64,000 nt of DNA from Hoeflea sp. (GTDB lineage Bacteria; Pseudomonadota; Alphaproteobacteria; Rhizobiales; Rhizobiaceae). Position numbers and translations under genes: made by a program. The notes under the pieces were generated by a model that searched no databases, was not told where the DNA came from, and saw only the letters and a list, made by a program, of their open reading frames with translations. Location of the stretch: the NCBI RefSeq assembly GCF_002733955.1, contig NZ_NVXQ01000009.1, forward strand, positions 1 through 64,000, given 5' to 3'. Position 1 is the first letter of the stretch, and each line of letters starts with the position of its first letter. Positions 1 through 64,000 of this stretch are shown in pieces.

Positions 1-949
1 CGCCTTTGCCCGCCAGTGAAAACGCGGTGCCGTGGTCAGGCGATGTGCGAATGAAGGGCAGGCCCAGCGTGACATTGACCGAATCGTGGAAGCCGAGCGT
101 CTTGGCCGGTATCAGCGCCTGGTCATGATACATGCAAAGGGCTGCATCATAGGTTGCCCGCGCTTCGGCATGAAACATCGTGTCGGCGGGAAGCGGGCCG
201 AACGCGTTAATGCCGTCGGCCTGCAACTGGGCAACCGCCGGCGCAACGATATCGCCGTCCTCGATGCCCAGCGCGCCGTCTTCGCCGGCGTGCGGGTTGA
301 GGCCGGATATTGCGATACGGGGGGCCGTCATCCCGAAACGTGAAGCGAGATCACGCGCGACGATGCGCCCGGTCTCCACGATGGCGCTGGTGGTCAATGC
401 GTCGGGCACCTGCCGCAGGGGGATATGTATGGTGACAGGCGCCACACGGAGCTCGGGCCCTGCCAGCAGCATCACCGGCCTTAACGTGTCGCCGGCTCCC
501 GCGCTAGCCAGGTGCGCCAGATACTCGGTGTGCCCGGGAAATTCGAAACCCGCAGCATAAAGCACGCTCTTGGCGATCGGGTTGGTGACAACCGCGCGGG
601 TTCGCGCTCCACTGGTCAGTTCAACCCCGAGCCTTATGGCTTCGATGATCGCATCGGCATTGGCCGGGTCCGGGGTTCCGGGAATTGCCGGCTTGGCCAG
701 CGTCACCGGCAAGACGGGCAGGGCGGTGTCGAACTTTACCGCCGCGTCCTCCGGTGAAGTCTCGGCCAGCGCAACATTCAGACCAAGCCGTTCAGCCCGC
801 TCCGCAAGCATGGCCGGATCAGCAATGATCAGGAACGGCGGCAGTTCGAGGGCTGCACGATGTGTCCAGGCCGCAAGAGCCAGATCCGGGCCGACTCCGG
901 CTGGATCGCCCATGGTCAAGGCCAGCGCGCGACGGCGTCCGTTTATCAA
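1..949 (-). CDS. pdxA: 4-hydroxythreonine-4-phosphate dehydrogenase (partial, C-terminus beyond window)
   Basis: Cytosolic NAD-dependent enzyme of the DXP-dependent route to pyridoxal 5'-phosphate; it oxidises and decarboxylates 4-phosphohydroxy-L-threonine. The reverse strand shows the family N-terminus [15 protein letters not shown] within the first 25 residues. Near the window edge it shows the C-terminal metal/substrate region [13 protein letters not shown] followed by [19 protein letters not shown]. About 316 codons are visible against roughly 330-340 in the family, so only the last ~20 residues are missing. I place the start at TTG 949, nine bases after the surA stop and in the same frame; the next ATG (913) would cut into the conserved MGDPAG segment. 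It is the last visible gene of the lptFGD-surA-pdxA run, which in rhizobia usually continues into rsmA. Confidence 0.93.
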
Positions 950-958
950 GGCACGCCC

Positions 959-1888
959 TTACTTGTTCGCGATGACCGCGCGATTGCGCAGCTCGGAGAG
1001 GTACTTCTTTGCTTCTTCCGATTCACCGGCGTCTTCGTTCTCGGCACGGAACACGAGCTCCGCTGCCTTGTCGTCAGTGACGGTTTTGGCCGAGCAGATA
1101 ATGATGAATTCGACACCGCGTTCGGTTATGCGGGTGGAGGTGGTGGAGCCGGCGCTGGCCTTTTCGATCAACGGTTTCCAGTCCGGCGGCAACTGCGGCT
1201 GCATGATGCGGCCCAGCTGGCGTAGCGAGACGTCTCTCAGTCCGGTAATTGTCGATGCTGTCGCGTCACATCCGTTGATCCTGCCACGCAACTGATCCGC
1301 TTCGCGTTTGCGGGCGTTCAGCACCGATCTGGAGCGTTTGCTGGCCGGAACCACGAAGATCACCTGTTGCAGCATGTATTCGGTGGTCGAGGCCTTGTCG
1401 TTGCCGCGCTCGAGCATCTTGGATACCAGATCCTGGGTCGACATGCCGCCGCCAATTGCGCCGACAACCCGGGGCCAGCTCATTTGCACCCGAATGAAGT
1501 TCTTGAAGTGTTTCGGGGTAACTCCGGCCTGATTGAGAACCTTGCTCATCTGGCTGACGGAAAGATTGTTCGAGGCTGAAAATCGCTCAAAGGCGGCATT
1601 GACCTCGGAATCAGAGGCCAGCACACGCATGCGCGCGGCTTCCTGCATTTTCAGCGCTTCCTCGGTCAGCTGTTCGCGCGCCTTCTGCCCAAGGTTGCCG
1701 CCCGTGCGCTGCAGTCTGAGGAATGCAACCCTGCGTGCGATGTCAACGCTGGTAATCGCCTGATTGTTGACGATGATCTTGATTTCGCTGGCTGCGCGCG
1801 CGGCTGTTGTTCCAGCAAACGAGAGCGGCAGGGCCGTGGCCAGAGCCAACACGAGGCCGGTGAGCCGAAAGATTGCGGGAAGTTTCAT
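959..1888 (-). CDS. surA: Periplasmic chaperone / peptidyl-prolyl isomerase, SurA family
   Basis: Periplasmic chaperone thought to escort outer membrane proteins to the Bam machinery. The 309-residue product starts with an exported signal (MKLPAIFRL, a hydrophobic stretch, then TTAARA before a likely cleavage near residue 33). A SurA-type N-terminal helical domain follows, beginning IIVNNQAITSVDIARRVAF. The C-terminal half is a divergent parvulin-like region, and I see no clear catalytic parvulin motif, so chaperone activity is more certain than isomerase activity. ATG 1888 is preferred over the upstream in-frame start because AAGGA lies ~8 bases before it and the signal peptide begins there. 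It sits between lptD and pdxA, matching its role in outer membrane assembly. Confidence 0.87.
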   Translation of the reverse strand: MKLPAIFRLTGLVLALATALPLSFAGTTAARAASEIKIIVNNQAITSVDIARRVAFLRLQRTGGNLGQKAREQLTEEALKMQEAARMRVLASDSEVNAAFERFSASNNLSVSQMSKVLNQAGVTPKHFKNFIRVQMSWPRVVGAIGGGMSTQDLVSKMLERGNDKASTTEYMLQQVIFVVPASKRSRSVLNARKREADQLRGRINGCDATASTITGLRDVSLRQLGRIMQPQLPPDWKPLIEKASAGSTTSTRITERGVEFIIICSAKTVTDDKAAELVFRAENEDAGESEEAKKYLSELRNRAVIANK

Positions 1889-2021
1889 GCTATCTGGTCC
1901 TTTTGTCCGGTCAACCTGTGGCGTCAATCTTGCAAATCTGCCGTCAGCCGTAAATGCCTAACGCATGCGGCAAAACCGAGGCGTGTCCGGATTGGTTTTG
2001 CTTGCCTCTGCTCGCTTGGGC

Positions 2022-4385
2022 CTAGAAACTCGATTTCAGCAACGGGCTGCTCACGCCGCCGCCGCCGATATCACCCAGTGTCCGGAAGCTCAGCCGTGCT
2101 CCGATCTTCCAGTCCTGTGCGTTCGTGTTGGCGTCGTCACGGGTCGTTTCATAGGCCAGAGCGAAGGCGAAGCACTCGTCTTCGTACAGCAACCCGAAGG
2201 CGGTGCTGTTGAATTTCTTGTCAAAGAGATCATAGCTGGCGGTAGCGGCCACGCGCCAGTAGTCATGTATTTTCAGCGATGCGGAACCGGTGACCTCGCG
2301 ACGGTCATCTTCCGAATAGGTATTGGGGCGAGGCGCCTTGATCTCGGTATAGGTGACTGAGGTGCTGATGCGATTCTTGGCAAACCCTGCGCGCACATCG
2401 GTCCGCTCGGCGCGGAAATCGTCCTTGTTGAAGCGCGCCGAGGTCGCAAGCGAGAGACCGTTATAGGCCAGGCCCCCCATCGCGACGTAATCCGACACGT
2501 CGTTCTCAAGGCCGGAATTCCGCGTTGCCTGCGACAGATCCGGTGCGGCGAAAGAGTTCAGCCCGGCAAGGTGATAGGACTGGCCGAAGGCAAATTGTGT
2601 GGTCAGGCCGTTGTCATAACTGCCGGTATAGCGCATGCCGACATTGGCGCGGATGCCGCCTTCAGTCCGGTCAAAACCGGAGAATTTGTCGCGCTCGAAC
2701 AGCGATGTTGCATCGAAAACGAAACTCTGGGCGTCTTCGTTGGGGATGCCGCCGGCCAGGGTTTCGTCAGGACGCACAAACATCTGCCCGATGGGTTCGA
2801 ACACGTGGCTGGAACTGGTAGCCGTAACGAGCACCGGGTAACTTGCCTCGAGGCCGGCCGTTACCATGCCTCTTGCATGCGTCCCGTTGCCGGCGAAGGT
2901 GCCATTGTAATCGCTTGGCGCCGTGTCGACATTGACCGAATTGACATCGCCACGTGCAGCCAGGATAGGCGTCAGCCGCAGACCGTTCATCGTGGTGAGG
3001 GTCCGTTTCCATTCAAGTTCCGTGCTCAGGCGCGCATTCGCGCCGGCAAATCCCTTGTAGCGATCGGCATTCAGTGGATCGGTGGCGACGAAGCCACTGC
3101 GCACGGTCGTGTCATCTGCCTGCCGTGACACCGAATATCCGTTGACGTTGAGCGACAATTCCCCGCCGGCGACCGGATCAGAGAAGGTGCGCTTGTAATC
3201 AAGCGAAGGATGGGCAGCAGCCTGGCGCCTTTCAGCAGCGTTGTTTTCGTCGGCGTCCTGAATGTCGAAACGGTAGGCGCGGAGATCAAAATGACTGCGG
3301 TTTGACAGTCCTGTCAGATAGACCTCAGACTTGACCGTGCTGGTGCCATAGCCGGGGATGCCGTAGGTTTCAGAGAAATTGTTGTCGGTCTGGAGCATGC
3401 CGTCCCAGCCGAACGTCCAGCGCGGATTGATCCGGAATGCGCCCCTTGAGGCGATCATGCCGCGTGTGGTTACAAGTGAGTCGGATGTGTTCGCATCGAA
3501 ATCGCCGGGGTTGGTCTGGGAGATGCCGGCCATCTGCAGTGTGTGCTCGCCATTGGCGAAATTCTGCCGGAATTCGACCTGACCAAGAAAACCCTGATTG
3601 GTATAGCCTGTCCCGGTGAAGGTTGCGTCCATGTAAGGCGATATCGCCCAGTAGTAGGGGATGGAAACGCCCGTCCCGAGGTTCTCGGCGGTTATATAAC
3701 TCGGCGCAAGAAAGCCGCTCTTGCGCTTTTTGTTGTGATCGGGGAGCTCGAGATAGGGAAGGTAGGCAATCGGCATGCCGAACAATTCAAACCTTGCCTG
3801 CTCCAGCCGAACGGTCTGGGTCTCGCCGTTCTGAATCACGCGCTTGGCCTTGACCTGCCAGAAAGGTGCCCGCTCGGGATCTTTTTCGCACGCCTCGCAC
3901 GCCGTATATACCCCGTTGTTGAAGGTCGTCCGACCGTCTCCGCGTTCAGCGCTTTCCGCTGCAATGCGCGTCTCGTCGGGCGTCTCGATCCTCAGGGCGT
4001 TGAGAAACCCGTCGGCAAAGTCATCCGTCACATCCAGATTGTCGGCATAAATCCGGTTGCCGCTTGGCTCGACCATCTCGACAGACCCGAATGCACGCAT
4101 CCGGCCGCTCTGCTGGTCGTATTCGACCCGGTCCGCCACCAGCTTGTAGTTGCCGTAATCGATCTGCACGCCGCCGCTTGCGACGACAACGCCGGTATCG
4201 TTGTTGTAGATCAACTCATCGGCTGCCAGCAGCATCTTTGCATCTTCTGCAATATCGAAACCGCCCGGCGCCACGCTCTGCGCTGCGGCCTGCGGAGTGG
4301 CAAACGAAAAAATGGTGCAAACGGCCACGCCGGCGCACAACACGCCAGCAAACACATCTACCCTAGACCGGCGCACACCCGCCAC
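2022..4385 (-). CDS. lptD: LPS-assembly outer membrane protein LptD
   Basis: Outer membrane beta-barrel that, with LptE, inserts lipopolysaccharide into the outer leaflet. The 787-residue product has a signal peptide (VRRSRVDVF, hydrophobic core, ATPQAAAQS). A periplasmic OstA/LptA-like domain follows (LLAADELIYNN through GNRIYADNLDVTDD, about residues 50-120), then a long barrel ending in FRTLGDIGGG...SSF. The mature part shows a CEAC pair plus one later Cys (DECF), fewer than the four cysteines of E. coli LptD. The start is GTG 4385, with AAGGAGG seven bases upstream; the GTG shares a base with the TAG stop of lptG, implying translational coupling. A longer ATG frame at 4424 would overlap lptG and spoil the signal peptide. 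Confidence 0.95.
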   Translation of the reverse strand: MAGVRRSRVDVFAGVLCAGVAVCTIFSFATPQAAAQSVAPGGFDIAEDAKMLLAADELIYNNDTGVVVASGGVQIDYGNYKLVADRVEYDQQSGRMRAFGSVEMVEPSGNRIYADNLDVTDDFADGFLNALRIETPDETRIAAESAERGDGRTTFNNGVYTACEACEKDPERAPFWQVKAKRVIQNGETQTVRLEQARFELFGMPIAYLPYLELPDHNKKRKSGFLAPSYITAENLGTGVSIPYYWAISPYMDATFTGTGYTNQGFLGQVEFRQNFANGEHTLQMAGISQTNPGDFDANTSDSLVTTRGMIASRGAFRINPRWTFGWDGMLQTDNNFSETYGIPGYGTSTVKSEVYLTGLSNRSHFDLRAYRFDIQDADENNAAERRQAAAHPSLDYKRTFSDPVAGGELSLNVNGYSVSRQADDTTVRSGFVATDPLNADRYKGFAGANARLSTELEWKRTLTTMNGLRLTPILAARGDVNSVNVDTAPSDYNGTFAGNGTHARGMVTAGLEASYPVLVTATSSSHVFEPIGQMFVRPDETLAGGIPNEDAQSFVFDATSLFERDKFSGFDRTEGGIRANVGMRYTGSYDNGLTTQFAFGQSYHLAGLNSFAAPDLSQATRNSGLENDVSDYVAMGGLAYNGLSLATSARFNKDDFRAERTDVRAGFAKNRISTSVTYTEIKAPRPNTYSEDDRREVTGSASLKIHDYWRVAATASYDLFDKKFNSTAFGLLYEDECFAFALAYETTRDDANTNAQDWKIGARLSFRTLGDIGGGGVSSPLLKSSF

Positions 4386-5473
4386 TATCCATCCTCCTTG
4401 TGGAGAAGCACTGTAGTCCCACATGCCGAAGCCACCAACACCGGAAGCCAGGCCGCCACGATCGGCGGGATGGTTCCAGCGTTCGCAAACGCTTGGATCA
4501 ACTCGGAGACGACATAAAGCACGAAGCCCGCCAGGATTCCACCCAGTATGACCGTTAAAGACTGGCCGAAGCGAACAAATTTGAGCGACACCATTGCAGC
4601 GATAAGCGTCATCGCTGCAAGCAGCGCCGGAAGCGCCACCAGACGGTGGAATTGCATTTCATAACTGGTCGCCGCGAGACCGAAAGATTTGGCCGTCGCG
4701 ATCTTCCCGCCCAACTCGAAAAACGGGACTGTGTCCGGCGAACTCAATGATTCGCCAACGAACTCCGCTTTGAGGCTGGTCGGCACAGTTGCCTTGTCCA
4801 TCTGTTCGACCGGCTGCTGTCCACGAATTCTTTTCACGTTCGTCAGCTCCCAGACCCCGTCTCCAAGGGTGGCGGTCTCGGCCTCAAGCCGCTCCTTTAT
4901 CCGCTGGTCCTGGTCGAACAGGAAAAAGGTCGCGCCGGACAGTCTGGTACCGCCTTCTGAACTGGCGCGGGCGCCCAGGACCGTGTCGCCTTCTTCGGTG
5001 CGCTGCCGCAGCCAGGGCGGCACGTCTGACGACCGGGCGCTGCCCAGGTTGCGCTCGACGACGATTGTTTCCGCCATCGTCATCGCCTCGGCGGCAAGCG
5101 TATTGAGCACGCCGACAGACACCACCCCGATCAAGATGTTGGCCGCGATCAGCGGTGCCAGGAACTGCCAGGCCGAAATGCCTGCTGCACGCGTCACCAC
5201 GAGCTCGTATTTACGGTTGAGCTGCATCAGCGTGGCGATGGATGCAATCAGCACGACAAAGGGGATGATCAGTTGCAGCACGGTCGGGACGCGAAGGGCG
5301 GAGACAAGCAGTCCCAGCGTCACGGTATAGTCCTCCGCCCGCGAAAGCCGCCGGCTGGTTTCGTTGAAATCCACCAGCAGGATCACCAGGAGCAGCCCGA
5401 GGCAATAAATCAGGAAGGTCGCCATGTAGCGACGGAAGAAATACCGCGACATGGTGGAAAAAGGCAGCCTCAT
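4385..5473 (-). CDS. lptG: LPS export ABC transporter permease LptG
   Basis: Inner membrane permease that with LptF and the LptB ATPase extracts LPS and pushes it onto the Lpt bridge. The 362-residue protein fits the YjgP/YjgQ family. N-terminal MSRYFFRRYMATFLIYCLGLLLVILLVDF leads into the first membrane helix, with two more helices before about residue 125. A periplasmic beta-jellyroll occupies the middle, and three helices lie near the C-terminus (VALPALLAAMTLIAAMV, ILGGILAGFVLYVVSEL, VAAWLPVLVASACGTTVLL). Its ATG overlaps the lptF stop as ATGA at 5473-5470. Being the second permease of the pair, it is assigned lptG by order and by its fit. Confidence 0.93.
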   Translation of the reverse strand: MRLPFSTMSRYFFRRYMATFLIYCLGLLLVILLVDFNETSRRLSRAEDYTVTLGLLVSALRVPTVLQLIIPFVVLIASIATLMQLNRKYELVVTRAAGISAWQFLAPLIAANILIGVVSVGVLNTLAAEAMTMAETIVVERNLGSARSSDVPPWLRQRTEEGDTVLGARASSEGGTRLSGATFFLFDQDQRIKERLEAETATLGDGVWELTNVKRIRGQQPVEQMDKATVPTSLKAEFVGESLSSPDTVPFFELGGKIATAKSFGLAATSYEMQFHRLVALPALLAAMTLIAAMVSLKFVRFGQSLTVILGGILAGFVLYVVSELIQAFANAGTIPPIVAAWLPVLVASACGTTVLLHKEDG

Positions 5474-6672
5474 GTCGAGTGACCTTCACCCGTGTTGCCA
5501 CGGCCCTGAAGCCGGGCGAACTGTGCGGTGCAAAAGTCCATGACACGGTAGTTCAACTGCGCCCAGGCTTTCGGAATGGTCAGCGTTCTGCCTGTCAGGG
5601 CCAGACAGCCGAACACCAGGATCAGGACCGAAGGAACCACATAGGAAGGGATCTCCATGGTCTGATCGATGCCGGAGGCTTCAGTGCTGTAAAATCCAAG
5701 CCCCCGACTGCCAAGCGCAATTGCTGCCACCAGCGCTCCGTTCTGAAACTGTTCATGCCTGTTCGATCGCGCCTTGCCCAGGAAGGAAAACGCCACCAGT
5801 CCGAAGGCCAGCGGGTACATCCATGTCGAAAACCGCTTCACCAGTTCCTGGGTGATCCCGTTCTTCGAGCCGGTCATGAAATAATCGTCCGCATCCGGGT
5901 TGAGCAGGTACCGTGTCGACCGCTCGCTCGGCCGCAGCGCCGGCGCACTGCCTGCGGGGATGAAGGCTGCCATGTCGAGCGCATAGGAGGTGAACGTGAC
6001 GATCGAGATCCTGTCGCTGGTCAGATCCCGCTGCTGCAGTTCGCCGTCGACCAGGAAAAGTATGTTGCTGTCGGTCTCCTCGGATTTCCGGACAACGCCG
6101 CTGCGCGCGTAATAGATGGTCTCGTTGCCTTCGGTACGGTTGTCGGACAGGAAAATGCCGCCCATCTGGCCATCGGCGAGTTTCTCGTTGATCTGGACGT
6201 AAAGTCCTTCCTCGAGCTTCATGAACGTGCCCGAGCGCACGGCGACCGAGAACAGGTCCGACTGCGCCTGGGCCAGCACATCGTAAAGCTTGTTGTTCGA
6301 CCAGGGCTCGACAAAATGGCTGACCAGCAGCACCGCCAGCGAAACTGTTGCCGACAGCAGCAGCACGGGCTTGAACACGGTGGCCGGGGGAACGCCGGCC
6401 GCTTCGACGACAACCAGCTCGCTGTCGGAATTCATGCTCGACAGCACCTGGCTGACACCGATCAGCAATGCAAACGGCGCCACGATGGTCACCACCGAGG
6501 GGATCAGCGTGGCGGCAAGCATCAGGAATGCGCCGAAAGCCTGGCCGGTCGTGGTCAGCACGTTGACGCGGACCAGCACCTGCGTGGTCATGACAAGCAG
6601 CGTCACGGCTGACAGCGACCAGAAGGTCAGCAGTGCCATGCGGACAAATATGTAACGTTCAATCTGCTTCAT
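5470..6672 (-). CDS. lptF: LPS export ABC transporter permease LptF
   Basis: Partner permease of LptG in the LptB2FG LPS extractor. The 400-residue product starts MKQIERYIFVRMALLTFW, a typical LptF N-terminus. Helices follow near residues 12-35, 55-80 and 100-125, then a periplasmic domain (about 130-270), then three C-terminal helices (YPLAFGLVAFSFLG, GALVAAIALGSRGLG, YVVPSVLILVFGCLAL). ATG 6672 is chosen over an in-frame codon 11 residues upstream, because the family begins at MKQIERY and a GGAAAGG stretch sits just before it. It heads the visible reverse-strand operon and diverges from pepA, the same arrangement as in E. coli. Confidence 0.93.
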   Translation of the reverse strand: MKQIERYIFVRMALLTFWSLSAVTLLVMTTQVLVRVNVLTTTGQAFGAFLMLAATLIPSVVTIVAPFALLIGVSQVLSSMNSDSELVVVEAAGVPPATVFKPVLLLSATVSLAVLLVSHFVEPWSNNKLYDVLAQAQSDLFSVAVRSGTFMKLEEGLYVQINEKLADGQMGGIFLSDNRTEGNETIYYARSGVVRKSEETDSNILFLVDGELQQRDLTSDRISIVTFTSYALDMAAFIPAGSAPALRPSERSTRYLLNPDADDYFMTGSKNGITQELVKRFSTWMYPLAFGLVAFSFLGKARSNRHEQFQNGALVAAIALGSRGLGFYSTEASGIDQTMEIPSYVVPSVLILVFGCLALTGRTLTIPKAWAQLNYRVMDFCTAQFARLQGRGNTGEGHST

Positions 6673-7029
6673 CGTGCCTTTCCGGAGCGAGCCGGGCAGA
6701 ACCATGATTCTTCAGGCACTGCGGAGTCCCGGTTGGACCAGCCCAACCATGCACCGGCCTTATCAAAGCGCAAATTGGATAATCTGTGGCAAACAAACAC
6801 GGTTAACGCTTTCTTGCGGCACTGTTTCGCAAATGCCATAACGCCAGGCAGCGCCTGACCTTGAGCCTGGTTCCATCCTACCGCGAACCTGCCTAATTTT
6901 CGACGCAAAACCGGTTCGTTTTGAAGCAACAGGCGTTTTGCGCCTGAACCCGTCGTCAACACTTGCCTTCTGCCGCGAAAACGCGAAGATCGCCAGCCAC
7001 GCAAATCACGTCAATCCACGGGAGCCGTC
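6673..7029. other. Divergent intergenic region between lptF and pepA
   Basis: 357 bases without a gene. It should hold the promoters of the leftward lpt operon and the rightward pepA-holC pair. I see an AT-richer patch around 6765-6800 and two small inverted repeats: CAAAAC/GTTTTG at 6906-6923, and CAGGCG/CGCCTG at 6930-6946 with a five-base loop. No convincing -35/-10 pair stands out on either strand. The pepA ribosome binding site (GGAG) lies at the right edge. Confidence 0.5.
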
Positions 7030-8517
7030 ATGTCGATGAGCATTGAGATCAGTTTTTCCAAAACAGCCAAGACTTCTGGAGGACTGGTTATAGCCCTTGG
7101 GTCCCTGGCCGAGCCGGTGTCCGCCGCCGCGCGCAGCGTCGATTCTGCCGGCCAGCTCGACAAGGCGGTCAAGGTCGCCGGCTTTACCGGCAAGAATTTC
7201 TCTACGGCTGACATCATCGCGCCGATCGATGCGCAGGCTGATCGTGTGGCACTGGTGGGGGCAGGGGATCCGGCAAAACTGACAGCGCATGACTGGATGC
7301 GGGTTGGCGGCAAGATGTTTACCCTCATCCGCAAGGCCGAAAAAGTCACCGTGATGCTGGGCGATGCAGACATGGTCTCCGTCGATGCCGCCGCCGACAT
7401 GGCGCTCGGGCTGCTGCTGCGCGCCTACAAGTTTGATCTCTACAAGACGAAAAAGGCCGACGATGACGACAACGGGTCCTACAAGCTCACCGTTGTTTTC
7501 CAGCATGAGGACGCAGCCGGCTGCAAGAAAACCTTTGCCAGCCGTCAGGCCATCGCTGATGGCGTCAAGCTGGCCCGCGACCTGGTCAACGAACCGGCCA
7601 ATGTGCTCGGCCCGGTCGAATTCGCCGCCCGCGCCAAGGCGCTGGAAGCGCTCGGCGTGGAAGTCGAGATCCTGACCGAAAAGGAAATGAAGAAGCTCAA
7701 GATGGAGGCGCTGCTTGGCGTCTCGCTCGGCTCGGTGCGCCCGCCGCGGCTGGCAATCATGAAATGGCAGGGCGGCAAGGCCAAGGACAAGCCGCTGGCC
7801 TTTGTCGGCAAGGGCGTGGTCTTCGATACCGGCGGTATCTCGATCAAGCCGGCAGCCGGCATGGAGGACATGAAGGGTGATATGGGTGGCGCCGCTGCCG
7901 TCACCGGCCTGATGCACACGCTGGCCGCCCGCAAGGCCAAGGTCAATGCCATCGGCATCATCGGCCTGGTCGAGAACATGCCCGATGGCGCCGCCCAGCG
8001 CCCCGGCGACATTGTCCGTTCGATGTCGGGCCAGACCATCGAGATCATCAACACCGACGCCGAAGGCCGCCTGGTGCTGTGTGATGCGCTGACCTACTGC
8101 CAGGAACGCTTCAAGCCCGAGATCATGATCAACCTGGCAACGCTTACCGGCGCTGTCATGGTGGCGCTCGGCCAGCACCACGCCGGCCTGTTCTCCAATG
8201 ATGACAAGCTGTCCGAAGCGCTCAGCAAGGCCGGCAACGCCACCCAGGAGCGGGTCTGGCGCCTGCCGCTCGATCCGGCCTATGACAAGATGATCGATTC
8301 GAAGTTCGCCGACATGAAGAACACCGGCGGCCGCTATGCCGGTTCGATCACCGCCGCGCAGTTCCTCAAGCGCTTCGTGGGCGACACGCCCTGGGCGCAT
8401 CTCGACATCGCCGGTACCGCCATGGGCTCGCCGTCCACCGACATCAACCAGTCCTGGGCCTCGGGCTTCGGGGTCCGGCTGCTCGATGAGTTGGTGCGCG
8501 CCAATTACGAAGGCTAG
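7030..8517 (+). CDS. pepA: Leucyl aminopeptidase (M17 family)
   Basis: Cytosolic di-metal exopeptidase that removes N-terminal residues from peptides; in some bacteria the hexamer also binds DNA. At 495 residues it has the normal M17 length. The catalytic half carries [19 protein letters not shown] (about residues 262-280) and the family signature NTDAEGRL at 341-348, which supply the metal and bicarbonate ligands. The start ATG 7030 has GGAG a few bases upstream. holC begins nine bases after its stop, so both are probably one transcript, and the gene diverges from the lpt operon. Confidence 0.96.
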
Positions 8518-8525
8518 TCTGGCTG

Positions 8526-8975
8526 ATGGTCGAGGCGCTGTTTTATCATCTGACCGAATCCCGGCTTGAAGAGGCGTTGCCGCCTCTTCTCGAAAAGAGC
8601 CTCGACCGCGGCTGGCGAGTGTCCGTGCATGTCAGCAGCGAGGAGCGCTGCGCAGCGCTGGACGCCCACTTGTGGACTTTCCGGGAGGACAGCTTCCTGC
8701 CGCATGGCAGCGCGCAGGCAGCCCATGCGGAACGCCAGCCGTTGTTGCTGACCTTGGCCTCAAAGGCCGAAAACGGCGCCACTGTCCGCTTTGTCGCCGA
8801 TGGCGCCGATATCCCGGAACTGGAAGGCGTCGAACGCCTGGTGATGATGTTCGACGGCCATGACCAGGGCCAGCTCGATGCCGCCCGGGCACAATGGAAG
8901 ACGCTCAAATCCGCCGGCCATTCCCTGACCTACTGGCAACAGACGCCCGACCGCCGCTGGGAGAAAAAGGCCTGA
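8526..8975 (+). CDS. holC: DNA polymerase III subunit chi
   Basis: Clamp-loader accessory subunit that links DNA polymerase III holoenzyme to single-strand binding protein. The 149-residue protein starts MVEALFYHLTESRLEEALPPLLEKSL and contains the HolC pattern RGWRVSVHV...LDAHLWTFREDSFLPHG, with a later LVMMFDGHDQGQLDAAR stretch. Length and arrangement match alphaproteobacterial HolC. It directly follows pepA, a common linkage, with no strong ribosome binding site of its own, suggesting coupling to pepA translation. Confidence 0.93.
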   Translation: MVEALFYHLTESRLEEALPPLLEKSLDRGWRVSVHVSSEERCAALDAHLWTFREDSFLPHGSAQAAHAERQPLLLTLASKAENGATVRFVADGADIPELEGVERLVMMFDGHDQGQLDAARAQWKTLKSAGHSLTYWQQTPDRRWEKKA

Positions 8976-9046
8976 GCCCAAGCTGTGCCTGAGCAAGGCT
9001 TCGGGGCAAAGGGCGTTGCCGAATTCCTTGGTTGGACGAGGCGTGG

Positions 9047-10264
9047 CTATTGATGCCGCAGCGCCTCGATCGGATCCATCCGCGCCGCCCGCCTTGCCGG
9101 GAAATAGCCGAACACAATGCCGACGACAGCCGAGAACAGGAAGGCGGCCAGCACGATGCTGGGGTTCGGCGAGAACGGGATCGCCAGCAGCCTTGCGCCC
9201 AGCAGTCCGAGTGCCAGTCCCAGCATGATGCCGATCAGCCCGCCGATCAGCGACAGCACGATGGCCTCGACCAGGAACTGCAGCAGGACCTGCCGTTCGG
9301 TCGCGCCAACGGCCAGCCTTATGCCGATCTCTCGCGTCCGCTCGGTCACCGAGACCAGCATGATGTTCATGATGCCGATGCCGCCGACGAGCAGGCTGAC
9401 GGCAGCGACCGCCGAGAGCAGGCCGGTCAGCACGGAGGTGATACCGGTCAGCATCGAGGTGATCTGCTTCATGTCGAAGACATTGAAATCATCCTCTTCG
9501 AACGGGCCAATCCGCCGGCGCTCGCGCATCAGGCTTTCGATGTTGGCCTTGCCCTTTTCGGTCGAGATGCCGTCGCGGATCGAGGCATAGATCATCGAGA
9601 CGTCCTGGTTGCCCGAAATCCGCCGCTGGAAGGTTCGGATCGGGATCAGCACGATGTCGTCCTGGTCGGTGCCGAAGCTCGAGGCGCCCTTGACCTCGAG
9701 AATGCCGATCACCCGGCACGAGATCTGCTTGAGCCGGATGCTGGCGCCGATCGGATCGCCATTGCCGAACAGTTTCTGGCGAACGGTTTCGCCAAGAACG
9801 CAGGCCGCTGTCCCGGTTCTCAGTTCGCTTTCATAAAACGCCCGGCCACTGACGATGGCCCAGCTGCGGGCAGTCAAAAACCGGTTGTCGGTGCCGGTCA
9901 CGGTGGTGGAATAGTTTGCATTGCCGTAGATCGCGGTCATGCCGCGCGAATTGGACGGGGTGGCGACCGCGACGCTTGAGATCTGCTGTTCGATCGCATC
10001 GACATCCTTGAGCGTCAGGCTCGCGGCCGTGCCGCCGCCACCGCCCGAACCCGGCCCCTGCGATGGCTGGCCGGGACGGATCATCAGCAAATTGGTGCCA
10101 AGCGTCGACACATCGGCCTCCACCTGGTCGGTTGAGCCTTGCCCGACGGTGACCATGGCGATGACGGCGGCCACGCCGATGACGATGCCAAGCACGGTGA
10201 GAAACGATCGGAAGGCGTTTCTCAGGATCGCCTGCAGCGCCAGCCGAACCGCTTCATACAGCAT
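9047..10264 (-). CDS. MacB-type ABC transporter permease
   Basis: Inner membrane permease of a MacAB-like mechanotransmission exporter. The 405-residue protein has an N-terminal helix after [20 protein letters not shown] (LTVLGIVIGVAAVIAMV), a large periplasmic domain (about 50-280), and three C-terminal helices ending in FGYFPARRAARMDPIEALRHQ, the classic MacB/FtsX C-terminus. A Gly/Ser-rich loop (GPGSGGGGG) lies near residue 80. The ATG at 10264 overlaps the 3' end of the ATPase gene by 11 bases. ATPase and permease are separate proteins, unlike E. coli MacB. The substrate cannot be read from sequence; macrolide, peptide or siderophore export are all possible. Confidence 0.88.
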   Translation of the reverse strand: MLYEAVRLALQAILRNAFRSFLTVLGIVIGVAAVIAMVTVGQGSTDQVEADVSTLGTNLLMIRPGQPSQGPGSGGGGGTAASLTLKDVDAIEQQISSVAVATPSNSRGMTAIYGNANYSTTVTGTDNRFLTARSWAIVSGRAFYESELRTGTAACVLGETVRQKLFGNGDPIGASIRLKQISCRVIGILEVKGASSFGTDQDDIVLIPIRTFQRRISGNQDVSMIYASIRDGISTEKGKANIESLMRERRRIGPFEEDDFNVFDMKQITSMLTGITSVLTGLLSAVAAVSLLVGGIGIMNIMLVSVTERTREIGIRLAVGATERQVLLQFLVEAIVLSLIGGLIGIMLGLALGLLGARLLAIPFSPNPSIVLAAFLFSAVVGIVFGYFPARRAARMDPIEALRHQ

Positions 10265-10988
10265 CGGCGGCCACCTTTCCGTTGAGCGTATCGGATTGAA
10301 TGCAGCCGTCGACGAAATGCACCAGCCGGTCGGCATAGGCGGCCATGTCGGGTTCGTGCGTGACCATCAACACGGTGATGCCATCGGTGCGGTTGAGATC
10401 GCTCAGCAGCTCCATGATCTCCTGGCTCCGCGAGGTGTCGAGATTGCCGGTCGGCTCATCGGCCAGGATCACGTCCGGATTGGTCACGATGGCCCGCGCG
10501 ATTGCCACGCGTTGCTGCTGGCCGCCCGAAAGCTGGGAAGGATGGTGGTCTTCGCGCCCGTTCAGCCCGACCTTGGCAAGCGCCTCTCGCGCCAGCTGCC
10601 GCCGTTGGGAAATGGCCATGCCCTGGTAGATCAGCGGGAGTTCGACATTGTCGAGCGCCGAGGTCCGGGCCAGCAAATTGTAGCCCTGGAAGACGAAACC
10701 GAGAAAGTTCCGCCGCAACAGCGCCAGTTGATCGCGACTGAGATGATCGACCGCGGCGCCGCCGAAGAAATAGTGCCCGCCGCTGGGCTTGTCGAGGAAG
10801 CCCAGAATGTTCATCGCGGTGGATTTTCCCGAGCCGCTCGGCCCCATGATGGCAACGAATTCGCCACCCGCAATGTCGAGATCGATTCCCCGCAAGGCGC
10901 GCACTTCCGCGTCGCCCGTGCCGTAGATCTTGGTGATCCCTTGAAGTCTGATCAGCGGCGGGACGGCATCGGCCGGGACGGGGCTCAT
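10254..10988 (-). CDS. MacB-type ABC transporter ATP-binding protein
   Basis: Cytosolic ATPase of the exporter encoded with its neighbours. The 244-residue protein has Walker A GPSGSGKS (49-56), signature LSGGQQQR (153-160) and Walker [13 protein letters not shown] (173-184), all intact, in the LolD/MacB subfamily arrangement. Its start overlaps the adaptor gene stop (10985-10988) and its stop overlaps the permease start, so adaptor, ATPase and permease are translationally coupled. LolD is an alternative family name, but the MacA-like adaptor next door favours a MacAB-type system. Confidence 0.93.
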
Positions 10989-12241
10989 TCCTGCGCCAGA
11001 TCGGTAATCACCAGATCGCCCTCGGCTAGATCGCCCTCGCGGATTTCCGTTATCGTACCGTCGGTTTCGCCGGTCAGCACGTCCACGCCGACAGCCAGGC
11101 CGTCGCGGGAAAGCCAGACAGTGCGGCGGCCGTCTGAGTTGGCACTGGTTGCGGTCGACGGCGCGCGCTTCGGCGCATTCTTGAACAGCATGCCAAGCAA
11201 TCCGCTGCCGCCATTGTCGGCTTCCTCGACCGGCGGGGCAAACCTCAGGGCAGCATTGGGGATGGCCAGCGTGCCGTCGATCTCGGCAACCTTGATTTCC
11301 GAGGTCGCCGTCATGCCGGGCCGCAGCAGCAGATCTGCATTGTCGATCGACAGGATCGCCTCATAGGTGACCACGCCATCGACCGTCTTGGGCGCAAACC
11401 TGAGCTCAGAAATCACCGCCGGAAAGCTCCGGCCCTGATAGGCCTCGACGGTAAAGCTGGCCTGGTCGCCGATCTTAACCTTGCCGATGTCGGCCTCGTC
11501 GATGTCGACGCGCAGTTCCATGTTTCTCAGATCCGCGGCCAGCGTGAACAGCACCGGCGCCTGCAGCGACGACGCAACGATCTGGCCGACCTCGACATTG
11601 CGCTCGAGCACCACACCGTCGATCGAGGAACAGATGCAGGCCTTTGCCAGATTGGCTTCACTGATCTTCAGGTTGGCCTCGGCGACGCGGATATCGGCTT
11701 CGGCACTCTTTCGCGTAGCCGCCGCCCGGTCGCGCGCTGCCCTGGCCTTGAGCAGGCCTTCGAGCGTGGTGACCTTCTTCTGCTCCAGCAACAGGGCCCG
11801 CTCGTAGTTGTCGTTCATTTCATTGTAGGTCGTTGTTGTCTCCGTCAGCCGGGCCTGGCTCGCGGTCAGCGACGCCCGGGCGAGCTCGACATTGGCCTCC
11901 AGCTTGTCGGTATCGAGCCGGGCCAGGATCTGGCCCTTGTGGACGAGGTCATTGAAATCGGCCTCCACCGAACGCACGGTGCCTGAAAGCTCGCTCGATA
12001 TCTCGACCTGGTCCGTCGGCTCCACCGTGCCCGTCGCCGTGACTTCGACGATGATGTCCGCGCGCTTGACCGCTTGGGTGATGTAGAGCGGCTGATCCTG
12101 CTGTGAACCGGAGCTCAACCAGAACCAGCCGCCGATAGCAGTCATTGCGACCATGAGCGTAACACCCAGCGTCCGCCGCCTGCCGGTTCCGGGACTGGCG
12201 GAGTTGACGATGGATTCAATCTCGGATTTCGACGGCGCCAT
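10985..12241 (-). CDS. HlyD/MacA-family periplasmic adaptor
   Basis: Membrane fusion protein that bridges the inner membrane exporter to an outer membrane channel. The 418-residue product has one membrane anchor ([18 protein letters not shown], about 25-45). The lipoyl/barrel segment [20 protein letters not shown] and a coiled-coil hairpin (roughly residues 110-185, rich in Ala, Glu, Arg) follow. The matching lipoyl half is [19 protein letters not shown], followed by beta-barrel strands. ATG 12241 is preferred over an upstream frame because AGGAATTTAAA precedes it and the family N-terminus begins there. No TolC-like gene is in the window, so the outer membrane partner must come from elsewhere. 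Confidence 0.88.
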
Positions 12242-12385
12242 TTTAAATTCCTGTTGCAGGAGATTCCATAGCACCCGGTCTGCGCAACGGATTTGACATG
12301 CATCAAGGCTGGCTGCGCGGCGGGTGATCAGACCTCCTGTCATCGCCCGGCAGTCACCGCAAATTGCAATCAGTCAAACATGAGA

Positions 12386-12415
12386 AAGGCCCCGGACCAG
12401 AGGTCTCGGAGCCTT
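12386..12415 (-). terminator. Likely rho-independent terminator of the ABC-F gene
   Basis: Downstream of the reverse-strand ABC-F gene. Arms AAGGCTCCGAGACC and GGTCCGGGGCCTT can pair with two mismatches around a short loop. On the reverse strand the hairpin is followed by TTTCTCATGTTT, a loose U-rich tail. It separates the ABC-F gene from the downstream adaptor-ATPase-permease operon. Confidence 0.5.
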
Positions 12416-12479
12416 GCGCAATCACAAACTTTACTGGGACAGAGGAGGGCGGGGGCCTGATGCAGCCTCCTGCCAGATC

Positions 12480-14363
12480 TCACTCCGATGCTTCGGCTTC
12501 CTCGACTTCGCTGGTCAGCAGCAGCCAGTCTTCCTCGGCCTTGGCCAGTTCGGCTGCCCGCTCAGCCCGCTGCTTGGTCTTCTGCGCGATCTTGTAGGGC
12601 GCGTCGGCAAACTGTTCCGGGTTCGCAAGCTCTGCATCAAGCGACTGAATCTGTTTGGTAAGTCTTTCCACCAAGGATTCGAAATCCTTAATCTTTTTCT
12701 TCATTGGCGCCAGGCTCGCACGCTCCTGCGCAGCCTTCTTGCGCTTCTCCGCCTTGGAGCCGCCGCCGTCATTGTCGGAGCCCTTCTTGCCCTTGCTCGA
12801 CGAGCCCACCACTTCCTGGCGGTAGTCTTCCAGGTCGCCGTCGAACGCACTGACGGTGCCGTCCTTGACGATCCACAGCCGGTCGACCGTGGCTTCGATC
12901 AGATGCCGGTCATGGCTGATCAGGATCACCGCGCCGGGGAAATCATTGAGCGCGCGGATCAGCGCCGCGCGGCTGTCGATGTCGAGATGGTTGGTCGGCT
13001 CATCGAGGATCATAAGGTTGGGCGCATGGAAGGCCGAAAGCCCCATCAGGAGGCGCGCTTTTTCGCCACCCGACAGATCCTTGGCGGGCGTGTTCATCTT
13101 GTCCTGCTTCAGACCCATCTGCGCCACCCGGGCACGGACGCGGGCTTCCTGGGCATCGGGCATCAGCCGGCGCACATGGGCGACCGCAGATTCTTCGGGG
13201 ATCAGGTCATCCATCTGGTGCTGGGCGAAGAAACCGGTCGCAAGCTGCGGCGCCACCCGCAAGCGTCCGCCCTCGGCCTCCAGCCGGCCGGCGATGAACT
13301 TGGCGAAGGTCGATTTGCCGTTGCCGTTCGAGCCGAGCAGGGCGATGCGGTCATCGGCATCGATCCTGAGGTCAAGCCGTTTCAGAACCGGTGATCCTGG
13401 CGTATAGCCGACGGAGCCATCCTCGATCGCGATGATCGGCGAGGCGACGCCCCGGTCGGGGCGCGGAAACGAAAAGCCGCTGACATTGTTTTCCACGACG
13501 GCGTCTACCGTGTCCATCTTTTCCAGCGCCTTGAGCCGCGACTGCGCCTGGCGCGCTTTCGAGGCCTTGGCACGGAAACGCTCGACAAAGGCTTCCATGT
13601 GCTTGCGCGCGGCCAGGCTCTTCTCGCGCGCCTTCATCTGGTGCTCGTCGCGCTCGGCCTTCTGGCGCTGGAACTGATCGAAGCCGCCGCGATAGAAGGT
13701 GAGCTTCTTCTGGTCGAGATGCACGATCGCGTTGGCGGCCGTGTTCAAGAGGTCGCGGTCATGGCTGATGATCAGCACTGTGTGCGGATAGCGGCGGATA
13801 TATTCCTCCAGCCACAGCGTGCCCTCAAGGTCGAGATAGTTGGTCGGCTCGTCAAGCAGCAACAGGTCGGGTTCGGAAAACAGCACCGAAGCCAGCGCCA
13901 CGCGCATGCGCCAGCCGCCCGAAAAACTCGAGGCCGGACGCTGCTGGGCGTCCTGGTCAAAGCCGAGGCCGGCCAGAATGGAGGATGCACGGGCTTCTGC
14001 CGAATGGGCGTCGATATCCACAAGCCGCGTCTGGATTTCGGCGATGCGGTTGGGGTCGGTCGCCGTCTCCGCTTCCTTCATCAGCCTGGTGCGCTCGAGA
14101 TCGGCGCGCAACACGATCTCGACCAGCGCCGTCTCTTCCGATGGCGCCTCCTGCGCCACCTGGCCGATGCGGGTGTTCTTCGGGATCGAGATATGACCGG
14201 TCTCGCTCGCCATCTCGCCGGTAATGATGCGGAACAGGGTCGATTTGCCGGCGCCATTGGGGCCGACAAGCCCGGCCTTGATGCCCGCGGGCAGCGCCAG
14301 CGAGGCATTGTCAATCAAGAGGCGCCCGGCGATGCGTGCGGAAAGGTCTGTAATCGTAAGCAT
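12480..14363 (-). CDS. ABC-F family ATPase (EttA/Uup/YheS-type)
   Basis: Cytosolic ABC-F protein with two ATPase domains and no membrane part; relatives bind the ribosomal E site and act in translation or antibiotic protection. The 627-residue product has Walker A GPNGAGKS (about 28-35) with signature FSGGWRMR in domain 1, and GSNGNGKS with LSGGEKAR in domain 2. Each domain has a DEPTNYLD or DEPTNHLD Walker B. The two are joined by a charged linker (about 230-290). A Lys-rich tail (KGKKGSDNDGGG, then KKKIKDFESLVERLTKQI) forms a coiled coil like the Uup C-terminal domain. ATG 14363 matches the family start MLTITDLSARIAGR. Exact subfamily is not settled. Confidence 0.9.
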   Translation of the reverse strand: MLTITDLSARIAGRLLIDNASLALPAGIKAGLVGPNGAGKSTLFRIITGEMASETGHISIPKNTRIGQVAQEAPSEETALVEIVLRADLERTRLMKEAETATDPNRIAEIQTRLVDIDAHSAEARASSILAGLGFDQDAQQRPASSFSGGWRMRVALASVLFSEPDLLLLDEPTNYLDLEGTLWLEEYIRRYPHTVLIISHDRDLLNTAANAIVHLDQKKLTFYRGGFDQFQRQKAERDEHQMKAREKSLAARKHMEAFVERFRAKASKARQAQSRLKALEKMDTVDAVVENNVSGFSFPRPDRGVASPIIAIEDGSVGYTPGSPVLKRLDLRIDADDRIALLGSNGNGKSTFAKFIAGRLEAEGGRLRVAPQLATGFFAQHQMDDLIPEESAVAHVRRLMPDAQEARVRARVAQMGLKQDKMNTPAKDLSGGEKARLLMGLSAFHAPNLMILDEPTNHLDIDSRAALIRALNDFPGAVILISHDRHLIEATVDRLWIVKDGTVSAFDGDLEDYRQEVVGSSSKGKKGSDNDGGGSKAEKRKKAAQERASLAPMKKKIKDFESLVERLTKQIQSLDAELANPEQFADAPYKIAQKTKQRAERAAELAKAEEDWLLLTSEVEEAEASE

Positions 14364-14429
14364 GCCCGCGCTTCTGGCCGTCTTTGCGGCAAATGGCAAG
14401 GGGGAGTGTTTGCCGCATCATGGTTCAAG

Positions 14430-14454
14430 GTGTAGATTAATACTCGAATTACAC
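14430..14454. promoter_or_regulatory. Imperfect palindrome upstream of vapB (candidate operator)
   Basis: GTGTAGATT and AATTACAC form an inverted repeat with one extra base, about 14 bases before the vapB start, in an AT-rich patch. VapBC complexes usually repress their own promoter by binding such palindromes. This is the only palindrome here, so it is the best operator candidate, but the match is imperfect. Confidence 0.35.
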
Positions 14455-14467
14455 ATCGGAGTTGGCA

Positions 14468-14665
14468 ATGCGGACGAATATCGAGATTGATGACGAACTG
14501 GTTGCCGAATTGATGAAGCTCACCGGCCGCAAGACAAAGCGCCAGGTGGTCGATGATGCCTTGCGCGATCAACTCCTCCGCCGCCGCGCCGGGCAGGCAA
14601 TCCTGAAGCTGCAGGGTACGGTGGAATGGGAGGGTGATCCGGACGCATTGCGCACCGGCCGGTGA
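14468..14665 (+). CDS. vapB: VapB-family antitoxin
   Basis: Small antitoxin of a type II toxin-antitoxin pair. The 65 residues begin MRTNIEIDDELVAELMKLTG followed by KTKRQVVDDALRD, the typical VapB (PF09957-like) ribbon-helix-helix DNA-binding N-terminus. The C-terminal tail LQGTVEWEGDPDALRTGR is where VapB normally wraps the toxin. ATG 14468 is chosen over TTG 14462 because GGAG lies seven bases upstream. Its stop overlaps the vapC GTG start as GTGA (14662-14665), giving coupled translation. The antitoxin frame is intact although the toxin is interrupted. Confidence 0.87.
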   Translation: MRTNIEIDDELVAELMKLTGRKTKRQVVDDALRDQLLRRRAGQAILKLQGTVEWEGDPDALRTGR

Positions 14666-15063
14666 TCCTTGTTGATACGTCGGTCTGGATCGATTTCTTC
14701 GCAGGCCGCGCGTCGGTACAGGTGGGGCGGTTGAAGCAGGCCGCGGTTTCCGGGCACCTGCTGATTGGCGATCTGATCCTTGTTGAACTCTTGCAGGGTC
14801 CCAGGCATCAGCGGGATGTTGTCCGGCTGCAGCAGGCCTTCTCCGGATTGCCGGTGGAAACCCTGTGCGGGCCGGCGATCGCGCCGCTGGCCGCTGCCAA
14901 TTACCGCAAACTGCGCCGCGCGGGCATCACGCCGCGCGGAACGGTGGATGTCATTATCGCCACCTGATGCATCGAAAGCGGGGTGGCATTGCTGCACAAT
15001 GATCGTGATTTCAATGTCATGGAACGCGAACTGGGCTTGCTCTCAACGCACCCCACCGATTAG
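14662..15063 (+). pseudogene. vapC: VapC PIN-domain toxin interrupted by an in-frame TGA
   Basis: PIN-domain ribonuclease toxin, cognate to vapB. From GTG 14662 the frame reads ILVDTSVWIDFFAGR (D5), a central LILVELLQG (E42) and TVDVIIAT (D96), then hits TGA at 14965-14967 (codon 102). The same frame continues after the stop as CIESGVALLHNDRDFNVMER and ends at TAG 15061-15063, exactly where a normal ~133-residue VapC would end. The post-stop part holds the last conserved acidic position (D114/D116 of LLHNDRDF) and the final helix. So one base change has truncated the toxin and removed part of the active site. Sequencing error, readthrough or an inactive relic are the alternatives; I favour inactivation. 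Confidence 0.85.
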
Positions 15064-15132
15064 CTTTGCAGCCAATCGGTGCCGTATGGATCTGCGCCGC
15101 TCTCTAACTCATGTCCGGAAAGCGCATATTTC

Positions 15133-15825
15133 ATGACCATCATCCTTCACGAACTCGTCGGCGCGGATACGTCACGGCCCTTCAGTCCGCATTGCTGGAA
15201 GACGGCGATGTCGCTTGCGCACAAGGGGCTGCCTTTCGAGCGCAAGCAGGTGTGTTTTACCAAGGTGCCCGAGGTCGAGGGCGGTGTGTCGAAGACGGTG
15301 CCTGTCATCCGTGACGGCAGCCAGGTCCTCTCCGACAGCTTCCTGATCGCCGCCTATCTGGATGAAACCTATCCGGACAAGCCGTCGCTGTTTGGCGGCG
15401 AGGGCGGCCAGGCCATGGCCCGCTTTGTCGAAGCATGGTCGCAATCCACCCTGCACGCCGCCCTCAACGTGATCGCACTACAGGAGATCCACGATGGGCT
15501 GGCGCCGGAAGACCAAGCTTACTTCGTTCACAGCCGCGAAGCCCGCCTGGGCAAGACCTTTGCCGAGATTGCCGCACTCCGCGACGCCGAGATTGCAGGC
15601 TTTTCGGCCAAACTGACACCCTTGCGGGTGATGCTGAAATCCCAGCCCTGGATCGGCGGCTCGTCGCCGCTGTTTGCCGATTACATCGTCTTCGGCGCGC
15701 TGCAATGGGTCCGGCTGGTTTCCACGGCCCGCTTGCTCGAGCCGGGCGACGCGGTGACTGACTGGTTCGAACGCTGCCTTGATCTGCATGATGGACTTGG
15801 CCGCTCGGCGCCCGCCGCCGGCTGA
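15133..15825 (+). CDS. Glutathione S-transferase family protein (LigE/beta-etherase-like)
   Basis: Cytosolic GST-fold protein of 230 residues. The N-terminal thioredoxin-like domain begins MTIILHELVGADTSRPFSPHCWKTAMSLAHKGLPFE and includes the conserved cis-Pro/Ser region SKTVPVIRDGSQVLSDSFLIAAYLDE. The C-terminal half is the all-helical GST domain. The N-terminal pattern resembles the beta-etherase-like GST group rather than classical zeta or theta GSTs, but the substrate is unknown. ATG 15133 starts at the domain boundary; an earlier GTG at 15079 in the same frame adds 18 residues without similarity to the fold. It follows the vapBC remnant and stands alone. Confidence 0.82.
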   Translation: MTIILHELVGADTSRPFSPHCWKTAMSLAHKGLPFERKQVCFTKVPEVEGGVSKTVPVIRDGSQVLSDSFLIAAYLDETYPDKPSLFGGEGGQAMARFVEAWSQSTLHAALNVIALQEIHDGLAPEDQAYFVHSREARLGKTFAEIAALRDAEIAGFSAKLTPLRVMLKSQPWIGGSSPLFADYIVFGALQWVRLVSTARLLEPGDAVTDWFERCLDLHDGLGRSAPAAG

Positions 15826-15964
15826 CCCTCGTGGCGGCGCGTTCAGGTTAAGTCCGGCTAGGGCAGGCTGCCACGGAGACGACAAGCCGGAGGGAGCCTA
15901 TCTGCAGAGCAGCCCATCCGTCCGAAAGCGCAAAAGCTGCAAATTCATGTGAGCGCGAGATGCA

Positions 15965-16822
15965 TCAGAAGCTGACCTTCTTGTTTGTCAGGGTCTGGCT
16001 CTTGCTGAACTTGTGGCCTGGGAGGTCCCACTTGACGGTCTGGCCCGCAACCTTGACCTTGATTGCTTCTCCACCGACCTTGGCTATCGCCTTCATCGAG
16101 GTTTTGAGCCTGACCGAGGCTGAGCCGGTCGACGGGTTCACCCGCCAGCCTACTGCTGCGGTCGAAAACTCGATTCCGGCCTTGAAGAGCTTCACGCTTT
16201 TGACGCCGGAGAAGATCTTGTAGTCCGGATATCGCAGCTTGCACCCAGCCGCAGCCGCCGACATCAGCGCCTTGAAACTGGAATCCGAAACCGAGCCGGC
16301 ATAGCCGCTCGACAACCGGCCGCCCGAGCGGGAGGCGGAAGGCGGAACGTCCTTCATCGCGCCTTGCGAGGCTTTTGAACGCGCAGAGAGCGCAGCGCTG
16401 AGAATATCCACGACGCCAATCTTGGGCACCTTCGGCGTTGACAGTTGAACGCCCGCGAAAAAGCTGAAGCCGGAGGAACGGGACTGATTGTAGGTGCAGA
16501 CGGCGCCGATGGTCGCTTTCTTGCCGAACATCTGCACCACGAAGTTTTGCTGGGCGACGAGCACAGCGCCGATGTCTCCGGTTTTCTGGTTCGCGAAGGT
16601 GAGCACGCTGGCGCGGCCATTGACGCCGCCACCGATTTTTCCCGGATTGACGCATTTTTCTATGGTCTGGCCGAGCAGCTTCTTGGAAAAGCATTTCTTC
16701 AGGCTGACACTCTTGAACTCTTTGTAACCCACCGCCTGCTTGGAGGACGCCGCAGCGGAAGGGGAGGCGAAAAGAAACAAAAGCAGAAAATTGATGCAGA
16801 TGGTTCGAAGTGCTGCGTGCAT
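15965..16822 (-). CDS. Secreted protein of unknown function
   Basis: I do not recognise this family. The 285-residue product has a clear signal peptide (MHAALRTICINFLLLFLFASPSAAAS). The mature part is rich in Ser, Lys, Ala and Gly and has a high calculated positive charge (SLKKCFSKKLLGQTIEKC, KVAGQTVKWDLPGHKFSKSQ). Cysteines appear as C-S-K, E-K-C, A-V-C and G-C-K, so one or two disulfides are possible. No transmembrane helix beyond the signal is visible. ATG 16822 has GGGGA upstream; an earlier ATG at 16846 adds eight residues before the signal. It is a single gene bounded by non-coding DNA on both sides. Confidence 0.7.
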   Translation of the reverse strand: MHAALRTICINFLLLFLFASPSAAASSKQAVGYKEFKSVSLKKCFSKKLLGQTIEKCVNPGKIGGGVNGRASVLTFANQKTGDIGAVLVAQQNFVVQMFGKKATIGAVCTYNQSRSSGFSFFAGVQLSTPKVPKIGVVDILSAALSARSKASQGAMKDVPPSASRSGGRLSSGYAGSVSDSSFKALMSAAAAGCKLRYPDYKIFSGVKSVKLFKAGIEFSTAAVGWRVNPSTGSASVRLKTSMKAIAKVGGEAIKVKVAGQTVKWDLPGHKFSKSQTLTNKKVSF

Positions 16823-17235
16823 GCCTGATCCCCTACAATTCATCATGAAATAATAGAGAGGAATTTAACAAGCTAACCGAGACGGTGTCAAAATTGTATT
16901 TTGCTATACTTGGGGGTAGAGCTTTTTGTCCGTGTCTCGCAGGAGCAGGCAGAAGAATGCACTTTTCCGGAATCGGTCATTGTCGCTGACGACCCGAGCA
17001 AAGCGTAGCGGAGCAATCCGGCGCGTTGGAAAATCGAGGTCAGCTCTACTGAGCGGTGAGGTGGTTGTGTCTGGCGGGCCTGTCACCCCTTGCGAATGAC
17101 AGGCCATGCGGCTATTTAGGCGCCAACTCCGGGCGGGACTGATGTTCGCCCGGTTTTCCGCACACCGAATTTCTTGCGCAGGCAGTTGCCGGGCTCAAGT
17201 CTGGTGACCACAACCAAATGACAGGACAGACCACA
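16823..17235. other. Non-coding region between secreted protein and ndk, with two hairpins
   Basis: 413 bases with no supportable gene. The left end (16823-16912) is AT-rich and should carry the leftward promoter. GGCCTGTCA and TGACAGGCC (17077-17105) form a perfect nine-base stem with an 11-base loop. CCGGGCG and CGCCCGG (17129-17153) form a perfect seven-base stem followed by TTTT, which looks like a rightward intrinsic terminator although no rightward gene lies before it. A short rightward transcript or sRNA ending near 17157 is possible. The ndk ribosome binding site lies at the right edge. Confidence 0.45.
17129..17157 (+). terminator. Terminator-like hairpin upstream of ndk
   Basis: A perfect seven-base GC stem CCGGGCG/CGCCCGG with an 11-base loop is followed directly by TTTTCC on the plus strand. 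There is no annotated gene whose transcript it would end, so it may close an unannotated RNA or act as an attenuator in the ndk leader. Confidence 0.4.
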
Positions 17236-17658
17236 ATGGCGATTGAACGCACTTTCTCGATGATCAAGCCCGATGCCACCAAGCGCAACCTGACCGGTGC
17301 CATCACCAAGGTATTCGAAGACAACGGCCTGCGCGTCGTCGCATCCAAGCGCGTCTGGATGAGCACACGCGAAGCCGAAGGCTTCTACGCTGTCCACAAG
17401 GAACGTCCGTTCTTCGGCGAGCTGGTTGAAGGCATGACCTCCGGCCCGACCGTTGTTCAGGTCCTCGAGGGCGAAAACGCCATTCTCAAGAACCGCGAGA
17501 TCATGGGCGCCACCAACCCTGCAGACGCTGCCGAAGGCACCATCCGCAAGACCTACGCGCTGTCGATCGGCGAAAATTCGGTCCACGGCTCGGATGCGCC
17601 TGAAACCGCAGCCGAAGAAATCGCCTACTGGTTCTCCGGCACCGAAATCGTCGGCTGA
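17236..17658 (+). CDS. ndk: Nucleoside diphosphate kinase
   Basis: Cytosolic enzyme that transfers phosphate from ATP to other nucleoside diphosphates through a phosphohistidine. The 140-residue protein has the full Ndk pattern: [18 protein letters not shown] at the start, the Kpn-loop region, and the active-site NSVHGSD with the catalytic His at residue 117. ATG 17236 is preferred over an in-frame start six codons upstream, because the family begins [13 protein letters not shown] and AGGACA lies at suitable distance. A strong terminator follows at 17705-17731, so it is monocistronic. Confidence 0.98.
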
Positions 17659-17704
17659 ACCGGCTTCAAGCGCCGCCGGTTGATCCGGCGCTTGATCAAG
17701 ATGC

Positions 17705-17731
17705 AAAAGGCGGCCTCCGGGCCGCCTTTTT
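17705..17731. terminator. Intrinsic terminator between ndk and GFA gene (bidirectional)
   Basis: AAAAGGCGGCC, a four-base loop, then GGCCGCCTTTTT. The perfect stem has U-rich tails readable from both strands, ending ndk rightward and the GFA-family gene leftward. Confidence 0.9.
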
Positions 17732-17754
17732 CGTGTTTTCCATTGCCACGCCGC

Positions 17755-18210
17755 TCAGCCGTTGGCCGCGTATTCGGCAAGCAGGTCCGGCATCTCCTCC
17801 ATTGCCGGAAACCCCTCAAAGCGGTGCCTGGCGGGAGTCGTGGCCCAGTCGAGCTTTTCGGCGGTCATCGTCTCTATGAAAGGCGAGAACCAGCTTGGAT
17901 CTTCAAGCAAAGTCGCACGAACATTGACAAAAGCGTCAACGCCCTCGATCCGCGTGAACATCCAGGTCATGCAGGATGGGCAGAAATGGTGATGCAGCTG
18001 CGGACCCTTGAGACCGCCGATAACGGTATCGCCTTCGGTCACGGAGAAGCCGTTGACCGGTATCATCGCAGTCAGGGAGTAGGCGCTGCCGGACATGCGC
18101 TGGCAACCGGTGCAATGGCAGGCGGCTGTCATCAGTGGGGGAGTTGTGATTTCGAACTTGACCTCGCCGCAGCGGCACCTGCCTGTCATCGGTAGTTTCG
18201 AGGGCTTCAT
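17755..18210 (-). CDS. GFA family protein (zinc-binding, Gfa/CENP-V domain)
   Basis: Small cytosolic zinc protein of the GFA fold (glutathione-dependent formaldehyde-activating enzyme/CENP-V family). The 151 residues carry the zinc ligands in the expected order: CRC (C12, C14), CHCTGC (C31, C33, C36) and CPSC (C77, C80), within a beta-rich frame. Most members have no demonstrated reaction, so a formaldehyde-glutathione role should not be assumed. It converges on ndk and shares its terminator; upstream it is separated from ung by under 100 bases. Confidence 0.85.
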   Translation of the reverse strand: MKPSKLPMTGRCRCGEVKFEITTPPLMTAACHCTGCQRMSGSAYSLTAMIPVNGFSVTEGDTVIGGLKGPQLHHHFCPSCMTWMFTRIEGVDAFVNVRATLLEDPSWFSPFIETMTAEKLDWATTPARHRFEGFPAMEEMPDLLAEYAANG

Positions 18211-18296
18211 GGTTGGTCTCCTGTGCTTGCTGGTGGGGCGAAGGATCCCGGTGAGGAGCGCGAGCGGTCTGCGCGTTCGCGGTCAATCGCGTCCGG

Positions 18297-18986
18297 TCAC
18301 GGCGTTTCCGGCAACCGCCAGTCGATCGGCTCGATGCCGTTCTTTTCAAGGAAATCATTGGCTTTCGAAAAATGCCGGCAGCCGAGAAAGCCGTTATGGG
18401 CCGACAGCGGCGAGGGGTGCGCGGCTTTCAGCACCAGATGACGGCCCTCGTCGACGAATTGCGCCTTCTTCTGCGCATAAGCGCCCCAGAGCAGCAACAC
18501 CACCGGGTGGTCGAGCTGGTTGACCTGGGCGATGACCGCGTCGGTAAAGCGTTCCCAGCCACGGCCGCGATGCGAGGCGGCCAGCCCGCGCTCGACGGTC
18601 AGCACGGAATTGAGCAACAGCACGCCCTGCCGGGCCCAGCTGACCAGATGGCCGTGCGAGACCTTGGGGATGCCGAGATCGGCCTCGAGTTCCTTGTAGA
18701 TGTTTTTCAGCGACGGCGGGGTGCGCACATCCGGCTGCACCGAAAAGCACAACCCGTGCGCCTGGCCGTCGCCGTGATAGGGATCCTGGCCGAGGATGAC
18801 CACCTTGACCTCGTCGAGCGGCGTCAGATTGAGGGTCGCGAAATATTCGGACGGTTTCGGAAAAATCTCTTTTCCGTGAGCCAGCTCGGATTGGAGGAAT
18901 GACCGCAATTCGGCCATGTAGGGGCTCTCAAGCTCCGCCGACAGGGCGGCTTTCCAGCTCTCGTCAAGCTTGACCGTGGCGTTCAA
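18297..18986 (-). CDS. ung: Uracil-DNA glycosylase (family 1)
   Basis: Base-excision repair enzyme that removes uracil from DNA. The 229-residue product has the water-activating loop GQDPYHG (66-72, Asp68) and the HPSPLS minor-groove loop near residue 190, with the uracil-binding LLLN segment between. I place the start at TTG 18986 because GGAG lies seven bases upstream; no ATG or GTG occurs in frame between it and the conserved core before residue 24. This TTG overlaps the moaE stop as TTGA, so ung is probably the last gene of the pgsA-moaD-moaE transcript. Confidence 0.94.
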
Positions 18987-19486
18987 GGCTTGCTCCGCCA
19001 GCGCGCCTTGGCCTTGTCGTCGGCATCCTTGGCCGACACCCATTCGCCCGCACCGCCGTCTTTCAGGTGTTCCTTCTTCCAGAACGGCGCATCGGTCTTG
19101 AGGTAATCCATCAGGAAGGAGGCGCCGTCAAAGGCCGCCTGCCGGTGCGAGGCGCAGGTCACCACCAGCACGATGTTGCCGCCGGGAGCGATCTTGCCGT
19201 AGCGATGGATGGCGGTCAGACCGGCCAGCTCAAACCGCTCGACCGCCTGTTCGGCGATCGCGCGGATGGCGCGTTCGGCCATGCCGGGATAGTGTTCGAG
19301 CTCGAGTGCCGACAGCCGGCCGCCTTCGTCGCGGCACAGCCCGGTGAAACTTGCCACCGCGCCGATATCGGCCCGGCCCGCGGTAAGGGCGCCGATTTCT
19401 TCGCTGATATCGAAATCGCCGCTCTGGATCCGCACGCTCACCGGCACTAGCGGTCTGGCCGCAGTTTCCGGTGCCATCTCAGCCAC
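18983..19486 (-). CDS. moaE: Molybdopterin synthase large subunit MoaE
   Basis: Catalytic subunit of molybdopterin synthase, which adds two sulfurs to cyclic pyranopterin monophosphate for molybdenum cofactor. The 167-residue protein shows the MoaE features [42 protein letters not shown] and the C-terminal [12 protein letters not shown] with active-site lysines. The longest frame begins at GTG 19486, overlapping the moaD stop; ATG 19477 is an almost equally good start. It sits between moaD and ung. The molybdopterin oxidoreductase at 30666 is a plausible client. Confidence 0.95.
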
Positions 19487-19736
19487 CGGTCATCGGCGGA
19501 AACAGCGCGATTTCCCGCGCGCTGCCGATGGCCTCGTCATGCTCTGCATGTTCCTCGTCGATCGCCGCGCGGATCACCTGCGGCACTTCGAAGGCGGCGG
19601 CATATTCCTCGCCCAACGTTGCAAGATGCGCGATCAGGTCACCGACCGTGGTCACGCTCTCGGGCAGGTCCAGCTCTTCCGAACCCTTGCCGATGCGCTC
19701 GCGCACCCAGGCGAAATAGACAATCCTCAGGCTCAT
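19479..19736 (-). CDS. moaD: Molybdopterin synthase sulfur carrier subunit MoaD
   Basis: Ubiquitin-like sulfur carrier of molybdopterin synthase. The 85 residues start MSLRIVYFAWVRERIGKGSEELDLPE and end ALFPPMTGG, the Gly-Gly tail that is adenylated and thiocarboxylated. Its ATG overlaps the pgsA stop as ATGA (19733-19736), and its own end overlaps moaE. Confidence 0.95.
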   Translation of the reverse strand: MSLRIVYFAWVRERIGKGSEELDLPESVTTVGDLIAHLATLGEEYAAAFEVPQVIRAAIDEEHAEHDEAIGSAREIALFPPMTGG

Positions 19737-20317
19737 TCGTCCACCATATGCTTCAATCCGGCGCGGAAATAGTCATAGCCGGTATACATCGTGATGATTG
19801 CCGCAATCCACAGCAAGCCGATGCCGATTTCCGTGGTGTAGGGCAGCACCTTGTCGCCGGCCGGGCCGGCCAGCAGAAAGCCCAGCGCCACCATCTGCAA
19901 GGTGGTCTTCCATTTGGCAATCCAGGTCACCGGCACCGAAACTTTCAGCGCTGCAAGATATTCGCGCAGGCCCGAGACCAGAATCTCGCGGCACAGGATG
20001 ATGATCGCCGCCCAGATCGACCAGCCGGCAATGGTGCCGTCTGCGGCCACCAGCAACAGGATCGCCGAGACCAGCAGCTTGTCGGCGATCGGGTCCAGCA
20101 TCCGGCCGATATTCGATGTCTGGTCCCAGATCCGCGCGAGGTAGCCGTCGAAGAAGTCGGTCACCGATGCGATGATGAAGATCAGCAGGGCACTCCAGCG
20201 CGCGAAATCGGAGCCGTGCAGCCGGCCTTCGATGAAGAAGCACAGCACGATCAGCGGGACGGCCAGGATCCGTCCATAGGTCAGCATATTCGGTATGTTA
20301 AGCGCGCTTGACGCCAT
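19733..20317 (-). CDS. pgsA: CDP-diacylglycerol--glycerol-3-phosphate 3-phosphatidyltransferase
   Basis: Inner membrane enzyme making phosphatidylglycerol phosphate, the first step to phosphatidylglycerol and cardiolipin. The 194-residue protein begins MASSALNIPNMLTYGRILAVPLIVL and carries the CDP-alcohol transferase motif in DFFDGYLARIWDQ plus LDPIADKLL, with several membrane helices. ATG 20317 has a GGATGGGG stretch upstream and fits the family start; longer in-frame starts exist up to 20365. It follows uvrC by about 120 bases and overlaps moaD, the rhizobial uvrC-pgsA-moaD-moaE order. A second family member lies at 40767. Confidence 0.95.
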   Translation of the reverse strand: MASSALNIPNMLTYGRILAVPLIVLCFFIEGRLHGSDFARWSALLIFIIASVTDFFDGYLARIWDQTSNIGRMLDPIADKLLVSAILLLVAADGTIAGWSIWAAIIILCREILVSGLREYLAALKVSVPVTWIAKWKTTLQMVALGFLLAGPAGDKVLPYTTEIGIGLLWIAAIITMYTGYDYFRAGLKHMVDE

Positions 20318-20437
20318 GGGGCACCCCATCCGTTTCAGGATTTTGCGCAAGATGCGCGCGGCCAAGCCGAAAGGTCAACCGTCAAGCCGCGTATTAGATC
20401 GCGAATGCCGCAGTTTCGTGTCGCCCGCGGCATTCAT

Positions 20438-22525
20438 TCAGCGATTATCCTCGTGGAAGTGATTGTAGACCAGCTCGGCCACGTTGCGCGAAATCCCTTC
20501 CACGGCAACAAGATCGTCAATGCCTGCGCGCGACACAGCCTTGGCGGTGCCGAAATGGTGCAGCAGCGCCCGCTTGCGCGTCGGCCCGATACCGGCGATC
20601 TCGTCGAGCGGATTGGCGATCATGTCCTTCTTGCGCCGCGCCCGGTGCGTGCCGATGGCAAAACGGTGTGCCTCGTCGCGCAGTCGCTGCACGAAATAGA
20701 GCACCGGATCGCGCGGTGGCAGCGTGAAATCCGGTTTGCCTTCAACGAAGAAGCGCTCGCGTCCGGCCTCGCGGTCCATGCCCTTGGCGACGCCGATCGC
20801 GGTGATCTTGTCGGCAATCCCCAGCTCTTCGAGAATCGCGCGCACGGCGCTCATCTGTCCCTTGCCGCCATCGATCAGCACCAGGTCGGGCCAGGCCGGC
20901 ATGCCTGACTGCGCTACCGCATCCGGGTCATCCGCTGCATCCGGCGGGGTCGGGCCGGCATCGCCATGCTCCTTGATCAGTCGCGAGAACCGCCGCTGCA
21001 TGACTTCGCGCATCATGCCGAAATCGTCGCCCGGGGTGATGTCGGTCGATTTGATGTTGAATTTTCGGTACTGGTTCTTGGCAAAGCCTTCCGCCCCGGC
21101 GACGATCATGCCGCCGACAGCATTGGTGCCCATGATGTGCGAGTTGTCATAGACCTCGATCCTGCGCGGCGGATGCGGCAGGTTGAAAGTCTCGGCAAGG
21201 CCCTTGAGCAGCCGCGTTTGCGAGGCGGTTTCCGCGAGGTTGCGGCCATGCGCCTCGCGCGCGTTGTTGAGTACCTGATCAACCAGCTCGCGCTTCTCGC
21301 CACGCTGCGGCACGCTGATTGCGACCTTTCGCTCCATCCGCACGCTCAGCGCTTCCTCGAGCAGTGACCTGTCCTCGAAATCCTCGGAGATGAGGATCAT
21401 CCGCGGTGTCGGCTTGTCGTCGTAGAACTGGCCGATGAAGGCGCCGAGGATCTCGCCCGGGGCGAGCGACGGGTCGGCTTTCGGGAAATAGGCGCGGTTG
21501 CCCCAGTTCTGCCCGGTGCGGAAGAAGAACACCTGGATGCAGGCCATGCCGGCATCGTGGTGGATGGCGAAAACGTCGGCCTCTTCCACCGTCTGCGGAT
21601 TGATGCCCTGATGGCTCTGCACATGGCTGAGCGCCGACAGCCTGTCGCGGTAGATGGCGGCTCGCTCGAAATCGAGATCGTCCGAGGCCGCCTGCATCGC
21701 CGTCGACAATTGCGATTTCACCGCCTGGCTGCGTCCGGACAGAAACCCCTTGGCCTCGCTGACAAGTTCGGCATAGCCCTCGGCGCTGATCTCGCCGGTG
21801 CAGGGGCCTGAGCAGCGCTTGATCTGGTAAAGCAGGCAAGGCCGCGTACGGCTTTCATAGACGCTGTCGGTGCAGGTCCTGAGCAGGAACGCCCGCTGCA
21901 GCGCGTTGATGGTGCGGCCAACTGCGCCGGCAGAGGCGAAGGGGCCGAAATAGGAGCCTTTGCGCGAGCGCGCCCCGCGATGCTTGAGAATCGCCGGAGC
22001 CTCGTGGTTGCCGGTGATCAGGATATAGGGGAACGACTTGTCATCGCGCATCAGCACGTTGAAGCGCGGCTTCAGCCGCTTGATCAGATTGGCTTCAAGC
22101 AGCAGCGCCTCGGTTTCGGTGCGCGTGGTGACGAACTCCATGTTCGTCGTCTGCGCGATCATCCGGGTGATGCGGTTGGAATGGCCGCGCCCTTGCGCGT
22201 AATTGGTCACCCGCTTCTTCAGGCTGCGCGCCTTGCCGACATAAAGCACATCGCCGGCCTCGTTCATCATCCGGTAGACACCGGGCTGATTGGGCAGATG
22301 CTTGACGAAGGCCTGGATGACCTCGGCGCCTTTCAACCCCTTGGTGAGGCCGGGGCTTTCGTTCCATTCCATGCCCTCAACCGAGGCCGCATCGACGGGC
22401 AGGGGAGCTTCGACTTCCGCCTGTTCGTCCTCGTCGCTGTCGGTTTCTCCATAGATCACGCCGCCGTCGGCTTTCGCCGCGGTCCTGGATGGCTTGGGGG
22501 AGGGAAGGTCAGGCTTGCGAGTCAT
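20438..22525 (-). CDS. uvrC: Excinuclease ABC subunit C
   Basis: Endonuclease of nucleotide excision repair that makes both incisions around UvrB-bound damage. The 695-residue protein has an acidic N-terminal extension of about 65 residues ([15 protein letters not shown]). The GIY-YIG nuclease follows (GVY at 82-84, [11 protein letters not shown] near 95), then a UVR helix pair ([15 protein letters not shown]), the RNase H-like UvrC domain ([12 protein letters not shown]) and C-terminal helix-hairpin-helix motifs ([15 protein letters not shown]). The extension is seen in rhizobial relatives. It precedes pgsA on the same strand. Confidence 0.97.
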
Positions 22526-22627
22526 TCCGCGATCTTATCAACTTCCGGCGCGCTGCGGGCAAGAGAGTGTTGGCTCATCATGCTGTCATCTGGCGTCAGC
22601 AAGGCTGTTTATCAAGCGCAGTCAGAC

Positions 22628-23392
22628 CTATTCGCCGACACCTGTCACATCCGGCGTTTCCCAGGCCAGGTGCTGGCCACCGTCGAGCGCGATCATCTGT
22701 CCGGTCACCGAGCGCGCCTCGTGCAGATAGCGGATGGTGGCGCCGAATTCGGCCAGCTCGGGACCGTGCTGCAAGGGCACCGCGGCTGCCTGCCTGGAAA
22801 AATCGTCCGATTTCTGCCGTTCATTGGCAAGCGTCGGGCCGGGCCCGATGGCGTTGACACGAATGCGCGGCGCCAGCGCCTGGGCCATGGTCTGGGTTGC
22901 GGTCCACAGCGCTGCTTTCGACAGCGTGTAGGAAAAGAAGCGCGGCGTCAGCTTCCACACCCGCTGGTCGATGATGTTGATGATCAACCCGTCCCGCGTC
23001 TCTGGCAGCGTCGCGGCCATGGCTTCCGCAAGTATGGCCGGGGCCTTGAGGTGGATGGCAAAATGCCGGTCGAATTGCTCTTCGTCGAAGTCGCGGACAT
23101 TGTCATCTTCAAACATGGAGGCGTTGTTGATGATGATGTCGGGCGCGCCCAACTTGCCGGTCACCTCGTCATGCAGACGACGTGTCGCCTTGCTGTCGGA
23201 AAGATCGGCCAGAAACACGTCCGCCACACCGCCGGCATCGCAGATAGAGCCCGCCACGGCCTCGGCTTCCTGGCCGCTGCTGTTGGCATGAATGGCAATG
23301 CGGTAGCCGTGGGCGGCCAGATCCAGCGCTATGGCCTTGCCGATTCGGCGCGCGGCGCCGGTGACAAGAACTGTTCCCTTGGAAGATGTCAT
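22628..23392 (-). CDS. SDR family oxidoreductase (FolM/pteridine reductase-like)
   Basis: Short-chain dehydrogenase/reductase of 254 residues. The nucleotide-binding loop reads LVTGAARRIGKAIAL rather than TGxxxGxG; an Arg at this position is typical of pteridine reductase and FolM-like SDRs that use NADPH. NNASMFEDD and the catalytic YTLSK are present, with VNAIGPGPTL after the active site. A dihydromonapterin/dihydrofolate reductase role is a family-based inference only. ATG 23392 is chosen because the 57 in-frame codons upstream do not match the fold and run past the calcium exchanger stop. Confidence 0.85.
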   Translation of the reverse strand: MTSSKGTVLVTGAARRIGKAIALDLAAHGYRIAIHANSSGQEAEAVAGSICDAGGVADVFLADLSDSKATRRLHDEVTGKLGAPDIIINNASMFEDDNVRDFDEEQFDRHFAIHLKAPAILAEAMAATLPETRDGLIINIIDQRVWKLTPRFFSYTLSKAALWTATQTMAQALAPRIRVNAIGPGPTLANERQKSDDFSRQAAAVPLQHGPELAEFGATIRYLHEARSVTGQMIALDGGQHLAWETPDVTGVGE

Positions 23393-23439
23393 GCTGGTTC
23401 CCGGTTCCTGTCGCCGCACTCGGACGGCTGCTGTCAAAG

Positions 23440-24378
23440 TCAGAATACCGACAGGATATAGGCTGCAAACGCCACAAGCATAGCCACGCCGCCAAGCTTT
23501 TTGATCGGCACGTTCCAGTGCGCCAGCGCCACCACGAGCAGGCTCACGGCCAGCATCACCCACATGTCAACCGAAACGATTCGAGGATCGACATCGAGCG
23601 GCAGAATGACGGCGGTGCCGCCGAGAATGAGGCCGATATTGAAGATGTTGGAGCCGACCACATTGCCGATGGCCACAGCGCCGGATTTGCGCCAGGCCGC
23701 CATCACAGAGGTCACCAGCTCCGGCAGCGAGGTGCCGATGGCCACGATAGTCAGACCGATGGCGGTTTCCGTGGCGCCCATCATGCGGGCAATGTGGGAT
23801 GCGCCGTCAACTGTCAGCCAGGCGCCGATTGGCAGGCCGATCAGGCCGCCGCCGATGAAAACGGCGGTCTTCCAGCCCTGTTGCGGCAGGTCGGCGACCT
23901 CGTCATGGTAGTCTGGAACGGCGGCCCTGTCGCATTCGCGCGCCGCCTTGATCTGCCAGCCAAGATAGGTGGCAATCATCACCAAGAGGATGGCGCCGTC
24001 GATACGGCTCAGCGGACCGAACCACATCATCACCATCAGGGTAAGCGACATCACGATCATCACCGCCAGCGACGAGGCCAGGCCGTTCTCGCGGCAATTG
24101 ATTGTCATCAGCATTGCCGGGGCGCCAAGCACCAGCAGCACATTGGCAATGTTGGAGCCGACGACATTGCCGATGGCGATGCCGGACACATTGTCAAAAG
24201 CCGCCTGCAGCGAGACGAACAATTCGGGAGCAGAGGTTCCGAACGCCACGATTGTCAGGCCGATGATCAGGGGGTCGATCGACAGCTTCTCTGCCAGCGC
24301 AACAGCGCCACGCACCAGGTAGTCACCAGCAAAGACAAGGACGATCAGGCCCGCGATCAGGGTCAAAATGCTCAACAT
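23440..24378 (-). CDS. Calcium/sodium antiporter (CaCA family, YrbG-like)
   Basis: Inner membrane cation exchanger of about ten helices. The 312-residue protein has the two internally repeated alpha motifs of the CaCA family: GLTIVAFGTSAPEL with GIAIGNVVGSNIANVLLV in the first half, and GLTIVAIGTSLPELVTS with GAVAIGNVVGSNIFNIGLI in the second. The acidic residues of both motifs are intact, so ion exchange is expected. The ion (Ca2+/Na+ or Ca2+/H+) cannot be told from this. The SDR gene lies 47 bases downstream on the same strand, probably co-transcribed. Confidence 0.92.
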   Translation of the reverse strand: MLSILTLIAGLIVLVFAGDYLVRGAVALAEKLSIDPLIIGLTIVAFGTSAPELFVSLQAAFDNVSGIAIGNVVGSNIANVLLVLGAPAMLMTINCRENGLASSLAVMIVMSLTLMVMMWFGPLSRIDGAILLVMIATYLGWQIKAARECDRAAVPDYHDEVADLPQQGWKTAVFIGGGLIGLPIGAWLTVDGASHIARMMGATETAIGLTIVAIGTSLPELVTSVMAAWRKSGAVAIGNVVGSNIFNIGLILGGTAVILPLDVDPRIVSVDMWVMLAVSLLVVALAHWNVPIKKLGGVAMLVAFAAYILSVF

Positions 24379-24653
24379 GCTGTAAAATCAACGCTCGCGG
24401 TTTTATTCGGATAGTCCCCATATAGGCCATGGCAGCTTATTCGCAATGGAGACAAGGGGTCGGCAGTGGCAAAAATGTTGCCTGAAAGCCACAGCGGCCT
24501 CTGCCCTTTTTCTGCCGCGGAGTCTTCACATTGTCGGCGCTCCCCCGCCGCATTCGATCTCCATCTTGCAACTGTCGGAAGGCATGCATCCCAATGCCCC
24601 CGTAGTTTCAGGTCCGCCATTTGTGTCGGGCCCGTCTAAACAAGGAGAATAAA

Positions 24654-25292
24654 ATGCGTATTCGTAAACTGGCACTGCTGGCAGCAGCCGCTTCCGTCTC
24701 GCTCGCCGCCCCCGTGCTGGCCGCGGACGCTATCATCGAACAGCCACCTGAGCCGCCTATGGCTGAAGTTGCACCGCAGGCGTACCTGTGGTCCGGCGGT
24801 TATCTCGGTGGTTATGGCGAGTACAAGTGGGGCGAGTTCGACGCTGCTCCCACTCAGGACGCCAATGGTTTCGGCGGTGGTGTCTATGGCGGCTACAACT
24901 GGCAGTCTGACAACATTGTCTATGGTGTGGAAGGCGATATCGGTTATTCCGGCGCCGACTTCTCCACAGCCGGCCTGACCGGTGAGCAGGGCTTCAACGG
25001 CTCGCTGCGTGCCCGCATCGGTATGGACGTCAACCCGTTCATGGTCTACGCGACCGGCGGTATTGCTGCGACCAGGGCCGAACTCACCAGCACCACTGGT
25101 TCGGACACCAACACCCATGTTGGCTGGACCGCAGGCGCAGGCGCGGAAGCGTTCCTGACGGATAACATCACCACCCGTCTCGAGTATCGTTACACCGACT
25201 ACCAGTCGAAAAACTACAATCTCGGTGGCACCAACGTGTCGTCGGGCTTCGACGACCACTCGGTTCGCGTCGGTATCGGCATGAAGTTCTGA
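24654..25292 (+). CDS. Outer membrane beta-barrel protein (Omp25/31 family)
   Basis: Eight-stranded outer membrane protein. The 212-residue product has a signal peptide (MRIRKLALLAAAASVSLAAPVLA) followed by a short Pro-rich linker (EQPPEPPMAEVAP). Beta-hairpins follow: WSGGYLGGYGEYKWG, FGGGVYGGYNWQ, YGVEGDIGYS, GSLRARIGMD, then VRVGIGMKF ending in the Phe that directs barrel assembly. This matches rhizobial/Brucella Omp25-type porin-like proteins. ATG 24654 has AAGGAGA upstream. A strong terminator follows, so it is likely monocistronic and well expressed. Confidence 0.92.
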   Translation: MRIRKLALLAAAASVSLAAPVLAADAIIEQPPEPPMAEVAPQAYLWSGGYLGGYGEYKWGEFDAAPTQDANGFGGGVYGGYNWQSDNIVYGVEGDIGYSGADFSTAGLTGEQGFNGSLRARIGMDVNPFMVYATGGIAATRAELTSTTGSDTNTHVGWTAGAGAEAFLTDNITTRLEYRYTDYQSKNYNLGGTNVSSGFDDHSVRVGIGMKF

Positions 25293-25313
25293 TCTGTCAG
25301 AACCTGACAAAGG

Positions 25314-25346
25314 AAAAGCCCGGACGAGATACCGTCCGGGCTTTTT
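25314..25346 (+). terminator. Intrinsic terminator of the outer membrane protein gene
   Basis: AAAAGCCCGGACG, a short loop, then CGTCCGGGCTTTTTC. A near-perfect GC stem followed by five T bases lies 22 bases after the stop codon. Confidence 0.92.
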
Positions 25347-25385
25347 CTGTTTAGGAAGGCCTGGTGCCGATGAGCGGTTGCCGGG

Positions 25386-26039
25386 TCAGGCAGCAGCGCC
25401 GGTCAACTGCTTGAGAATGCTGGTGTAATTCTCCGTGCCCTGGGCCCCGGTCACCAGGTGCTTGCCATCGAACACGATCGCCGGCACGCCGCGAATGCCC
25501 TGCTGCACCCAGAAGCTCTCGATCTTGCGCACTTCTTCGGCATAGCGTTGCTCTTCGAGCACCGCCTTTGCCTCGGTCTTGTCAAGCCCGGCCTCACCGG
25601 CAATCTCGACCAGAACATCGATGTCCGACAGATCCCGCTGATGCGTGAAATGGGCCGAAAACAACGCCTGTTCCAGCGTATTGCCGAGACCCTGCAGGTT
25701 GGCCCAGTGGATCAGCTGATGCGCGTTGAAGGTATTGTGCATGCGCATCTCGTCGGTGAAGTTGAAGTCGAACCCCAGTCCGGCGCCCAGATTGGTCAGC
25801 TGCGCCCGGCTGGCGAGCGATTGCTCGCGGGTGCTGCCGTATTTCTCGGTGATGTGCTCGCCCAGGTTCTGTCCTTCCGGACCCATTTCGGGATTGAGCT
25901 CGAACGGGTGCCAGTGAATCTCGTGCGCCGTGCCGGTCGTCTCCAGCGCCTGCTTGAGCTGGCTGTAGCCGACGATGCACCACGGACAGACGACGTCCGA
26001 AACGATGTCGATCCGCAAGGGTTGGGTTTGCTCGGTCAT
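25386..26039 (-). CDS. DsbA family oxidoreductase (FrnE-like)
   Basis: Cytosolic thioredoxin-fold disulfide oxidoreductase of the FrnE/2-hydroxychromene isomerase group. The 217-residue protein starts MTEQTQPLRIDIVSDVVCPWC, with the CPWC active site at 18-21 and no signal peptide. The helical insertion (MHNTFNAHQLIHWANLQGL) and RGVPAIVFDGKHLVTGAQ near the C-terminus supply the cis-Pro. FrnE relatives are linked to oxidative stress; the substrate here is unknown. ATG 26039 is used since longer frames add 45 residues without family similarity. Confidence 0.9.
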   Translation of the reverse strand: MTEQTQPLRIDIVSDVVCPWCIVGYSQLKQALETTGTAHEIHWHPFELNPEMGPEGQNLGEHITEKYGSTREQSLASRAQLTNLGAGLGFDFNFTDEMRMHNTFNAHQLIHWANLQGLGNTLEQALFSAHFTHQRDLSDIDVLVEIAGEAGLDKTEAKAVLEEQRYAEEVRKIESFWVQQGIRGVPAIVFDGKHLVTGAQGTENYTSILKQLTGAAA

Positions 26040-26195
26040 GGAGGCTCCGATGTTCCGGTGTTTGATCGATGAATTGAAACACAGATAATCACTGGAAGCG
26101 GAAATGCCACAGCAATGCGGGGATTTTTGACCGTGCGCCGATGTTCCGCTGTCGCGTCCGCGCGGCTCAGGCAAGGGGTGTCAGCGGTATTGACG

Positions 26196-26582
26196 TTACG
26201 CCGCAGACGGCAGCCACACCGTCGCCAGAACAAAAGCTGCCCATATGCCATTGGCCAAAAGCAGGCAGAAGACGGCGAAGGAGCCCAGATCCTTGGCGTG
26301 TCTGGCCATCTCGGAATAGGCCGGCGACGCGTGATCGGTGATCTCTTCCACCGCAGTGTTCAAGGCCTCGATCGACATCGTCAGCAAGAACAGTATCGTT
26401 GTCCCGAGATAGCCCCACAGTGGCACCCCGGAAAGAACGAACAGCCCGATGACCAGCCCATAGGCCACGACTTCGTGCCGAAAGGCGGTTTCGCCCAAAA
26501 GCCGCCTGAGGCCGCCGAGCGAGTAGCGGCTGGCGGCAATAATATGAGCGATCCCGGTTTCCTTATCCGGACGCTGGCTCAC
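26196..26582 (-). CDS. dgkA: Diacylglycerol kinase
   Basis: Small inner membrane kinase that recycles diacylglycerol to phosphatidic acid, for example after periplasmic glucan decoration. The 128 residues contain three helices and the family block EALNTAVEEITDHASPAYSEMARHAKDLGSFAVF with its catalytic acidic residues. The start is GTG 26582, which overlaps the stop of the upstream GST gene as GTGA; the longer frame would lie inside that gene. Co-translation with the GST is therefore likely. Confidence 0.93.
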   Translation of the reverse strand: MSQRPDKETGIAHIIAASRYSLGGLRRLLGETAFRHEVVAYGLVIGLFVLSGVPLWGYLGTTILFLLTMSIEALNTAVEEITDHASPAYSEMARHAKDLGSFAVFCLLLANGIWAAFVLATVWLPSAA

Positions 26583-27178
26583 GCTTTGGGCAACATGGCG
26601 TCGAGTTCGGGAAAGCTGGCGGCAAATTTCGCGCTCCAGCGCTTGAGCTTCGGTCGTCCGCGTTCCCACTGGCCCGGAAACCGCAACGCCAGGTAACCAA
26701 GCATCGCGGCAACGGCGAAATGCCCGCCATTGGGTGCCTTGGTGATGCGCGGCAGATTGGACTCGAGATGGTCAAGCGCGCGGGTTGCCTTGGTCCACTG
26801 TTTGTCGATCCATTCCTGGTGCACGATCTCGGCCGGGCGGAAACGCCGCTCATACATGATTGCAAGCAGGCAGTCGCAAATCCCGTCGCCGAGTGCTTCC
26901 ATCACTTCCGCATCGGTGCGCTTGGCGGCATTGCGCGGGTAGATCCGCCTGCCGCCGGCGCGGTCGATGAACTGCATGATGGCGCGGCTGTCGAAGATCG
27001 ACTGGCCTTCATCGGTGATCAGGGTGGGGATTTTTCCCAGCGGATTGTTGTCGATCAGCTGCGCCGGGGCGGCATTGGTGTCGGTCAGCACGGCTTCGGC
27101 ATCCAGCCCGGCAAATTTTGCCGCCATCCGGACCTTGGCCGAATAGGGGGAGGCAGGCGAATAGAGGATCTTCATCAT
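26579..27178 (-). CDS. Glutathione S-transferase family protein
   Basis: Cytosolic GST of 199 residues (a second Met at position 2 is an equal start). The N-terminal domain MKILYSPASPYSAKVRMAAKFAGL has the Ser/Tyr environment used to activate glutathione, and NPLGKIPTLITDEGQSIFDSRAIMQFID carries the cis-Pro and Asp-Ser glutathione-binding motif. The all-alpha domain follows, ending FPELDAMLPKA. Its stop is fused with the dgkA start. Substrate unknown. Confidence 0.9.
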   Translation of the reverse strand: MMKILYSPASPYSAKVRMAAKFAGLDAEAVLTDTNAAPAQLIDNNPLGKIPTLITDEGQSIFDSRAIMQFIDRAGGRRIYPRNAAKRTDAEVMEALGDGICDCLLAIMYERRFRPAEIVHQEWIDKQWTKATRALDHLESNLPRITKAPNGGHFAVAAMLGYLALRFPGQWERGRPKLKRWSAKFAASFPELDAMLPKA

Positions 27179-27214
27179 GGTGTCTCTTCTTCTCGTGAAA
27201 ACAGCGAGCAGCGC

Positions 27215-27925
27215 TCAGCCCGGCTCGGGAACATTCAGATTCTTGATCTTGCAGCCGCTGCGGTCAATCTCGCCGCAGCTGCGGTAGTCCAGTGACGGTG
27301 TCATGCAGATCCGCACCTCGCGCAACAGGCCGCGCTGGCACTGCACCGCGATACCGTCGCGCGTCATGCTCGGATTGGCGGAAATGAAGGCATTTTCGGC
27401 TTCGAAGGCGTCGATCCGTGCCGGCAGCTGGTCGAGTGCGAAGGCTTTCGGCACCTTGACCCGTTCCCGCGCGGCCCGCAGCACTTTTAGATAATCGGCC
27501 TGGGACAGCCCGGAGCAGGACCCGTGCTTGCGCCACTGGTGTCCGATCAGTCCCATCGAAGGCACGATGTCGAGATAATTCCGGCCCAGTTGCGACGGCA
27601 CGCGGTCCGGCTGGCGCGACGGGCAGAACTCGGGATAGCCATTCTCGTATTGCGGCCAGAGGCCATGCACGACGAAACCGAGGTCCCGGTCTTCGGCGCA
27701 TTGCTGCTGATTGGCCCGCTCGCCCTCGACCAGGCAATAGGCAGGCGACCAGGAAAGCGCCAGCACATAAAAATCAAAGCCGGAGCCAAGCGGCACGTCA
27801 TGGCTGCCGGACCTCGTCTGATGGGTCTCGGCGTGGGCGGGCGGCGTGCTCTCGTCGGCACAGGCCGCTGTCAGCGCCAGCACCGGCAAGGCCAGCAGAA
27901 CTCGCAGGAACCTCGTTTTCGCCAT
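27215..27925 (-). CDS. Ribonuclease T2 family protein (exported)
   Basis: Exported endoribonuclease of the T2 family, which cleaves RNA through 2',3'-cyclic phosphates. The 236-residue product has a signal peptide (MAKTRFLRVLLALPVLALTAAC); the TAAC end resembles but does not perfectly fit a lipobox. Both catalytic boxes are present: VVHGLWPQYENG (CAS-1, His) and GHQWRKHGSCSG (CAS-2, His, Lys, His). Paired cysteines are consistent with periplasmic folding. ATG 27925 is the start that begins the signal; it lies eight bases after the stop of the upstream exported-protein gene, so the two are likely an operon. Confidence 0.88.
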   Translation of the reverse strand: MAKTRFLRVLLALPVLALTAACADESTPPAHAETHQTRSGSHDVPLGSGFDFYVLALSWSPAYCLVEGERANQQQCAEDRDLGFVVHGLWPQYENGYPEFCPSRQPDRVPSQLGRNYLDIVPSMGLIGHQWRKHGSCSGLSQADYLKVLRAARERVKVPKAFALDQLPARIDAFEAENAFISANPSMTRDGIAVQCQRGLLREVRICMTPSLDYRSCGEIDRSGCKIKNLNVPEPG

Positions 27926-27932
27926 CACCCGG

Positions 27933-28355
27933 TCAGCGAACCGACCTGCACCAGGCGCCGTGGACCTTGAGCGGGTCGAGCCCGGAAATGCAGTATTCGA
28001 GATTGTCGCCGAGCCCGGCAAATCCCTGGCCGCCCTCGATCAGCCACCAGATCTGGCGCTTGTGGCCATCATTCATGTAGGCGGTGCCATGGCAATAAAG
28101 CCGGGGGATCGACCAGTACTCGGTGCCGTATCTGCTGCGGTTGCGGTGGACGCGGTCAATGGCCTCGATCGCCAGTCCGCGCTTGAGCACGTGGCGGTCA
28201 TTCCACACGAACCGCTTCTGGATGTGCGAAAGCACCTGCGGTGCGTCACAAGCCGGAAAATGACTGCCGCCGAAGGCCAGGGCAGGACTTGCATAACTCG
28301 ACAGCGAGACGCCAAGCGTCGTTGCAATTGCGATTATCAGGCTTTTCATGGTCAT
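27933..28355 (-). CDS. Exported protein of unknown function
   Basis: I recognise no domain. The 140-residue protein has a signal peptide (MTMKSLIIAIATTLGVSLSSYASPALA). A compact mature part follows with cysteines at PACDAP, LYCHGTAYM, LEYCISG and GAWCRSVR, enough for two disulfides, and a conserved-looking core YCHGTAYMNDGHKRQIWWLIEGG. ATG 28355 has GGAGG seven bases upstream; ATG 28349 two codons later is possible. It is followed at once by RNase T2, so it may share its regulation or act with it in the periplasm. Confidence 0.72.
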   Translation of the reverse strand: MTMKSLIIAIATTLGVSLSSYASPALAFGGSHFPACDAPQVLSHIQKRFVWNDRHVLKRGLAIEAIDRVHRNRSRYGTEYWSIPRLYCHGTAYMNDGHKRQIWWLIEGGQGFAGLGDNLEYCISGLDPLKVHGAWCRSVR

Positions 28356-28485
28356 GGCCGGTCCTCCAGGCAGGATGCGAGTCACGGTATAAGGCGTGCC
28401 GGCGCTCTTGGGCAAGTCCGCAGCCTCTCGCCATCATATCATTTCGGTCAGGATTTGCGCTGGCTTCCCGAAAGTCGGGAAACGG

Positions 28486-29070
28486 TCAATGGCTCCCCAG
28501 CCCCCTGGCCATGGCCAGATGGTGCGGCTGGTGATGGCTGCCTTTCGCCATCAGTCCGAAGAAGCCAAGCGCCCTGGCCTTTTCGAGATCGGCGTCCGTT
28601 TCGCTCGTCAGAGAAAGGATTACACCTTCGGATATTGTCTCCGCCTCCACGGTCCACGGGCCTGCCTTGTCGAGTTCCGCGGCATGGGCAGGCACCATCG
28701 CCTGGATGGCGCGTAGCACGCCCGCTTCGCCCTCGATCCGGAAGCGGATGGTTTTCTCCTCGACTGTCGAGCTTGCCTTGGCTCCGAGCATCAGACTGTT
28801 CATGTCGACCAGGTGCGCGCGAAGTGCGGCAATGTCGACTTTCGACCAGTCCGTGTCCGGATCGGCTTCGAGCATGGCAACGATTTCGGCAATCGCCGCA
28901 AAGGTGGACTGGCCGCCCTCGTCGGGCAGGGCTGTGCCACCATGATTGGCATGCGCCTCGTGGTTTCCACCGGCGGCAGGCGTCGCATCAGATGCGGCGA
29001 ACCAGTGGTAGAGCGGCACGGCCCCGGCCAGAACGGCCAAGACCGCGATGATGAGGGAAAGACGGTTCAT
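28486..29070 (-). CDS. Membrane-anchored His-rich protein of unknown function
   Basis: 194-residue protein with an N-terminal signal anchor (MNRLSLIIAVLAVLAGAVPLYHWF) and the remainder predicted outside the cytosol. Histidines cluster in NHEAHANHGG just after the anchor and KGSHHQPHHLAMARGLGSH at the C-terminus, suggesting metal binding. The middle (AIAEIVAMLEADPDTDWSKVDIAALRAHLVDMNSLML) looks helical. No recognised domain. ATG 29070 has AAAGGAG upstream. It diverges from a Crp/Fnr regulator across a short region with an FNR-like palindrome, so it is probably that regulator's target. Confidence 0.72.
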   Translation of the reverse strand: MNRLSLIIAVLAVLAGAVPLYHWFAASDATPAAGGNHEAHANHGGTALPDEGGQSTFAAIAEIVAMLEADPDTDWSKVDIAALRAHLVDMNSLMLGAKASSTVEEKTIRFRIEGEAGVLRAIQAMVPAHAAELDKAGPWTVEAETISEGVILSLTSETDADLEKARALGFFGLMAKGSHHQPHHLAMARGLGSH

Positions 29071-29120
29071 GAGCGGGGCTCCTTTGGTCACGGGAACCTA
29101 CAGTGACCGGCGCTTGCCGG

Positions 29121-29140
29121 AATATGATTTCAATCATATT
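29121..29140. promoter_or_regulatory. FNR-like palindromic operator
   Basis: AATATGATT and AATCATATT are perfect nine-base inverted arms around TC. The core TGAT-N4-ATCA matches the centre of the Crp/Fnr-family FNR-type site TTGAT-N4-ATCAA. It lies between the divergent starts of the His-rich membrane protein (29070) and the Crp/Fnr-type gene (29150), about 10 bases before the latter. Confidence 0.7.
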
Positions 29141-29149
29141 GTTCCGGGC

Positions 29150-29719
29150 ATGCTGCCGTCTCCGTTTCATCTTCTGCCGTCTTCCGCCTCCACATCGCGA
29201 ACGCTGAGGAAAGGCGCTGCCCTGTTTCACCGCAACGATCCGGCAACGGCGATGTATCATGTGCGGACGGGGCAGGTGCATCTGCTCAGACATACAAGCC
29301 AGGGCGATGAAGTGGTCATTCACCGCGTCGATGACGATGAGAGCTTTGCCGAGGCGGCACTGTTTTCGCCCGTCTACCATTGCGGCGCCGTCGCTGCCGC
29401 CGACACCGAACTCGTCAGGATCGACAAGGCCTCGATACTGGAACGGATGCAGCAGGATCCGGACTTCGCCATCGCCATCTCCGCCCGCTTTGCCGGGCAG
29501 ATCCAGAATTACCGCCGCAGACTGGAAATCGTTGCCATCAGGGATGCAAGAAGCCGTGTCTTTGCCGCGGTGGCCGATGGCATTTTCGCAAGCCAGGTCA
29601 AGGCGGGTGCGGCGCAAATCGGCTTGACCCATGAGGCGGTGTACCGCGCCCTGTCGTCCCTGGTGCGGGCCGGCAGACTGATCAAGACCGGACGGGGTCG
29701 CTACCGCTTGCCCGATTGA
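29150..29719 (+). CDS. Crp/Fnr family transcriptional regulator
   Basis: 189-residue regulator, shorter than the usual 210-230. An N-terminal cyclic-nucleotide-binding-like barrel (LRKGAALFHRNDPATAMYHVRTGQVHLLR through TELVRID) is followed by the long dimer helix (ARFAGQIQNYRRRLEIV) and a winged helix. In that winged helix the recognition segment LTHEAVYRALSSLVRAG keeps the Glu and Arg of the FNR family. Only one Cys is present, so there is no FNR-type iron-sulfur cluster, and the signal is unknown. I start at ATG 29150 because longer frames would place the palindrome at 29121-29140 inside the gene; the ribosome binding site is weak. Confidence 0.82.
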   Translation: MLPSPFHLLPSSASTSRTLRKGAALFHRNDPATAMYHVRTGQVHLLRHTSQGDEVVIHRVDDDESFAEAALFSPVYHCGAVAAADTELVRIDKASILERMQQDPDFAIAISARFAGQIQNYRRRLEIVAIRDARSRVFAAVADGIFASQVKAGAAQIGLTHEAVYRALSSLVRAGRLIKTGRGRYRLPD

Positions 29720-29728
29720 GCCGGATTG

Positions 29729-30580
29729 TCAGTGCTCGCCAACCAGCATGCGCACCTCGGCTCCGGCGCCCGGACCCTGGGCCAGCAGGCCGGCGAGTTC
29801 AGGCAGCACCTGCTTCAGCTCGGCCTCCAGAGTGAAAGGCGGATTGAGGATCACCAGGCCGGTTCCGTTCAATCCGGGTGCGGTTGTGTTGGCGCGCACC
29901 ATCAGCCGCACGGTCAGCGTGTTCGGCCGCCCCAGCGCGATCAGTTTCTTGTCGAAACCGGCAAGCGGGCTGTCGGCCTTGATCGGATGCCACAGCATGT
30001 AGGTGCCGCCGGGAAACCGCCGCGTGGCCCGCGCCAGACCGTCGATCATCCGGTCATATTCGCCCTCGGCCTCGAACGGCGGATCGATCAGCACCAGGCC
30101 GCGCTTTTCCTTGGGCGGCAGATGCGCGCCCAGCGACAGCCAGCCGTCGAGTTCGATGACGCGGGTCTGGTAATCCCCCTCAAAGACGCCTCTGAGCTGC
30201 TGCACGTCTTCCGGGTGCAGCTCGATCGCTGTCAGCCGGTCCTGCTTGCGCATCACCAGCCGTGAGAGCTTGGGCGAGCCTGGATAGCTCAGAACGCCGC
30301 CGTCCGGGTTGAGCGCCTCGACAGCCGTCATCCAAGGCGCCAGAAAGGCCTTGAGCTCTGCCGACATGTCCGCATCGGTCAGCCGTCCGATGCCGTCACG
30401 CCATTCACCCGTCTTCTGCGCTTCGACGGATGACAGATTGTACACGCCGATTCCCGCATGGGTGTCGATCACCCGGAATGCGGCATCCTTGCGCTCGAGA
30501 TAGGTGATGATCTGGGCCAGCACCGCGTGCTTGAGCACATCGGCGAAATTGCCCGCATGATAGCTGTGACGGTAATTCAT
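29729..30580 (-). CDS. rlmJ: 23S rRNA (adenine(2030)-N6)-methyltransferase RlmJ
   Basis: SAM-dependent methyltransferase acting on A2030 of 23S rRNA. The 283-residue protein begins with the family signature MNYRHSYHAGNFADVLKHAVL, has DTHAGIGVYNL as the SAM-binding motif, and LVLIDPPFE as the catalytic DPPF motif. ATG 30580 fits that conserved N-terminus; in-frame codons upstream extend into the region shared with the divergent oxidoreductase gene. It converges on the Crp/Fnr gene with only nine bases between. Confidence 0.95.
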   Translation of the reverse strand: MNYRHSYHAGNFADVLKHAVLAQIITYLERKDAAFRVIDTHAGIGVYNLSSVEAQKTGEWRDGIGRLTDADMSAELKAFLAPWMTAVEALNPDGGVLSYPGSPKLSRLVMRKQDRLTAIELHPEDVQQLRGVFEGDYQTRVIELDGWLSLGAHLPPKEKRGLVLIDPPFEAEGEYDRMIDGLARATRRFPGGTYMLWHPIKADSPLAGFDKKLIALGRPNTLTVRLMVRANTTAPGLNGTGLVILNPPFTLEAELKQVLPELAGLLAQGPGAGAEVRMLVGEH

Positions 30581-30665
30581 CGTCTGGTGTGATCTGTCCC
30601 TGATTTGACCTGATGGACGCATGCGCAACATGGCGCGGCGTCGCGTTTTCTCTTATAGAGAAAGC

Positions 30666-32804
30666 ATGAACGACGCGACCCCCCTTGATTCCGCTTCGCG
30701 CGAATCCGCAGCCGCCACCGCGCTCGGCCACTCGGCCTGTCCGCATGATTGCCCGTCCACCTGCGCGCTGGAGGTGGAGCTGCTCTCGCACAACCGCATC
30801 GGCCGGGTGCGGGGAGACGCCGGCAACAGCTACACCGCGGGCGTCATCTGCGCCAAGGTGGCGCGCTATTCCGAGCGCATCCATCATCCCGAGCGCTTGC
30901 TCAAGCCGCTGATCCGGACCGGCGCAAAAGGGGAAGGCCAGTGGAAGGAAGCAAGCTTCGACGCGGCCCTGGATCTGATCGCCGAGAAATTCGAGCAGGC
31001 GGAAGCGAAGTTCGGCTCCGAGACGGTCTGGCTCAACTATTATGCCGGCACCATGGGGCTGGTGCAGCGCGACGGCGTCCACCGATTGAGGCATGCCAAG
31101 CGCTACTCCAACCAGTTCGACAGTTTCTGCACCAACATGGCCTGGACCGGCTTTGCCATGGGAGCTGGCGCCATGCGCGGCTCCGATCCGCGCGAGATGG
31201 CGCAGTCCGATTGCGTCGTCATCTGGGGCACCAACGCGGTCTCCACCCAGGTCAATGTCATGACTCATGCCATGCGCGCCCGCAAGCAGCGCGGCGCCAA
31301 GATAGTGGTCATCGACATCTATGACACGCCGACGATGAAACAGGCCGACATCAGGGTGCTCTTGAAGCCCGGCACCGATGGCGCCTTCGCCTGCGCGGTG
31401 ATGCATGTGCTGTTTCGCGAAGGCCTGGCCGACCGGGAATATCTCAACAAATTCAGCGATGACCCGGCGGGTCTTGAATCCCATTTGCAGGACAAGACAC
31501 CCGAATGGGCTGAAGCCATCTGCGGAGTGCCGGTCGCCGAGATCGAGGCCTTTGCAAGGCTGGTCGGCACCACAAAACGGACCTTCTTCCGGCTCGGCTA
31601 CGGTTTTACCCGGCAGCGCAATGGCGCCGTCAACATGCATGCGGCCCTGTCGCTGGCCGTGGTCACCGGCAGCTATCAATATGAAGGCGGCGGGGCCTTC
31701 CATTCCAATTCGGACCTGTTCCGGCTCGACAAGTCGCTGCTCGAAGGCCGCAAGTATTTCGATCCGGGCCTGCGCTGGCTCGACCAGTCCAAGATCGGCC
31801 GGGTGCTGACCGGCGATGCCGAGGCGCTGGATGGCGGCCCGCCGGTGACTGCCATGCTGGTGCAGAACACCAACCCCGCCAATGTCGCGCCCGAGCAGCG
31901 CCAGGTCATCGAAGGCCTCAAGCGGGAAGACCTGTTCCTCGCCGTGCACGAGCAGTTCATGACCGACACGGCGAAGCTTGCCGATGTCATCCTGCCGGCG
32001 ACGATGTTCCTCGAGCATGACGACATCTACCGCGGCGGCGGTCACCAGCATATCGTGCTCGGCCCGAAACTGGTCGACGCTCCCGAAGGGCCGAAACCGA
32101 ACCATTATGTGATCGAGGAACTCGGCAAACGCCTGGGCGTCAGCGACCGAGACGGCTTTGGCCTGAGCGAACGCCAGCACATCGACATCATGCTGAAAAA
32201 GCGTGATCTGGGTGATTTCGACAGCTTCAAGGCCGAGAAATGGGCCGACGTGCAGGTCGATTTCGAAACTGCGCATTTCCTCAATGGTTTTGGCCACAAG
32301 GACGGCAAGTACCGCTTCCGCCCCGACTGGACCGGCACGCCGGCCGCCAACAAGCCGCCCAAACGGATGGGCCCGCAAGGCCCGGTCGCGCAGCTGCCGG
32401 AGTTTCCCGATCATGTCGAACTGATCGAAAGCGCCGATGACGCTCAGCCCTTCCGGCTGGCAACATCACCGTCGCGCTCGTTTCTCAACTCGACCTTTGC
32501 CGAAACCCCTTCATCAAATGCGAAAGAGAAGCGCCCCGAACTGCTGATTCATCCGGACGACGCCGCACAACTCGGAATCGCCGACGGCGACAAGGTGCGG
32601 CTCGGCAACAGCCGTGGCGAGGTTGCAATGCCTGCGAAGCTCGATGCGGGCCAGCGCCGTGGCGTGGTGATCCATGAAGGTCTCTGGCCCAATTCCGCCT
32701 TCGAGGCGGGCGAGGGCATCAACACGCTCACCGGCGCCGATTCCTGCGCGCCCTACGGCGGCACCGCGTTTCACGATACCAGCGTTTGGGTGAAGAAGGT
32801 CTGA
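30666..32804 (+). CDS. Molybdopterin-dependent oxidoreductase (DMSO reductase superfamily)
   Basis: 712-residue cytosolic-looking molybdoenzyme (no Tat signal). The N-terminus has a [4Fe-4S] ligand set SACPHDCPSTCALEV with a later VICAK. Domains for bis-MGD binding follow (VVIWGTNAVSTQVN, LVQNTNPANVAPEQ, LADVILPATMFLEHDD). A C-terminal MoCo-dinucleotide-binding domain (LLIHPDDAAQLGIADGDKV and PYGGTAFHDT) completes it. The substrate is not evident; related rhizobial proteins are simply called molybdopterin oxidoreductases. ATG 30666 lies 86 bases from the divergent rlmJ start. It needs the cofactor made by moaD/moaE products. Confidence 0.9.
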   Translation: MNDATPLDSASRESAAATALGHSACPHDCPSTCALEVELLSHNRIGRVRGDAGNSYTAGVICAKVARYSERIHHPERLLKPLIRTGAKGEGQWKEASFDAALDLIAEKFEQAEAKFGSETVWLNYYAGTMGLVQRDGVHRLRHAKRYSNQFDSFCTNMAWTGFAMGAGAMRGSDPREMAQSDCVVIWGTNAVSTQVNVMTHAMRARKQRGAKIVVIDIYDTPTMKQADIRVLLKPGTDGAFACAVMHVLFREGLADREYLNKFSDDPAGLESHLQDKTPEWAEAICGVPVAEIEAFARLVGTTKRTFFRLGYGFTRQRNGAVNMHAALSLAVVTGSYQYEGGGAFHSNSDLFRLDKSLLEGRKYFDPGLRWLDQSKIGRVLTGDAEALDGGPPVTAMLVQNTNPANVAPEQRQVIEGLKREDLFLAVHEQFMTDTAKLADVILPATMFLEHDDIYRGGGHQHIVLGPKLVDAPEGPKPNHYVIEELGKRLGVSDRDGFGLSERQHIDIMLKKRDLGDFDSFKAEKWADVQVDFETAHFLNGFGHKDGKYRFRPDWTGTPAANKPPKRMGPQGPVAQLPEFPDHVELIESADDAQPFRLATSPSRSFLNSTFAETPSSNAKEKRPELLIHPDDAAQLGIADGDKVRLGNSRGEVAMPAKLDAGQRRGVVIHEGLWPNSAFEAGEGINTLTGADSCAPYGGTAFHDTSVWVKKV

Positions 32805-32823
32805 GCCTGTTTTGGCAGTCAAA

Positions 32824-32850
32824 GGCCTGCCGGGCGAACACCGGCAGGCC
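32824..32850. terminator. GC hairpin between convergent oxidoreductase and SDR genes
   Basis: GGCCTGCCGG and CCGGCAGGCC form a perfect ten-base stem with a seven-base loop. On the reverse strand it is followed by TTTGACT, on the plus strand by no T run. It probably serves both converging genes, more effectively for the SDR gene at 32857. Confidence 0.6.
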
Positions 32851-32856
32851 CTGGAT

Positions 32857-33609
32857 TCAGGTCTTGTTGATGGAGTTGCCCCCGTCAACCATCAGTGCGC
32901 TACCGGTGACGAAGGATGATTCATTCGACACCAGAAACAGTGCCGCCCGCGCGATTTCGTCTGGCTCTGCCATTCGCTTGAGCGCATGCAACCCCTTCAC
33001 CCATTCATGGAACGCGGGATCGTCGCCCGCCATCGCAGTCTTGGTGCCGCCGGGAAGCAAGGCGTTGGCCCGGATTCCTTCAGGCCCATGCTCCGCGGCG
33101 AGAACTTGCACAAGACCGATGAGGCCGGCTTTCGAAGCTGCATAGGCGCCCATGCCGGGAAGTCCTATGCTGTATCCGACGAAGGAGGAGGTGAAGACGA
33201 TCGAGCCGCCGCCGCGCAGTTTCATCGCCGGGATTTGATGGCGCGCGGCATGAAAGCCGCCGGTCAGGTTGGTGCCAATGACCATCTCCCAGTTTTGCGC
33301 CGTCATGTCCGGAACCGGGCCCATCTCGCCTGTCGTGCCGGCATTGTTGAAGGCGCCGTCAAGTCCGCCGAACTCGGAGACTGCGAGATCAACCAGCGCC
33401 TTGTGATAGGGGCCGTCAGCGATGTCGCCCGCCAGCCATTTCGCCTTGCGGCCGGTTTCGCCGATCTTGCCGGCGATCGACGCCAGCTCCGTCTCCCGCC
33501 GCGCGCCCAGCACCAGATTGGCGCCTTCGCTGGCAAAGAGGTCCGCCGCAGCGGCCCCAATTCCACTGCTGGCACCGGTGATGATGATTGTTTTTCCGTC
33601 AAGTCGCAT
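32857..33609 (-). CDS. SDR family oxidoreductase (FabG-like)
   Basis: Classical short-chain dehydrogenase of 250 residues. It has TGASSGIG (11-18) for the cofactor, NNAG in the central fold, the catalytic Ser in FTSSFVGYS, YAASK as the Tyr/Lys pair, and a C-terminal VTGSALMVDGG. The Arg-Arg after the second strand (LGARRETEL) favours NADP(H). Substrate unknown. The start MRLDGKTIIITG fits the family. It converges on the molybdoenzyme gene and diverges, across 273 bases, from the exported VOC protein. Confidence 0.9.
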   Translation of the reverse strand: MRLDGKTIIITGASSGIGAAAADLFASEGANLVLGARRETELASIAGKIGETGRKAKWLAGDIADGPYHKALVDLAVSEFGGLDGAFNNAGTTGEMGPVPDMTAQNWEMVIGTNLTGGFHAARHQIPAMKLRGGGSIVFTSSFVGYSIGLPGMGAYAASKAGLIGLVQVLAAEHGPEGIRANALLPGGTKTAMAGDDPAFHEWVKGLHALKRMAEPDEIARAALFLVSNESSFVTGSALMVDGGNSINKT

Positions 33610-33882
33610 CGTGCTCTCCTGTGTTGCGAGAGCTGATGCCTAGAGAGGTTGAAATGATCCCGACACCCGATTTGGGCACCCGAAACCAGCCACTTCGGGA
33701 TTTTCGGACTTGTGCTGTTGGATGCGCAAAGTGTGATCAGGGACAAACCACCAGCGCGTGCGGCATTTGATTTATTGTTCAGTTTTTATGAACGAAGTTA
33801 AGCCAAATGACAGGCTTCCGGCTCGCTCGTGGTTTTGCCATATACGGACAAGACCAAACGCCGACCGTCAAGGACACCGATC

Positions 33883-34842
33883 ATGGCCCCCTCATTTGAC
33901 ATGACCCGCCGCGCCGCGCTGCACTTTCTCGCTGCCACGCCGGTTCTGGCCAACACCACAACAGCACGCGCGGCACCGCTGGCGCCGTCCTATGCGGTGA
34001 CCACGCCGATTCACATCCATTCCCTGTCGCTGCGCGTGCGTGACCTGGAAAAGATGAGTTATTTCTACACGGCTGTGATGGGACTTGATGTTCTGAGCAC
34101 CGGGCCCGACGAGGCAAGCCTCGGAAAGGACAACAAGGTGCTGGTCCGCCTGATCAAGCGCCCGGATGACGAGCTGGACGATCCGACAACGGCGGGCCTC
34201 TACCACACCGCATTCCTGATGCCGACGCGTGAGGATCTCGGCCGCTGGCTGATCCTGGCCTACACCAATGGCGTTCCTTTCACCGGTTTTTCCGATCACA
34301 GCGTCTCCGAGGCGCTCTACCTCAATGATCCGGAAGGCAATGGCATTGAAGTCTATGCCGACCGCCCGCACCAGGGCTGGAAATGGGTCGACAACCGGGT
34401 TGTCATGGGCAGCTACCAGCTGGATCTCGACAGCCTGGTCGAAGGCCTGCCGAAAGAGGCGAGCCTGCCCTACAGCGCGCCAAGCGGATTTCGCATCGGC
34501 CATATCCACATGCGGGTGGGCGACACGCAGCTGGCGCAGGATTTCTACGTCAAGGCCACCGGTCTCGATCTGACGGCACTGATCGGCAATGAAACTGCCG
34601 CCTTCTTCTCGAATGGTCGCTATCACCATCACGTCGGCGCCAATATCTGGCACAGCCGCAATGCCGGCCAGCGGCCGCAAAACATGTCGGGTCTGGAAGA
34701 TGCTGCTTTCTCGGTCCAGCCCGGCCTGATGGACGGCTTGCGTGAGCGCTTGATGGCCCATGGCGCGGATATCCGGGACTCCGGCAACATTCTCGAAACG
34801 CTCGATCCCTGGGGCACGAAGATCCGCTTCATCGCCAGCTAA
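33883..34842 (+). CDS. Exported VOC-family protein (catechol-2,3-dioxygenase-like)
   Basis: 319-residue protein with two VOC modules, resembling CatE-type extradiol dioxygenases. The first module has a His in HIHSLSLRVRDLE, a His in LYHTAFLMP and a Glu in EGNGIEVY, a full metal set. The second keeps GHIHMRV and YHHHVGANIW but has Arg in WGTKIRF where the third ligand would be. The N-terminus MTRRAALHFLAATPVLA followed by TTTARAA looks like a twin-arginine signal, unusual for this family. ATG 33883 has AAGGA upstream; ATG 33901 starts directly at MTRRA. The 273 bases to its left hold only a small inverted repeat (GTTCA/TGAAC, 33777-33793). Confidence 0.82.
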   Translation: MAPSFDMTRRAALHFLAATPVLANTTTARAAPLAPSYAVTTPIHIHSLSLRVRDLEKMSYFYTAVMGLDVLSTGPDEASLGKDNKVLVRLIKRPDDELDDPTTAGLYHTAFLMPTREDLGRWLILAYTNGVPFTGFSDHSVSEALYLNDPEGNGIEVYADRPHQGWKWVDNRVVMGSYQLDLDSLVEGLPKEASLPYSAPSGFRIGHIHMRVGDTQLAQDFYVKATGLDLTALIGNETAAFFSNGRYHHHVGANIWHSRNAGQRPQNMSGLEDAAFSVQPGLMDGLRERLMAHGADIRDSGNILETLDPWGTKIRFIAS

Positions 34843-34932
34843 AGCGGCGATTGCCGGCGGTTGCATTCACCAGCCGTCAGGCAGAAACACCGGCGACGGT
34901 TTGGTCAGTACACTGCCGTTAGCTTCGAAGAG

Positions 34933-35403
34933 CTAGGCGACCTCGGCTTCCCTCACGCTTTTGAGTGAAGTCCTGAGTTTGCCCAGCATATCGTGCAATT
35001 GCACAAATTCCTCGACCGAAAGGCCAAAAGCCTTGGCCACGCAGCCCGGGACATGGCTGGCCTTTTGCTTGAGCTCACGGCCCGCGCTGGTGAGCGTGAC
35101 CCGGACCTTGCGCTCGTCGGAGGTGTCGCGCTTGCGGGCAAGCAGCCCCTGGCTTTCCATCCGCTTGATCAGCGGGGTGAGGGTGGAGGAGGCGAGATCA
35201 AGCCGGGCGCCCAGATCGCCCACGCTCTGGCCGTCGCGTTCCCACAACACGATCATCACCAGATATTGCGGATAGGTCAGACCAAGCTCGGACAGGAGCG
35301 GTTGGTAGGCCTGACCGATGGCGTGATGGGTCGCGTAGATGTCGAAACACAGCATTGATTCAGGGCGCAAGCTGAATCCGCCGGGCAAGTTGTCATTAGC
35401 CAT
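34933..35403 (-). CDS. ohrR: MarR-family organic peroxide sensor OhrR
   Basis: Cytosolic repressor of ohr that loses DNA binding when organic hydroperoxides oxidise its reactive cysteine. The 156-residue winged-helix protein has the peroxidatic Cys at 19 in SMLCFDIYATHHAIG. A second Cys at 121 (HVPGCVAKAF) makes it a two-Cys (disulfide) type. The DNA-binding part runs LDLASSTLTPLIKRMESQGLL. It diverges from ohr across 121 bases containing a palindrome, the usual autoregulated arrangement. Confidence 0.94.
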   Translation of the reverse strand: MANDNLPGGFSLRPESMLCFDIYATHHAIGQAYQPLLSELGLTYPQYLVMIVLWERDGQSVGDLGARLDLASSTLTPLIKRMESQGLLARKRDTSDERKVRVTLTSAGRELKQKASHVPGCVAKAFGLSVEEFVQLHDMLGKLRTSLKSVREAEVA

Positions 35404-35458
35404 GTCGGTCGTCTCCTGTCAGCCAAATCTAATTCGGTCATTACATCCGCGCAATCAC

Positions 35459-35498
35459 TTGCACGAAGCAGTTTGGACCTGTATATATCGTGCACGAT
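35459..35498 (+). promoter_or_regulatory. ohr promoter with overlapping OhrR operator
   Basis: TTGCAC (35459-35464), a 17-base spacer, and TATATA (35482-35487) form a good sigma-70 promoter toward ohr. A perfect 12-base palindrome, ATCGTGCACGAT (35487-35498), begins at the last base of the -10 and covers the expected start site. OhrR bound there would block transcription of ohr and could also affect ohrR. Confidence 0.75.
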
Positions 35499-35524
35499 TA
35501 AATCGCAAACAAAGGAAATTGACC

Positions 35525-35947
35525 ATGGTTACGAAAGTTGTCTACAGCACCTCGGCCACCGCAACCGGCGGCCGCGATGGCCGCTCGAAAACCCATGACG
35601 GGGCAGTGGATGTCAATCTCGCCGTTCCAACCGAAATGGGCGGTCCCGGCGGCGGAGTGAACCCGGAACAGCTGTTTGCCACCGGCTACGCCGCCTGCTT
35701 CCTCGGCGCGCTGAAGTTCTATGCCGGCCAGCAGAAGGTGAAGGTGCCGGACGACGCGACAGTGACCGTGACCGTGGGCATTGGGCCGCGCGAGGACCCG
35801 GGCTTCGGTCTCGACGTCAAGATCAAGGTCGATCTGCCGGGCATCGAGAAATCCGTTGCCGAAGACCTGATCGCCGGCGGCCACAAGGTCTGCCCTTACT
35901 CGCACGCCACCTCCGGTACGCTCAGCATCACACCCGAGCTCGCCTGA
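35525..35947 (+). CDS. ohr: Organic hydroperoxide resistance protein
   Basis: Thiol peroxidase that reduces organic and fatty acid hydroperoxides. The 140-residue protein has the catalytic pair Cys58 (GYAACFLGAL) and Cys123 (KVCPYSHATSG), plus the conserved Arg20 and Glu48 that activate the peroxidatic Cys. It starts MVTKVVYSTSATATGGRDGR, with AAAGGAA upstream of ATG 35525. It is divergent from its regulator and has its own terminator. Confidence 0.97.
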   Translation: MVTKVVYSTSATATGGRDGRSKTHDGAVDVNLAVPTEMGGPGGGVNPEQLFATGYAACFLGALKFYAGQQKVKVPDDATVTVTVGIGPREDPGFGLDVKIKVDLPGIEKSVAEDLIAGGHKVCPYSHATSGTLSITPELA

Positions 35948-35981
35948 GCCGCGCAAAGGCATATGCGACGCGCATCAAACG

Positions 35982-36011
35982 AGCCCGGACCGGTTGCGGT
36001 CCGGGCTTTTT
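35982..36011 (+). terminator. Intrinsic terminator of ohr
   Basis: AGCCCGGACC, a six-base loop, GGTCCGGGCT, then TTTT(T). A perfect ten-base stem with T tail, 35 bases after the ohr stop. Confidence 0.95.
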
Positions 36012-36139
36012 GCTGGCCGCGGAACGTGTCGCATCACTTGTCCGTGAGAATGACAAGGATCAAGACATCAGCCGCGAAAATATGAGCATCCTGTCTCCAC
36101 CACAATGGCGCTCCGCCATGATGGAAAAAGGAGATGACG

Positions 36140-36508
36140 ATGAACACCATGATTTCCCGCAGTGCCGGTTTTGCAGCCACGACATTGGCCATGACCGGAT
36201 CGTCTTTGGCCCAGGTTGGCGAAAATGCCGGCCGGAACTTGCCGTACTATCACGGCCCCGGAATGATGTGGGGCGGTGGACAGTGGGGAGGGTTCGGCAT
36301 GGTGCTGGGCCCGATTTTCATGATCCTCGTTCTGGTCGGTATTGTCGTTGGTGTCATCTACCTGATGCGCCACTTTGGTGGCCTTGGCCCGGTGTCTGGT
36401 TCCGCACAGTCGGAAGGCCGTGCCCTGGCGGTGCTCAAGGAACGCTACGCCAAGGGCGAAATCGACTCGGCCGAATTTGACGAGCGCAAGGTCAGACTTG
36501 CCGACTGA
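36140..36508 (+). CDS. SHOCT domain membrane protein
   Basis: 122-residue protein. An N-terminal hydrophobic segment (possible signal) precedes a Gly/Met/Trp-rich patch (GPGMMWGGGQWGGFG). One clear membrane helix follows (FMILVLVGIVVGVIYLM, about 60-78). A C-terminal SHOCT motif reads ALAVLKERYAKGEIDSAEFDERKVRL. SHOCT tails are thought to mediate oligomerisation or binding; no enzymatic role is known. ATG 36140 is used because AAAGGAG lies six bases before it. It precedes two small exported-protein genes but is separated from them by 178 bases. Confidence 0.85.
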   Translation: MNTMISRSAGFAATTLAMTGSSLAQVGENAGRNLPYYHGPGMMWGGGQWGGFGMVLGPIFMILVLVGIVVGVIYLMRHFGGLGPVSGSAQSEGRALAVLKERYAKGEIDSAEFDERKVRLAD

Positions 36509-36686
36509 CACGCGATTGCAATGCGCCCGATCACCTGCCCGGACTTTACCGGGCAGGTGCATGGACATCCGCCTGATAGACGCCGGCAAGTCAGCACACC
36601 GGAGTTCCTGTCTGGTTGCGTTGAGCCCCCGATGTGGCATAATTCACAATTAGCGGTTGAGATTCCTCATGCGAAGGTGATTGCCC

Positions 36687-37100
36687 ATGACGTGGAAACC
36701 TGCTTGCGGCTCTGCATTGTTGATGCTGACGCTATCTTCGCCTGCGAATTCCGAACAGTTTGACGTGGCGACCGTGCTCGAAAGGGCCGCGCATCTGCAG
36801 AAAACCCGTGGCTATGATTCCGACCACGTCAAAGGCGGGCACACCCATTTCGACATCGTGACTGCGGATGGCACGCCCTATGAAATCTGTCCGCACCCGA
36901 AGATGGGCCTGCTTCATGTCATGCAGGCAGGTGGGGTGCCGGGGGCGCGGCTTGTGATCGAGGTGGATCTGCAAAACAACGTAACGCCTTATAATCACAA
37001 CATCTTCACCAGCATTGTCCAGTCCAACAAGGCCAGCCGCAGCGGCTTGACCTATATGGCCAACAAGGCCATGCGGGCGATCATGGCCACAAAGGAATGA
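36687..37100 (+). CDS. Small exported protein of unknown function
   Basis: 137-residue product with a short signal-like N-terminus (MTWKPACGSALLMLTLSSPANS). A mature part follows containing HVKGGHTHFDIVTADGTPYEICPHPKMGLLHVMQ and a Lys-rich C-terminus. No family recognised. ATG 36687 is preceded by GAAGGTG. Its stop overlaps the next ATG as ATGA, so both small proteins are translationally coupled and may act together. Confidence 0.68.
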   Translation: MTWKPACGSALLMLTLSSPANSEQFDVATVLERAAHLQKTRGYDSDHVKGGHTHFDIVTADGTPYEICPHPKMGLLHVMQAGGVPGARLVIEVDLQNNVTPYNHNIFTSIVQSNKASRSGLTYMANKAMRAIMATKE

Positions 37101-37381
37101 AACCGGGCTGGGCACTGGCCGGTCTGGCCGCCTGTGTGACCGGCATGCCAGCGCTCGCGCAATCGGATGCGACGGAGCGGGCGGATGTGACGGCGCTGGT
37201 GGATGTGACGGAGCTGGAACAACGCGTCCTCTCGGGCGAGCTCAGTCCGGAAGCCGCAATCAGTGCCTATTGCGAGGGCGACAGCCGCGACAAGACCCAG
37301 GATGCCTTCTGTGCTTGTCCCGAAGAGGCCTTGCGCCTTCTTGAGCAGCGGTTGAAGACACACCGTATGGACGCAAGCTGA
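37097..37381 (+). CDS. Small exported Cys-containing protein of unknown function
   Basis: 94 residues with a signal peptide (MKPGWALAGLAACVTGMPALAQ). An acidic stretch (DATERADVTALVDVTELEQRVL) and a C-terminal cysteine cluster in AYCEGDSRDKTQDAFCACPEEAL follow. The three nearby cysteines could bind metal or form a disulfide. It starts inside the stop of the preceding gene and ends 32 bases before the convergent cyclopropane synthase gene. Confidence 0.65.
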   Translation: MKPGWALAGLAACVTGMPALAQSDATERADVTALVDVTELEQRVLSGELSPEAAISAYCEGDSRDKTQDAFCACPEEALRLLEQRLKTHRMDAS

Positions 37382-37413
37382 TCAGCCACGCCGAGACGTG
37401 GAGGACGCCTTCG

Positions 37414-38685
37414 CTATTCGTCGAGCGCCTGGGCGGCGCTGGCCACCACCCGCTCGAGAAATTCCGGCTCCAGATCGGCAATCCGGGTTTCTTCCTCGCC
37501 GATATAGTCGCGCGTGATCGGCACCGCATCGCGTTCGCGGCCGATTTGCAGCTGGAACACATTGCTTGAGCCCTGCAGGAACACGCATTCGGCAATCGAC
37601 AGATAAAGTTCCCACATCCGGCAGAACCGCTCACCCATGATCTTCACCGCAGCGTCGCGGTTGTCGAGGAACCGTTTGCGCCAGTGCTGCAGGGTGTAGC
37701 CGTAATGGCAGCGCCAGATTTCGCAGTCGAGCAGCCACAACCCGGTCGGCTCGAGGGCTTCGACCGTCTCCGACAGCGAGGGCGCGTAGCCGCCGGGAAA
37801 GATGTATTTGCGGATGAACGGCCCGGTTACGCCCGGCGGTGCCTTGCTCGAGATCGAGTGGATCAAAGCCACGCCGTCCTCGGCCAGCCTGTCCCGCACG
37901 GTCAGAAAATAGGGCGCCAGATACTGCACCCCGACATGTTCGAGCATGCCGACCGAGACCACGCGGTTGAACTTGCCGGTCACCTCGCGGTAATCGATCA
38001 GCTTGAATTTGACCCGGTCACTGACGCCGAGGATATCCGCGCGCCTGCGGGCGACGGCCAGTTGCCGTTCCGACAGCGTCACGCCTAGCACTTCGACATC
38101 GGCGACATGGGCCAGATACAGTGCCAGCCCGCCCCAGCCGCAGCCGATATCGAGCACTTTTTGTCCGGGCTTCAGATTGAGCTTGGCCGCGATGTGGCGC
38201 TTCTTCAGCGTCTGGGCGTCCTCGATAGTGGCCGTGCCCTCGGGGAAATAGGCGCAGGAATACTGCATGTCCCGATCGAGAAACAGCCGGTAGAGATCCT
38301 CGCCGATATCGTAATGCGCCTTGACGTTGGCGCGCGACCGCGACAGCACGTTGTTCTGGTGAAACCGGCGGATCTTGCGCGAGATACCCCGCCAGAAAAT
38401 CTGGCTGGGTGAGAGGTCGAAATGGCGTTTGTTGGCGTAAAACACCTTGATCAGGTCATGGATGCTGCCGCTGTCCATCACCATCCCGCCATCCATATAG
38501 GCCTCGGCGGCATTCAGTTCCGGGTTGAGAAGGATCTTCCATTCCGTCGTTTTGCTGGTGAAGCGGATCGCGGCCTCGGGGCCCGGCTCCTTGCCGCCGA
38601 AAACGTGAACCGCGCCCTTGGCATCGGTCATGGTCAATCGTCCAACCTTGATGGCTTTGTCGAGAAGTCCGTACAGCGAAGGCAT
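37414..38685 (-). CDS. Cyclopropane-fatty-acyl-phospholipid synthase (copy 1)
   Basis: SAM-dependent enzyme that methylenates unsaturated acyl chains of membrane phospholipids. The 423-residue protein has an N-terminal lipid-binding domain (FGGKEPGPEAAIRFTSK; AEAYMDGGMVMDSGSIHDLIKVF) and a methyltransferase domain with VLDIGCGWGGLALYLA, VTLSERQLAVARRRA and the active-site region SVGMLEHVGVQYLAPYF. ATG 38685 has GGAGAG four bases before it. A second, distinct synthase lies at 49443; the two differ in the N-terminal half. Confidence 0.93.
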   Translation of the reverse strand: MPSLYGLLDKAIKVGRLTMTDAKGAVHVFGGKEPGPEAAIRFTSKTTEWKILLNPELNAAEAYMDGGMVMDSGSIHDLIKVFYANKRHFDLSPSQIFWRGISRKIRRFHQNNVLSRSRANVKAHYDIGEDLYRLFLDRDMQYSCAYFPEGTATIEDAQTLKKRHIAAKLNLKPGQKVLDIGCGWGGLALYLAHVADVEVLGVTLSERQLAVARRRADILGVSDRVKFKLIDYREVTGKFNRVVSVGMLEHVGVQYLAPYFLTVRDRLAEDGVALIHSISSKAPPGVTGPFIRKYIFPGGYAPSLSETVEALEPTGLWLLDCEIWRCHYGYTLQHWRKRFLDNRDAAVKIMGERFCRMWELYLSIAECVFLQGSSNVFQLQIGRERDAVPITRDYIGEEETRIADLEPEFLERVVASAAQALDE

Positions 38686-38845
38686 GGTCTCTCCGTTCAG
38701 GAACGGGCGTCCTTGCAACAGTCGATGATGTGTCCCCGTTGTCCCGCTGTTACAAAAGCAGGCTGCGCTGCCAAGGTAAAGCCCTCGGCAAGGGCCAGGC
38801 CTTGTGTCATCTGTCCAGGAGGGCGCTGCGTGGCGGCAGCCCGAG

Positions 38846-38883
38846 CGTCTTACGAGCCGCTATTCCGTCTTACGAGCCGCTAT
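38846..38883. repeat. Tandem 20-base duplication at the purN stop
   Basis: CGTCTTACGAGCCGCTAT occurs twice with a 20-base period. The right copy contains the purN stop codon (TAA on the reverse strand at 38872-38870) and its last codons; the left copy lies just downstream. It looks like a recent local duplication. Confidence 0.8.
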
Positions 38884-39496
38884 ATTGAGCCCGGCCATCG
38901 CTGGTCATGCGGATCTCGCCACGGGCCAGCATCGCCAGCGCCACCGGGTAGATCCTGTGCTCGGCTTCAAGCACACGCGCAGCCAGGGTGTCAGGCGTGT
39001 CGCCACGCTCGATGCGGACCGGCTCCTGCTCGATGATCGGGCCTTCATCCATGCCTTCGGTGACGAAATGCACCGTGCAGCCATGGACTCGGCACCCGGC
39101 CGCAAGTGCGCGTTCGTGGGTCGCAAGCCCCGGAAAGGCCGGAAGCAGGGATGGGTGGATATTGATCATCCGCCCCACATAGCGGTTGACGAAATCGCCC
39201 GACAACAGCCGCATATAGCCCGCCAGCGCGATGATCTTGGCGCCGGAGGCGTCGATGGCGGCTATGACAGCCGCTTCGTGCTCGGCCTTGCTGGCATAGT
39301 CGGTTCGCGGGATCGCCACCGCCTCGATGCCAAACCCGCGGGCATGATCGAGACCCTTGGCGTTCGGCTTGTCGGATATCACCGACACGATTTTCGCCGG
39401 AAAGTCCCGGTGCAGAGATGCGGCAATCAGCGCACCCATGTTTGATCCCCGTCCGGAGATCAGCACGGCAACGGGAACTTTCGGCTTGTCGCTCAC
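38870..39496 (-). CDS. purN: Phosphoribosylglycinamide formyltransferase
   Basis: Third step of purine synthesis, transferring a formyl group from 10-formyl-tetrahydrofolate to GAR. The 208-residue protein has [14 protein letters not shown] at the N-terminus, the catalytic [12 protein letters not shown] with its Asn and His, and [16 protein letters not shown] with the conserved Asp. The start is GTG 39496, overlapping the purM stop as GTGA. Its stop codon lies inside a tandem 20-base duplication. Confidence 0.96.
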
Positions 39497-40563
39497 AGCG
39501 CCAGTGTTCCCTGGTAGATCACGCCGGGTCCGTTGTCGGTGCGCTTGGCAAGCTTGCCGAGGCGGATAACGCTTTCACCTTGCGCTTCAAGCGCGCTCTG
39601 GACCTCGTCGACATTGTCCTGCGCAGCGATCACGATCATGCCGACGCCGCAATTGAAGGTGCGCAGCATTTCTTCTGCCGCCACGCCGCCGGTCTGCGCC
39701 AGCCAGGAAAACACTGCCGGGGGCTGGATCGCGCCAAGATCAATCTCGGCAGCAAGCCCTTCAGGCAGCACGCGCGGCAGGTTCTCAGGGAAGCCGCCAC
39801 CGGTGATATGGGCCAGTGCCCGGATTGCGCCGGTCTCGCGGATCAGCGCAAGCAGCGACTTGACGTAGATCCGCGTCGGCTCGAGCAGCGCCGCGCCGAG
39901 GCTGGCCGAGGCATCAAACGGCGCCGGTGCGGCATAATCGAGCCCGCTCATTTCGACGATGCGGCGCACCAGCGAATAGCCGTTGGAGTGAACCCCGGAC
40001 GAAGCCAGGCCCAGAAGCACGTCGCCTTCAGCGAGCGTGCCCGATGGCAGCAGCTGCCCCCGTTCCGCAGCCCCCACGGCAAAACCCGCAAGGTCGTAAT
40101 CGCCATCGCGGTACATGCCCGGCATTTCAGCCGTTTCTCCGCCGATCAGCGCGCATCCTGCCTGCAGGCAGCCTTGCGCAATGCCCGAAACAATCGCTGC
40201 GCCCTGTTCCGGATCAAGCTTGCCGGTGGCGAAATAGTCGAGGAAGAACAGCGGCTCCGCGCCCTGGACCACCAGATCGTTGACGCACATCGCCACCAGA
40301 TCAATGCCGACGGTGTCGTGGATGCCGGCCTCGATCGCCACTTTCAGCTTGGTGCCGACGCCGTCATTGGCAGCCACCAGCACCGGATCGCTGAAGCCCG
40401 CCGCCTTGAGATCGAAGAGGCCGCCGAAACCGCCGATTTCGCCATCCGCCCCGGGCCGGCGCGTGGAGCGCACCAGCGGCTTGATGCGGTTGACCATCTC
40501 GTTGCCGGCATCGATATCGACGCCCGCCTGGGCATAGGTGAGGCCATTTTTCGGATCAGCCAT
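39493..40563 (-). CDS. purM: Phosphoribosylformylglycinamidine cyclo-ligase
   Basis: AIR synthetase, the fifth step of purine synthesis, ATP-dependent ring closure of FGAM. The 356-residue protein starts [21 protein letters not shown]. It has the family motifs [48 protein letters not shown] and [16 protein letters not shown] in order. ATG 40563 has AGGGGAAG upstream. It diverges from the pgsA-like/perM/hdaA/ppk group, an arrangement seen in other rhizobia. Confidence 0.97.
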
Positions 40564-40766
40564 CTGGGCTTCCCCTCCCTGGGTTTCAAAGCAGCTTCGT
40601 ATGACGAGCGGGATGGCATTTTGCAGCCAATTCCGCAAGCCGCAGCTTGAGCAGTTGCGTGACAAACGCCGGGAAAACGTGCCCGGACGTGGGATGGCGC
40701 GCGAAAGTGATTGGAAAAGCGGTGATCAATCGCCATATCAGAAGCACTCAGGATTGATAGCTGCCC

Positions 40767-41312
40767 ATGACGCTGCCAAATTTCATCACCATCGCCCGCT
40801 TCATCATGGTTCCCTTGATCATACTTGCGATGATCAACGACGAGATGCCGACGGCATTCACACTTTTCCTCCTGGCAGGCGTCTCCGACGGGCTTGACGG
40901 TTTCATTGCGCGTCATTTCGATCAGAAATCCGAACTTGGCGCCTGGCTTGATCCGATTGCCGACAAGTTTCTGCTGGTCAGCGTCTTTGTCATGCTCGGT
41001 TGGCTCGGCGCGCTGCCTGAATGGCTGGTCATCTTTACGGTGTCACGCGATGCCATGATCGTCGGCGCTGTGGTTCTGTCGAGCCTGCTCGGCAAACCGG
41101 TCGCGATGCGGCCGTTGCTGGTCTCCAAGGCCAATACCTTGTTGCAGATCGTTCTGTTGGTGCTGGTGCTGGCCGATCTGGCGGGCTTTGCCCAACTTGA
41201 CGCAATCGTCGGTTGGATGATCTATGCGGTCGCAGGCTTGACCATCGCTTCGGCCAGCGCCTATCTCGTCAGCTGGCTCAGGCACATGGCCGGCGACGAT
41301 CAGGCTGATTGA
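40767..41312 (+). CDS. CDP-alcohol phosphatidyltransferase family protein (PgsA-like)
   Basis: Inner membrane lipid head-group transferase of 181 residues. It has the complete motif in VSDGLDGFIARHFDQKSELGAWLDPIADKF, and four or five helices. It is a paralogue of the pgsA at 19733; relatives annotated as PgsA, PgsA2 or cardiolipin synthase-like exist, and the accepted alcohol cannot be assigned. It is followed by perM and probably co-transcribed with it and hdaA. Confidence 0.88.
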   Translation: MTLPNFITIARFIMVPLIILAMINDEMPTAFTLFLLAGVSDGLDGFIARHFDQKSELGAWLDPIADKFLLVSVFVMLGWLGALPEWLVIFTVSRDAMIVGAVVLSSLLGKPVAMRPLLVSKANTLLQIVLLVLVLADLAGFAQLDAIVGWMIYAVAGLTIASASAYLVSWLRHMAGDDQAD

Positions 41313-41359
41313 TGTAGAAGAGGGTGGCCGGCTCAACCGGGCCTGCAAGCGAGGTGACC

Positions 41360-42487
41360 ATGACCACTCACATAGACCGCGCGGCACTGCGCCGCCAAAT
41401 CTTCTTCTGGCTGCTTGCCCTGACCGTGGCGATTGGCTTCCTCATGGTCTTCCGCTCCATCCTGCTGCCGTTCATTGCCGGCATGGCGCTCGCCTATTTC
41501 CTCGATCCCGTGGCTGACTGGTTTGAGCGCCGCGGTTTTTCGCGGCTGATGGCTACGCTTGCTATCCTGATCGCCTTCATCGCGCTGTTTGCCATTTCGC
41601 TGATTGTGGTGATCCCGATTCTGGTCACCCAGGCGGCTGATCTCGGGGGCCGGATCCCCGGCTACATCACCCAGCTGCAATCGCTGCTGATGTCGGAATC
41701 CAACCTCCTGCCAACTTGGGTCAGCGACCAGCTTGGCCAGATCAAGGACAGTTTCGCCGCTCTGCTGAAGGAAGGGGCCGGTCTGGTCGGAACCATCTTC
41801 CAGCAGATCTGGAATTCCGGCATGGCGCTGCTCGATATCGCAGCCCTGTTCGTGGTCACGCCGGTCGTTGCCTTCTACCTGTTGCTCGACTGGGACAACA
41901 TGGTGGCCAAGGTCGACAAATGGGTGCCTCGCGATCATGTCGGCACCGTGCGTTATCTGGCCAAGCAGATCGACGCGACCATCGCCGGTTTCGTGCGCGG
42001 GCAGGGCAGTGTCTGCATCATCCTGGGTCTCATCTATGCCATCGGCCTGTCTCTCGTCGGCCTGAATTTCGGCCTCCTGATCGGTCTTTTCGCCGGACTG
42101 ATCAGCTTCATTCCCTATGTCGGCTCGCTGGTGGGGCTCGTTCTGGCTCTGGTCGTGGCGATCGTCCAGTTCTGGCCGGATTTCGTCATGATCGGTGCGG
42201 TGATCGCGGTTTTCGCACTGGGGCAATTCTTCGAAGGCAACATCCTGCAGCCGCGCCTGGTCGGCAAATCGGTCGGGCTGCATCCGGTCTGGCTGATGTT
42301 CGCGCTGTTTGCCTTCGGCGCGCTGTTCGGCTTCGTCGGCATGCTGATTGCCGTGCCCGCCGCGGCCTCGATCGGCGTGCTGGTGCGCTTTGCCATCTCG
42401 CGCTATCTCGACAGTGATCTCTATCACGGCACCCAGAGGCCGGCTCCGCAGCTCAGCGGTTCATCCGACGACATTGCAGGTGAGTGA
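41360..42487 (+). CDS. AI-2E family transporter (PerM)
   Basis: Polytopic inner membrane protein of 375 residues in the AI-2E/PerM family. It has an N-terminal basic start (MTTHIDRAALRRQIFFWLLAL), a cluster of early helices, and a soluble-looking amphipathic middle (LPTWVSDQLGQIKDSFAALLKEG). The conserved GLNFGLLIGLFAGLISFIPYVGSLVG leads into helices near the C-terminus. Family members have been linked to AI-2 export or sodium-proton exchange, with the substrate here unknown. Its stop overlaps the hdaA start as TGATG. Confidence 0.9.
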   Translation: MTTHIDRAALRRQIFFWLLALTVAIGFLMVFRSILLPFIAGMALAYFLDPVADWFERRGFSRLMATLAILIAFIALFAISLIVVIPILVTQAADLGGRIPGYITQLQSLLMSESNLLPTWVSDQLGQIKDSFAALLKEGAGLVGTIFQQIWNSGMALLDIAALFVVTPVVAFYLLLDWDNMVAKVDKWVPRDHVGTVRYLAKQIDATIAGFVRGQGSVCIILGLIYAIGLSLVGLNFGLLIGLFAGLISFIPYVGSLVGLVLALVVAIVQFWPDFVMIGAVIAVFALGQFFEGNILQPRLVGKSVGLHPVWLMFALFAFGALFGFVGMLIAVPAAASIGVLVRFAISRYLDSDLYHGTQRPAPQLSGSSDDIAGE

Positions 42488-43191
42488 TGAACAAACCGCC
42501 TGTCACCCGGCAATTGCCGCTCGAATTCGATCATGATCCCGCATCCGGCCGCGACGATCTGATCGTGTCCGACCGGTTGAGTGCTGCGGTGGCCATTGTC
42601 GACCGCTGGCCCGACTGGCCTTCGCCGGTGGTGGTCCTGGCCGGGCCGACCGGGTCGGGAAAATCCCATCTCGCCTCGATCTGGGCCAACCGTGTCGGCG
42701 CCACCAGCGTCAACATCGGCAGGCCCGACCCGATGGTGCTCGAAATCGCCGCGCAAGGACCCGTGCTGATCGAGGACATCGATCACACCGGTTTTGACGA
42801 AACCGCCCTGTTTCACCTCATCAATGCTGTCCGCGAACATGGCAGCGCCGTGCTGATCACCAGCAGGCTCTGGCCCGCCGCATGGCATGTCACCCTGCCG
42901 GACCTGGCCTCCCGGCTGAAGGCTGCGACGGTGGTGGAGATCGCCGAGCCTGATGAGGAACTGCTGGCCAAGGTGATGGTCAAGCTGTTCTCCGACCGCC
43001 AGGTGGTCGTCGACGACAGGATCATTGCCTGGCTGGTGGCGCGCATGGAACGTTCGCTTGCCGCCGCCCGTCATGTCGTCGCCCGTCTCGACCAGTTGGC
43101 CCTGGCCCGCGGATCAAAGATCACCCGGGGCCTGGCCGCCGAAGTGCTGGCCGAGATGGAGGCCGGGGGCAGCGACATTGAACTGTCATAG
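42487..43191 (+). CDS. hdaA: DnaA regulatory inactivator HdaA (Hda-like)
   Basis: DnaA-related AAA+ protein that with the beta clamp promotes hydrolysis of DnaA-ATP after initiation. The 234-residue protein has an N-terminal clamp-binding-like QLPLEF (9-14). Walker A is GPTGSGKSH (about 53-61), Walker B is LIEDID, and sensor and Arg motifs follow (ITSRLWPAAW). The C-terminal DNA-binding domain IV of DnaA is absent. ATG 42487 overlaps the perM stop; GTG 42484 is an alternative. ppk follows by 58 bases, an order typical of Rhizobiales. Confidence 0.88.
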   Translation: MNKPPVTRQLPLEFDHDPASGRDDLIVSDRLSAAVAIVDRWPDWPSPVVVLAGPTGSGKSHLASIWANRVGATSVNIGRPDPMVLEIAAQGPVLIEDIDHTGFDETALFHLINAVREHGSAVLITSRLWPAAWHVTLPDLASRLKAATVVEIAEPDEELLAKVMVKLFSDRQVVVDDRIIAWLVARMERSLAAARHVVARLDQLALARGSKITRGLAAEVLAEMEAGGSDIELS

Positions 43192-43249
43192 TTCCTTCGT
43201 TCTTGTGCTATAGACGGTCAGTCCCGGAACCGCGGCGTTGGAGTACAAA

Positions 43250-45463
43250 ATGGACAGTCTTGAGGGTGTGAGTGGGAGTGAGCTGCGGATTGATCCGATT
43301 GCATCGGACATCACGCCGGAGGCGCTTCTGACCAGTCCCAAGCGCTTCATCAACCGGGAGTTCTCCTGGCTGCAGTTTAATCGCCGGGTGCTTGAAGAAA
43401 CTCTCAACGGCGCCCATCCGCTGCTGGAGCGGGTCCGGTTCCTGTCGATCTCCGCCGCCAACCTCGACGAGTTCTTCATGGTCCGCGTCGCCGGTCTGGA
43501 AGGCCAGGTGCGCGAAGGCATCACCAACCGTTCGCCCGACGGCCTGTCACCAAGCGAGCAGCTCGACCAGATCCTCGGTGAAATCGACGGGCTGCAGCTC
43601 GAACAGCAGGCTTCGCTGGCGATCCTGCAGCAAAACCTTGCCGCCGAAAACATCTATATCGTCCGCCCGTCGGTGCTGGTGGAAGGCGATATGGAATGGC
43701 TCGAAGACCAGTTCCTGCAATCGATCTTCCCGGTGCTCACGCCCCTGTCGATTGATCCCGCGCACCCATTCCCGTTCATCCCGAACCTGGGCTTTTCCAT
43801 CTGCCTGCAGCTGGCCTCCAAGGCTGCCAACGAGCCGATGACGGCGCTGATCCGCCTGCCTGTGGCGCTCGACCGTTTCCTGCGACTGCCCGATCTTGAT
43901 GGCGCCATCCGCTACATCACGCTCGAGGATGTCGTCAGCCTGTTCATCAGCTCGCTCTATCCCGGCTACGAAGTGCGCGGCTCGGGCACATTCCGGATCA
44001 TCCGCGATTCCGATATCGAGGTCGAGGAAGAGGCCGAGGACCTGGTGCGGCTGTTCGAAAGCGCCCTCAAGCGCCGCCGCCGCGGCTCGGTGATCCGTAT
44101 CGAGTTCGATTCGGAATTGCCGCAAAGCCTGCGTGAATTCGTGGTTCACGAAACCAATGTGCCGGAAAACCGCGTCGCCGTATTGCCCGGCCTGCTGGCG
44201 CTCAACACCCTGTCGGAGATCACCAAGGCGCCGCGCGACGATCTCAAGTTCGAACCCTACAATGCCCGCTTTCCAGAGCGCATCCGCGAACACGCCGGCG
44301 ACACCTTTGCCGCGATCCGAGAAAAGGATCTGGTGGTTCATCACCCCTACGAATCCTTTGACGCGGTGGTGCAGTTCCTGTTTCAGGCAGCACGTGATCC
44401 CGATGTGCTGGCGATCAAGCAGACGCTCTACCGCACGTCCAACGACAGCCCGATCGTGCGCGCGCTGATCGACGCTGCCGAGGCCGGCAAGTCGGTCACC
44501 GCCCTTGTCGAGCTCAAGGCAAGGTTTGACGAGGAAGCCAACATCCGCTGGGCCCGCGACCTCGAGCGCGCCGGCGTCCAGGTCGTCTTCGGCTTCATCG
44601 AGCTCAAGACCCACGCCAAGATGTCGCTGATTGTCCGGCGCGAAGAGGGCAAGCTGATCACCTATTGCCACCTTGGCACCGGCAATTATCACCCGATCAC
44701 CGCGAAGATTTATACCGACCTGTCCTATTTCACCTGCGATCCGATCGTGGCTCGCGATACCGCCCATGTCTTCAATTTCATCACCGGCTATGGCGAGCCC
44801 AAGGACATGAACCGGCTGTCAATCTCGCCGCTCAATCTGCGTGCCCGTATTCTTGAGAACATCGAAGCCGAGATCGGGCACGCGAAGGCCGGGCGGCCGG
44901 CAGCGGTCTGGATGAAGATGAACTCGCTGGTCGATCCGGAAATTATCGACGCGCTCTACAACGCCAGCCAGGCGGGCGTGGAGATCGATCTGGTGGTGCG
45001 CGGGATCTGCTGCCTCAGGCCACAGGTGCCCGGACTTTCCGAAAACATCTACGTCAAGTCGATTGTCGGCCGGTTTCTCGAGCACAGCCGGGTCTACTGC
45101 TTTGGCAACGGCCATGGCCTGCCGTCTCCGGAGGCTCTGGTCTATATCAGCTCGGCCGATCTGATGCCGCGCAACCTCGACCGCCGGGTCGAGACCCTGG
45201 TGCCGCTGAGCAACAAGACCGTGCATGAACAGGTCCTGTTGCAGATCATGCTCGGAAACATGATTGATAACCAGCAGAGCTACGAGATATTGCCTGACGG
45301 AACCTCCCGCCGGATCGAGCCGGGCGAGGGTGAAGAGCCTTTCAATGCGCAGGTCTATTTCATGACCAACCCAAGCCTTTCCGGCAGAGGCGAAGCCCTG
45401 AAATCGAATGCTCCGAAACTGATTGCCGACCGGTTGGCCCGGGCGACACGCGGTCCGCGCTGA
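43250..45463 (+). CDS. ppk: Polyphosphate kinase
   Basis: Membrane-associated enzyme that reversibly makes polyphosphate from ATP. The 737-residue Ppk1-type protein has an N-terminal domain with [18 protein letters not shown]. The head region follows, then the catalytic half with the phosphorylated His in [14 protein letters not shown], the [19 protein letters not shown] motif and the C-terminal [11 protein letters not shown] and [18 protein letters not shown] 43250 is preceded by GGAG. ppx follows after a 283-base gap. Confidence 0.97.
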
Positions 45464-45746
45464 ATTGTGAGCATGTGGTCCACGGTGAGCAAGGCCACAG
45501 CGCCATTTAACGGCATGCCGCTTCGTTCGACGGACAGATTATTCCCGCTGAACCCGATCAGCATCGGTCGCAGGCCGCTGTCCGGACAGGGGAAATCTCG
45601 TTTTGACCATCTGGAAAACTTGTGCCCGGGTGTTTCTGCGGGTTTCAGTTCCCGCTAATGCGATATATAAGGTCGCTGAATTTTGTGTCCCTGGTCTCGC
45701 TCCGCGCTTGCGGAACGCGTCGCCCTAACCATAGAGCGCCTTAGAC

Positions 45747-47273
45747 ATGGTGGAATCGGAAGCACAGGGCCGGCTGCCGGGCATACATCCTGTTTCTGTC
45801 ATCGACATTGGTTCCAACTCGGTGCGTCTCGTCATCTACGAGGGGCTCAACCGGGCGCCGTCGGTGCTTTTCAACGAGAAGGTGTTGTGCGGACTGGGCA
45901 AGGGGCTGGTCGCCACCGGAAAGATGGATGAAACCGGCATTGAGCGCGCTCTCGCCGCCTTGAGGCGGTTCCGTGCGCTTTCGGAGCAGGCGCGAGCTTC
46001 GGAGATCCATGTTCTGGCCACGGCGGCTGCCCGCGAAGCCACAAATGGCGCGGCCTTCATCGCGTCTGCAGAAGCGATACTGGGTTGCGACATACGGCTT
46101 CTGACCGGCGAGGAAGAGGCCCGTTTCTCAGCCCTTGGCGTCATCGCCGGCTACCACAAGCCCGATGGTATTGCAGGCGATCTCGGAGGCGGTTCGCTTG
46201 AACTCGTGGATGTCAGGGGGAACGCGTATACCGGTGGGCAAACCCTGCCACTTGGCGGCCTGAGGCTGGCTGAAATGTCGGGAAACTCGATTTCCAGGGC
46301 ACGAACCATCGCCCGGCAAACGCTGAAGAAATCTACAGTTCTGACCGGTGGGGCAGGCCGAACCTTTTACGCGGTCGGCGGCACCTGGCGAAACATCGCC
46401 AAACTGCACATGGAAATCACCGGTTACCCGCTGCACATGATGCAGGCCTACGAAATCGACGCCAAGCCTGCGATCGAATTCCTTGGCGAAGTCGCCGCCA
46501 TGAAGCAATCCAAGATCAATGCCATCAAGGCGATATCGCGCAACCGCCGCGGTCTCTTGCCCTATGGCGCGGTGGCCTTGCAGGAAACGCTGGTCGCGAT
46601 GAAGGCGGAGCGGGTCAGTTTTTCGGCGCTGGGCGTGCGCGAGGGCTATCTCTATTCGCTGCTTGGTGCTGCCGAAGCTGCGCGTGATCCCCTGCTGACG
46701 GCGGCGGGGGAACTTGCGATCCTTCGCGCCCGGTCTCCCGAACATGCCCGCGAACTTGCCGCCTGGACCGGCCGCATGTTCCCGGTCTTCGGCGTCGAGG
46801 AAAGCGAGGAGGATGCCCGCTACCGCCAGGCGGCCTGTCTGCTGGCCGATATTTCCTGGCGTGCGCATCCCGATTACCGCGGCCCGCAGGCGCTCAACAT
46901 CATTGCCCACGGGACATTCACCGGGATCAGCCACGCCGGACGCGCCTATATTGCGCTTGCCAACTATTTCCGCTTCGAAGGCCTCAACGATGATGGGATG
47001 TCTTCGGATCTCGCGGCGATTGCCGGCAAAAAATACCTCGATTACGCCAAGCTGCTCGGGGGCATATTGCGGGTGGTCTATCTTTTCTCCGCCTCGATGC
47101 CGGGAATGGTTCCGCAGCTTGAATTCGTGCCTGCGGTGGCTTCCGACGGCGATGTCGACATCGTGCTCAAGGTGCCGCAATCCTGTGAAGCCTTCGTCGG
47201 CGAGCGGCTTGACGGGCGACTGCAACAGCTGGCCAAGCTGACCGGCAAGAGGCTGGGGTTCCGCGTCGGCTGA
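45747..47273 (+). CDS. ppx: Exopolyphosphatase (Ppx/GppA family)
   Basis: Hydrolyses terminal phosphates of polyphosphate, and may also act on pppGpp. The 508-residue protein has the ASKHA signature VIDIGSNSVRLVIYEG, LATAAAREATN, LTGEEEARFSALGV and DLGGGSLELVDV, followed by an HD-like C-terminal half. It counterbalances the ppk product. The 283 bases between ppk and ppx hold a small hairpin (GCGGG/CCCGC, 45638-45655) and an AT-rich GATATATAA patch at 45662-45670 that could be a -10, so ppx may have its own promoter. Confidence 0.95.
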   Translation: MVESEAQGRLPGIHPVSVIDIGSNSVRLVIYEGLNRAPSVLFNEKVLCGLGKGLVATGKMDETGIERALAALRRFRALSEQARASEIHVLATAAAREATNGAAFIASAEAILGCDIRLLTGEEEARFSALGVIAGYHKPDGIAGDLGGGSLELVDVRGNAYTGGQTLPLGGLRLAEMSGNSISRARTIARQTLKKSTVLTGGAGRTFYAVGGTWRNIAKLHMEITGYPLHMMQAYEIDAKPAIEFLGEVAAMKQSKINAIKAISRNRRGLLPYGAVALQETLVAMKAERVSFSALGVREGYLYSLLGAAEAARDPLLTAAGELAILRARSPEHARELAAWTGRMFPVFGVEESEEDARYRQAACLLADISWRAHPDYRGPQALNIIAHGTFTGISHAGRAYIALANYFRFEGLNDDGMSSDLAAIAGKKYLDYAKLLGGILRVVYLFSASMPGMVPQLEFVPAVASDGDVDIVLKVPQSCEAFVGERLDGRLQQLAKLTGKRLGFRVG

Positions 47274-47450
47274 GGCCGCTGCACGATGGCTCGACAGAAG
47301 GATCTCGGGCGCGCCTGCCAGCCCAAGATCAAATTCTGCAGAGCACTGGCATATCTGCTCCCAAGGGCACGATTATCCGCGCGGACAGGCGCTCGGATTA
47401 AGGTTTTGTTAACCATAAAGTTAATAAAACGTCACCAAGGAGATTTCGCC

Positions 47451-47759
47451 ATGGTGACTCGCTGGGCAGCACTTTTCGCCGTATTGATCGTCTCGGGGTG
47501 TGCAAGTGCCCCGGGTGGGGGCCTGACCGGACTTGGCTATGCCGGAAAGCAGGAGGTCCTCGTCGCCTATCCCTACCGCAGAGGCTGGTGCTTCATCAGA
47601 TACGAGGACGGCTTGCCCTTCGACGAGGTCTGCGAGAGCGGCGACGATCTCAGATACAGCACCAATGTCCGCAAATCGCGGCGCAACCGGCCCGAAGAGG
47701 TTTCCAGCCATGTACTCGGGCTATTCGAGTACATGGCCAAAAACCGGGATTTCAATTGA
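47451..47759 (+). CDS. Small lipoprotein of unknown function
   Basis: 102-residue protein with a lipoprotein signal (MVTRWAALFAVLIVSGCAS; lipobox VSGC). A compact mature part follows containing CFIRYEDGLPFDEVCESGDD with two cysteines, then an Arg/Asn-rich C-terminus. Presumably anchored to the inner leaflet of the outer membrane. ATG 47451 has AAGGAG upstream. The leader holds TTAACCAT at 47409-47416 and TTAA at 47421, a CtrA half-site-like pattern with eight rather than seven bases between the TTAA elements. It overlaps the end of the convergent secreted-protein gene by eight bases. Confidence 0.78.
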   Translation: MVTRWAALFAVLIVSGCASAPGGGLTGLGYAGKQEVLVAYPYRRGWCFIRYEDGLPFDEVCESGDDLRYSTNVRKSRRNRPEEVSSHVLGLFEYMAKNRDFN

Positions 47760-48252
47760 ATATTACGGGATAGCCGTTGATCATGTAGTTACCCGGCGCC
47801 AGCTCGTATTCCCTGAAGACGGAATTGTCCTTGAGCACGATGATGCTGTTGCCGTTGACCGTATAGGAAAACGCCTGGCTGTCGCACTCCGCGCCTGCGC
47901 CGAACATGCCAAGGTCGGCGACGAGGTCAAGCGAACTGCAATGACCCAGGACTTCCGCATGGGCAATATTGTTGGATGAGCTCTGGATCGACAGGATCAG
48001 ATCCGCATTGCGAAACAGGCTGCCTTGTTGAGGCGCTGTGCTCACCGACGAGATCTTGAAGATATCCCCAGGTGCAAGAACGTCGTTTTCCTCAAGTGCG
48101 GGGGGCGTCACTAAGGACGGTGCGGTCGAGGGCTGGATCGCCGCGGAGGACGAGAAGACCAGCGTCAGTTCGGTATAGTCCGAAGCTGCGACGGGGGACA
48201 CGGCCAGAAGACAGCCGGCAAGTCCACTGACAATCAAATTGAGGCGTACCAT
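47752..48252 (-). CDS. Secreted protein of unknown function
   Basis: 166 residues with a signal peptide (MVRLNLIVSGLAGCLLAVSPVAAS). The mature part has a Ser/Pro/Ala-rich linker (SSSAAIQPSTAPSLVTPPAL) and a beta-rich C-terminal half (FSYTVNGNSIIVLKDNSVF ends in NGYPVIFN). Two cysteines (GHCSS and AECDS) could pair. No family recognised. It follows the next secreted-protein gene on the same strand by 52 bases, so both may form one transcript. Confidence 0.68.
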   Translation of the reverse strand: MVRLNLIVSGLAGCLLAVSPVAASDYTELTLVFSSSAAIQPSTAPSLVTPPALEENDVLAPGDIFKISSVSTAPQQGSLFRNADLILSIQSSSNNIAHAEVLGHCSSLDLVADLGMFGAGAECDSQAFSYTVNGNSIIVLKDNSVFREYELAPGNYMINGYPVIFN

Positions 48253-48304
48253 TGCTTTTCCCTTTCAGGTGGCGAAGGCGGTCGCTGAGCGACCGCCCGA
48301 GGTT

Positions 48305-48658
48305 TCACCGACAGGATGTAGGCACCAGGGTCGTGTGTTCGTCCTCGAGCACACGACGTGTCTGGATGTATACTTCGGGATGGTACTTGTCCCGAACAAC
48401 ACTGCCGTGCCTGCCCATATTTCCGGACCAGCTGCGAGAAGAGCCTCGGACTTTGATGCCGCGTGTATTGTATTCGACCAGAGCCGGGACCTTCTTCACA
48501 CGATAGCATTTATCGCGATTGATGTGTTCGCGCTTCGTGTACGTCTTCGCACTTGCAACATCAACTGAAGAAAGGATCGGCACTGACACGGCCAAAGAGA
48601 AAGTCATCGCGGAAAGCAATGACATGCAGGTGAATTTAACAATCATTGTTTGCTCCAT
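48305..48658 (-). CDS. Small basic secreted protein of unknown function
   Basis: 117 residues with a signal peptide ending near SVDVASA. A strongly basic mature part follows (KTYTKREHINRDKCYRVKKVP, GIKVRGSSRSWSGNMGRHG) with cysteines at DKC and TSC that could pair. No domain recognised. ATG 48658 has GGGGAG four bases upstream; ATG 48646 with its own GGAG is equally possible. A CtrA-box-like palindrome lies 31-46 bases upstream, where it would overlap the promoter. Confidence 0.68.
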   Translation of the reverse strand: MEQTMIVKFTCMSLLSAMTFSLAVSVPILSSVDVASAKTYTKREHINRDKCYRVKKVPALVEYNTRGIKVRGSSRSWSGNMGRHGSVVRDKYHPEVYIQTRRVLEDEHTTLVPTSCR

Positions 48659-48688
48659 TGTACTCCCCCCAACATGGGGCCAATTTTG

Positions 48689-48704
48689 TTAACACAATAT
48701 TAAC
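48689..48704. promoter_or_regulatory. CtrA-box-like palindrome TTAA-N7-TTAAC
   Basis: TTAA, seven bases, TTAAC. With the preceding G the site is a symmetrical GTTAA-N7-TTAAC that fits the alphaproteobacterial CtrA consensus on both strands. It lies 31 bases before the start of the leftward secreted-protein gene in an AT-rich region, the usual place for a CtrA-controlled promoter. Confidence 0.55.
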
Positions 48705-49107
48705 CTTTCCTCAAGCAATACGACCGAATATTTGCTTCTAAGGTATTGAGGATTTGAATAAAATTGTAATCTTTAGCTGTGCAAAGCGAGGATTTCCGCC
48801 ATGTTTGGCGCTCTTTGCGGAACAGAAAAAATAACCAGTGATTGTGTCGATGCGGGAGGATTTTCGCGCGGTTTTGCGCCCTGATTGCCTGGCCTGATCA
48901 ACTTTTCAGGATAGGCACTGACAGCCCGACGATGCCTGCAAGGGTATGGCTGTGGCTCTGCCGGCTATCCATCATGCCTCTCGCACGCTGTGGTGCGGCA
49001 TCACGTTCGAAGCGTCCGCGCGGGAAGCTTCCAGTACAAATCTGGCCCTGTTGCCGGATGGACAGGGCAGGAAATTGTGCGGCGCGCCTTGATCTGAAAA
49101 TCGGGAC
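48705..49107. other. Intergenic region between secreted protein gene and sRNA copy A
   Basis: About 400 bases with no supportable gene. The left part (48705-48790) is AT-rich. The remainder is GC-rich with short open frames on both strands that lack ribosome binding sites. CCCTGT/ACAGGG at 49047-49068 forms a small inverted repeat. I see nothing else that can be supported. Confidence 0.4.
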
Positions 49108-49206
49108 AAAGAAAAAGGCCGGGCGAAATTCGCACCGACCTTCCCGACTTGCCTCAACACACCTGCCAGTACATCCGTGGTCAGGGTGGAGACAAATTTC
49201 TTTGTT
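49108..49206 (-). ncRNA. Probable small RNA, copy A
   Basis: Predicted ~99 nt reverse-strand RNA. It would begin near 49206 with a small ACAAA-GAAA-TTTGT hairpin, continue through a 60-base body differing from copy B at two positions, and end in an intrinsic terminator. The terminator is AAGGTCGGTGCGAA pairing with TTCGCCCGGCCTT, then TTTTT, at 49142-49112. No ribosome binding site with a conserved reading frame is evident. Paralogue at 50765-50859. It may belong to one of the known alphaproteobacterial sRNA families, but I cannot assign which. Confidence 0.72.
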
Positions 49207-49212
49207 GACCCT

Positions 49213-49241
49213 GATATGGTGTCTCAGTTTGCGATTGCAAG
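49213..49241 (-). promoter_or_regulatory. Promoter of sRNA copy A
   Basis: On the reverse strand, -35 CTTGCA (49241-49236), 17-base spacer, -10 CATATC (49218-49213), about seven bases before the predicted start. CTTGCAATCGC is shared with copy B while most of the spacer has diverged, as expected for a functional promoter. Confidence 0.65.
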
Positions 49242-49442
49242 GGAGCCAGCAGGATTTTCTCATCAGATGAGGGGTGGGGGCCTGCAGCAGGAGAACATTT
49301 CGGGCAAGGTTGATTACGTCTTCCCTTTAACCGCCAACATCATGCTAGGATTTCCGTCAGCTCAAAGGGTGGTGTCGTGGCGAGCCGGATGGCAACCTGC
49401 GGGGAAAGACCCGCCGAAACTTTGATTTCAGGAGATGAATGC

Positions 49443-50738
49443 GTGAGCACTGCCAGCCGGTTGAAGAGTTTCCGCAAGCTGCTGGCCCATGCCCGGCAGA
49501 TCCTCGAACTGGATATCGGCTTCAGGCTCTGGGACGGTTCGACGGTCCCCGATGACCTTGACCCCAAGGCCTTCGCCATCCGTTTCTCCGACGAGGGGCT
49601 GGTTGCGGCGCTCCTGCGGGCCCCCAATCCCGAAACCCTGCTCAATCTGTGGGTCGCCAAGCGGATCGATCTGGAAAATGGCGACATGTTCGACCTGGTC
49701 GCGCGGCGGCCGAAAGTGCGCACCCGCGAAATCCGCAAGCAGCTGAGCAAGTTTCTGCTGCTCAACAATGCCCGCAAGTTCCTCTTTGTCGACAGGGGAG
49801 GGCCCTGGCCGCTGAGCGACCAGCCGGACGAGAAACCCTCTGACGGAAACGCCGAGGAAAACCAGAAGAACATCGCCTATCACTATGATGTCTCCAACGC
49901 GTTCTACGAATTGTTTCTCGACGAGCAGATGGTTTACACCTGCGGCTACTGCACCGACTGGGACAATGACATCCACCAGTTGCAGCGCGACAAGCTGGAG
50001 ATGATCTGCCGCAAGCTCCGGCTCAAGTCAGGCGAGACAATGCTCGACATCGGCTTTGGCTGGGGATCGCTGGCGCTCTATGCGGCGGCCAATTACGGCG
50101 TCCACGTCACCGGCGTCACCCTGTCCGAACGGCAGCTTGAATTTGCCACCCGGAAGGCCGAAACACTCGGCCTATCGGACCGGGTCAATTTCATGCTGCT
50201 CGATTATGCCAAGGTGGAGGGCGAGTTCGACAAGATTTCCTCGATCGGCATGCATGAAGCCATCGGCATCGACAATTACCCGACCTATTACTCGACCATT
50301 CACCGGGTGCTCAAGCCAGGCGGGATCTATCTGCACCATGCCATCACGCGGCCTGCCAAGAAGGATGCCAAGACCTTCCGCAAGAAGAACAAGGAGTTCA
50401 AGCTGCTGACCAAATACATCTTTCCGGGCGGCGAACTCGACCACATCGGCAACACCGTGATGAATCTGGAACAGCACGGTTTCGAGGTTCACGACGTGGA
50501 AAACTGGCGCGAGCACTACCAGCGCACCTGCAGGCTCTGGCACGACCGGCTGCTGGCCAATTACGATGCGGCAGTAGCCGAAGTTGGCGAGGTCAAGACA
50601 CGGCTCTGGCTGGTCTATCTCGGCGGCTGCTCGATCGCGTTCGAGCGCAACACCGTCCGGCTCTACCAGACCGTGACAAGCAAGGTGAAGCGCGGTCCCG
50701 CGGGCCTGCCGCCGACGCGCGCTGATTTGTACCGTTAG
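49443..50738 (+). CDS. Cyclopropane-fatty-acyl-phospholipid synthase (copy 2)
   Basis: SAM-dependent lipid methyltransferase of 431 residues. The N-terminal half (FRKLLAHARQILELDIGFRLWDG; LLNNARKFLFVDRGGPWPL) differs from copy 1. The catalytic half has MLDIGFGWGSLALYAA, VTLSERQLEFATRKA, ISSIGMHEAIGIDNYP and a C-terminal YLGGCSIAFERNTVRLYQ. Glu replaces some residues of copy 1, and specificity may differ. The start is GTG 49443, with AGGAG eight bases before; a longer ATG frame begins at 49377. The gene is bracketed by the two sRNA copies, both pointing the other way. Confidence 0.9.
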   Translation: MSTASRLKSFRKLLAHARQILELDIGFRLWDGSTVPDDLDPKAFAIRFSDEGLVAALLRAPNPETLLNLWVAKRIDLENGDMFDLVARRPKVRTREIRKQLSKFLLLNNARKFLFVDRGGPWPLSDQPDEKPSDGNAEENQKNIAYHYDVSNAFYELFLDEQMVYTCGYCTDWDNDIHQLQRDKLEMICRKLRLKSGETMLDIGFGWGSLALYAAANYGVHVTGVTLSERQLEFATRKAETLGLSDRVNFMLLDYAKVEGEFDKISSIGMHEAIGIDNYPTYYSTIHRVLKPGGIYLHHAITRPAKKDAKTFRKKNKEFKLLTKYIFPGGELDHIGNTVMNLEQHGFEVHDVENWREHYQRTCRLWHDRLLANYDAAVAEVGEVKTRLWLVYLGGCSIAFERNTVRLYQTVTSKVKRGPAGLPPTRADLYR

Positions 50739-50764
50739 GCTTCCGGCATCTGGTGTTTGGACAC

Positions 50765-50859
50765 AGAAAAAGGCCGGGCGAAATTCGCACCGACCTTCCT
50801 ATTGCCTCAACACATCTGCCAGTACATCCGTGGTCAGCGTGGAGACAAATTTCTTTGTT
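50765..50859 (-). ncRNA. Probable small RNA, copy B
   Basis: Predicted ~95 nt reverse-strand RNA, paralogous to copy A. The body from TCAACAAAG onward differs from copy A at two of 60 positions plus a two-base deletion before the terminator. The terminator stem and T run (50797-50767) are identical. The copy lies between the 3' ends of cfa copy 2 and a GNAT gene, so it is not a leader of either. Its end is 26 bases from the cfa stop on the opposite strand. Confidence 0.72.
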
Positions 50860-50865
50860 GATCAA

Positions 50866-50894
50866 TACATGCGGTATCCGGGCGCGATTGCAAG
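50866..50894 (-). promoter_or_regulatory. Promoter of sRNA copy B
   Basis: On the reverse strand, -35 CTTGCA (50894-50889), 17-base spacer, -10 CATGTA (50871-50866). The spacing and the CTTGCAATCGC block match copy A exactly. Confidence 0.6.
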
Positions 50895-50957
50895 GCCGAC
50901 CTTGTTTAGAGGCGCGGATGATCCGATGGTTGTCGAAGACATCACCATTGCGGCAGG

Positions 50958-51470
50958 TCAAACGGCAGGCGGAAGATGACGGTAGACAATGTCCTCGGCA
51001 TCCATCCGCGGGGCCGCAGGATCAACCGTTCCGCCGATCCGTTTGGCGACTGCATGCGACTGCAGATTGTCCGGATCCACATAACTCACAAGGGTCTTCA
51101 ATTTGCGTGTGCGCCAGGCCCAGTCGAGCATGCCAGCGGCGGCTTCCGAAGCATAGCCCTTGCCTTCATGCCCTTCATAAAGAAGCCATCCCAGTTCCTT
51201 TTCTGGGAAAAGCGGTCCGTGATTGATGCCCACTTGACCGATGCATGCCTTCGTTGCTTTGAGTTCGATCATAAGCGCACCGTGGCCATAAAAGCTCCAG
51301 CAGGCATGGTCGTGGCAGAACATTCCCCAAGCCGCCCGCTTGTCGTACGGACCGCCCATGCCCGCGGACCGATCGGAAGCAAGAAACATCTCATACTCGG
51401 CGAAATCACCCAGACTTTGCGGCCTCAACGTCAGCCGTTCGGTGTTGAAGGTTACAATCCCCTCGTACAT
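50958..51470 (-). CDS. GNAT family N-acetyltransferase
   Basis: 170-residue acetyl-CoA-dependent transferase of the RimJ/RimL-type group. It starts MYEGIVTFNTERLTLRPQSLGDFAEYEMF, has CIGQVGINHG, LGWLLYEGHEGKGYASEAAAGMLDWAW as the acetyl-CoA loop, and VDPDNLQSHAVAKRIGG near the C-terminus. Substrate unknown. ATG 51470 has AGAGGA five bases upstream. It ends just before the promoter of sRNA copy B. Confidence 0.9.
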   Translation of the reverse strand: MYEGIVTFNTERLTLRPQSLGDFAEYEMFLASDRSAGMGGPYDKRAAWGMFCHDHACWSFYGHGALMIELKATKACIGQVGINHGPLFPEKELGWLLYEGHEGKGYASEAAAGMLDWAWRTRKLKTLVSYVDPDNLQSHAVAKRIGGTVDPAAPRMDAEDIVYRHLPPAV

Positions 51471-51563
51471 ACTGGTCCTCTCTCGAAATGTGAGAGTGCT
51501 TACCATGCCGCGATGACGGATTTGTGTGCTGTTGGGCAGGAGCCCAGACTGCCGAGAATTCGA

Positions 51564-52724
51564 CTAAAGCTCGACCGCTTCGACCCGCTTGTTGGCGAAA
51601 CGCAGCGCCAGTTCGCCGCGAATGAGCTTGAGTGCACGCTCGCCGAACAGCTCGCGGCGCCAGCCCTGAAGCGCCGCCACATCGGCTTCATCGCCATCCA
51701 CAGCAATGGCTTCAAGATCATCGGCATTGGCGATGATCTTGGCGGCGACGTTTTCCTTCTCGACCGTCAGCTTGAGCAGCACCCGCAACAGCTCGATCGA
51801 AGCCTGCGCGCCTTCGGGCGTCTGCTTCTGCCGTGGCAGCCGCGGCATCTTTTCCTTCGGCGTCTCGAGCGCCTCGTTGACGATTTCCACCAGCGTGGCG
51901 CCCTGCTGCGAACGCTCCCAGCCGCGCGGGATCGTCCTGAGCCGCGACAGCGCTTCTGAATCCTTGGGCTGCTGCTGAGCGATCTCATAGATCGCGTCGT
52001 CCTTGATCACCCGGCCGCGCGGCACGTTGCGCGATTTGGCCTCGCGTTCGCGCCAGGCAGCGACATGCTGCAGCACGCACAGCTCAACCGGCTTCTTGAC
52101 CCGCATCTTCAGCCGCTTCCAGGCGTCTTCCGGGTTGATCTCGTAGGTCGAGCGCGATTCCAGCACCGCCATCTCGTCGGCCACCCAGAGGCTGCGGCCT
52201 TCGGCATTCAGCCGATCAACCAGTTCGAGATAGACGTCGCGCAGGTGGGTCACATCGGCGAGCGCGTAATCAAGCTGCTTGTCGGTCAGGGGCCGGCGGC
52301 TCCAGTCGGTGAACCGGGACGACTTGTCGATATGCGCTCCGGTAATCCGCGAGACCAGTTGATCGTAGGAAATCGATTCGCCGAAACCGCACACCATGGC
52401 CGCCACCTGGGTGTCGAAAAGCGGGTGCGGCACCAGGTCCCCGAGCTTGACCACGATCTCGATGTCCTGCCGTGCGGCATGAAACACCTTGATCACCGAA
52501 GTGTCGGCCATCAGCTCGAAAAAGGGTTTCAGATCAATGCCTTTGGCCAGGGGATCGACAATTCCTTCATCCTCGGGACCTGCCATCTGAATGAGGCAGA
52601 GCTCGGGCCAGTAAGTGGTCTCACGCAGGAACTCGGTGTCAACGGTGACATAGTCGTGTTTGGCGAGGCGGGCGCAAAAGGCGGCAAGCGCCTCGGTCGT
52701 TGTAATCATGTCCATGCTTGGCAT
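51564..52724 (-). CDS. rnd: Ribonuclease D
   Basis: 3'-5' exoribonuclease of tRNA and stable RNA maturation. The 386-residue protein has the DEDD catalytic set: Asp/Glu in VTVDTEFLRETTYWP, Asp in KVFHAARQDIEIV, and Asp with Tyr in LDYALADVTHL. An HRDC helical domain follows (REREAKSRNVPRGRVIKDDAI), then an extended C-terminus. The start ATG 52724 immediately follows the TAA of the MFS gene; ATG 52715 is an alternative. The two are likely co-transcribed. Confidence 0.95.
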   Translation of the reverse strand: MPSMDMITTTEALAAFCARLAKHDYVTVDTEFLRETTYWPELCLIQMAGPEDEGIVDPLAKGIDLKPFFELMADTSVIKVFHAARQDIEIVVKLGDLVPHPLFDTQVAAMVCGFGESISYDQLVSRITGAHIDKSSRFTDWSRRPLTDKQLDYALADVTHLRDVYLELVDRLNAEGRSLWVADEMAVLESRSTYEINPEDAWKRLKMRVKKPVELCVLQHVAAWREREAKSRNVPRGRVIKDDAIYEIAQQQPKDSEALSRLRTIPRGWERSQQGATLVEIVNEALETPKEKMPRLPRQKQTPEGAQASIELLRVLLKLTVEKENVAAKIIANADDLEAIAVDGDEADVAALQGWRRELFGERALKLIRGELALRFANKRVEAVEL

Positions 52725-54008
52725 TTAGCGGGAATTCTCCGGTTTGTCTTCACCCTCCGGCACCTCTTTCTCGTCCATTTGCGTGTCGCGGTTGACCGAT
52801 TGCGCGGCCATGCGCGCAAAAACAGGCGAGGTGCGCAGCAAACCGGCAAAGCGGCCGCGGTCGGGGTCGTCGGGTGCACCCATGATGATCCGCATCACCG
52901 TGTAGATAACGAAGGCCCCGTGCATGGCGCCGACAAAGGTGAAAAACGCCACCGGTCCCTGCCAGTCGACCAGCATGGCCGACAGCAGCGGGCCGATCGA
53001 GGCGCCGATCGCCCAGAAGAACATCAGGCCCGAAGCGATCTGCACATATTCACCGGCCTTCGCCTTGTCATTGGCGTGTGCTGCCGACAGCGAGTAGAGC
53101 GGCATGGTGAACGCGCCCCACAAAAAGATGCCGATGAGGTTGAGCGCCACGCTGGAGCCGGCAAACCAGACCATGAACAGACCGCAGAGCGTTGAGCCGG
53201 TGGTCGCCATCAACAGCACCGAGCGGCGGCTGATGATGTCGGAAAGATAGCCCAGCGGATATTGCAGCACGATGCCGCCAATGATCCCGGCGCTCATGAA
53301 CGAGGCGATGTCGCCGACCTGCAGACCCAGTCCCTCGGCATAAAGCGGGCCGACGGACCGGAACGAGGCCGTGGTCAGCCCCACCGTGATGGCGCCGGCC
53401 GAGGCCAGCGGCGAGACCTGCCACAGCCGTTTTGGGTTGAAGGAGAAGGGTGCCGGCGGGGCAGGGTTGGAGCGGTCGGCCAGGGCCACCGGCACAACCG
53501 AGAGGATCATCAGCATGGTCATCACCGCGAAGATCTCGAACCCGCCGATGCCGAAGATCGGCAGCAGGTACTGCGACAGCGTGACGGCACCGAGATCGAC
53601 AAAACGGTAGATCGCCAGCGTCCGGGCGCGGTTGGTATTGGTGATCTGGGCGTTGATCCAGCTTTCGACATTGGCAAACAGCGAGGCGCAGCAGATGCCG
53701 GTGACGAGCCGCATCAGGAACCAGAAGAACGGATCGATCACCATCACCAGGGCCAGCGAGGCGCAGGCTGCAATCGCAGCCATCGTCGCAAACGCCCTGA
53801 TGTGGCCCGTGGCCCTGAGCAGCCACGGCGTCATCCAGCAACCGATGATGAAGCCGAAATAATAGCCCGCACCGGCAAGACCAATGACGGTCGGCGAAAA
53901 CCCCTCCGCCGAGCCGCGCAGGCTGACCAGTGTTCCCTGCAGCCCGTTGCCCGCCAGCAGGATGCCGGCGGTGGTCAGAAGCGGGATCAAAGGGCGAAGC
54001 GATTGCAT
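52725..54008 (-). CDS. MFS transporter (YcaD-like)
   Basis: Twelve-helix major facilitator of 427 residues. [38 protein letters not shown] begins helix 1. The loop 2-3 region [26 protein letters not shown] and loop 8-9 [15 protein letters not shown] carry the MFS motif. The C-terminal tail is acidic and hydrophilic ([18 protein letters not shown]). It resembles YcaD-type permeases; the substrate is unknown. It diverges from aspS and precedes rnd. Confidence 0.88.
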
Positions 54009-54252
54009 GAAAAGCCAAAAATGGGAAAATCAACAATCCCAGTCCTACATCGAAAATGCAGATCCGTCGCGGCGAAATCCCGACATTGCACAGCCGACCG
54101 GCGGCAAAGCGGCCTTTCACCTTGACAAACCGGGTGGGTCATGCGCTTTTCCGCGCGATTTTTACCGTGCGCCGAGGTGGCGATGCGAGCCCGTCTCGCA
54201 ACCTGCCGATCCGCCGATTCCACCCATTGGTCCAAGCCATCGAGGATATGCC

Positions 54253-56040
54253 ATGCATCCCTACCGTTCCCACACCTGCGCCGCTCTGCGAAAAAGCGAC
54301 ACCGGCGCCAATGTCCGCCTGTCGGGCTGGGTGCATCGCGTGCGCGACCATGGTGGCGTGCTGTTCATCGACTTGCGCGACCATTATGGCCTGACCCAGG
54401 TTGTCGCCGATCCCGATTCGCCGGCCTTCAAGGCGGCTGAAACGGTGCGCGGCGAATGGGTGATCCGTGTCGATGGCGTGGTCAAGGACCGTATGGCCGA
54501 CACCATCAACCCCAATCTCGGCACCGGCGAGATCGAGGTCTTCGCCCAGGAAATCGAAATCCTGTCTGCTGCCAAGGAACTGCCGCTTCCGGTCTTCGGT
54601 GAGCCTGAGTATCCGGAGGACGTGCGCCTCAAGTACCGCTTCCTCGATCTGCGCCGCGAGACCCTGCACAAGAACATCGTCACCCGCACCAAGGTGATCG
54701 CCGACATGCGCAAGCGGATGTCGGATATCGGCTTTGCCGAATACGCAACGCCGATCCTCACCGCATCCTCGCCCGAAGGTGCGCGCGACTTCCTGGTCCC
54801 GAGCCGTATTCATCCCGGCGAGTTCTACGCCCTGCCGCAGGCGCCGCAGCAGTACAAGCAGCTGCTGATGGTGGCCGGTTTTGACCGCTATTTCCAGATC
54901 GCTCCGTGCTTCCGTGATGAAGACCCGCGCGCCGACCGTCTGCCCGGCGAGTTCTACCAGCTCGACCTCGAGATGAGCTTCGTCACCCAGGAAGATGTCT
55001 GGGACACGATGGAGCCGGTGATGCGTGGCGTGTTCGAGGAATTTGCCGAAGGCAAGCCGGTCACCCAAAAATTCCCGCGCATTCCCTATGACGAGGCGAT
55101 CCGCAAATACGGCTCCGACAAGCCCGATCTCAGAAACCCGATCGAGATGCAGGCCGTCACCGAGCACTTCGCCGGATCCGGCTTCAAGGTCTTCGCCGGC
55201 ATGATCGCCAACAACCCGAAGGTCGAAGTCTGGGCGATTCCGGCCAAGACCGGCGGTTCCCGCGCATTCTGTGACCGGATGAACTCCTGGGCGCAGGGCC
55301 AGGGCCAGCCGGGCCTAGGCTACATCTTCTGGCGCAAGGAAGGCGTCACGCTGGAAGGCGCCGGCCCGATTGCCAAGAACATCGGCCCGGAACGCACCGA
55401 GGCCATTCGGGTCCAGATGGGCCTGGAAGATGGCGACGCCTGCTTCTTCGCCGCCGGCGACCCGGCCAAGTTTGCCAAGTTCGCAGGCGATGCACGTACC
55501 CGCGCCGGAGAGGAACTCAAGTTGGTTGATGAAGACCGCTTCGAGCTTTGCTGGATCGTCGACTTCCCGTTCTACGAATGGGATGAGGACGCCAAGAAGG
55601 TCGAGTTCGCCCACAACCCGTTCTCGATGCCGCAGGGCGGCATGGAAGCGCTCGACAGCCAGGATCCGCTGACGTTGAAGGCCTACCAGTACGATCTGGT
55701 CTGCAACGGCTTCGAGATTGCATCGGGCTCGATCCGGAACCAGTCGCCCGAGCTGATGGTCAAGGCGTTCGAGAAGGTGGGACTGAGCCAGGCCGATGTC
55801 GAAGAGCGCTTCGGCGGTCTCTACCGCGCCTTCCAGTACGGCGCACCGCCGCATGGCGGCATGGCCGCCGGTGTCGACCGCGTGATCATGCTGATCGTCG
55901 GGGCCAAGAACCTGCGTGAAGTGGCGCTGTTCCCGATGAACCAGCAGGCACAGGATCTGCTCATGGGCGCGCCAAGCCCGGCGTCCCCGGCTCAGATGCG
56001 CGAACTGTCGCTGCGCGCGATCCCGCCAAAGGCCGAATAG
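54253..56040 (+). CDS. aspS: Aspartate--tRNA ligase (bacterial type)
   Basis: Class II aminoacyl-tRNA synthetase. The 595-residue protein has an anticodon-binding OB fold ([23 protein letters not shown]), the catalytic core with motif 2 in [19 protein letters not shown], the bacterial GAD insertion, and motif 3 in [14 protein letters not shown]. Alphaproteobacterial relatives are often non-discriminating and also charge tRNA-Asn; that is not decided here. ATG 54253 has GAGGA upstream. A CTTGAC hexamer at 54121-54126 could be a -35, but no clear -10 follows. Confidence 0.97.
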
Positions 56041-56072
56041 GCCGCAAGCCCGCGAGGCGGACTCAAACCATC

Positions 56073-56110
56073 AAAAAGCCCGGGCAAACATCTGTTTCCC
56101 GGGCTTTTTT
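56073..56110 (+). terminator. Intrinsic terminator of aspS
   Basis: AAAAAGCCCGGG, 14-base loop, CCCGGGCTTTTTT. A perfect stem with A and T flanks that can act in both directions, ending aspS and possibly the small leftward gene at 56134. Confidence 0.93.
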
Positions 56111-56133
56111 GTGTTCGCGTTCCGATTGGCCGA

Positions 56134-56289
56134 TTAGTCTTTTTCGTCTTCTTCACCTACTGGAAGATCAAGCAGGTCCTGCTTCTGCGCGGCTTCCGCA
56201 GTTTTGTTCTTGGTCTTGCTGGTTTTGGAAGGTTTGGCGGCGGATGTGTCATCAGGCTTGTCACTCGGCACGGTTTTGAAACGGATCAT
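56134..56289 (-). CDS. Small charged protein of unknown function
   Basis: 51 residues (MIRFKTVPSDKPDDTSAAKP then SKTSKTKNKTAEAAQKQ, ending DLPVGEEDEKD), very rich in Lys, Thr and acidic residues and probably disordered. No domain. The composition is coherent and the shared terminator fits, but no ribosome binding site precedes ATG 56289, so it may be translated weakly or not at all. Confidence 0.42.
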   Translation of the reverse strand: MIRFKTVPSDKPDDTSAAKPSKTSKTKNKTAEAAQKQDLLDLPVGEEDEKD

Positions 56290-56487
56290 TGAACGGGTCC
56301 AATCTGTAGGAGAGCAGGGCAATCGGCGCGCCGGAACTGATGCCGAATTGCGCCTGATTCAAACAACACCCTGCGCCCGCATTGCGGCACAAGCAAGCTC
56401 AACCATTGCTGAACTGCCCACTTGCAGACTGAAGCTGATGACTGCGGACGCTATGACTGCGCGCTTGGAGATTGCACCAATCCGTTT

Positions 56488-57753
56488 TCAGACTTGCACG
56501 CCAAGTGAGGCCATGCGGCTTTGGAGAAACGCTTTTTCGCTTTCGTTGTTGCTCAGTTCGATGGCGCGCTGGTAACTCAGTCGAGCTGCTTCCGGCCTGT
56601 CCATCCTGCGCTGGAAATCAGCCTTCGCCGCGTGAAATGGCTGGTAGTCGCAAAGCTCGGCTTCAAGCGCACCCAGTGCAGCCCAGGCCTCGTCCGCTCC
56701 CGCCGCATAGGAGACCGCGACGGCGCGATTGAGCAGATAAACCGGGTTGGGCGACAGCCGGTGCATCGCCCCATAAAGCAACGCGATTTCGGACCAACCG
56801 GTGTCCCTGTGGCTTGCCGCCTGGGCATGCAGGGCACTGACTGCGGCCTGTAACTGGAACAGGCCGGGACATGCGCGCTCAAGCGCTTGGTCGAGCAGGG
56901 CGCAGCCCTTGGCGATTTCGTCCCGGTTCCACAGGCTTCGGTCCTGATTGTCGAGCGCGATCATCCCGCCCTGGTCATCAAGCCGTGCCTCGGCGCGTGA
57001 ATGATTGAGCAGCATCAATGCCAGCAGCCCCTCGCATTCCGCGTCGCCGGGAGCGAGTTCGAGCATCAGCCGCCCCAGCCGGATTGCTTCGAGGCACAGA
57101 TCCTGGCGGAGCAGTTCCGGGCCTTCGGTTGCCGAATAGCCTTCGTTGAAGATCAGGTAGATCACCGACAGCACCGAGTTGAGCCGTTCTGCCCAGTGCT
57201 CCGGTTCGGGAATTTCGAATGGAATGCCGGCCTTGGTGATCTTGTGCCGCGCCCTGACCAGCCGTTGCGCCATGGCTTCCGTGGCGTCGAGAAAGGCCCG
57301 GGCAATCTCCCGGGTTGTCAGCCCGCACAGGGTGCGCAGCGTCAGGGCGACGCGGGTCTTGCTGTCGAGCGCCGGGTGACAGCAGGTGAAGATCAGCTGC
57401 AGGCGTTCATCCGGGATCAGCGGCGGTTCGTCGCTGTCCACCGTCCGCTGGTCAAGCTCGATCAGCCGACCATATTCCTCGGCCTTGCGTTCGAAATTGC
57501 GGGCCCGCCGGAACCGGTCGATGGCCTTTCGGCGCGCCGTCTGCAGCACCCAACCTGCCGGCGCGCTTGGCAGCCCGTTGCGGGACCAGTGCGCCAGCGC
57601 TGATTCCATCGCGTCCTGCAGACAGTCCTCGGCGAGCTGGAAATCGCGGATATCGCGAACGAGGGCGCCCAGCAAGCGCCCTGTCTCGGCGCGCGCAAGC
57701 GCCTCGATAGCCTTGCGCGCGCGTCTTTCCTGCTCGGAAGCCTGCGATCCCAT
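56488..57753 (-). CDS. ECF42-group RNA polymerase sigma factor
   Basis: 421-residue extracytoplasmic-function sigma factor with a long C-terminal extension. Sigma region 2 contains DFQLAEDCLQDAMESALAHW, and region 4 LCGLTTREIARAFLDATEAMAQRLVRARHKI. The extension (about residues 185-421, with ALLYGAMHRLSPNPVYLLNRAVAV) is the helical domain of ECF42 members (DUF6596). These sigmas lack a classical anti-sigma and are encoded beside DGPF/YCII proteins, exactly the case here. The sigma gene starts five bases after the stop of the DGPF gene. Confidence 0.92.
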   Translation of the reverse strand: MGSQASEQERRARKAIEALARAETGRLLGALVRDIRDFQLAEDCLQDAMESALAHWSRNGLPSAPAGWVLQTARRKAIDRFRRARNFERKAEEYGRLIELDQRTVDSDEPPLIPDERLQLIFTCCHPALDSKTRVALTLRTLCGLTTREIARAFLDATEAMAQRLVRARHKITKAGIPFEIPEPEHWAERLNSVLSVIYLIFNEGYSATEGPELLRQDLCLEAIRLGRLMLELAPGDAECEGLLALMLLNHSRAEARLDDQGGMIALDNQDRSLWNRDEIAKGCALLDQALERACPGLFQLQAAVSALHAQAASHRDTGWSEIALLYGAMHRLSPNPVYLLNRAVAVSYAAGADEAWAALGALEAELCDYQPFHAAKADFQRRMDRPEAARLSYQRAIELSNNESEKAFLQSRMASLGVQV

Positions 57754-57758
57754 GCCGG

Positions 57759-58109
57759 TTATTCGATTTCCATGATTGGCCGGACTTCGACCGAGCCGTG
57801 CTCCGCAGACGGGATCATCGCCGCATACTTGATCGCCTCATCGAGATTGGCGCATTCGAACATGTAGAACCCGCCGAGCTGTTCCTTGGTTTCGGCAAAC
57901 GGCCCGTCCATGGTTTCGGTCTTGCCGTTGCGCACCCGGACGGTTGTCGCCGTGGACGTGTCCTGCAGGGCTTCGCCGGCCAGCATCACCCCGTCGCGCT
58001 GATAGGTTTCAGTGGCCTTGCGGTAGCCGTCCATGTAGGGGCCGAATTCCGGTGTCCCGTAGTCCGGTCCGGCTCCGGGGGCGGCGTAGATGAGTGCAAG
58101 ATACTTCAT
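57759..58109 (-). CDS. YCII/DGPF domain protein
   Basis: 116-residue ferredoxin-fold protein of the YCII-related group. It starts MKYLALIYAAPGAG and carries the diagnostic ETMDGPFAETKEQLGGFYMFE. Such proteins accompany ECF42 sigma factors and may influence their activity or be their main targets. It lies upstream of the sigma gene on the same strand, likely as the first gene of their operon. Confidence 0.92.
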   Translation of the reverse strand: MKYLALIYAAPGAGPDYGTPEFGPYMDGYRKATETYQRDGVMLAGEALQDTSTATTVRVRNGKTETMDGPFAETKEQLGGFYMFECANLDEAIKYAAMIPSAEHGSVEVRPIMEIE

Positions 58110-58210
58110 GTCTGTTTCCTCTTCGTGGTGTGTTCAGGCCCGGTTTGAGCCAGAGTTTACGTCTTGGGGACGATTGCGCAGCCCCTGTTTCGACATGGCT
58201 GGCAGAAAAA

Positions 58211-58600
58211 TTATCCGGCCCACTGATTGAAGCCGATACCGAGCATGGAAATCAGCATCGAAATCCATGTCAGTGAGCCGCCTGCGATCCGGGCAAATGT
58301 GACCGGCCGGTCATGAAACAGGCCGATGGGATGCAGAACCCGCCCGATGACCAGCGACAGGCCTGCGCAGTGGATCAAGAGTTCAGCAGCGCCTCCGGCT
58401 TCAGCAAATGCCATCAGCAGGACCGCCATCGGGACGGATTCTGTGAAATTGCCGTGCCGGCGAATGCGTTCGGCCAAGGCAATGTTGCCGCCGTCAAGAA
58501 TGGAGATACTGGTTTTGGCACGCAGCGCGCTGACATAGGCCGAGAGCCCGATCATCAAGAGGGCAAGCGGTACGGCGTAAAGCCCGGTCAGGTTCATCAT
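58211..58600 (-). CDS. MAPEG family membrane protein
   Basis: 129-residue integral membrane protein of the MAPEG family, which includes glutathione-linked enzymes. Four helices are visible (LYAVPLALLMIGLSAYVSAL, then ESVPMAVLLMAFAEAGGAA, LIHCAGLSLVIGRVLHPIGLF and a last one near LTWISMLISMLGIGF). The family hallmark RIRRHGNFTESVP precedes helix 2. No reaction can be assigned. ATG 58600 has GAAGGAT seven bases upstream; a second ATG follows at once. Confidence 0.88.
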   Translation of the reverse strand: MMNLTGLYAVPLALLMIGLSAYVSALRAKTSISILDGGNIALAERIRRHGNFTESVPMAVLLMAFAEAGGAAELLIHCAGLSLVIGRVLHPIGLFHDRPVTFARIAGGSLTWISMLISMLGIGFNQWAG

Positions 58601-58761
58601 GGGGCAGATCCTTCGTCTGGAGTTCCGTGCGCTCCCGATTGGGCGCACTGTGAACCGAACGAACCGGAGCGGGCGAATTCGACAGACAGTCAAAAATATC
58701 TTGCCATGTGCTGCGACTGACGCCTCTTGCCCCGAATCACCGCTTCCTTTAACTCCGACCC

Positions 58762-61008
58762 ATGGGAAAAAGCTTGGTACCGCCCGGCGGCGGCGATGAC
58801 ATTCAGGGCATCGACCTGAAAAAGGCGCTCGAAGAGCGCTATCTCGCCTATGCATTGTCAACCATCATGCACCGCGCGCTGCCCGATGTTCGCGATGGCA
58901 TGAAGCCTGTGCATCGCCGGATCGTCTACGCGATGAACGAGATGGGGCTGAGGTCGGCCGGCTCCTTCAAGAAGTCGGCCAAGATCGTCGGTGAGGTGAT
59001 GGGTAACTTCCACCCGCACGGCGACCAGTCGATCTACGACGCTTTGGTGCGTCTGGCGCAGAGTTTTGCCGTGCGCTATCCGCTGGCCAACGGGCAAGGC
59101 AATTTCGGCAATATCGACGGCGATAGCGCGGCTGCGATGCGCTACACCGAATCCAAGATGACCGCCGTCGCGGAATTGCTGATCGAAGGCATCAACGAGG
59201 ACGCGGTCGATTTCCGCGATACCTATGACGAGGAAAACAGCGAACCGGTCGTGCTGCCGGGCGCGTTCCCCAATCTTCTGGCCAATGGCGCCACCGGCAT
59301 CGCCGTTGGCATGGCCACCTCGATCCCGCCGCACAACGCAGCCGAACTCTGCGATGCGGCCCTTGCGCTGATCCGCAAGCCCGAAGCGACTGTCGAAGAT
59401 CTTCTGCAATATGTCGAGGGCCCGGATTTCCCCACCGGCGGTGTCATCATCGACAGCCGCGAATCCATGCTCGAGGCCTACAGCACCGGCCGTGGCGGCT
59501 TCCGGGTGCGGGCCAAGTGGGAAGTCGAGGACACCGGCCGCGGCGGTTACCAGATCGTCGTCACCGAGATGCCCTACCAGGTGCAGAAGTCGCGCCTGAT
59601 CGAGAAGATCGCCGAATTGCTGATCGCCCGCAGGCTGCCGCTGCTTGACGATGTGCGCGACGAATCTGCCGAAGATGTCCGTCTGGTTCTCATCCCCAAG
59701 AGCCGCTCGGTCGATCCGACACTGCTGATGGAATCGCTGTTCCGGCTGTCCGATCTCGAAAACCGCATTCCGCTCAATCTCAATGTCCTGTCGATGGGCA
59801 AGGTGCCAAAGGTGATGAACCTGGCCGAGGTGCTGTCGGAATGGCTGGCGCATCGGCGCGAGGTGCTGCAGCGGCGTTCGCGCCACCGGCTGGCAGCGAT
59901 CGAACGCCGGCTGGAACTGCTGTCGGGCTACCTGATCGCCTACCTCAATCTCGACGAGGTGATCCGTATCATCCGCGAGGAGGATGAGCCCAAAATCGAG
60001 CTGATGAAGGCGTTTGAGCTCAACGAGGTTCAGGCCGAGGCCATCCTCAACATGCGTCTGCGCTCCCTGCGCAAGCTTGAAGAGCTGGAAATCCGCAAGG
60101 AATTTGACGGTCTGACCGTTGAAAAGGCCGAGATCGAGGCGCTTCTGGCCTCTGAATCCAAGCAGTGGCAGACTGTTGCCTGGGAAATCGGCAAGGTCCG
60201 CAAGACCTTCTCCAAGGAAACCGAGCTGGGCGCCCGCCGGACAAAATTCGCCGAAGCCCCGGTCGCGGATCTGGCGGCCATCGAGCAGGCGATGATCGAG
60301 AAAGAACCGATCACCGTGGTGATTTCGGAAAAGGGCTGGATCCGCGGCATGAAGGGCCATCTGGCCGATTTCGCCGGATTGCAGTTCAAGGACGGCGACA
60401 AGCTCAAGATTGCTTTCCACGCCAACACCACTGACAAATTGCTCATCGTCACCACTGGCGGCAAGGCCTATACGCTCGGCGCGGACAAGTTGCCGGGCGG
60501 GCGTGGCCATGGCGAACCACTCAGGATCATCGTCGACATGGACAATGATCAGGCGGTGCTGACGGCCTTTGTGCACGACCCGGCACGCAAGCTGCTGATC
60601 GCATCAACCGCCGGCAATGGCTTTATCGTGGCCGAGAGCGACATGGTCGCCAATACCCGCAAGGGCAAGCAGATCATGAATGTCAGCCTGCCGCAGGAAA
60701 TGCGGCTGTGCGTGCCGGTCGCCGGCGACCATGCCGCCGTCATCGGCGAAAACCGCAAGATGCTGATTTTCCCGCTGGAGCAACTGCCCGAAATGAGCCG
60801 TGGCAAGGGTGTCCGGCTGCAGCGTTACAAGGATGGCGGCATTTCCGATATCAAGTGTTTTGCGATGGAGGACGGTCTGACTTGGGAAGACAGCGCCGGC
60901 CGCATGCACAATCGCAAGAAGGAAGATCTGCTCGAGTGGATCGCCGACCGCGCCCAGGCCGGCCGTCTGGTGCCCAAGGGCTTCCCGCGCTCCGGCAAGT
61001 TCAGCTGA
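58762..61008 (+). CDS. parC: DNA topoisomerase IV subunit A
   Basis: Breakage-reunion subunit of topoisomerase IV, which unlinks daughter chromosomes with ParE. The 748-residue protein has the quinolone-determining helix [14 protein letters not shown] (83-95) and the catalytic Tyr128 in AAAMRYTES. The coiled-coil tower and a C-terminal beta-pinwheel follow ([52 protein letters not shown]). At the E. coli Ser80-equivalent position it has Gln89. It stands alone, with parE elsewhere. Confidence 0.97.
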
Positions 61009-61020
61009 CGACAGTGCCGC

Positions 61021-61818
61021 TCATCCAGTCGGATGCGCAAGGATCGCTGCAGCACTTTGAAATGATGCATGCATCAGCCCGTTGTTTCGCCTCATCCCGA
61101 TCCGTCCGAAACCCGGCAGCTTCACCGCCGGGCGCATGATATCGATGCCGAAGACCAGTCCGCCCAGGCGCAGTTCCACGCCGTAGAGCGTGCCCAGGGC
61201 AAGCCCGGCATAGCCGCCGAGCGAGAGTTCGAGATTGCGCCAGTCCGGCGACAGCGTGACGAAATCGCCAAAACTGCGGAAATCGCGGCCAACGGCTTCG
61301 GGCGGCAAGGCGACATCCAGTTCAGGCACCTGGCGAAGCACATGGGCGATGAAGGAATTCGAATTCGGCCCGGGCCAGATCCTGTAGTCGCCACGGCCGG
61401 AATAGGGGTAGGTATCAACCGCCGCCTCGATCTTCGGGATCAGCGCCTCTGCCTCAGCACCATAAAGTGCCCGCAGCACCTCCGGAGCATTGGAATACCA
61501 GCGCCCGTCTGCGGGGTAGGCATTGGTGCGGATGGGATTGCCCCAGCCGACCTTGTCATAGCGGCTGTAATGCGCCGCCCCGGCGGACTTCGTCACGATC
61601 CAGCTGTGAACCGCCAGCGCGCCTTTCAGGCCGCCGGTGCGCGCCGCCATGACATAGACTGCCGCGTCGGGTGTGCTGCCCGGCTCCGGCAGCAGCCCGG
61701 ACGAAGACCAGTCCGCCGTTCGCCACGAGCCTGGTTGAGAACCCGCGGCACGAACCCCAAGCGACGCGAGTACGGGCACCACGAAGCACAACAGCAGCAC
61801 AAGCACGATTTTCTTCAT
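61021..61818 (-). CDS. DUF3750-like membrane-anchored protein
   Basis: 265-residue protein with an N-terminal anchor (MKKIVLVLLLCFVVPVLASLGVRA). The conserved-looking block WRTADWSSSGLLPEPGSTPDAAVYVMAARTGGLKGALAVHSWIVTK is followed by YDKVGWGNP and DYRIWPGPNSNSFIAHVLRQVPEL. This matches my memory of the alphaproteobacterial DUF3750 family, whose function is unknown. It converges closely on parC, with twelve bases between the stops. Confidence 0.75.
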   Translation of the reverse strand: MKKIVLVLLLCFVVPVLASLGVRAAGSQPGSWRTADWSSSGLLPEPGSTPDAAVYVMAARTGGLKGALAVHSWIVTKSAGAAHYSRYDKVGWGNPIRTNAYPADGRWYSNAPEVLRALYGAEAEALIPKIEAAVDTYPYSGRGDYRIWPGPNSNSFIAHVLRQVPELDVALPPEAVGRDFRSFGDFVTLSPDWRNLELSLGGYAGLALGTLYGVELRLGGLVFGIDIMRPAVKLPGFGRIGMRRNNGLMHASFQSAAAILAHPTG

Positions 61819-61941
61819 TCCGGACAACAGCCACCCAAAAGTTTCAATCAGCGCAGATGATCACGCAGATGAGACAAGATTAGGGCGTGACGGCAGACGG
61901 GAAAGGGGGGAGGGCCGCGCTTGCAGGAACCACCTTCCGTT

Positions 61942-62853
61942 TCACATTGGATGTCTTGGAGCAAGCGTCCTTGCCGCACGCCGGTGCTCCAGCAATTGCC
62001 ACACCGAATGCGCCACCAGCGCCACCACGATGATCGCCCCGCCAACCAGACCAAGCCGTGTCGGCATCTCCGAGAAGATCAGCCACATCCAGACCGGCGC
62101 AAGAATGGTTTCAAGCAGATAGAACATCGCCACTTCCGGCCCGGAAATGTATTTCGGTCCCGTCGCCAGGCACCAGAACGCGACCGGGATCACCACCAGC
62201 CCGTTGAGCGCCAGCCAGCCTGGTTGCGGCAGCACGATGCCCGAGGGTCCGCCGATCATGTACAGGCCGACCAGGCACGGCACCAGGGCTGCAAACAGCG
62301 GCGCAAAGCCCATGCCGGTGCGCGCCTTGCGGCTGATGGTGATGATCAGTGACAGCATCAGCGAGGTAAACAGCGCCAGCCCGTTGCCGAGCATGTTGCC
62401 GGCCTGAAGCCCGTCGGAGACGATCAGCCCGACCCCGAACACCATTGCCGCCATCGCCGCAAAGGTCTGTGGCTTCGGCTTTTCCCCGATCAGCAGCCAG
62501 CCCATCAGCGCCGAAAACATCGGGTTGAAGGCGAGAATGAACACCAGATTGGCTGTCGTGGTATGAAACACCGCCATCATGAAGCTGATTGCCGCTATGC
62601 CGTAGAGCCCGGTCACCAGCAATCCGGTCCGTCCCGGAATGACCGGCGTGCGATCCGAGCTGAAGAGCCGCAACGCGCCCCACATCACCAGGGCTGCGAA
62701 GAAGGTCATGCCGCCGCGTGTGGCGACCACGGACCAGGCGTCGCCTCCCGAGAGCTTGATCAACGGAATGTCGATGGTCAGCGCCAGCCCGCCAATTGCG
62801 GTGATCAGCAGCCCCTTGCGGTGGTCGGCGGCCTGCTGGGAAAAATCGGACAT
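61942..62853 (-). CDS. EamA/DMT superfamily transporter
   Basis: Ten-helix drug/metabolite-type transporter of 303 residues with two EamA repeats. The first has GLALTIDIPLIKLSGGDAWS and ANLVFILAFNPMFSALMGWLLIGEKP; the second has YISGPEVAMFYLLETILAPVWMWLIFSEMP. The conserved proline/glutamate loops are in place. Substrate unknown (amino acids, nucleosides or drugs in relatives). It is a single leftward gene between two unrelated genes. Confidence 0.9.
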   Translation of the reverse strand: MSDFSQQAADHRKGLLITAIGGLALTIDIPLIKLSGGDAWSVVATRGGMTFFAALVMWGALRLFSSDRTPVIPGRTGLLVTGLYGIAAISFMMAVFHTTTANLVFILAFNPMFSALMGWLLIGEKPKPQTFAAMAAMVFGVGLIVSDGLQAGNMLGNGLALFTSLMLSLIITISRKARTGMGFAPLFAALVPCLVGLYMIGGPSGIVLPQPGWLALNGLVVIPVAFWCLATGPKYISGPEVAMFYLLETILAPVWMWLIFSEMPTRLGLVGGAIIVVALVAHSVWQLLEHRRAARTLAPRHPM

Positions 62854-62938
62854 GAAAAAGGCCTTGCTGGGAACCGGTGGGCCCGGGCTCCGGACATTGA
62901 AATCGATGATCTATCAGGAGTGGTAATGCGCTTGCCGG

Positions 62939-63688
62939 TTATGGTTCATACCGCTGCCAGCCCTGCGCCATCAGATGTTCCTGTGGCAAAAAGCGGGTCT
63001 TGTATTCCATCTTGCGCGAACCCTCGACCCAATAGCCGAGATAGACATGCGGCAAACCCAGGGCCTGGGCGCGCTCGATATGGTCGAGGATCATGTAGGT
63101 GCCGAGCGAGCGCTCGGTCAGGTCCGGATTGAAGAAGGAATAGACCATCGACAGCCCGTCGCCCATCCGGTCGGTGAGCGCCACCGCCAGCAATTCGCCG
63201 GTCGGCTGCTCCTGCAGCCCATCGCCTTCGTTTCTGACGCGATACTCGATGATGCGGCTGTCGACATGCGAATCCTCCACCATCATCGCGTAATCGCCGA
63301 TGCTCATGTCGGCCATGCCGCCGCTCTGGTGGCGGCTGTCGAGATAGCGCCGGAACAGCTTGAACTGCTCGCTCGAGGGCTCGGCGTGATATTCGGTCGC
63401 AACCAGATCCCTGTTTCCGGCGCGGTTGCGCCGCATCGACCGGGTCGGCTTGAATTCACTCGCCAGGATACGCACCGAAATGCAGGCCCGGCAGGCTTCA
63501 CAGGCCGGGCGGTAGGCGATGTTCTGCGATCGCCGAAAGCCGCCCTGGGTCAGAAGATCGTTGAGTTCCCGCGCCTTGTCGCCCACCAGATGCGTAAACA
63601 CCTTTCGCTCCATGTGGCCCTCAAGATAGGGGCATTCCGACGGCGCGGTCAGAAAGAACTGCGGTGAATTGACAGGTTTGTTCATCAT
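62939..63688 (-). CDS. bpt: Aspartate/glutamate leucyltransferase
   Basis: Transfers leucine from Leu-tRNA to N-terminal Asp or Glu, marking proteins for the ClpS/ClpAP N-degron pathway. The 249-residue protein has the Cys-containing N-terminal region [18 protein letters not shown] and [16 protein letters not shown]. The GNAT-like core follows with [29 protein letters not shown] and the [19 protein letters not shown]-terminal motif, all diagnostic of Bpt. ATG 63688 (or 63685) is used; longer frames add residues outside the family. Confidence 0.95.
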
Positions 63689-63707
63689 CTCGTGTATTCG
63701 ATGCTGG

Positions 63708-64000
63708 TCACAGTCCATAGTACCATGGCGCAAGTAACGAAAACGTCAACCATATGATGATCACAAGCGGCGTGCCTGCGCGAAGAAAATCACTGAACCG
63801 GTAGTGCCCGGGCCCCATCACCAAGAGATTGGTCTGATAGCCGATCGGTGTGGCGAAAGACGCGTTCGAGGCAAAGATCACAGCTGCGATGAACGGTTCG
63901 GGCGGTGCGCCCATACCCTTGGCGATTCCGAGCGCAATCGGGGTAAACAGCACGGCGGTGGCGTTGTTCGACAGCACGTTGGTCAGTGCAGCCATCACCA
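63708..64000 (-). CDS. SLC13-family permease, C-terminal end only
   Basis: The last ~97 residues of a divalent anion:sodium symporter-type membrane protein; the gene runs off the right edge. Visible are the family signature [17 protein letters not shown] and [38 protein letters not shown], followed by a final helix [14 protein letters not shown]. Many such proteins in proteobacteria carry regulatory RCK/TrkA-C domains earlier in the chain, which would lie outside this window. The bpt gene follows on the same strand. Confidence 0.85.

Follow-up and report, generated by a model that had tools for sequence, protein, structure and literature searches.

Two predicted short ar35-family sRNA genes in a Hoeflea genome carry a hairpin with a covarying stem and a near-fixed loop

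Two minus-strand units lie on either side of a cyclopropane synthase gene (cfa) in the window, a stretch of 64,000 nucleotides of Hoeflea DNA. They are real and conserved, they are ordinary short members of a published sRNA family, and their cfa setting is incidental. Sequence comparison supports their anatomy, their family match, a hairpin with a covarying stem and a near-fixed loop, the linkage of that hairpin to cold-shock (csp) genes elsewhere, and the conservation of the units near ppx and rnd. As to function, we lean towards reading them as short ar35-family sRNAs, made from their own promoters, that would act as hairpin decoys for an RNA-binding factor.

The element could matter more than the units: a hairpin whose stem varies while its loop is kept, found downstream of csp genes and also, standing alone, in three or more forms, namely full ar35, the window's short form and a form with a CtrA-like box. 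That the family resembles the 3'UTRs of cold-shock genes is already described, in a report of 2011. Added here are the distances to csp stop codons, a null result in a search for 11-mer antisense sites, the ppx-rnd placement, a hint that copy 2 was exchanged, the absence of the hairpin from the csp genes of this genome, and the CtrA-box form. The present analysis also adds the observation, from aligned sequences, that the stem covaries while the loop is nearly fixed.

Results

Two minus-strand units with promoter-like sites, hairpin and terminator

The features of the two units and their neighbours are given below. Gene names other than csp and CsrA were assigned by inspection or come from the earlier note.

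49236..49241, minus strand: copy 1 -35 element CTTGCA, from the sequence and the alignment of genus units
49214..49219, minus strand: copy 1 -10 element CCATAT, 16 nt from the -35 element, sigma70- or RpoH-like by the R. etli consensuses (PMC4167512)
49108..49208, minus strand: copy 1 predicted sRNA (ar35, 51 bits), start at about 49207-49209 as judged from the promoter
49164..49183, minus strand: copy 1 core hairpin UGACCACGGAUGUACUGGCA, loop CGGAUGUAC at 49169-49177, from the sequence
49112..49142, minus strand: copy 1 rho-independent terminator, from fold and sequence
50889..50894, minus strand: copy 2 -35 element CTTGCA, from the sequence
50867..50872, minus strand: copy 2 -10 position GCATGT, 16 nt from the -35 element, weaker than that of copy 1
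50765..50862, minus strand: copy 2 predicted sRNA (ar35, 48 bits), probable start at about 50860-50862
50817..50836, minus strand: copy 2 core hairpin, loop at 50822-50830, from the sequence
50767..50797, minus strand: copy 2 rho-independent terminator, about 29 nt past the cfa stop codon and convergent with cfa
49377..50738, plus strand: cyclopropane synthase (cfa) ORF; later starts are possible and 49443 was used; name from the earlier note
50958..51506, minus strand: acetyltransferase-like gene adjoining copy 2, named by inspection
45747..47273, plus strand: ppx-like ORF, left border of the syntenic interval, named by inspection
51564..52724, minus strand: ribonuclease D-like (rnd) ORF, right border of the syntenic interval, named by inspection

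The earlier note had described two minus-strand units flanking cfa, each with a promoter and a terminator, and our coordinates agree with it. The body of each unit measures about 100 nt. The -35 block CTTGCAATCGC is identical in both copies, the spacing between -35 and -10 is equal (16 nt with the hexamers chosen here, 17 by the other boundary), and the 60-nt body (TCAACAAAG..GAGGCAA) differs between the copies at two positions. As was also claimed, the copies diverge over most of the spacer and between the -10 position and the start. The earlier figure of 31 nt for the identity of the terminators was conservative; it extends over 35 nt.

CTTGCA is found upstream in all 15 genus units, which were lined up on this hexamer, and against the R. 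etli consensuses (PMC4167512) CTTGCA-N16-CCATAT takes an intermediate position, between RpoH-like and SigA. Both RNAs are predicted to fold stably: copy 1 (49106-49209) at -47.1 kcal/mol with a z-score of -5.17, and copy 2 (50764-50862) at -38.2 kcal/mol with a z-score of -4.03, with 0 of 200 shuffles as good in either case. Together with the ar35 match and the conservation in the genus, these scores bear out the prediction that the units look like sRNA genes.

The units look like short members of the SmelB053/SmrB35 family

A cmscan of the whole window against Rfam, the search that had been proposed, returned two matches at the gathering threshold, both to RF02346 (ar35), and the two scores listed above stand against a cut-off of 45 bits. 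In both copies it is the second hairpin and the terminator that carry the alignment. Where the model has SL1, copy 1 offers promoter DNA and copy 2 its short leader, given the starts placed here. By their predicted ends, the units fall short of full ar35: they lack the first stem-loop and do not reach the full length of about 139-144 nt.

The literature under the name ar35 held nothing bearing on the family, which is published as SmelB053/smrB35. SmelB053 is described with the loop GGAUGUA in its second stem-loop, a terminator as the third and a first stem-loop that varies or is absent (PMC3927594). Both units have the second stem-loop with GGAUGUA and the rho-independent terminator as third, and thus look like two short members of this family that lack the first stem-loop. 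The same source lists 33 3'UTRs similar to SmelB053, 29 of them from cold-shock genes, and proposes that the sRNAs are interceptor transcripts. SmelB053 and smrB35 are listed as one RNA, with three copies and promoters of the RpoD and RpoH1/2 classes (PMC7143759). SmrB35 was reported as 139 nt long, stimulated about 4-fold by luteolin and undetected in nodules (PMC2780559).

Three relatives place the units more closely. SmelB053/SmrB35 itself (RF02346, S. meliloti pSymB 577730-577873) shares with them the GGAUGUA second stem-loop, the terminator and the standalone gene, and copy 1 aligns to pSymB 577793-577874 with 80.7% identity across 49% of the query. It differs in its length (139 nt, PMC2780559, against about 100 nt predicted for the units), in its first stem-loop and in its genomic place. 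SmelC691 (S. meliloti chromosome, 83 nt, PMC2873474), likened here by description only, is also a short form without the first stem-loop (PMC3927594). The csp 3'UTR hairpins of Rhizobiales (SmelC521 and others, PMC3927594) have the same hairpin followed by a terminator; they are parts of csp mRNAs, whereas the window's units stand alone in a genome whose csp genes lack the hairpin.

Across 151 genomes of the bacterial family, 107 had an ar35 match at E <= 0.001 and 68 one above the cut-off. Scores among the matches listed ran from 146 to about 41 bits, many of them at 45-65. Several of the lower-scoring matches (L026-L031, 61-66 bits) sit, by eye, behind a csp-like C-terminus, and a csp-linked unit at L064 also passes the cut-off with 52.4 bits. 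An Rfam pass alone therefore does not make a full ar35, and caution is due with matches near the cut-off, which include csp-linked hairpins and short forms besides ar35.

The stem covaries while the loop is kept

The core of the hairpin is U1-G2-A3-C4-C5-A6-[C7..C15]-U16-G17-G18-C19-A20, with A3 bulged, so that the tip reads UG-A-CCA-[CGGAUGUAC]-UGGCA. In the 18 genomes of the genus we found 34 hairpin matches, with every genome represented: 15 exact 20-nt cores, as in the window (type A), and 19 of a second type. The second type (TGAGCACGGATGTACTGCCA, with the variant TGTGCACGGATGTACTGCCA in genome G157) is a compensatory form fused to the terminator. It occurs in all 18 genomes, and the window's own genome carries one copy:

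G000:C39:201881-201900: own-genome copy of the second hairpin type

A search of 101 genomes of the bacterial family with up to three mismatches anywhere in the core gave 234 matches in 79 genomes, up to 8 per genome, against 15 for the reversed control. Searches by exact match are biased towards an invariant core; this search and the one in the genus are free of that bias. Among the 70 variant rows listed, 27 are three-mismatch rows, some of which, with 15 control matches, are probably chance.

These 70 rows hold 41 double changes in stem pairs, of which 40 keep a standard pair; counted over the 37 distinct strings of the rows listed, 11 of 12 double changes keep pairing. By pair, again in the rows listed, pairing was kept in 29/29 cases for 1-20, 7/7 for 6-16, 3/4 for 4-18 and 1/1 for 5-17; pair 2-19 showed no double change and three single ones. 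When one side of a pair was re-dealt as a control, the maximum was 21 for pair 1-20 and 6 for pair 6-16, while for pair 4-18 the control reached the observed value of 3. One-sided stem changes were common in the 70 rows (31 over the five pairs), and 9 of the 31 were kept as G-U. In the loop, G8, G9, A10 or G12 was changed in 5 of the 70 variant rows listed. U13 was changed in 17 of the 70, which makes a kissing-loop dimer through GUAC unlikely.

Pairing extends beyond the core. Among 155 units less than 85% alike, the flanks had a mean duplex energy of -16.96 with their own partner versus -11.57 (sd 0.19) with shuffled partners, a control that leaves relatedness in.

The earlier note saw no conserved reading frame, and the second type upholds this. 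In it the AUG-UAC-UGG of the core becomes AUG-UAC-UGC through a stem-compensating change, which indicates that nucleotides rather than codons are conserved. A small ORF starting at this AUG would find some encouragement in the GG that precedes it and in a stop 6 codons on in both copies. We consider it scarcely credible, as changes follow base pairs, the second type turns the Trp codon into Cys with the pair kept, and the sequence after the core varies between units.

Elsewhere the hairpin lies mostly behind csp genes, with the genus as an exception

We examined 119 loci with an exact core from a named collection, comprising 122 units, and located csp genes by profile search. A csp gene lay within 1.5 kb upstream of 80 of the 122 units and was missing there for 38; four units, within 250 nt of the locus end, could not be judged. 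The stop codon of csp was within 142 nt of 76 of the 122 units, and within 36 nt of 65 of these. Four further units, counted apart from the 76, lay 242-334 nt away. The exact 17-mer occurred in 9 of 385 genomes of the class, the window's own and 8 of the 384 others, and in all 8 of these it stood, by eye, behind a csp-like C-terminus. Exact matching understates the spread of the hairpin.

In the window's own genome, four CSD matches fell in three loci, none of them on the window's contig, and the 3' regions of these csp genes lack the hairpin. The window's units are therefore not csp 3'UTR elements. Among the genus hairpins, none of the 31 (of 34 matches) whose upstream flank was viewed stood, by eye, behind a csp-like stop.

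The units belong to the ppx-rnd neighbourhood, and cfa is probably a bystander

Type A was present in 14 of the 18 genus genomes, each time near ppx or rnd. It lay between the two genes in 7 of the 14 (own genome included) and near one end of the interval in the other 7. In G164 it stands on the ppx side, where its neighbours are a gene of the window and a fragment of ppx, and rnd lies at the opposite end; six type A genomes were read for 1.5 kb on each side, and two of them show ppx and four rnd. By synteny, the unit in the genus belongs to the ppx-rnd neighbourhood.

The flanking of cfa reported in the earlier note holds as a placement and is incidental. A close cfa (E <= 1e-60) was found in 8 of the 14 type A genomes and was absent from 6; in G157 it lies on a different contig from the unit. 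Conversely, cfa is present and the exact unit absent in G163, G165 and the incomplete G155. As each occurs without the other, we reject a functional link with cfa. The same counts bear on a local role in cis, with copy 2 antisense to the cfa 3' end or sharing its terminator and copy 1 a divergent regulator. The convergent terminator of copy 2, so close to the cfa stop, would suit such a role, which the six carriers without a close cfa and the three cfa genomes without the exact unit make highly improbable. The gene probably comes and goes as a neighbour, outside the mechanism.

A second standalone form usually follows a CtrA-like box

The second hairpin type is preceded by a TTAA-N7-TTAA box starting 75-99 nt before the core in 15 of the 16 loci examined (of 19), and type A by none (0/15). 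In the 119 loci of the csp comparison, a box within 160 nt upstream was found for 9 of the 39 units without csp, for 3 of the 80 in the csp class and in 21 of 4760 random windows. The three csp-class units with a box all belong to the four that lie far from the csp stop, and, with a CtrA-like box of their own, are probably separate genes. Across 297 genomes (109 genera) of the bacterial family, the box lay 40-70 nt before CACGGATG in 39 genomes from 18 genera; the reversed control gave 1. In 30 such loci that were read, the hairpin was complete in 21, present as a near variant in 3 and missing from 6.

Verified CtrA sites of S. meliloti have the consensus TAA-N7-TTAAC (PMC3616915), and from this likeness we infer that CtrA may bind at the box of the second type. 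We found no published report of the CtrA-box form, which is weak evidence; the CtrA scan described in PMC3616915 covered regions upstream of ORFs.

A proposed decoy role for an RNA-binding factor fits better than antisense pairing

In the reading we favour, a sigma70/RpoH-like promoter of its own would drive each unit, giving a minus-strand RNA of about 100 nt with a predicted short leader, an extended hairpin and the terminator. As a decoy, this RNA would offer its hairpin to an RNA-binding factor, either a protein or a degradation complex, that may act on the 3' ends of csp mRNAs in other Alphaproteobacteria, and the amount of decoy RNA would set how much of the factor stays free. As the own csp genes lack the hairpin and none of the genus hairpins viewed follows a csp-like stop, the published idea of sRNAs shielding csp mRNAs does not apply to this genus in its simple form.

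The earlier note took the units for trans-acting sRNAs. In the antisense sense this would make an mRNA seed of the A-rich leader or of GGAUGUA, the exposed loop, a possibility that we regard as doubtful and clearly below the decoy role. Standalone units with promoter-like sites and a terminator agree with it, a shared antisense seed would also keep the loop nearly fixed, and the leader parts CAACA.. and AUUUG recur among the 15 genus units. Yet the loop 11-mer CACGGATGTAC occurs in the own genome, on both strands, only in the three hairpins, with no antisense site. It has 45 sites across the genus (18 genomes): 34 are hairpins, and the remaining 11 are about as many as the reversed-pattern control gave (13); long antisense targets are rejected on this ground. 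Nor were 6-8-nt complements of the loop enriched in the regions of 65 csp mRNAs, where none passed the threshold, set at 6 or more occurrences and over 4 sd above the shuffles. The changes at U13 weigh against a seed as well, as does the absence of a co-immunoprecipitation signal for SmrB35 with Hfq, read by the authors as no or very weak binding (PMC2848018). The antisense sense of the claim gains no support from these comparisons, and a protein-decoy role fits better: a fixed loop on a variable stem, with no detectable csp complementarity and no 11-nt antisense site, argues for protein recognition over pairing, and the Hfq result agrees with this.

The obvious candidate for such a protein would be CsrA, with the units as a sponge of the Csr/Rsm type. 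The loop CCACGGAUGUA matches the CsrA consensus (A/U)CANGGANG(U/A) except at its first base, the consensus RUACARGGAUGU is given in the same source (PMC6692469), and RsmE binds an ACGGAU loop in hcnA (PMC4005645). CsrB/RsmZ-type RNAs, likened here without sequence comparison, likewise present a CsrA-like GGA loop in a hairpin and sequester a protein, as proposed for our decoys. They differ in that no CsrA was found in the own genome and that each unit offers one hairpin with a CACGGAUG loop, not several. A PF02599 search, positive in its controls E. coli, B. subtilis and Thermotoga, found CsrA in 1 of 151 genomes of the bacterial family and, among the 8 class genomes carrying the motif, in one. 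Extra bases between ACGGAU and the stem, as present here, cut RsmE binding about 10-fold in RsmZ SL1 (PMC4005645). A CsrA sponge is almost certainly not the explanation, and we rejected it on the absence of PF02599 from the own genome (completeness listed as 100). The literature we searched held no CsrA-like reader in Alphaproteobacteria.

The single hairpin per RNA also counts against our own decoy reading, as known sponges carry several such hairpins. We know of no reader of this hairpin in the clade; the standalone units of the genus, free of csp context, would be clean bait for one. A bolder conjecture, which we rate as unlikely, is that a hairpin factor forms a Csr-like circuit in many CsrA-less Alphaproteobacteria. 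A protein would read the CACGGAUG(N)AC loop on a free stem, with csp mRNA 3' ends among its clients; standalone decoys with sigma70/RpoH-like or CtrA-box promoters would tie its free amount to stress and to the cell cycle; and in the window's genus only the decoys would be left, pointing to further clients.

Copy 2 may have been exchanged together with its neighbour

The earlier note treated the units as a duplicated pair, a claim that stands for their likeness and may be wrong as to origin. Of 17 loci compared, 16 belonged to the genus and one to a different genus, and six spanned no more than 2-3 kb. The acetyltransferase-like gene beside copy 2 was present in one of the 17, that of G151, at 95.8% nucleotide identity. 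The ppx, cfa and rnd genes of G151 are 75-81% identical to those of the own genome. The acetyltransferase-like gene was apparently exchanged, and copy 2 may have arrived with it; it may also have arisen by duplication.

Scattered copies, a possible exchange of this kind and the up to 8 core matches per genome are what a repeat element without a regulatory role would show, be it REP-like or a mobile terminator cassette. The ordered placement of the hairpin (behind csp, near ppx or rnd, behind CtrA-like boxes) and its compensatory stem changes make this very unlikely.

In 60-nt steps, identity between the own genome and G151 was 0.78-0.92 across the unit and 0.93-0.98 across most of the acetyltransferase-like gene, so that the unit itself is not clearly within the exchanged block. 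In G151 the sole type A unit occupies the position of copy 2.

A third hairpin copy and CtrA-box-like sites

Outside the window, the genome holds a third copy of the hairpin, the 20-nt core common to the two predicted sRNA units flanking cfa:

G000:C39:201881-201900 (own genome, locus L035): third hairpin copy, found by sequence match

This copy carries a compensatory change (C-G to G-C), is fused with its own terminator and has TTAA-N7-TTAAC upstream; its hairpin type was found in all 18 genus genomes. Across the family, standalone hairpin units with a CtrA-box-like site upstream occur in 39 genomes, from 18 of the 109 genera, and the full hairpin was present at 21 of the 30 such loci read.

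Examples of loci with the site ahead of a standalone hairpin unit: L264, L266-L269, L283, L284

Hairpins linked to cold-shock genes and other contexts

The csp genes of many relatives carry the hairpin, in contrast to those of the own genome, where none was seen at four CSD matches in three loci (L179-L182). At L083, L129 and L229, a tandem hairpin pair, spaced roughly 70-85 nt, lies behind a single csp-like gene. Short forms and hairpins linked to csp genes also pass the gathering score of Rfam RF02346, set at 45 bits, and ar35 annotations near the cut-off are therefore a mixture of several things.

L053, L077 and L151 share a similar ORF, 88 aa long at L077 and L151, whose ATG lies about 95 nt downstream of the hairpin, and the hairpin may there sit in the 5'-leader of this ORF. 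At L053, a start farther upstream in the same frame would lengthen the ORF so that it overlaps the hairpin.

The acetyltransferase-like gene at 50958-51506, adjoining copy 2 (the second unit beside cfa), was apparently exchanged recently, judging from sequence identity to genome G151: 95.8% for the gene itself versus ~75-82% for its neighbours there.
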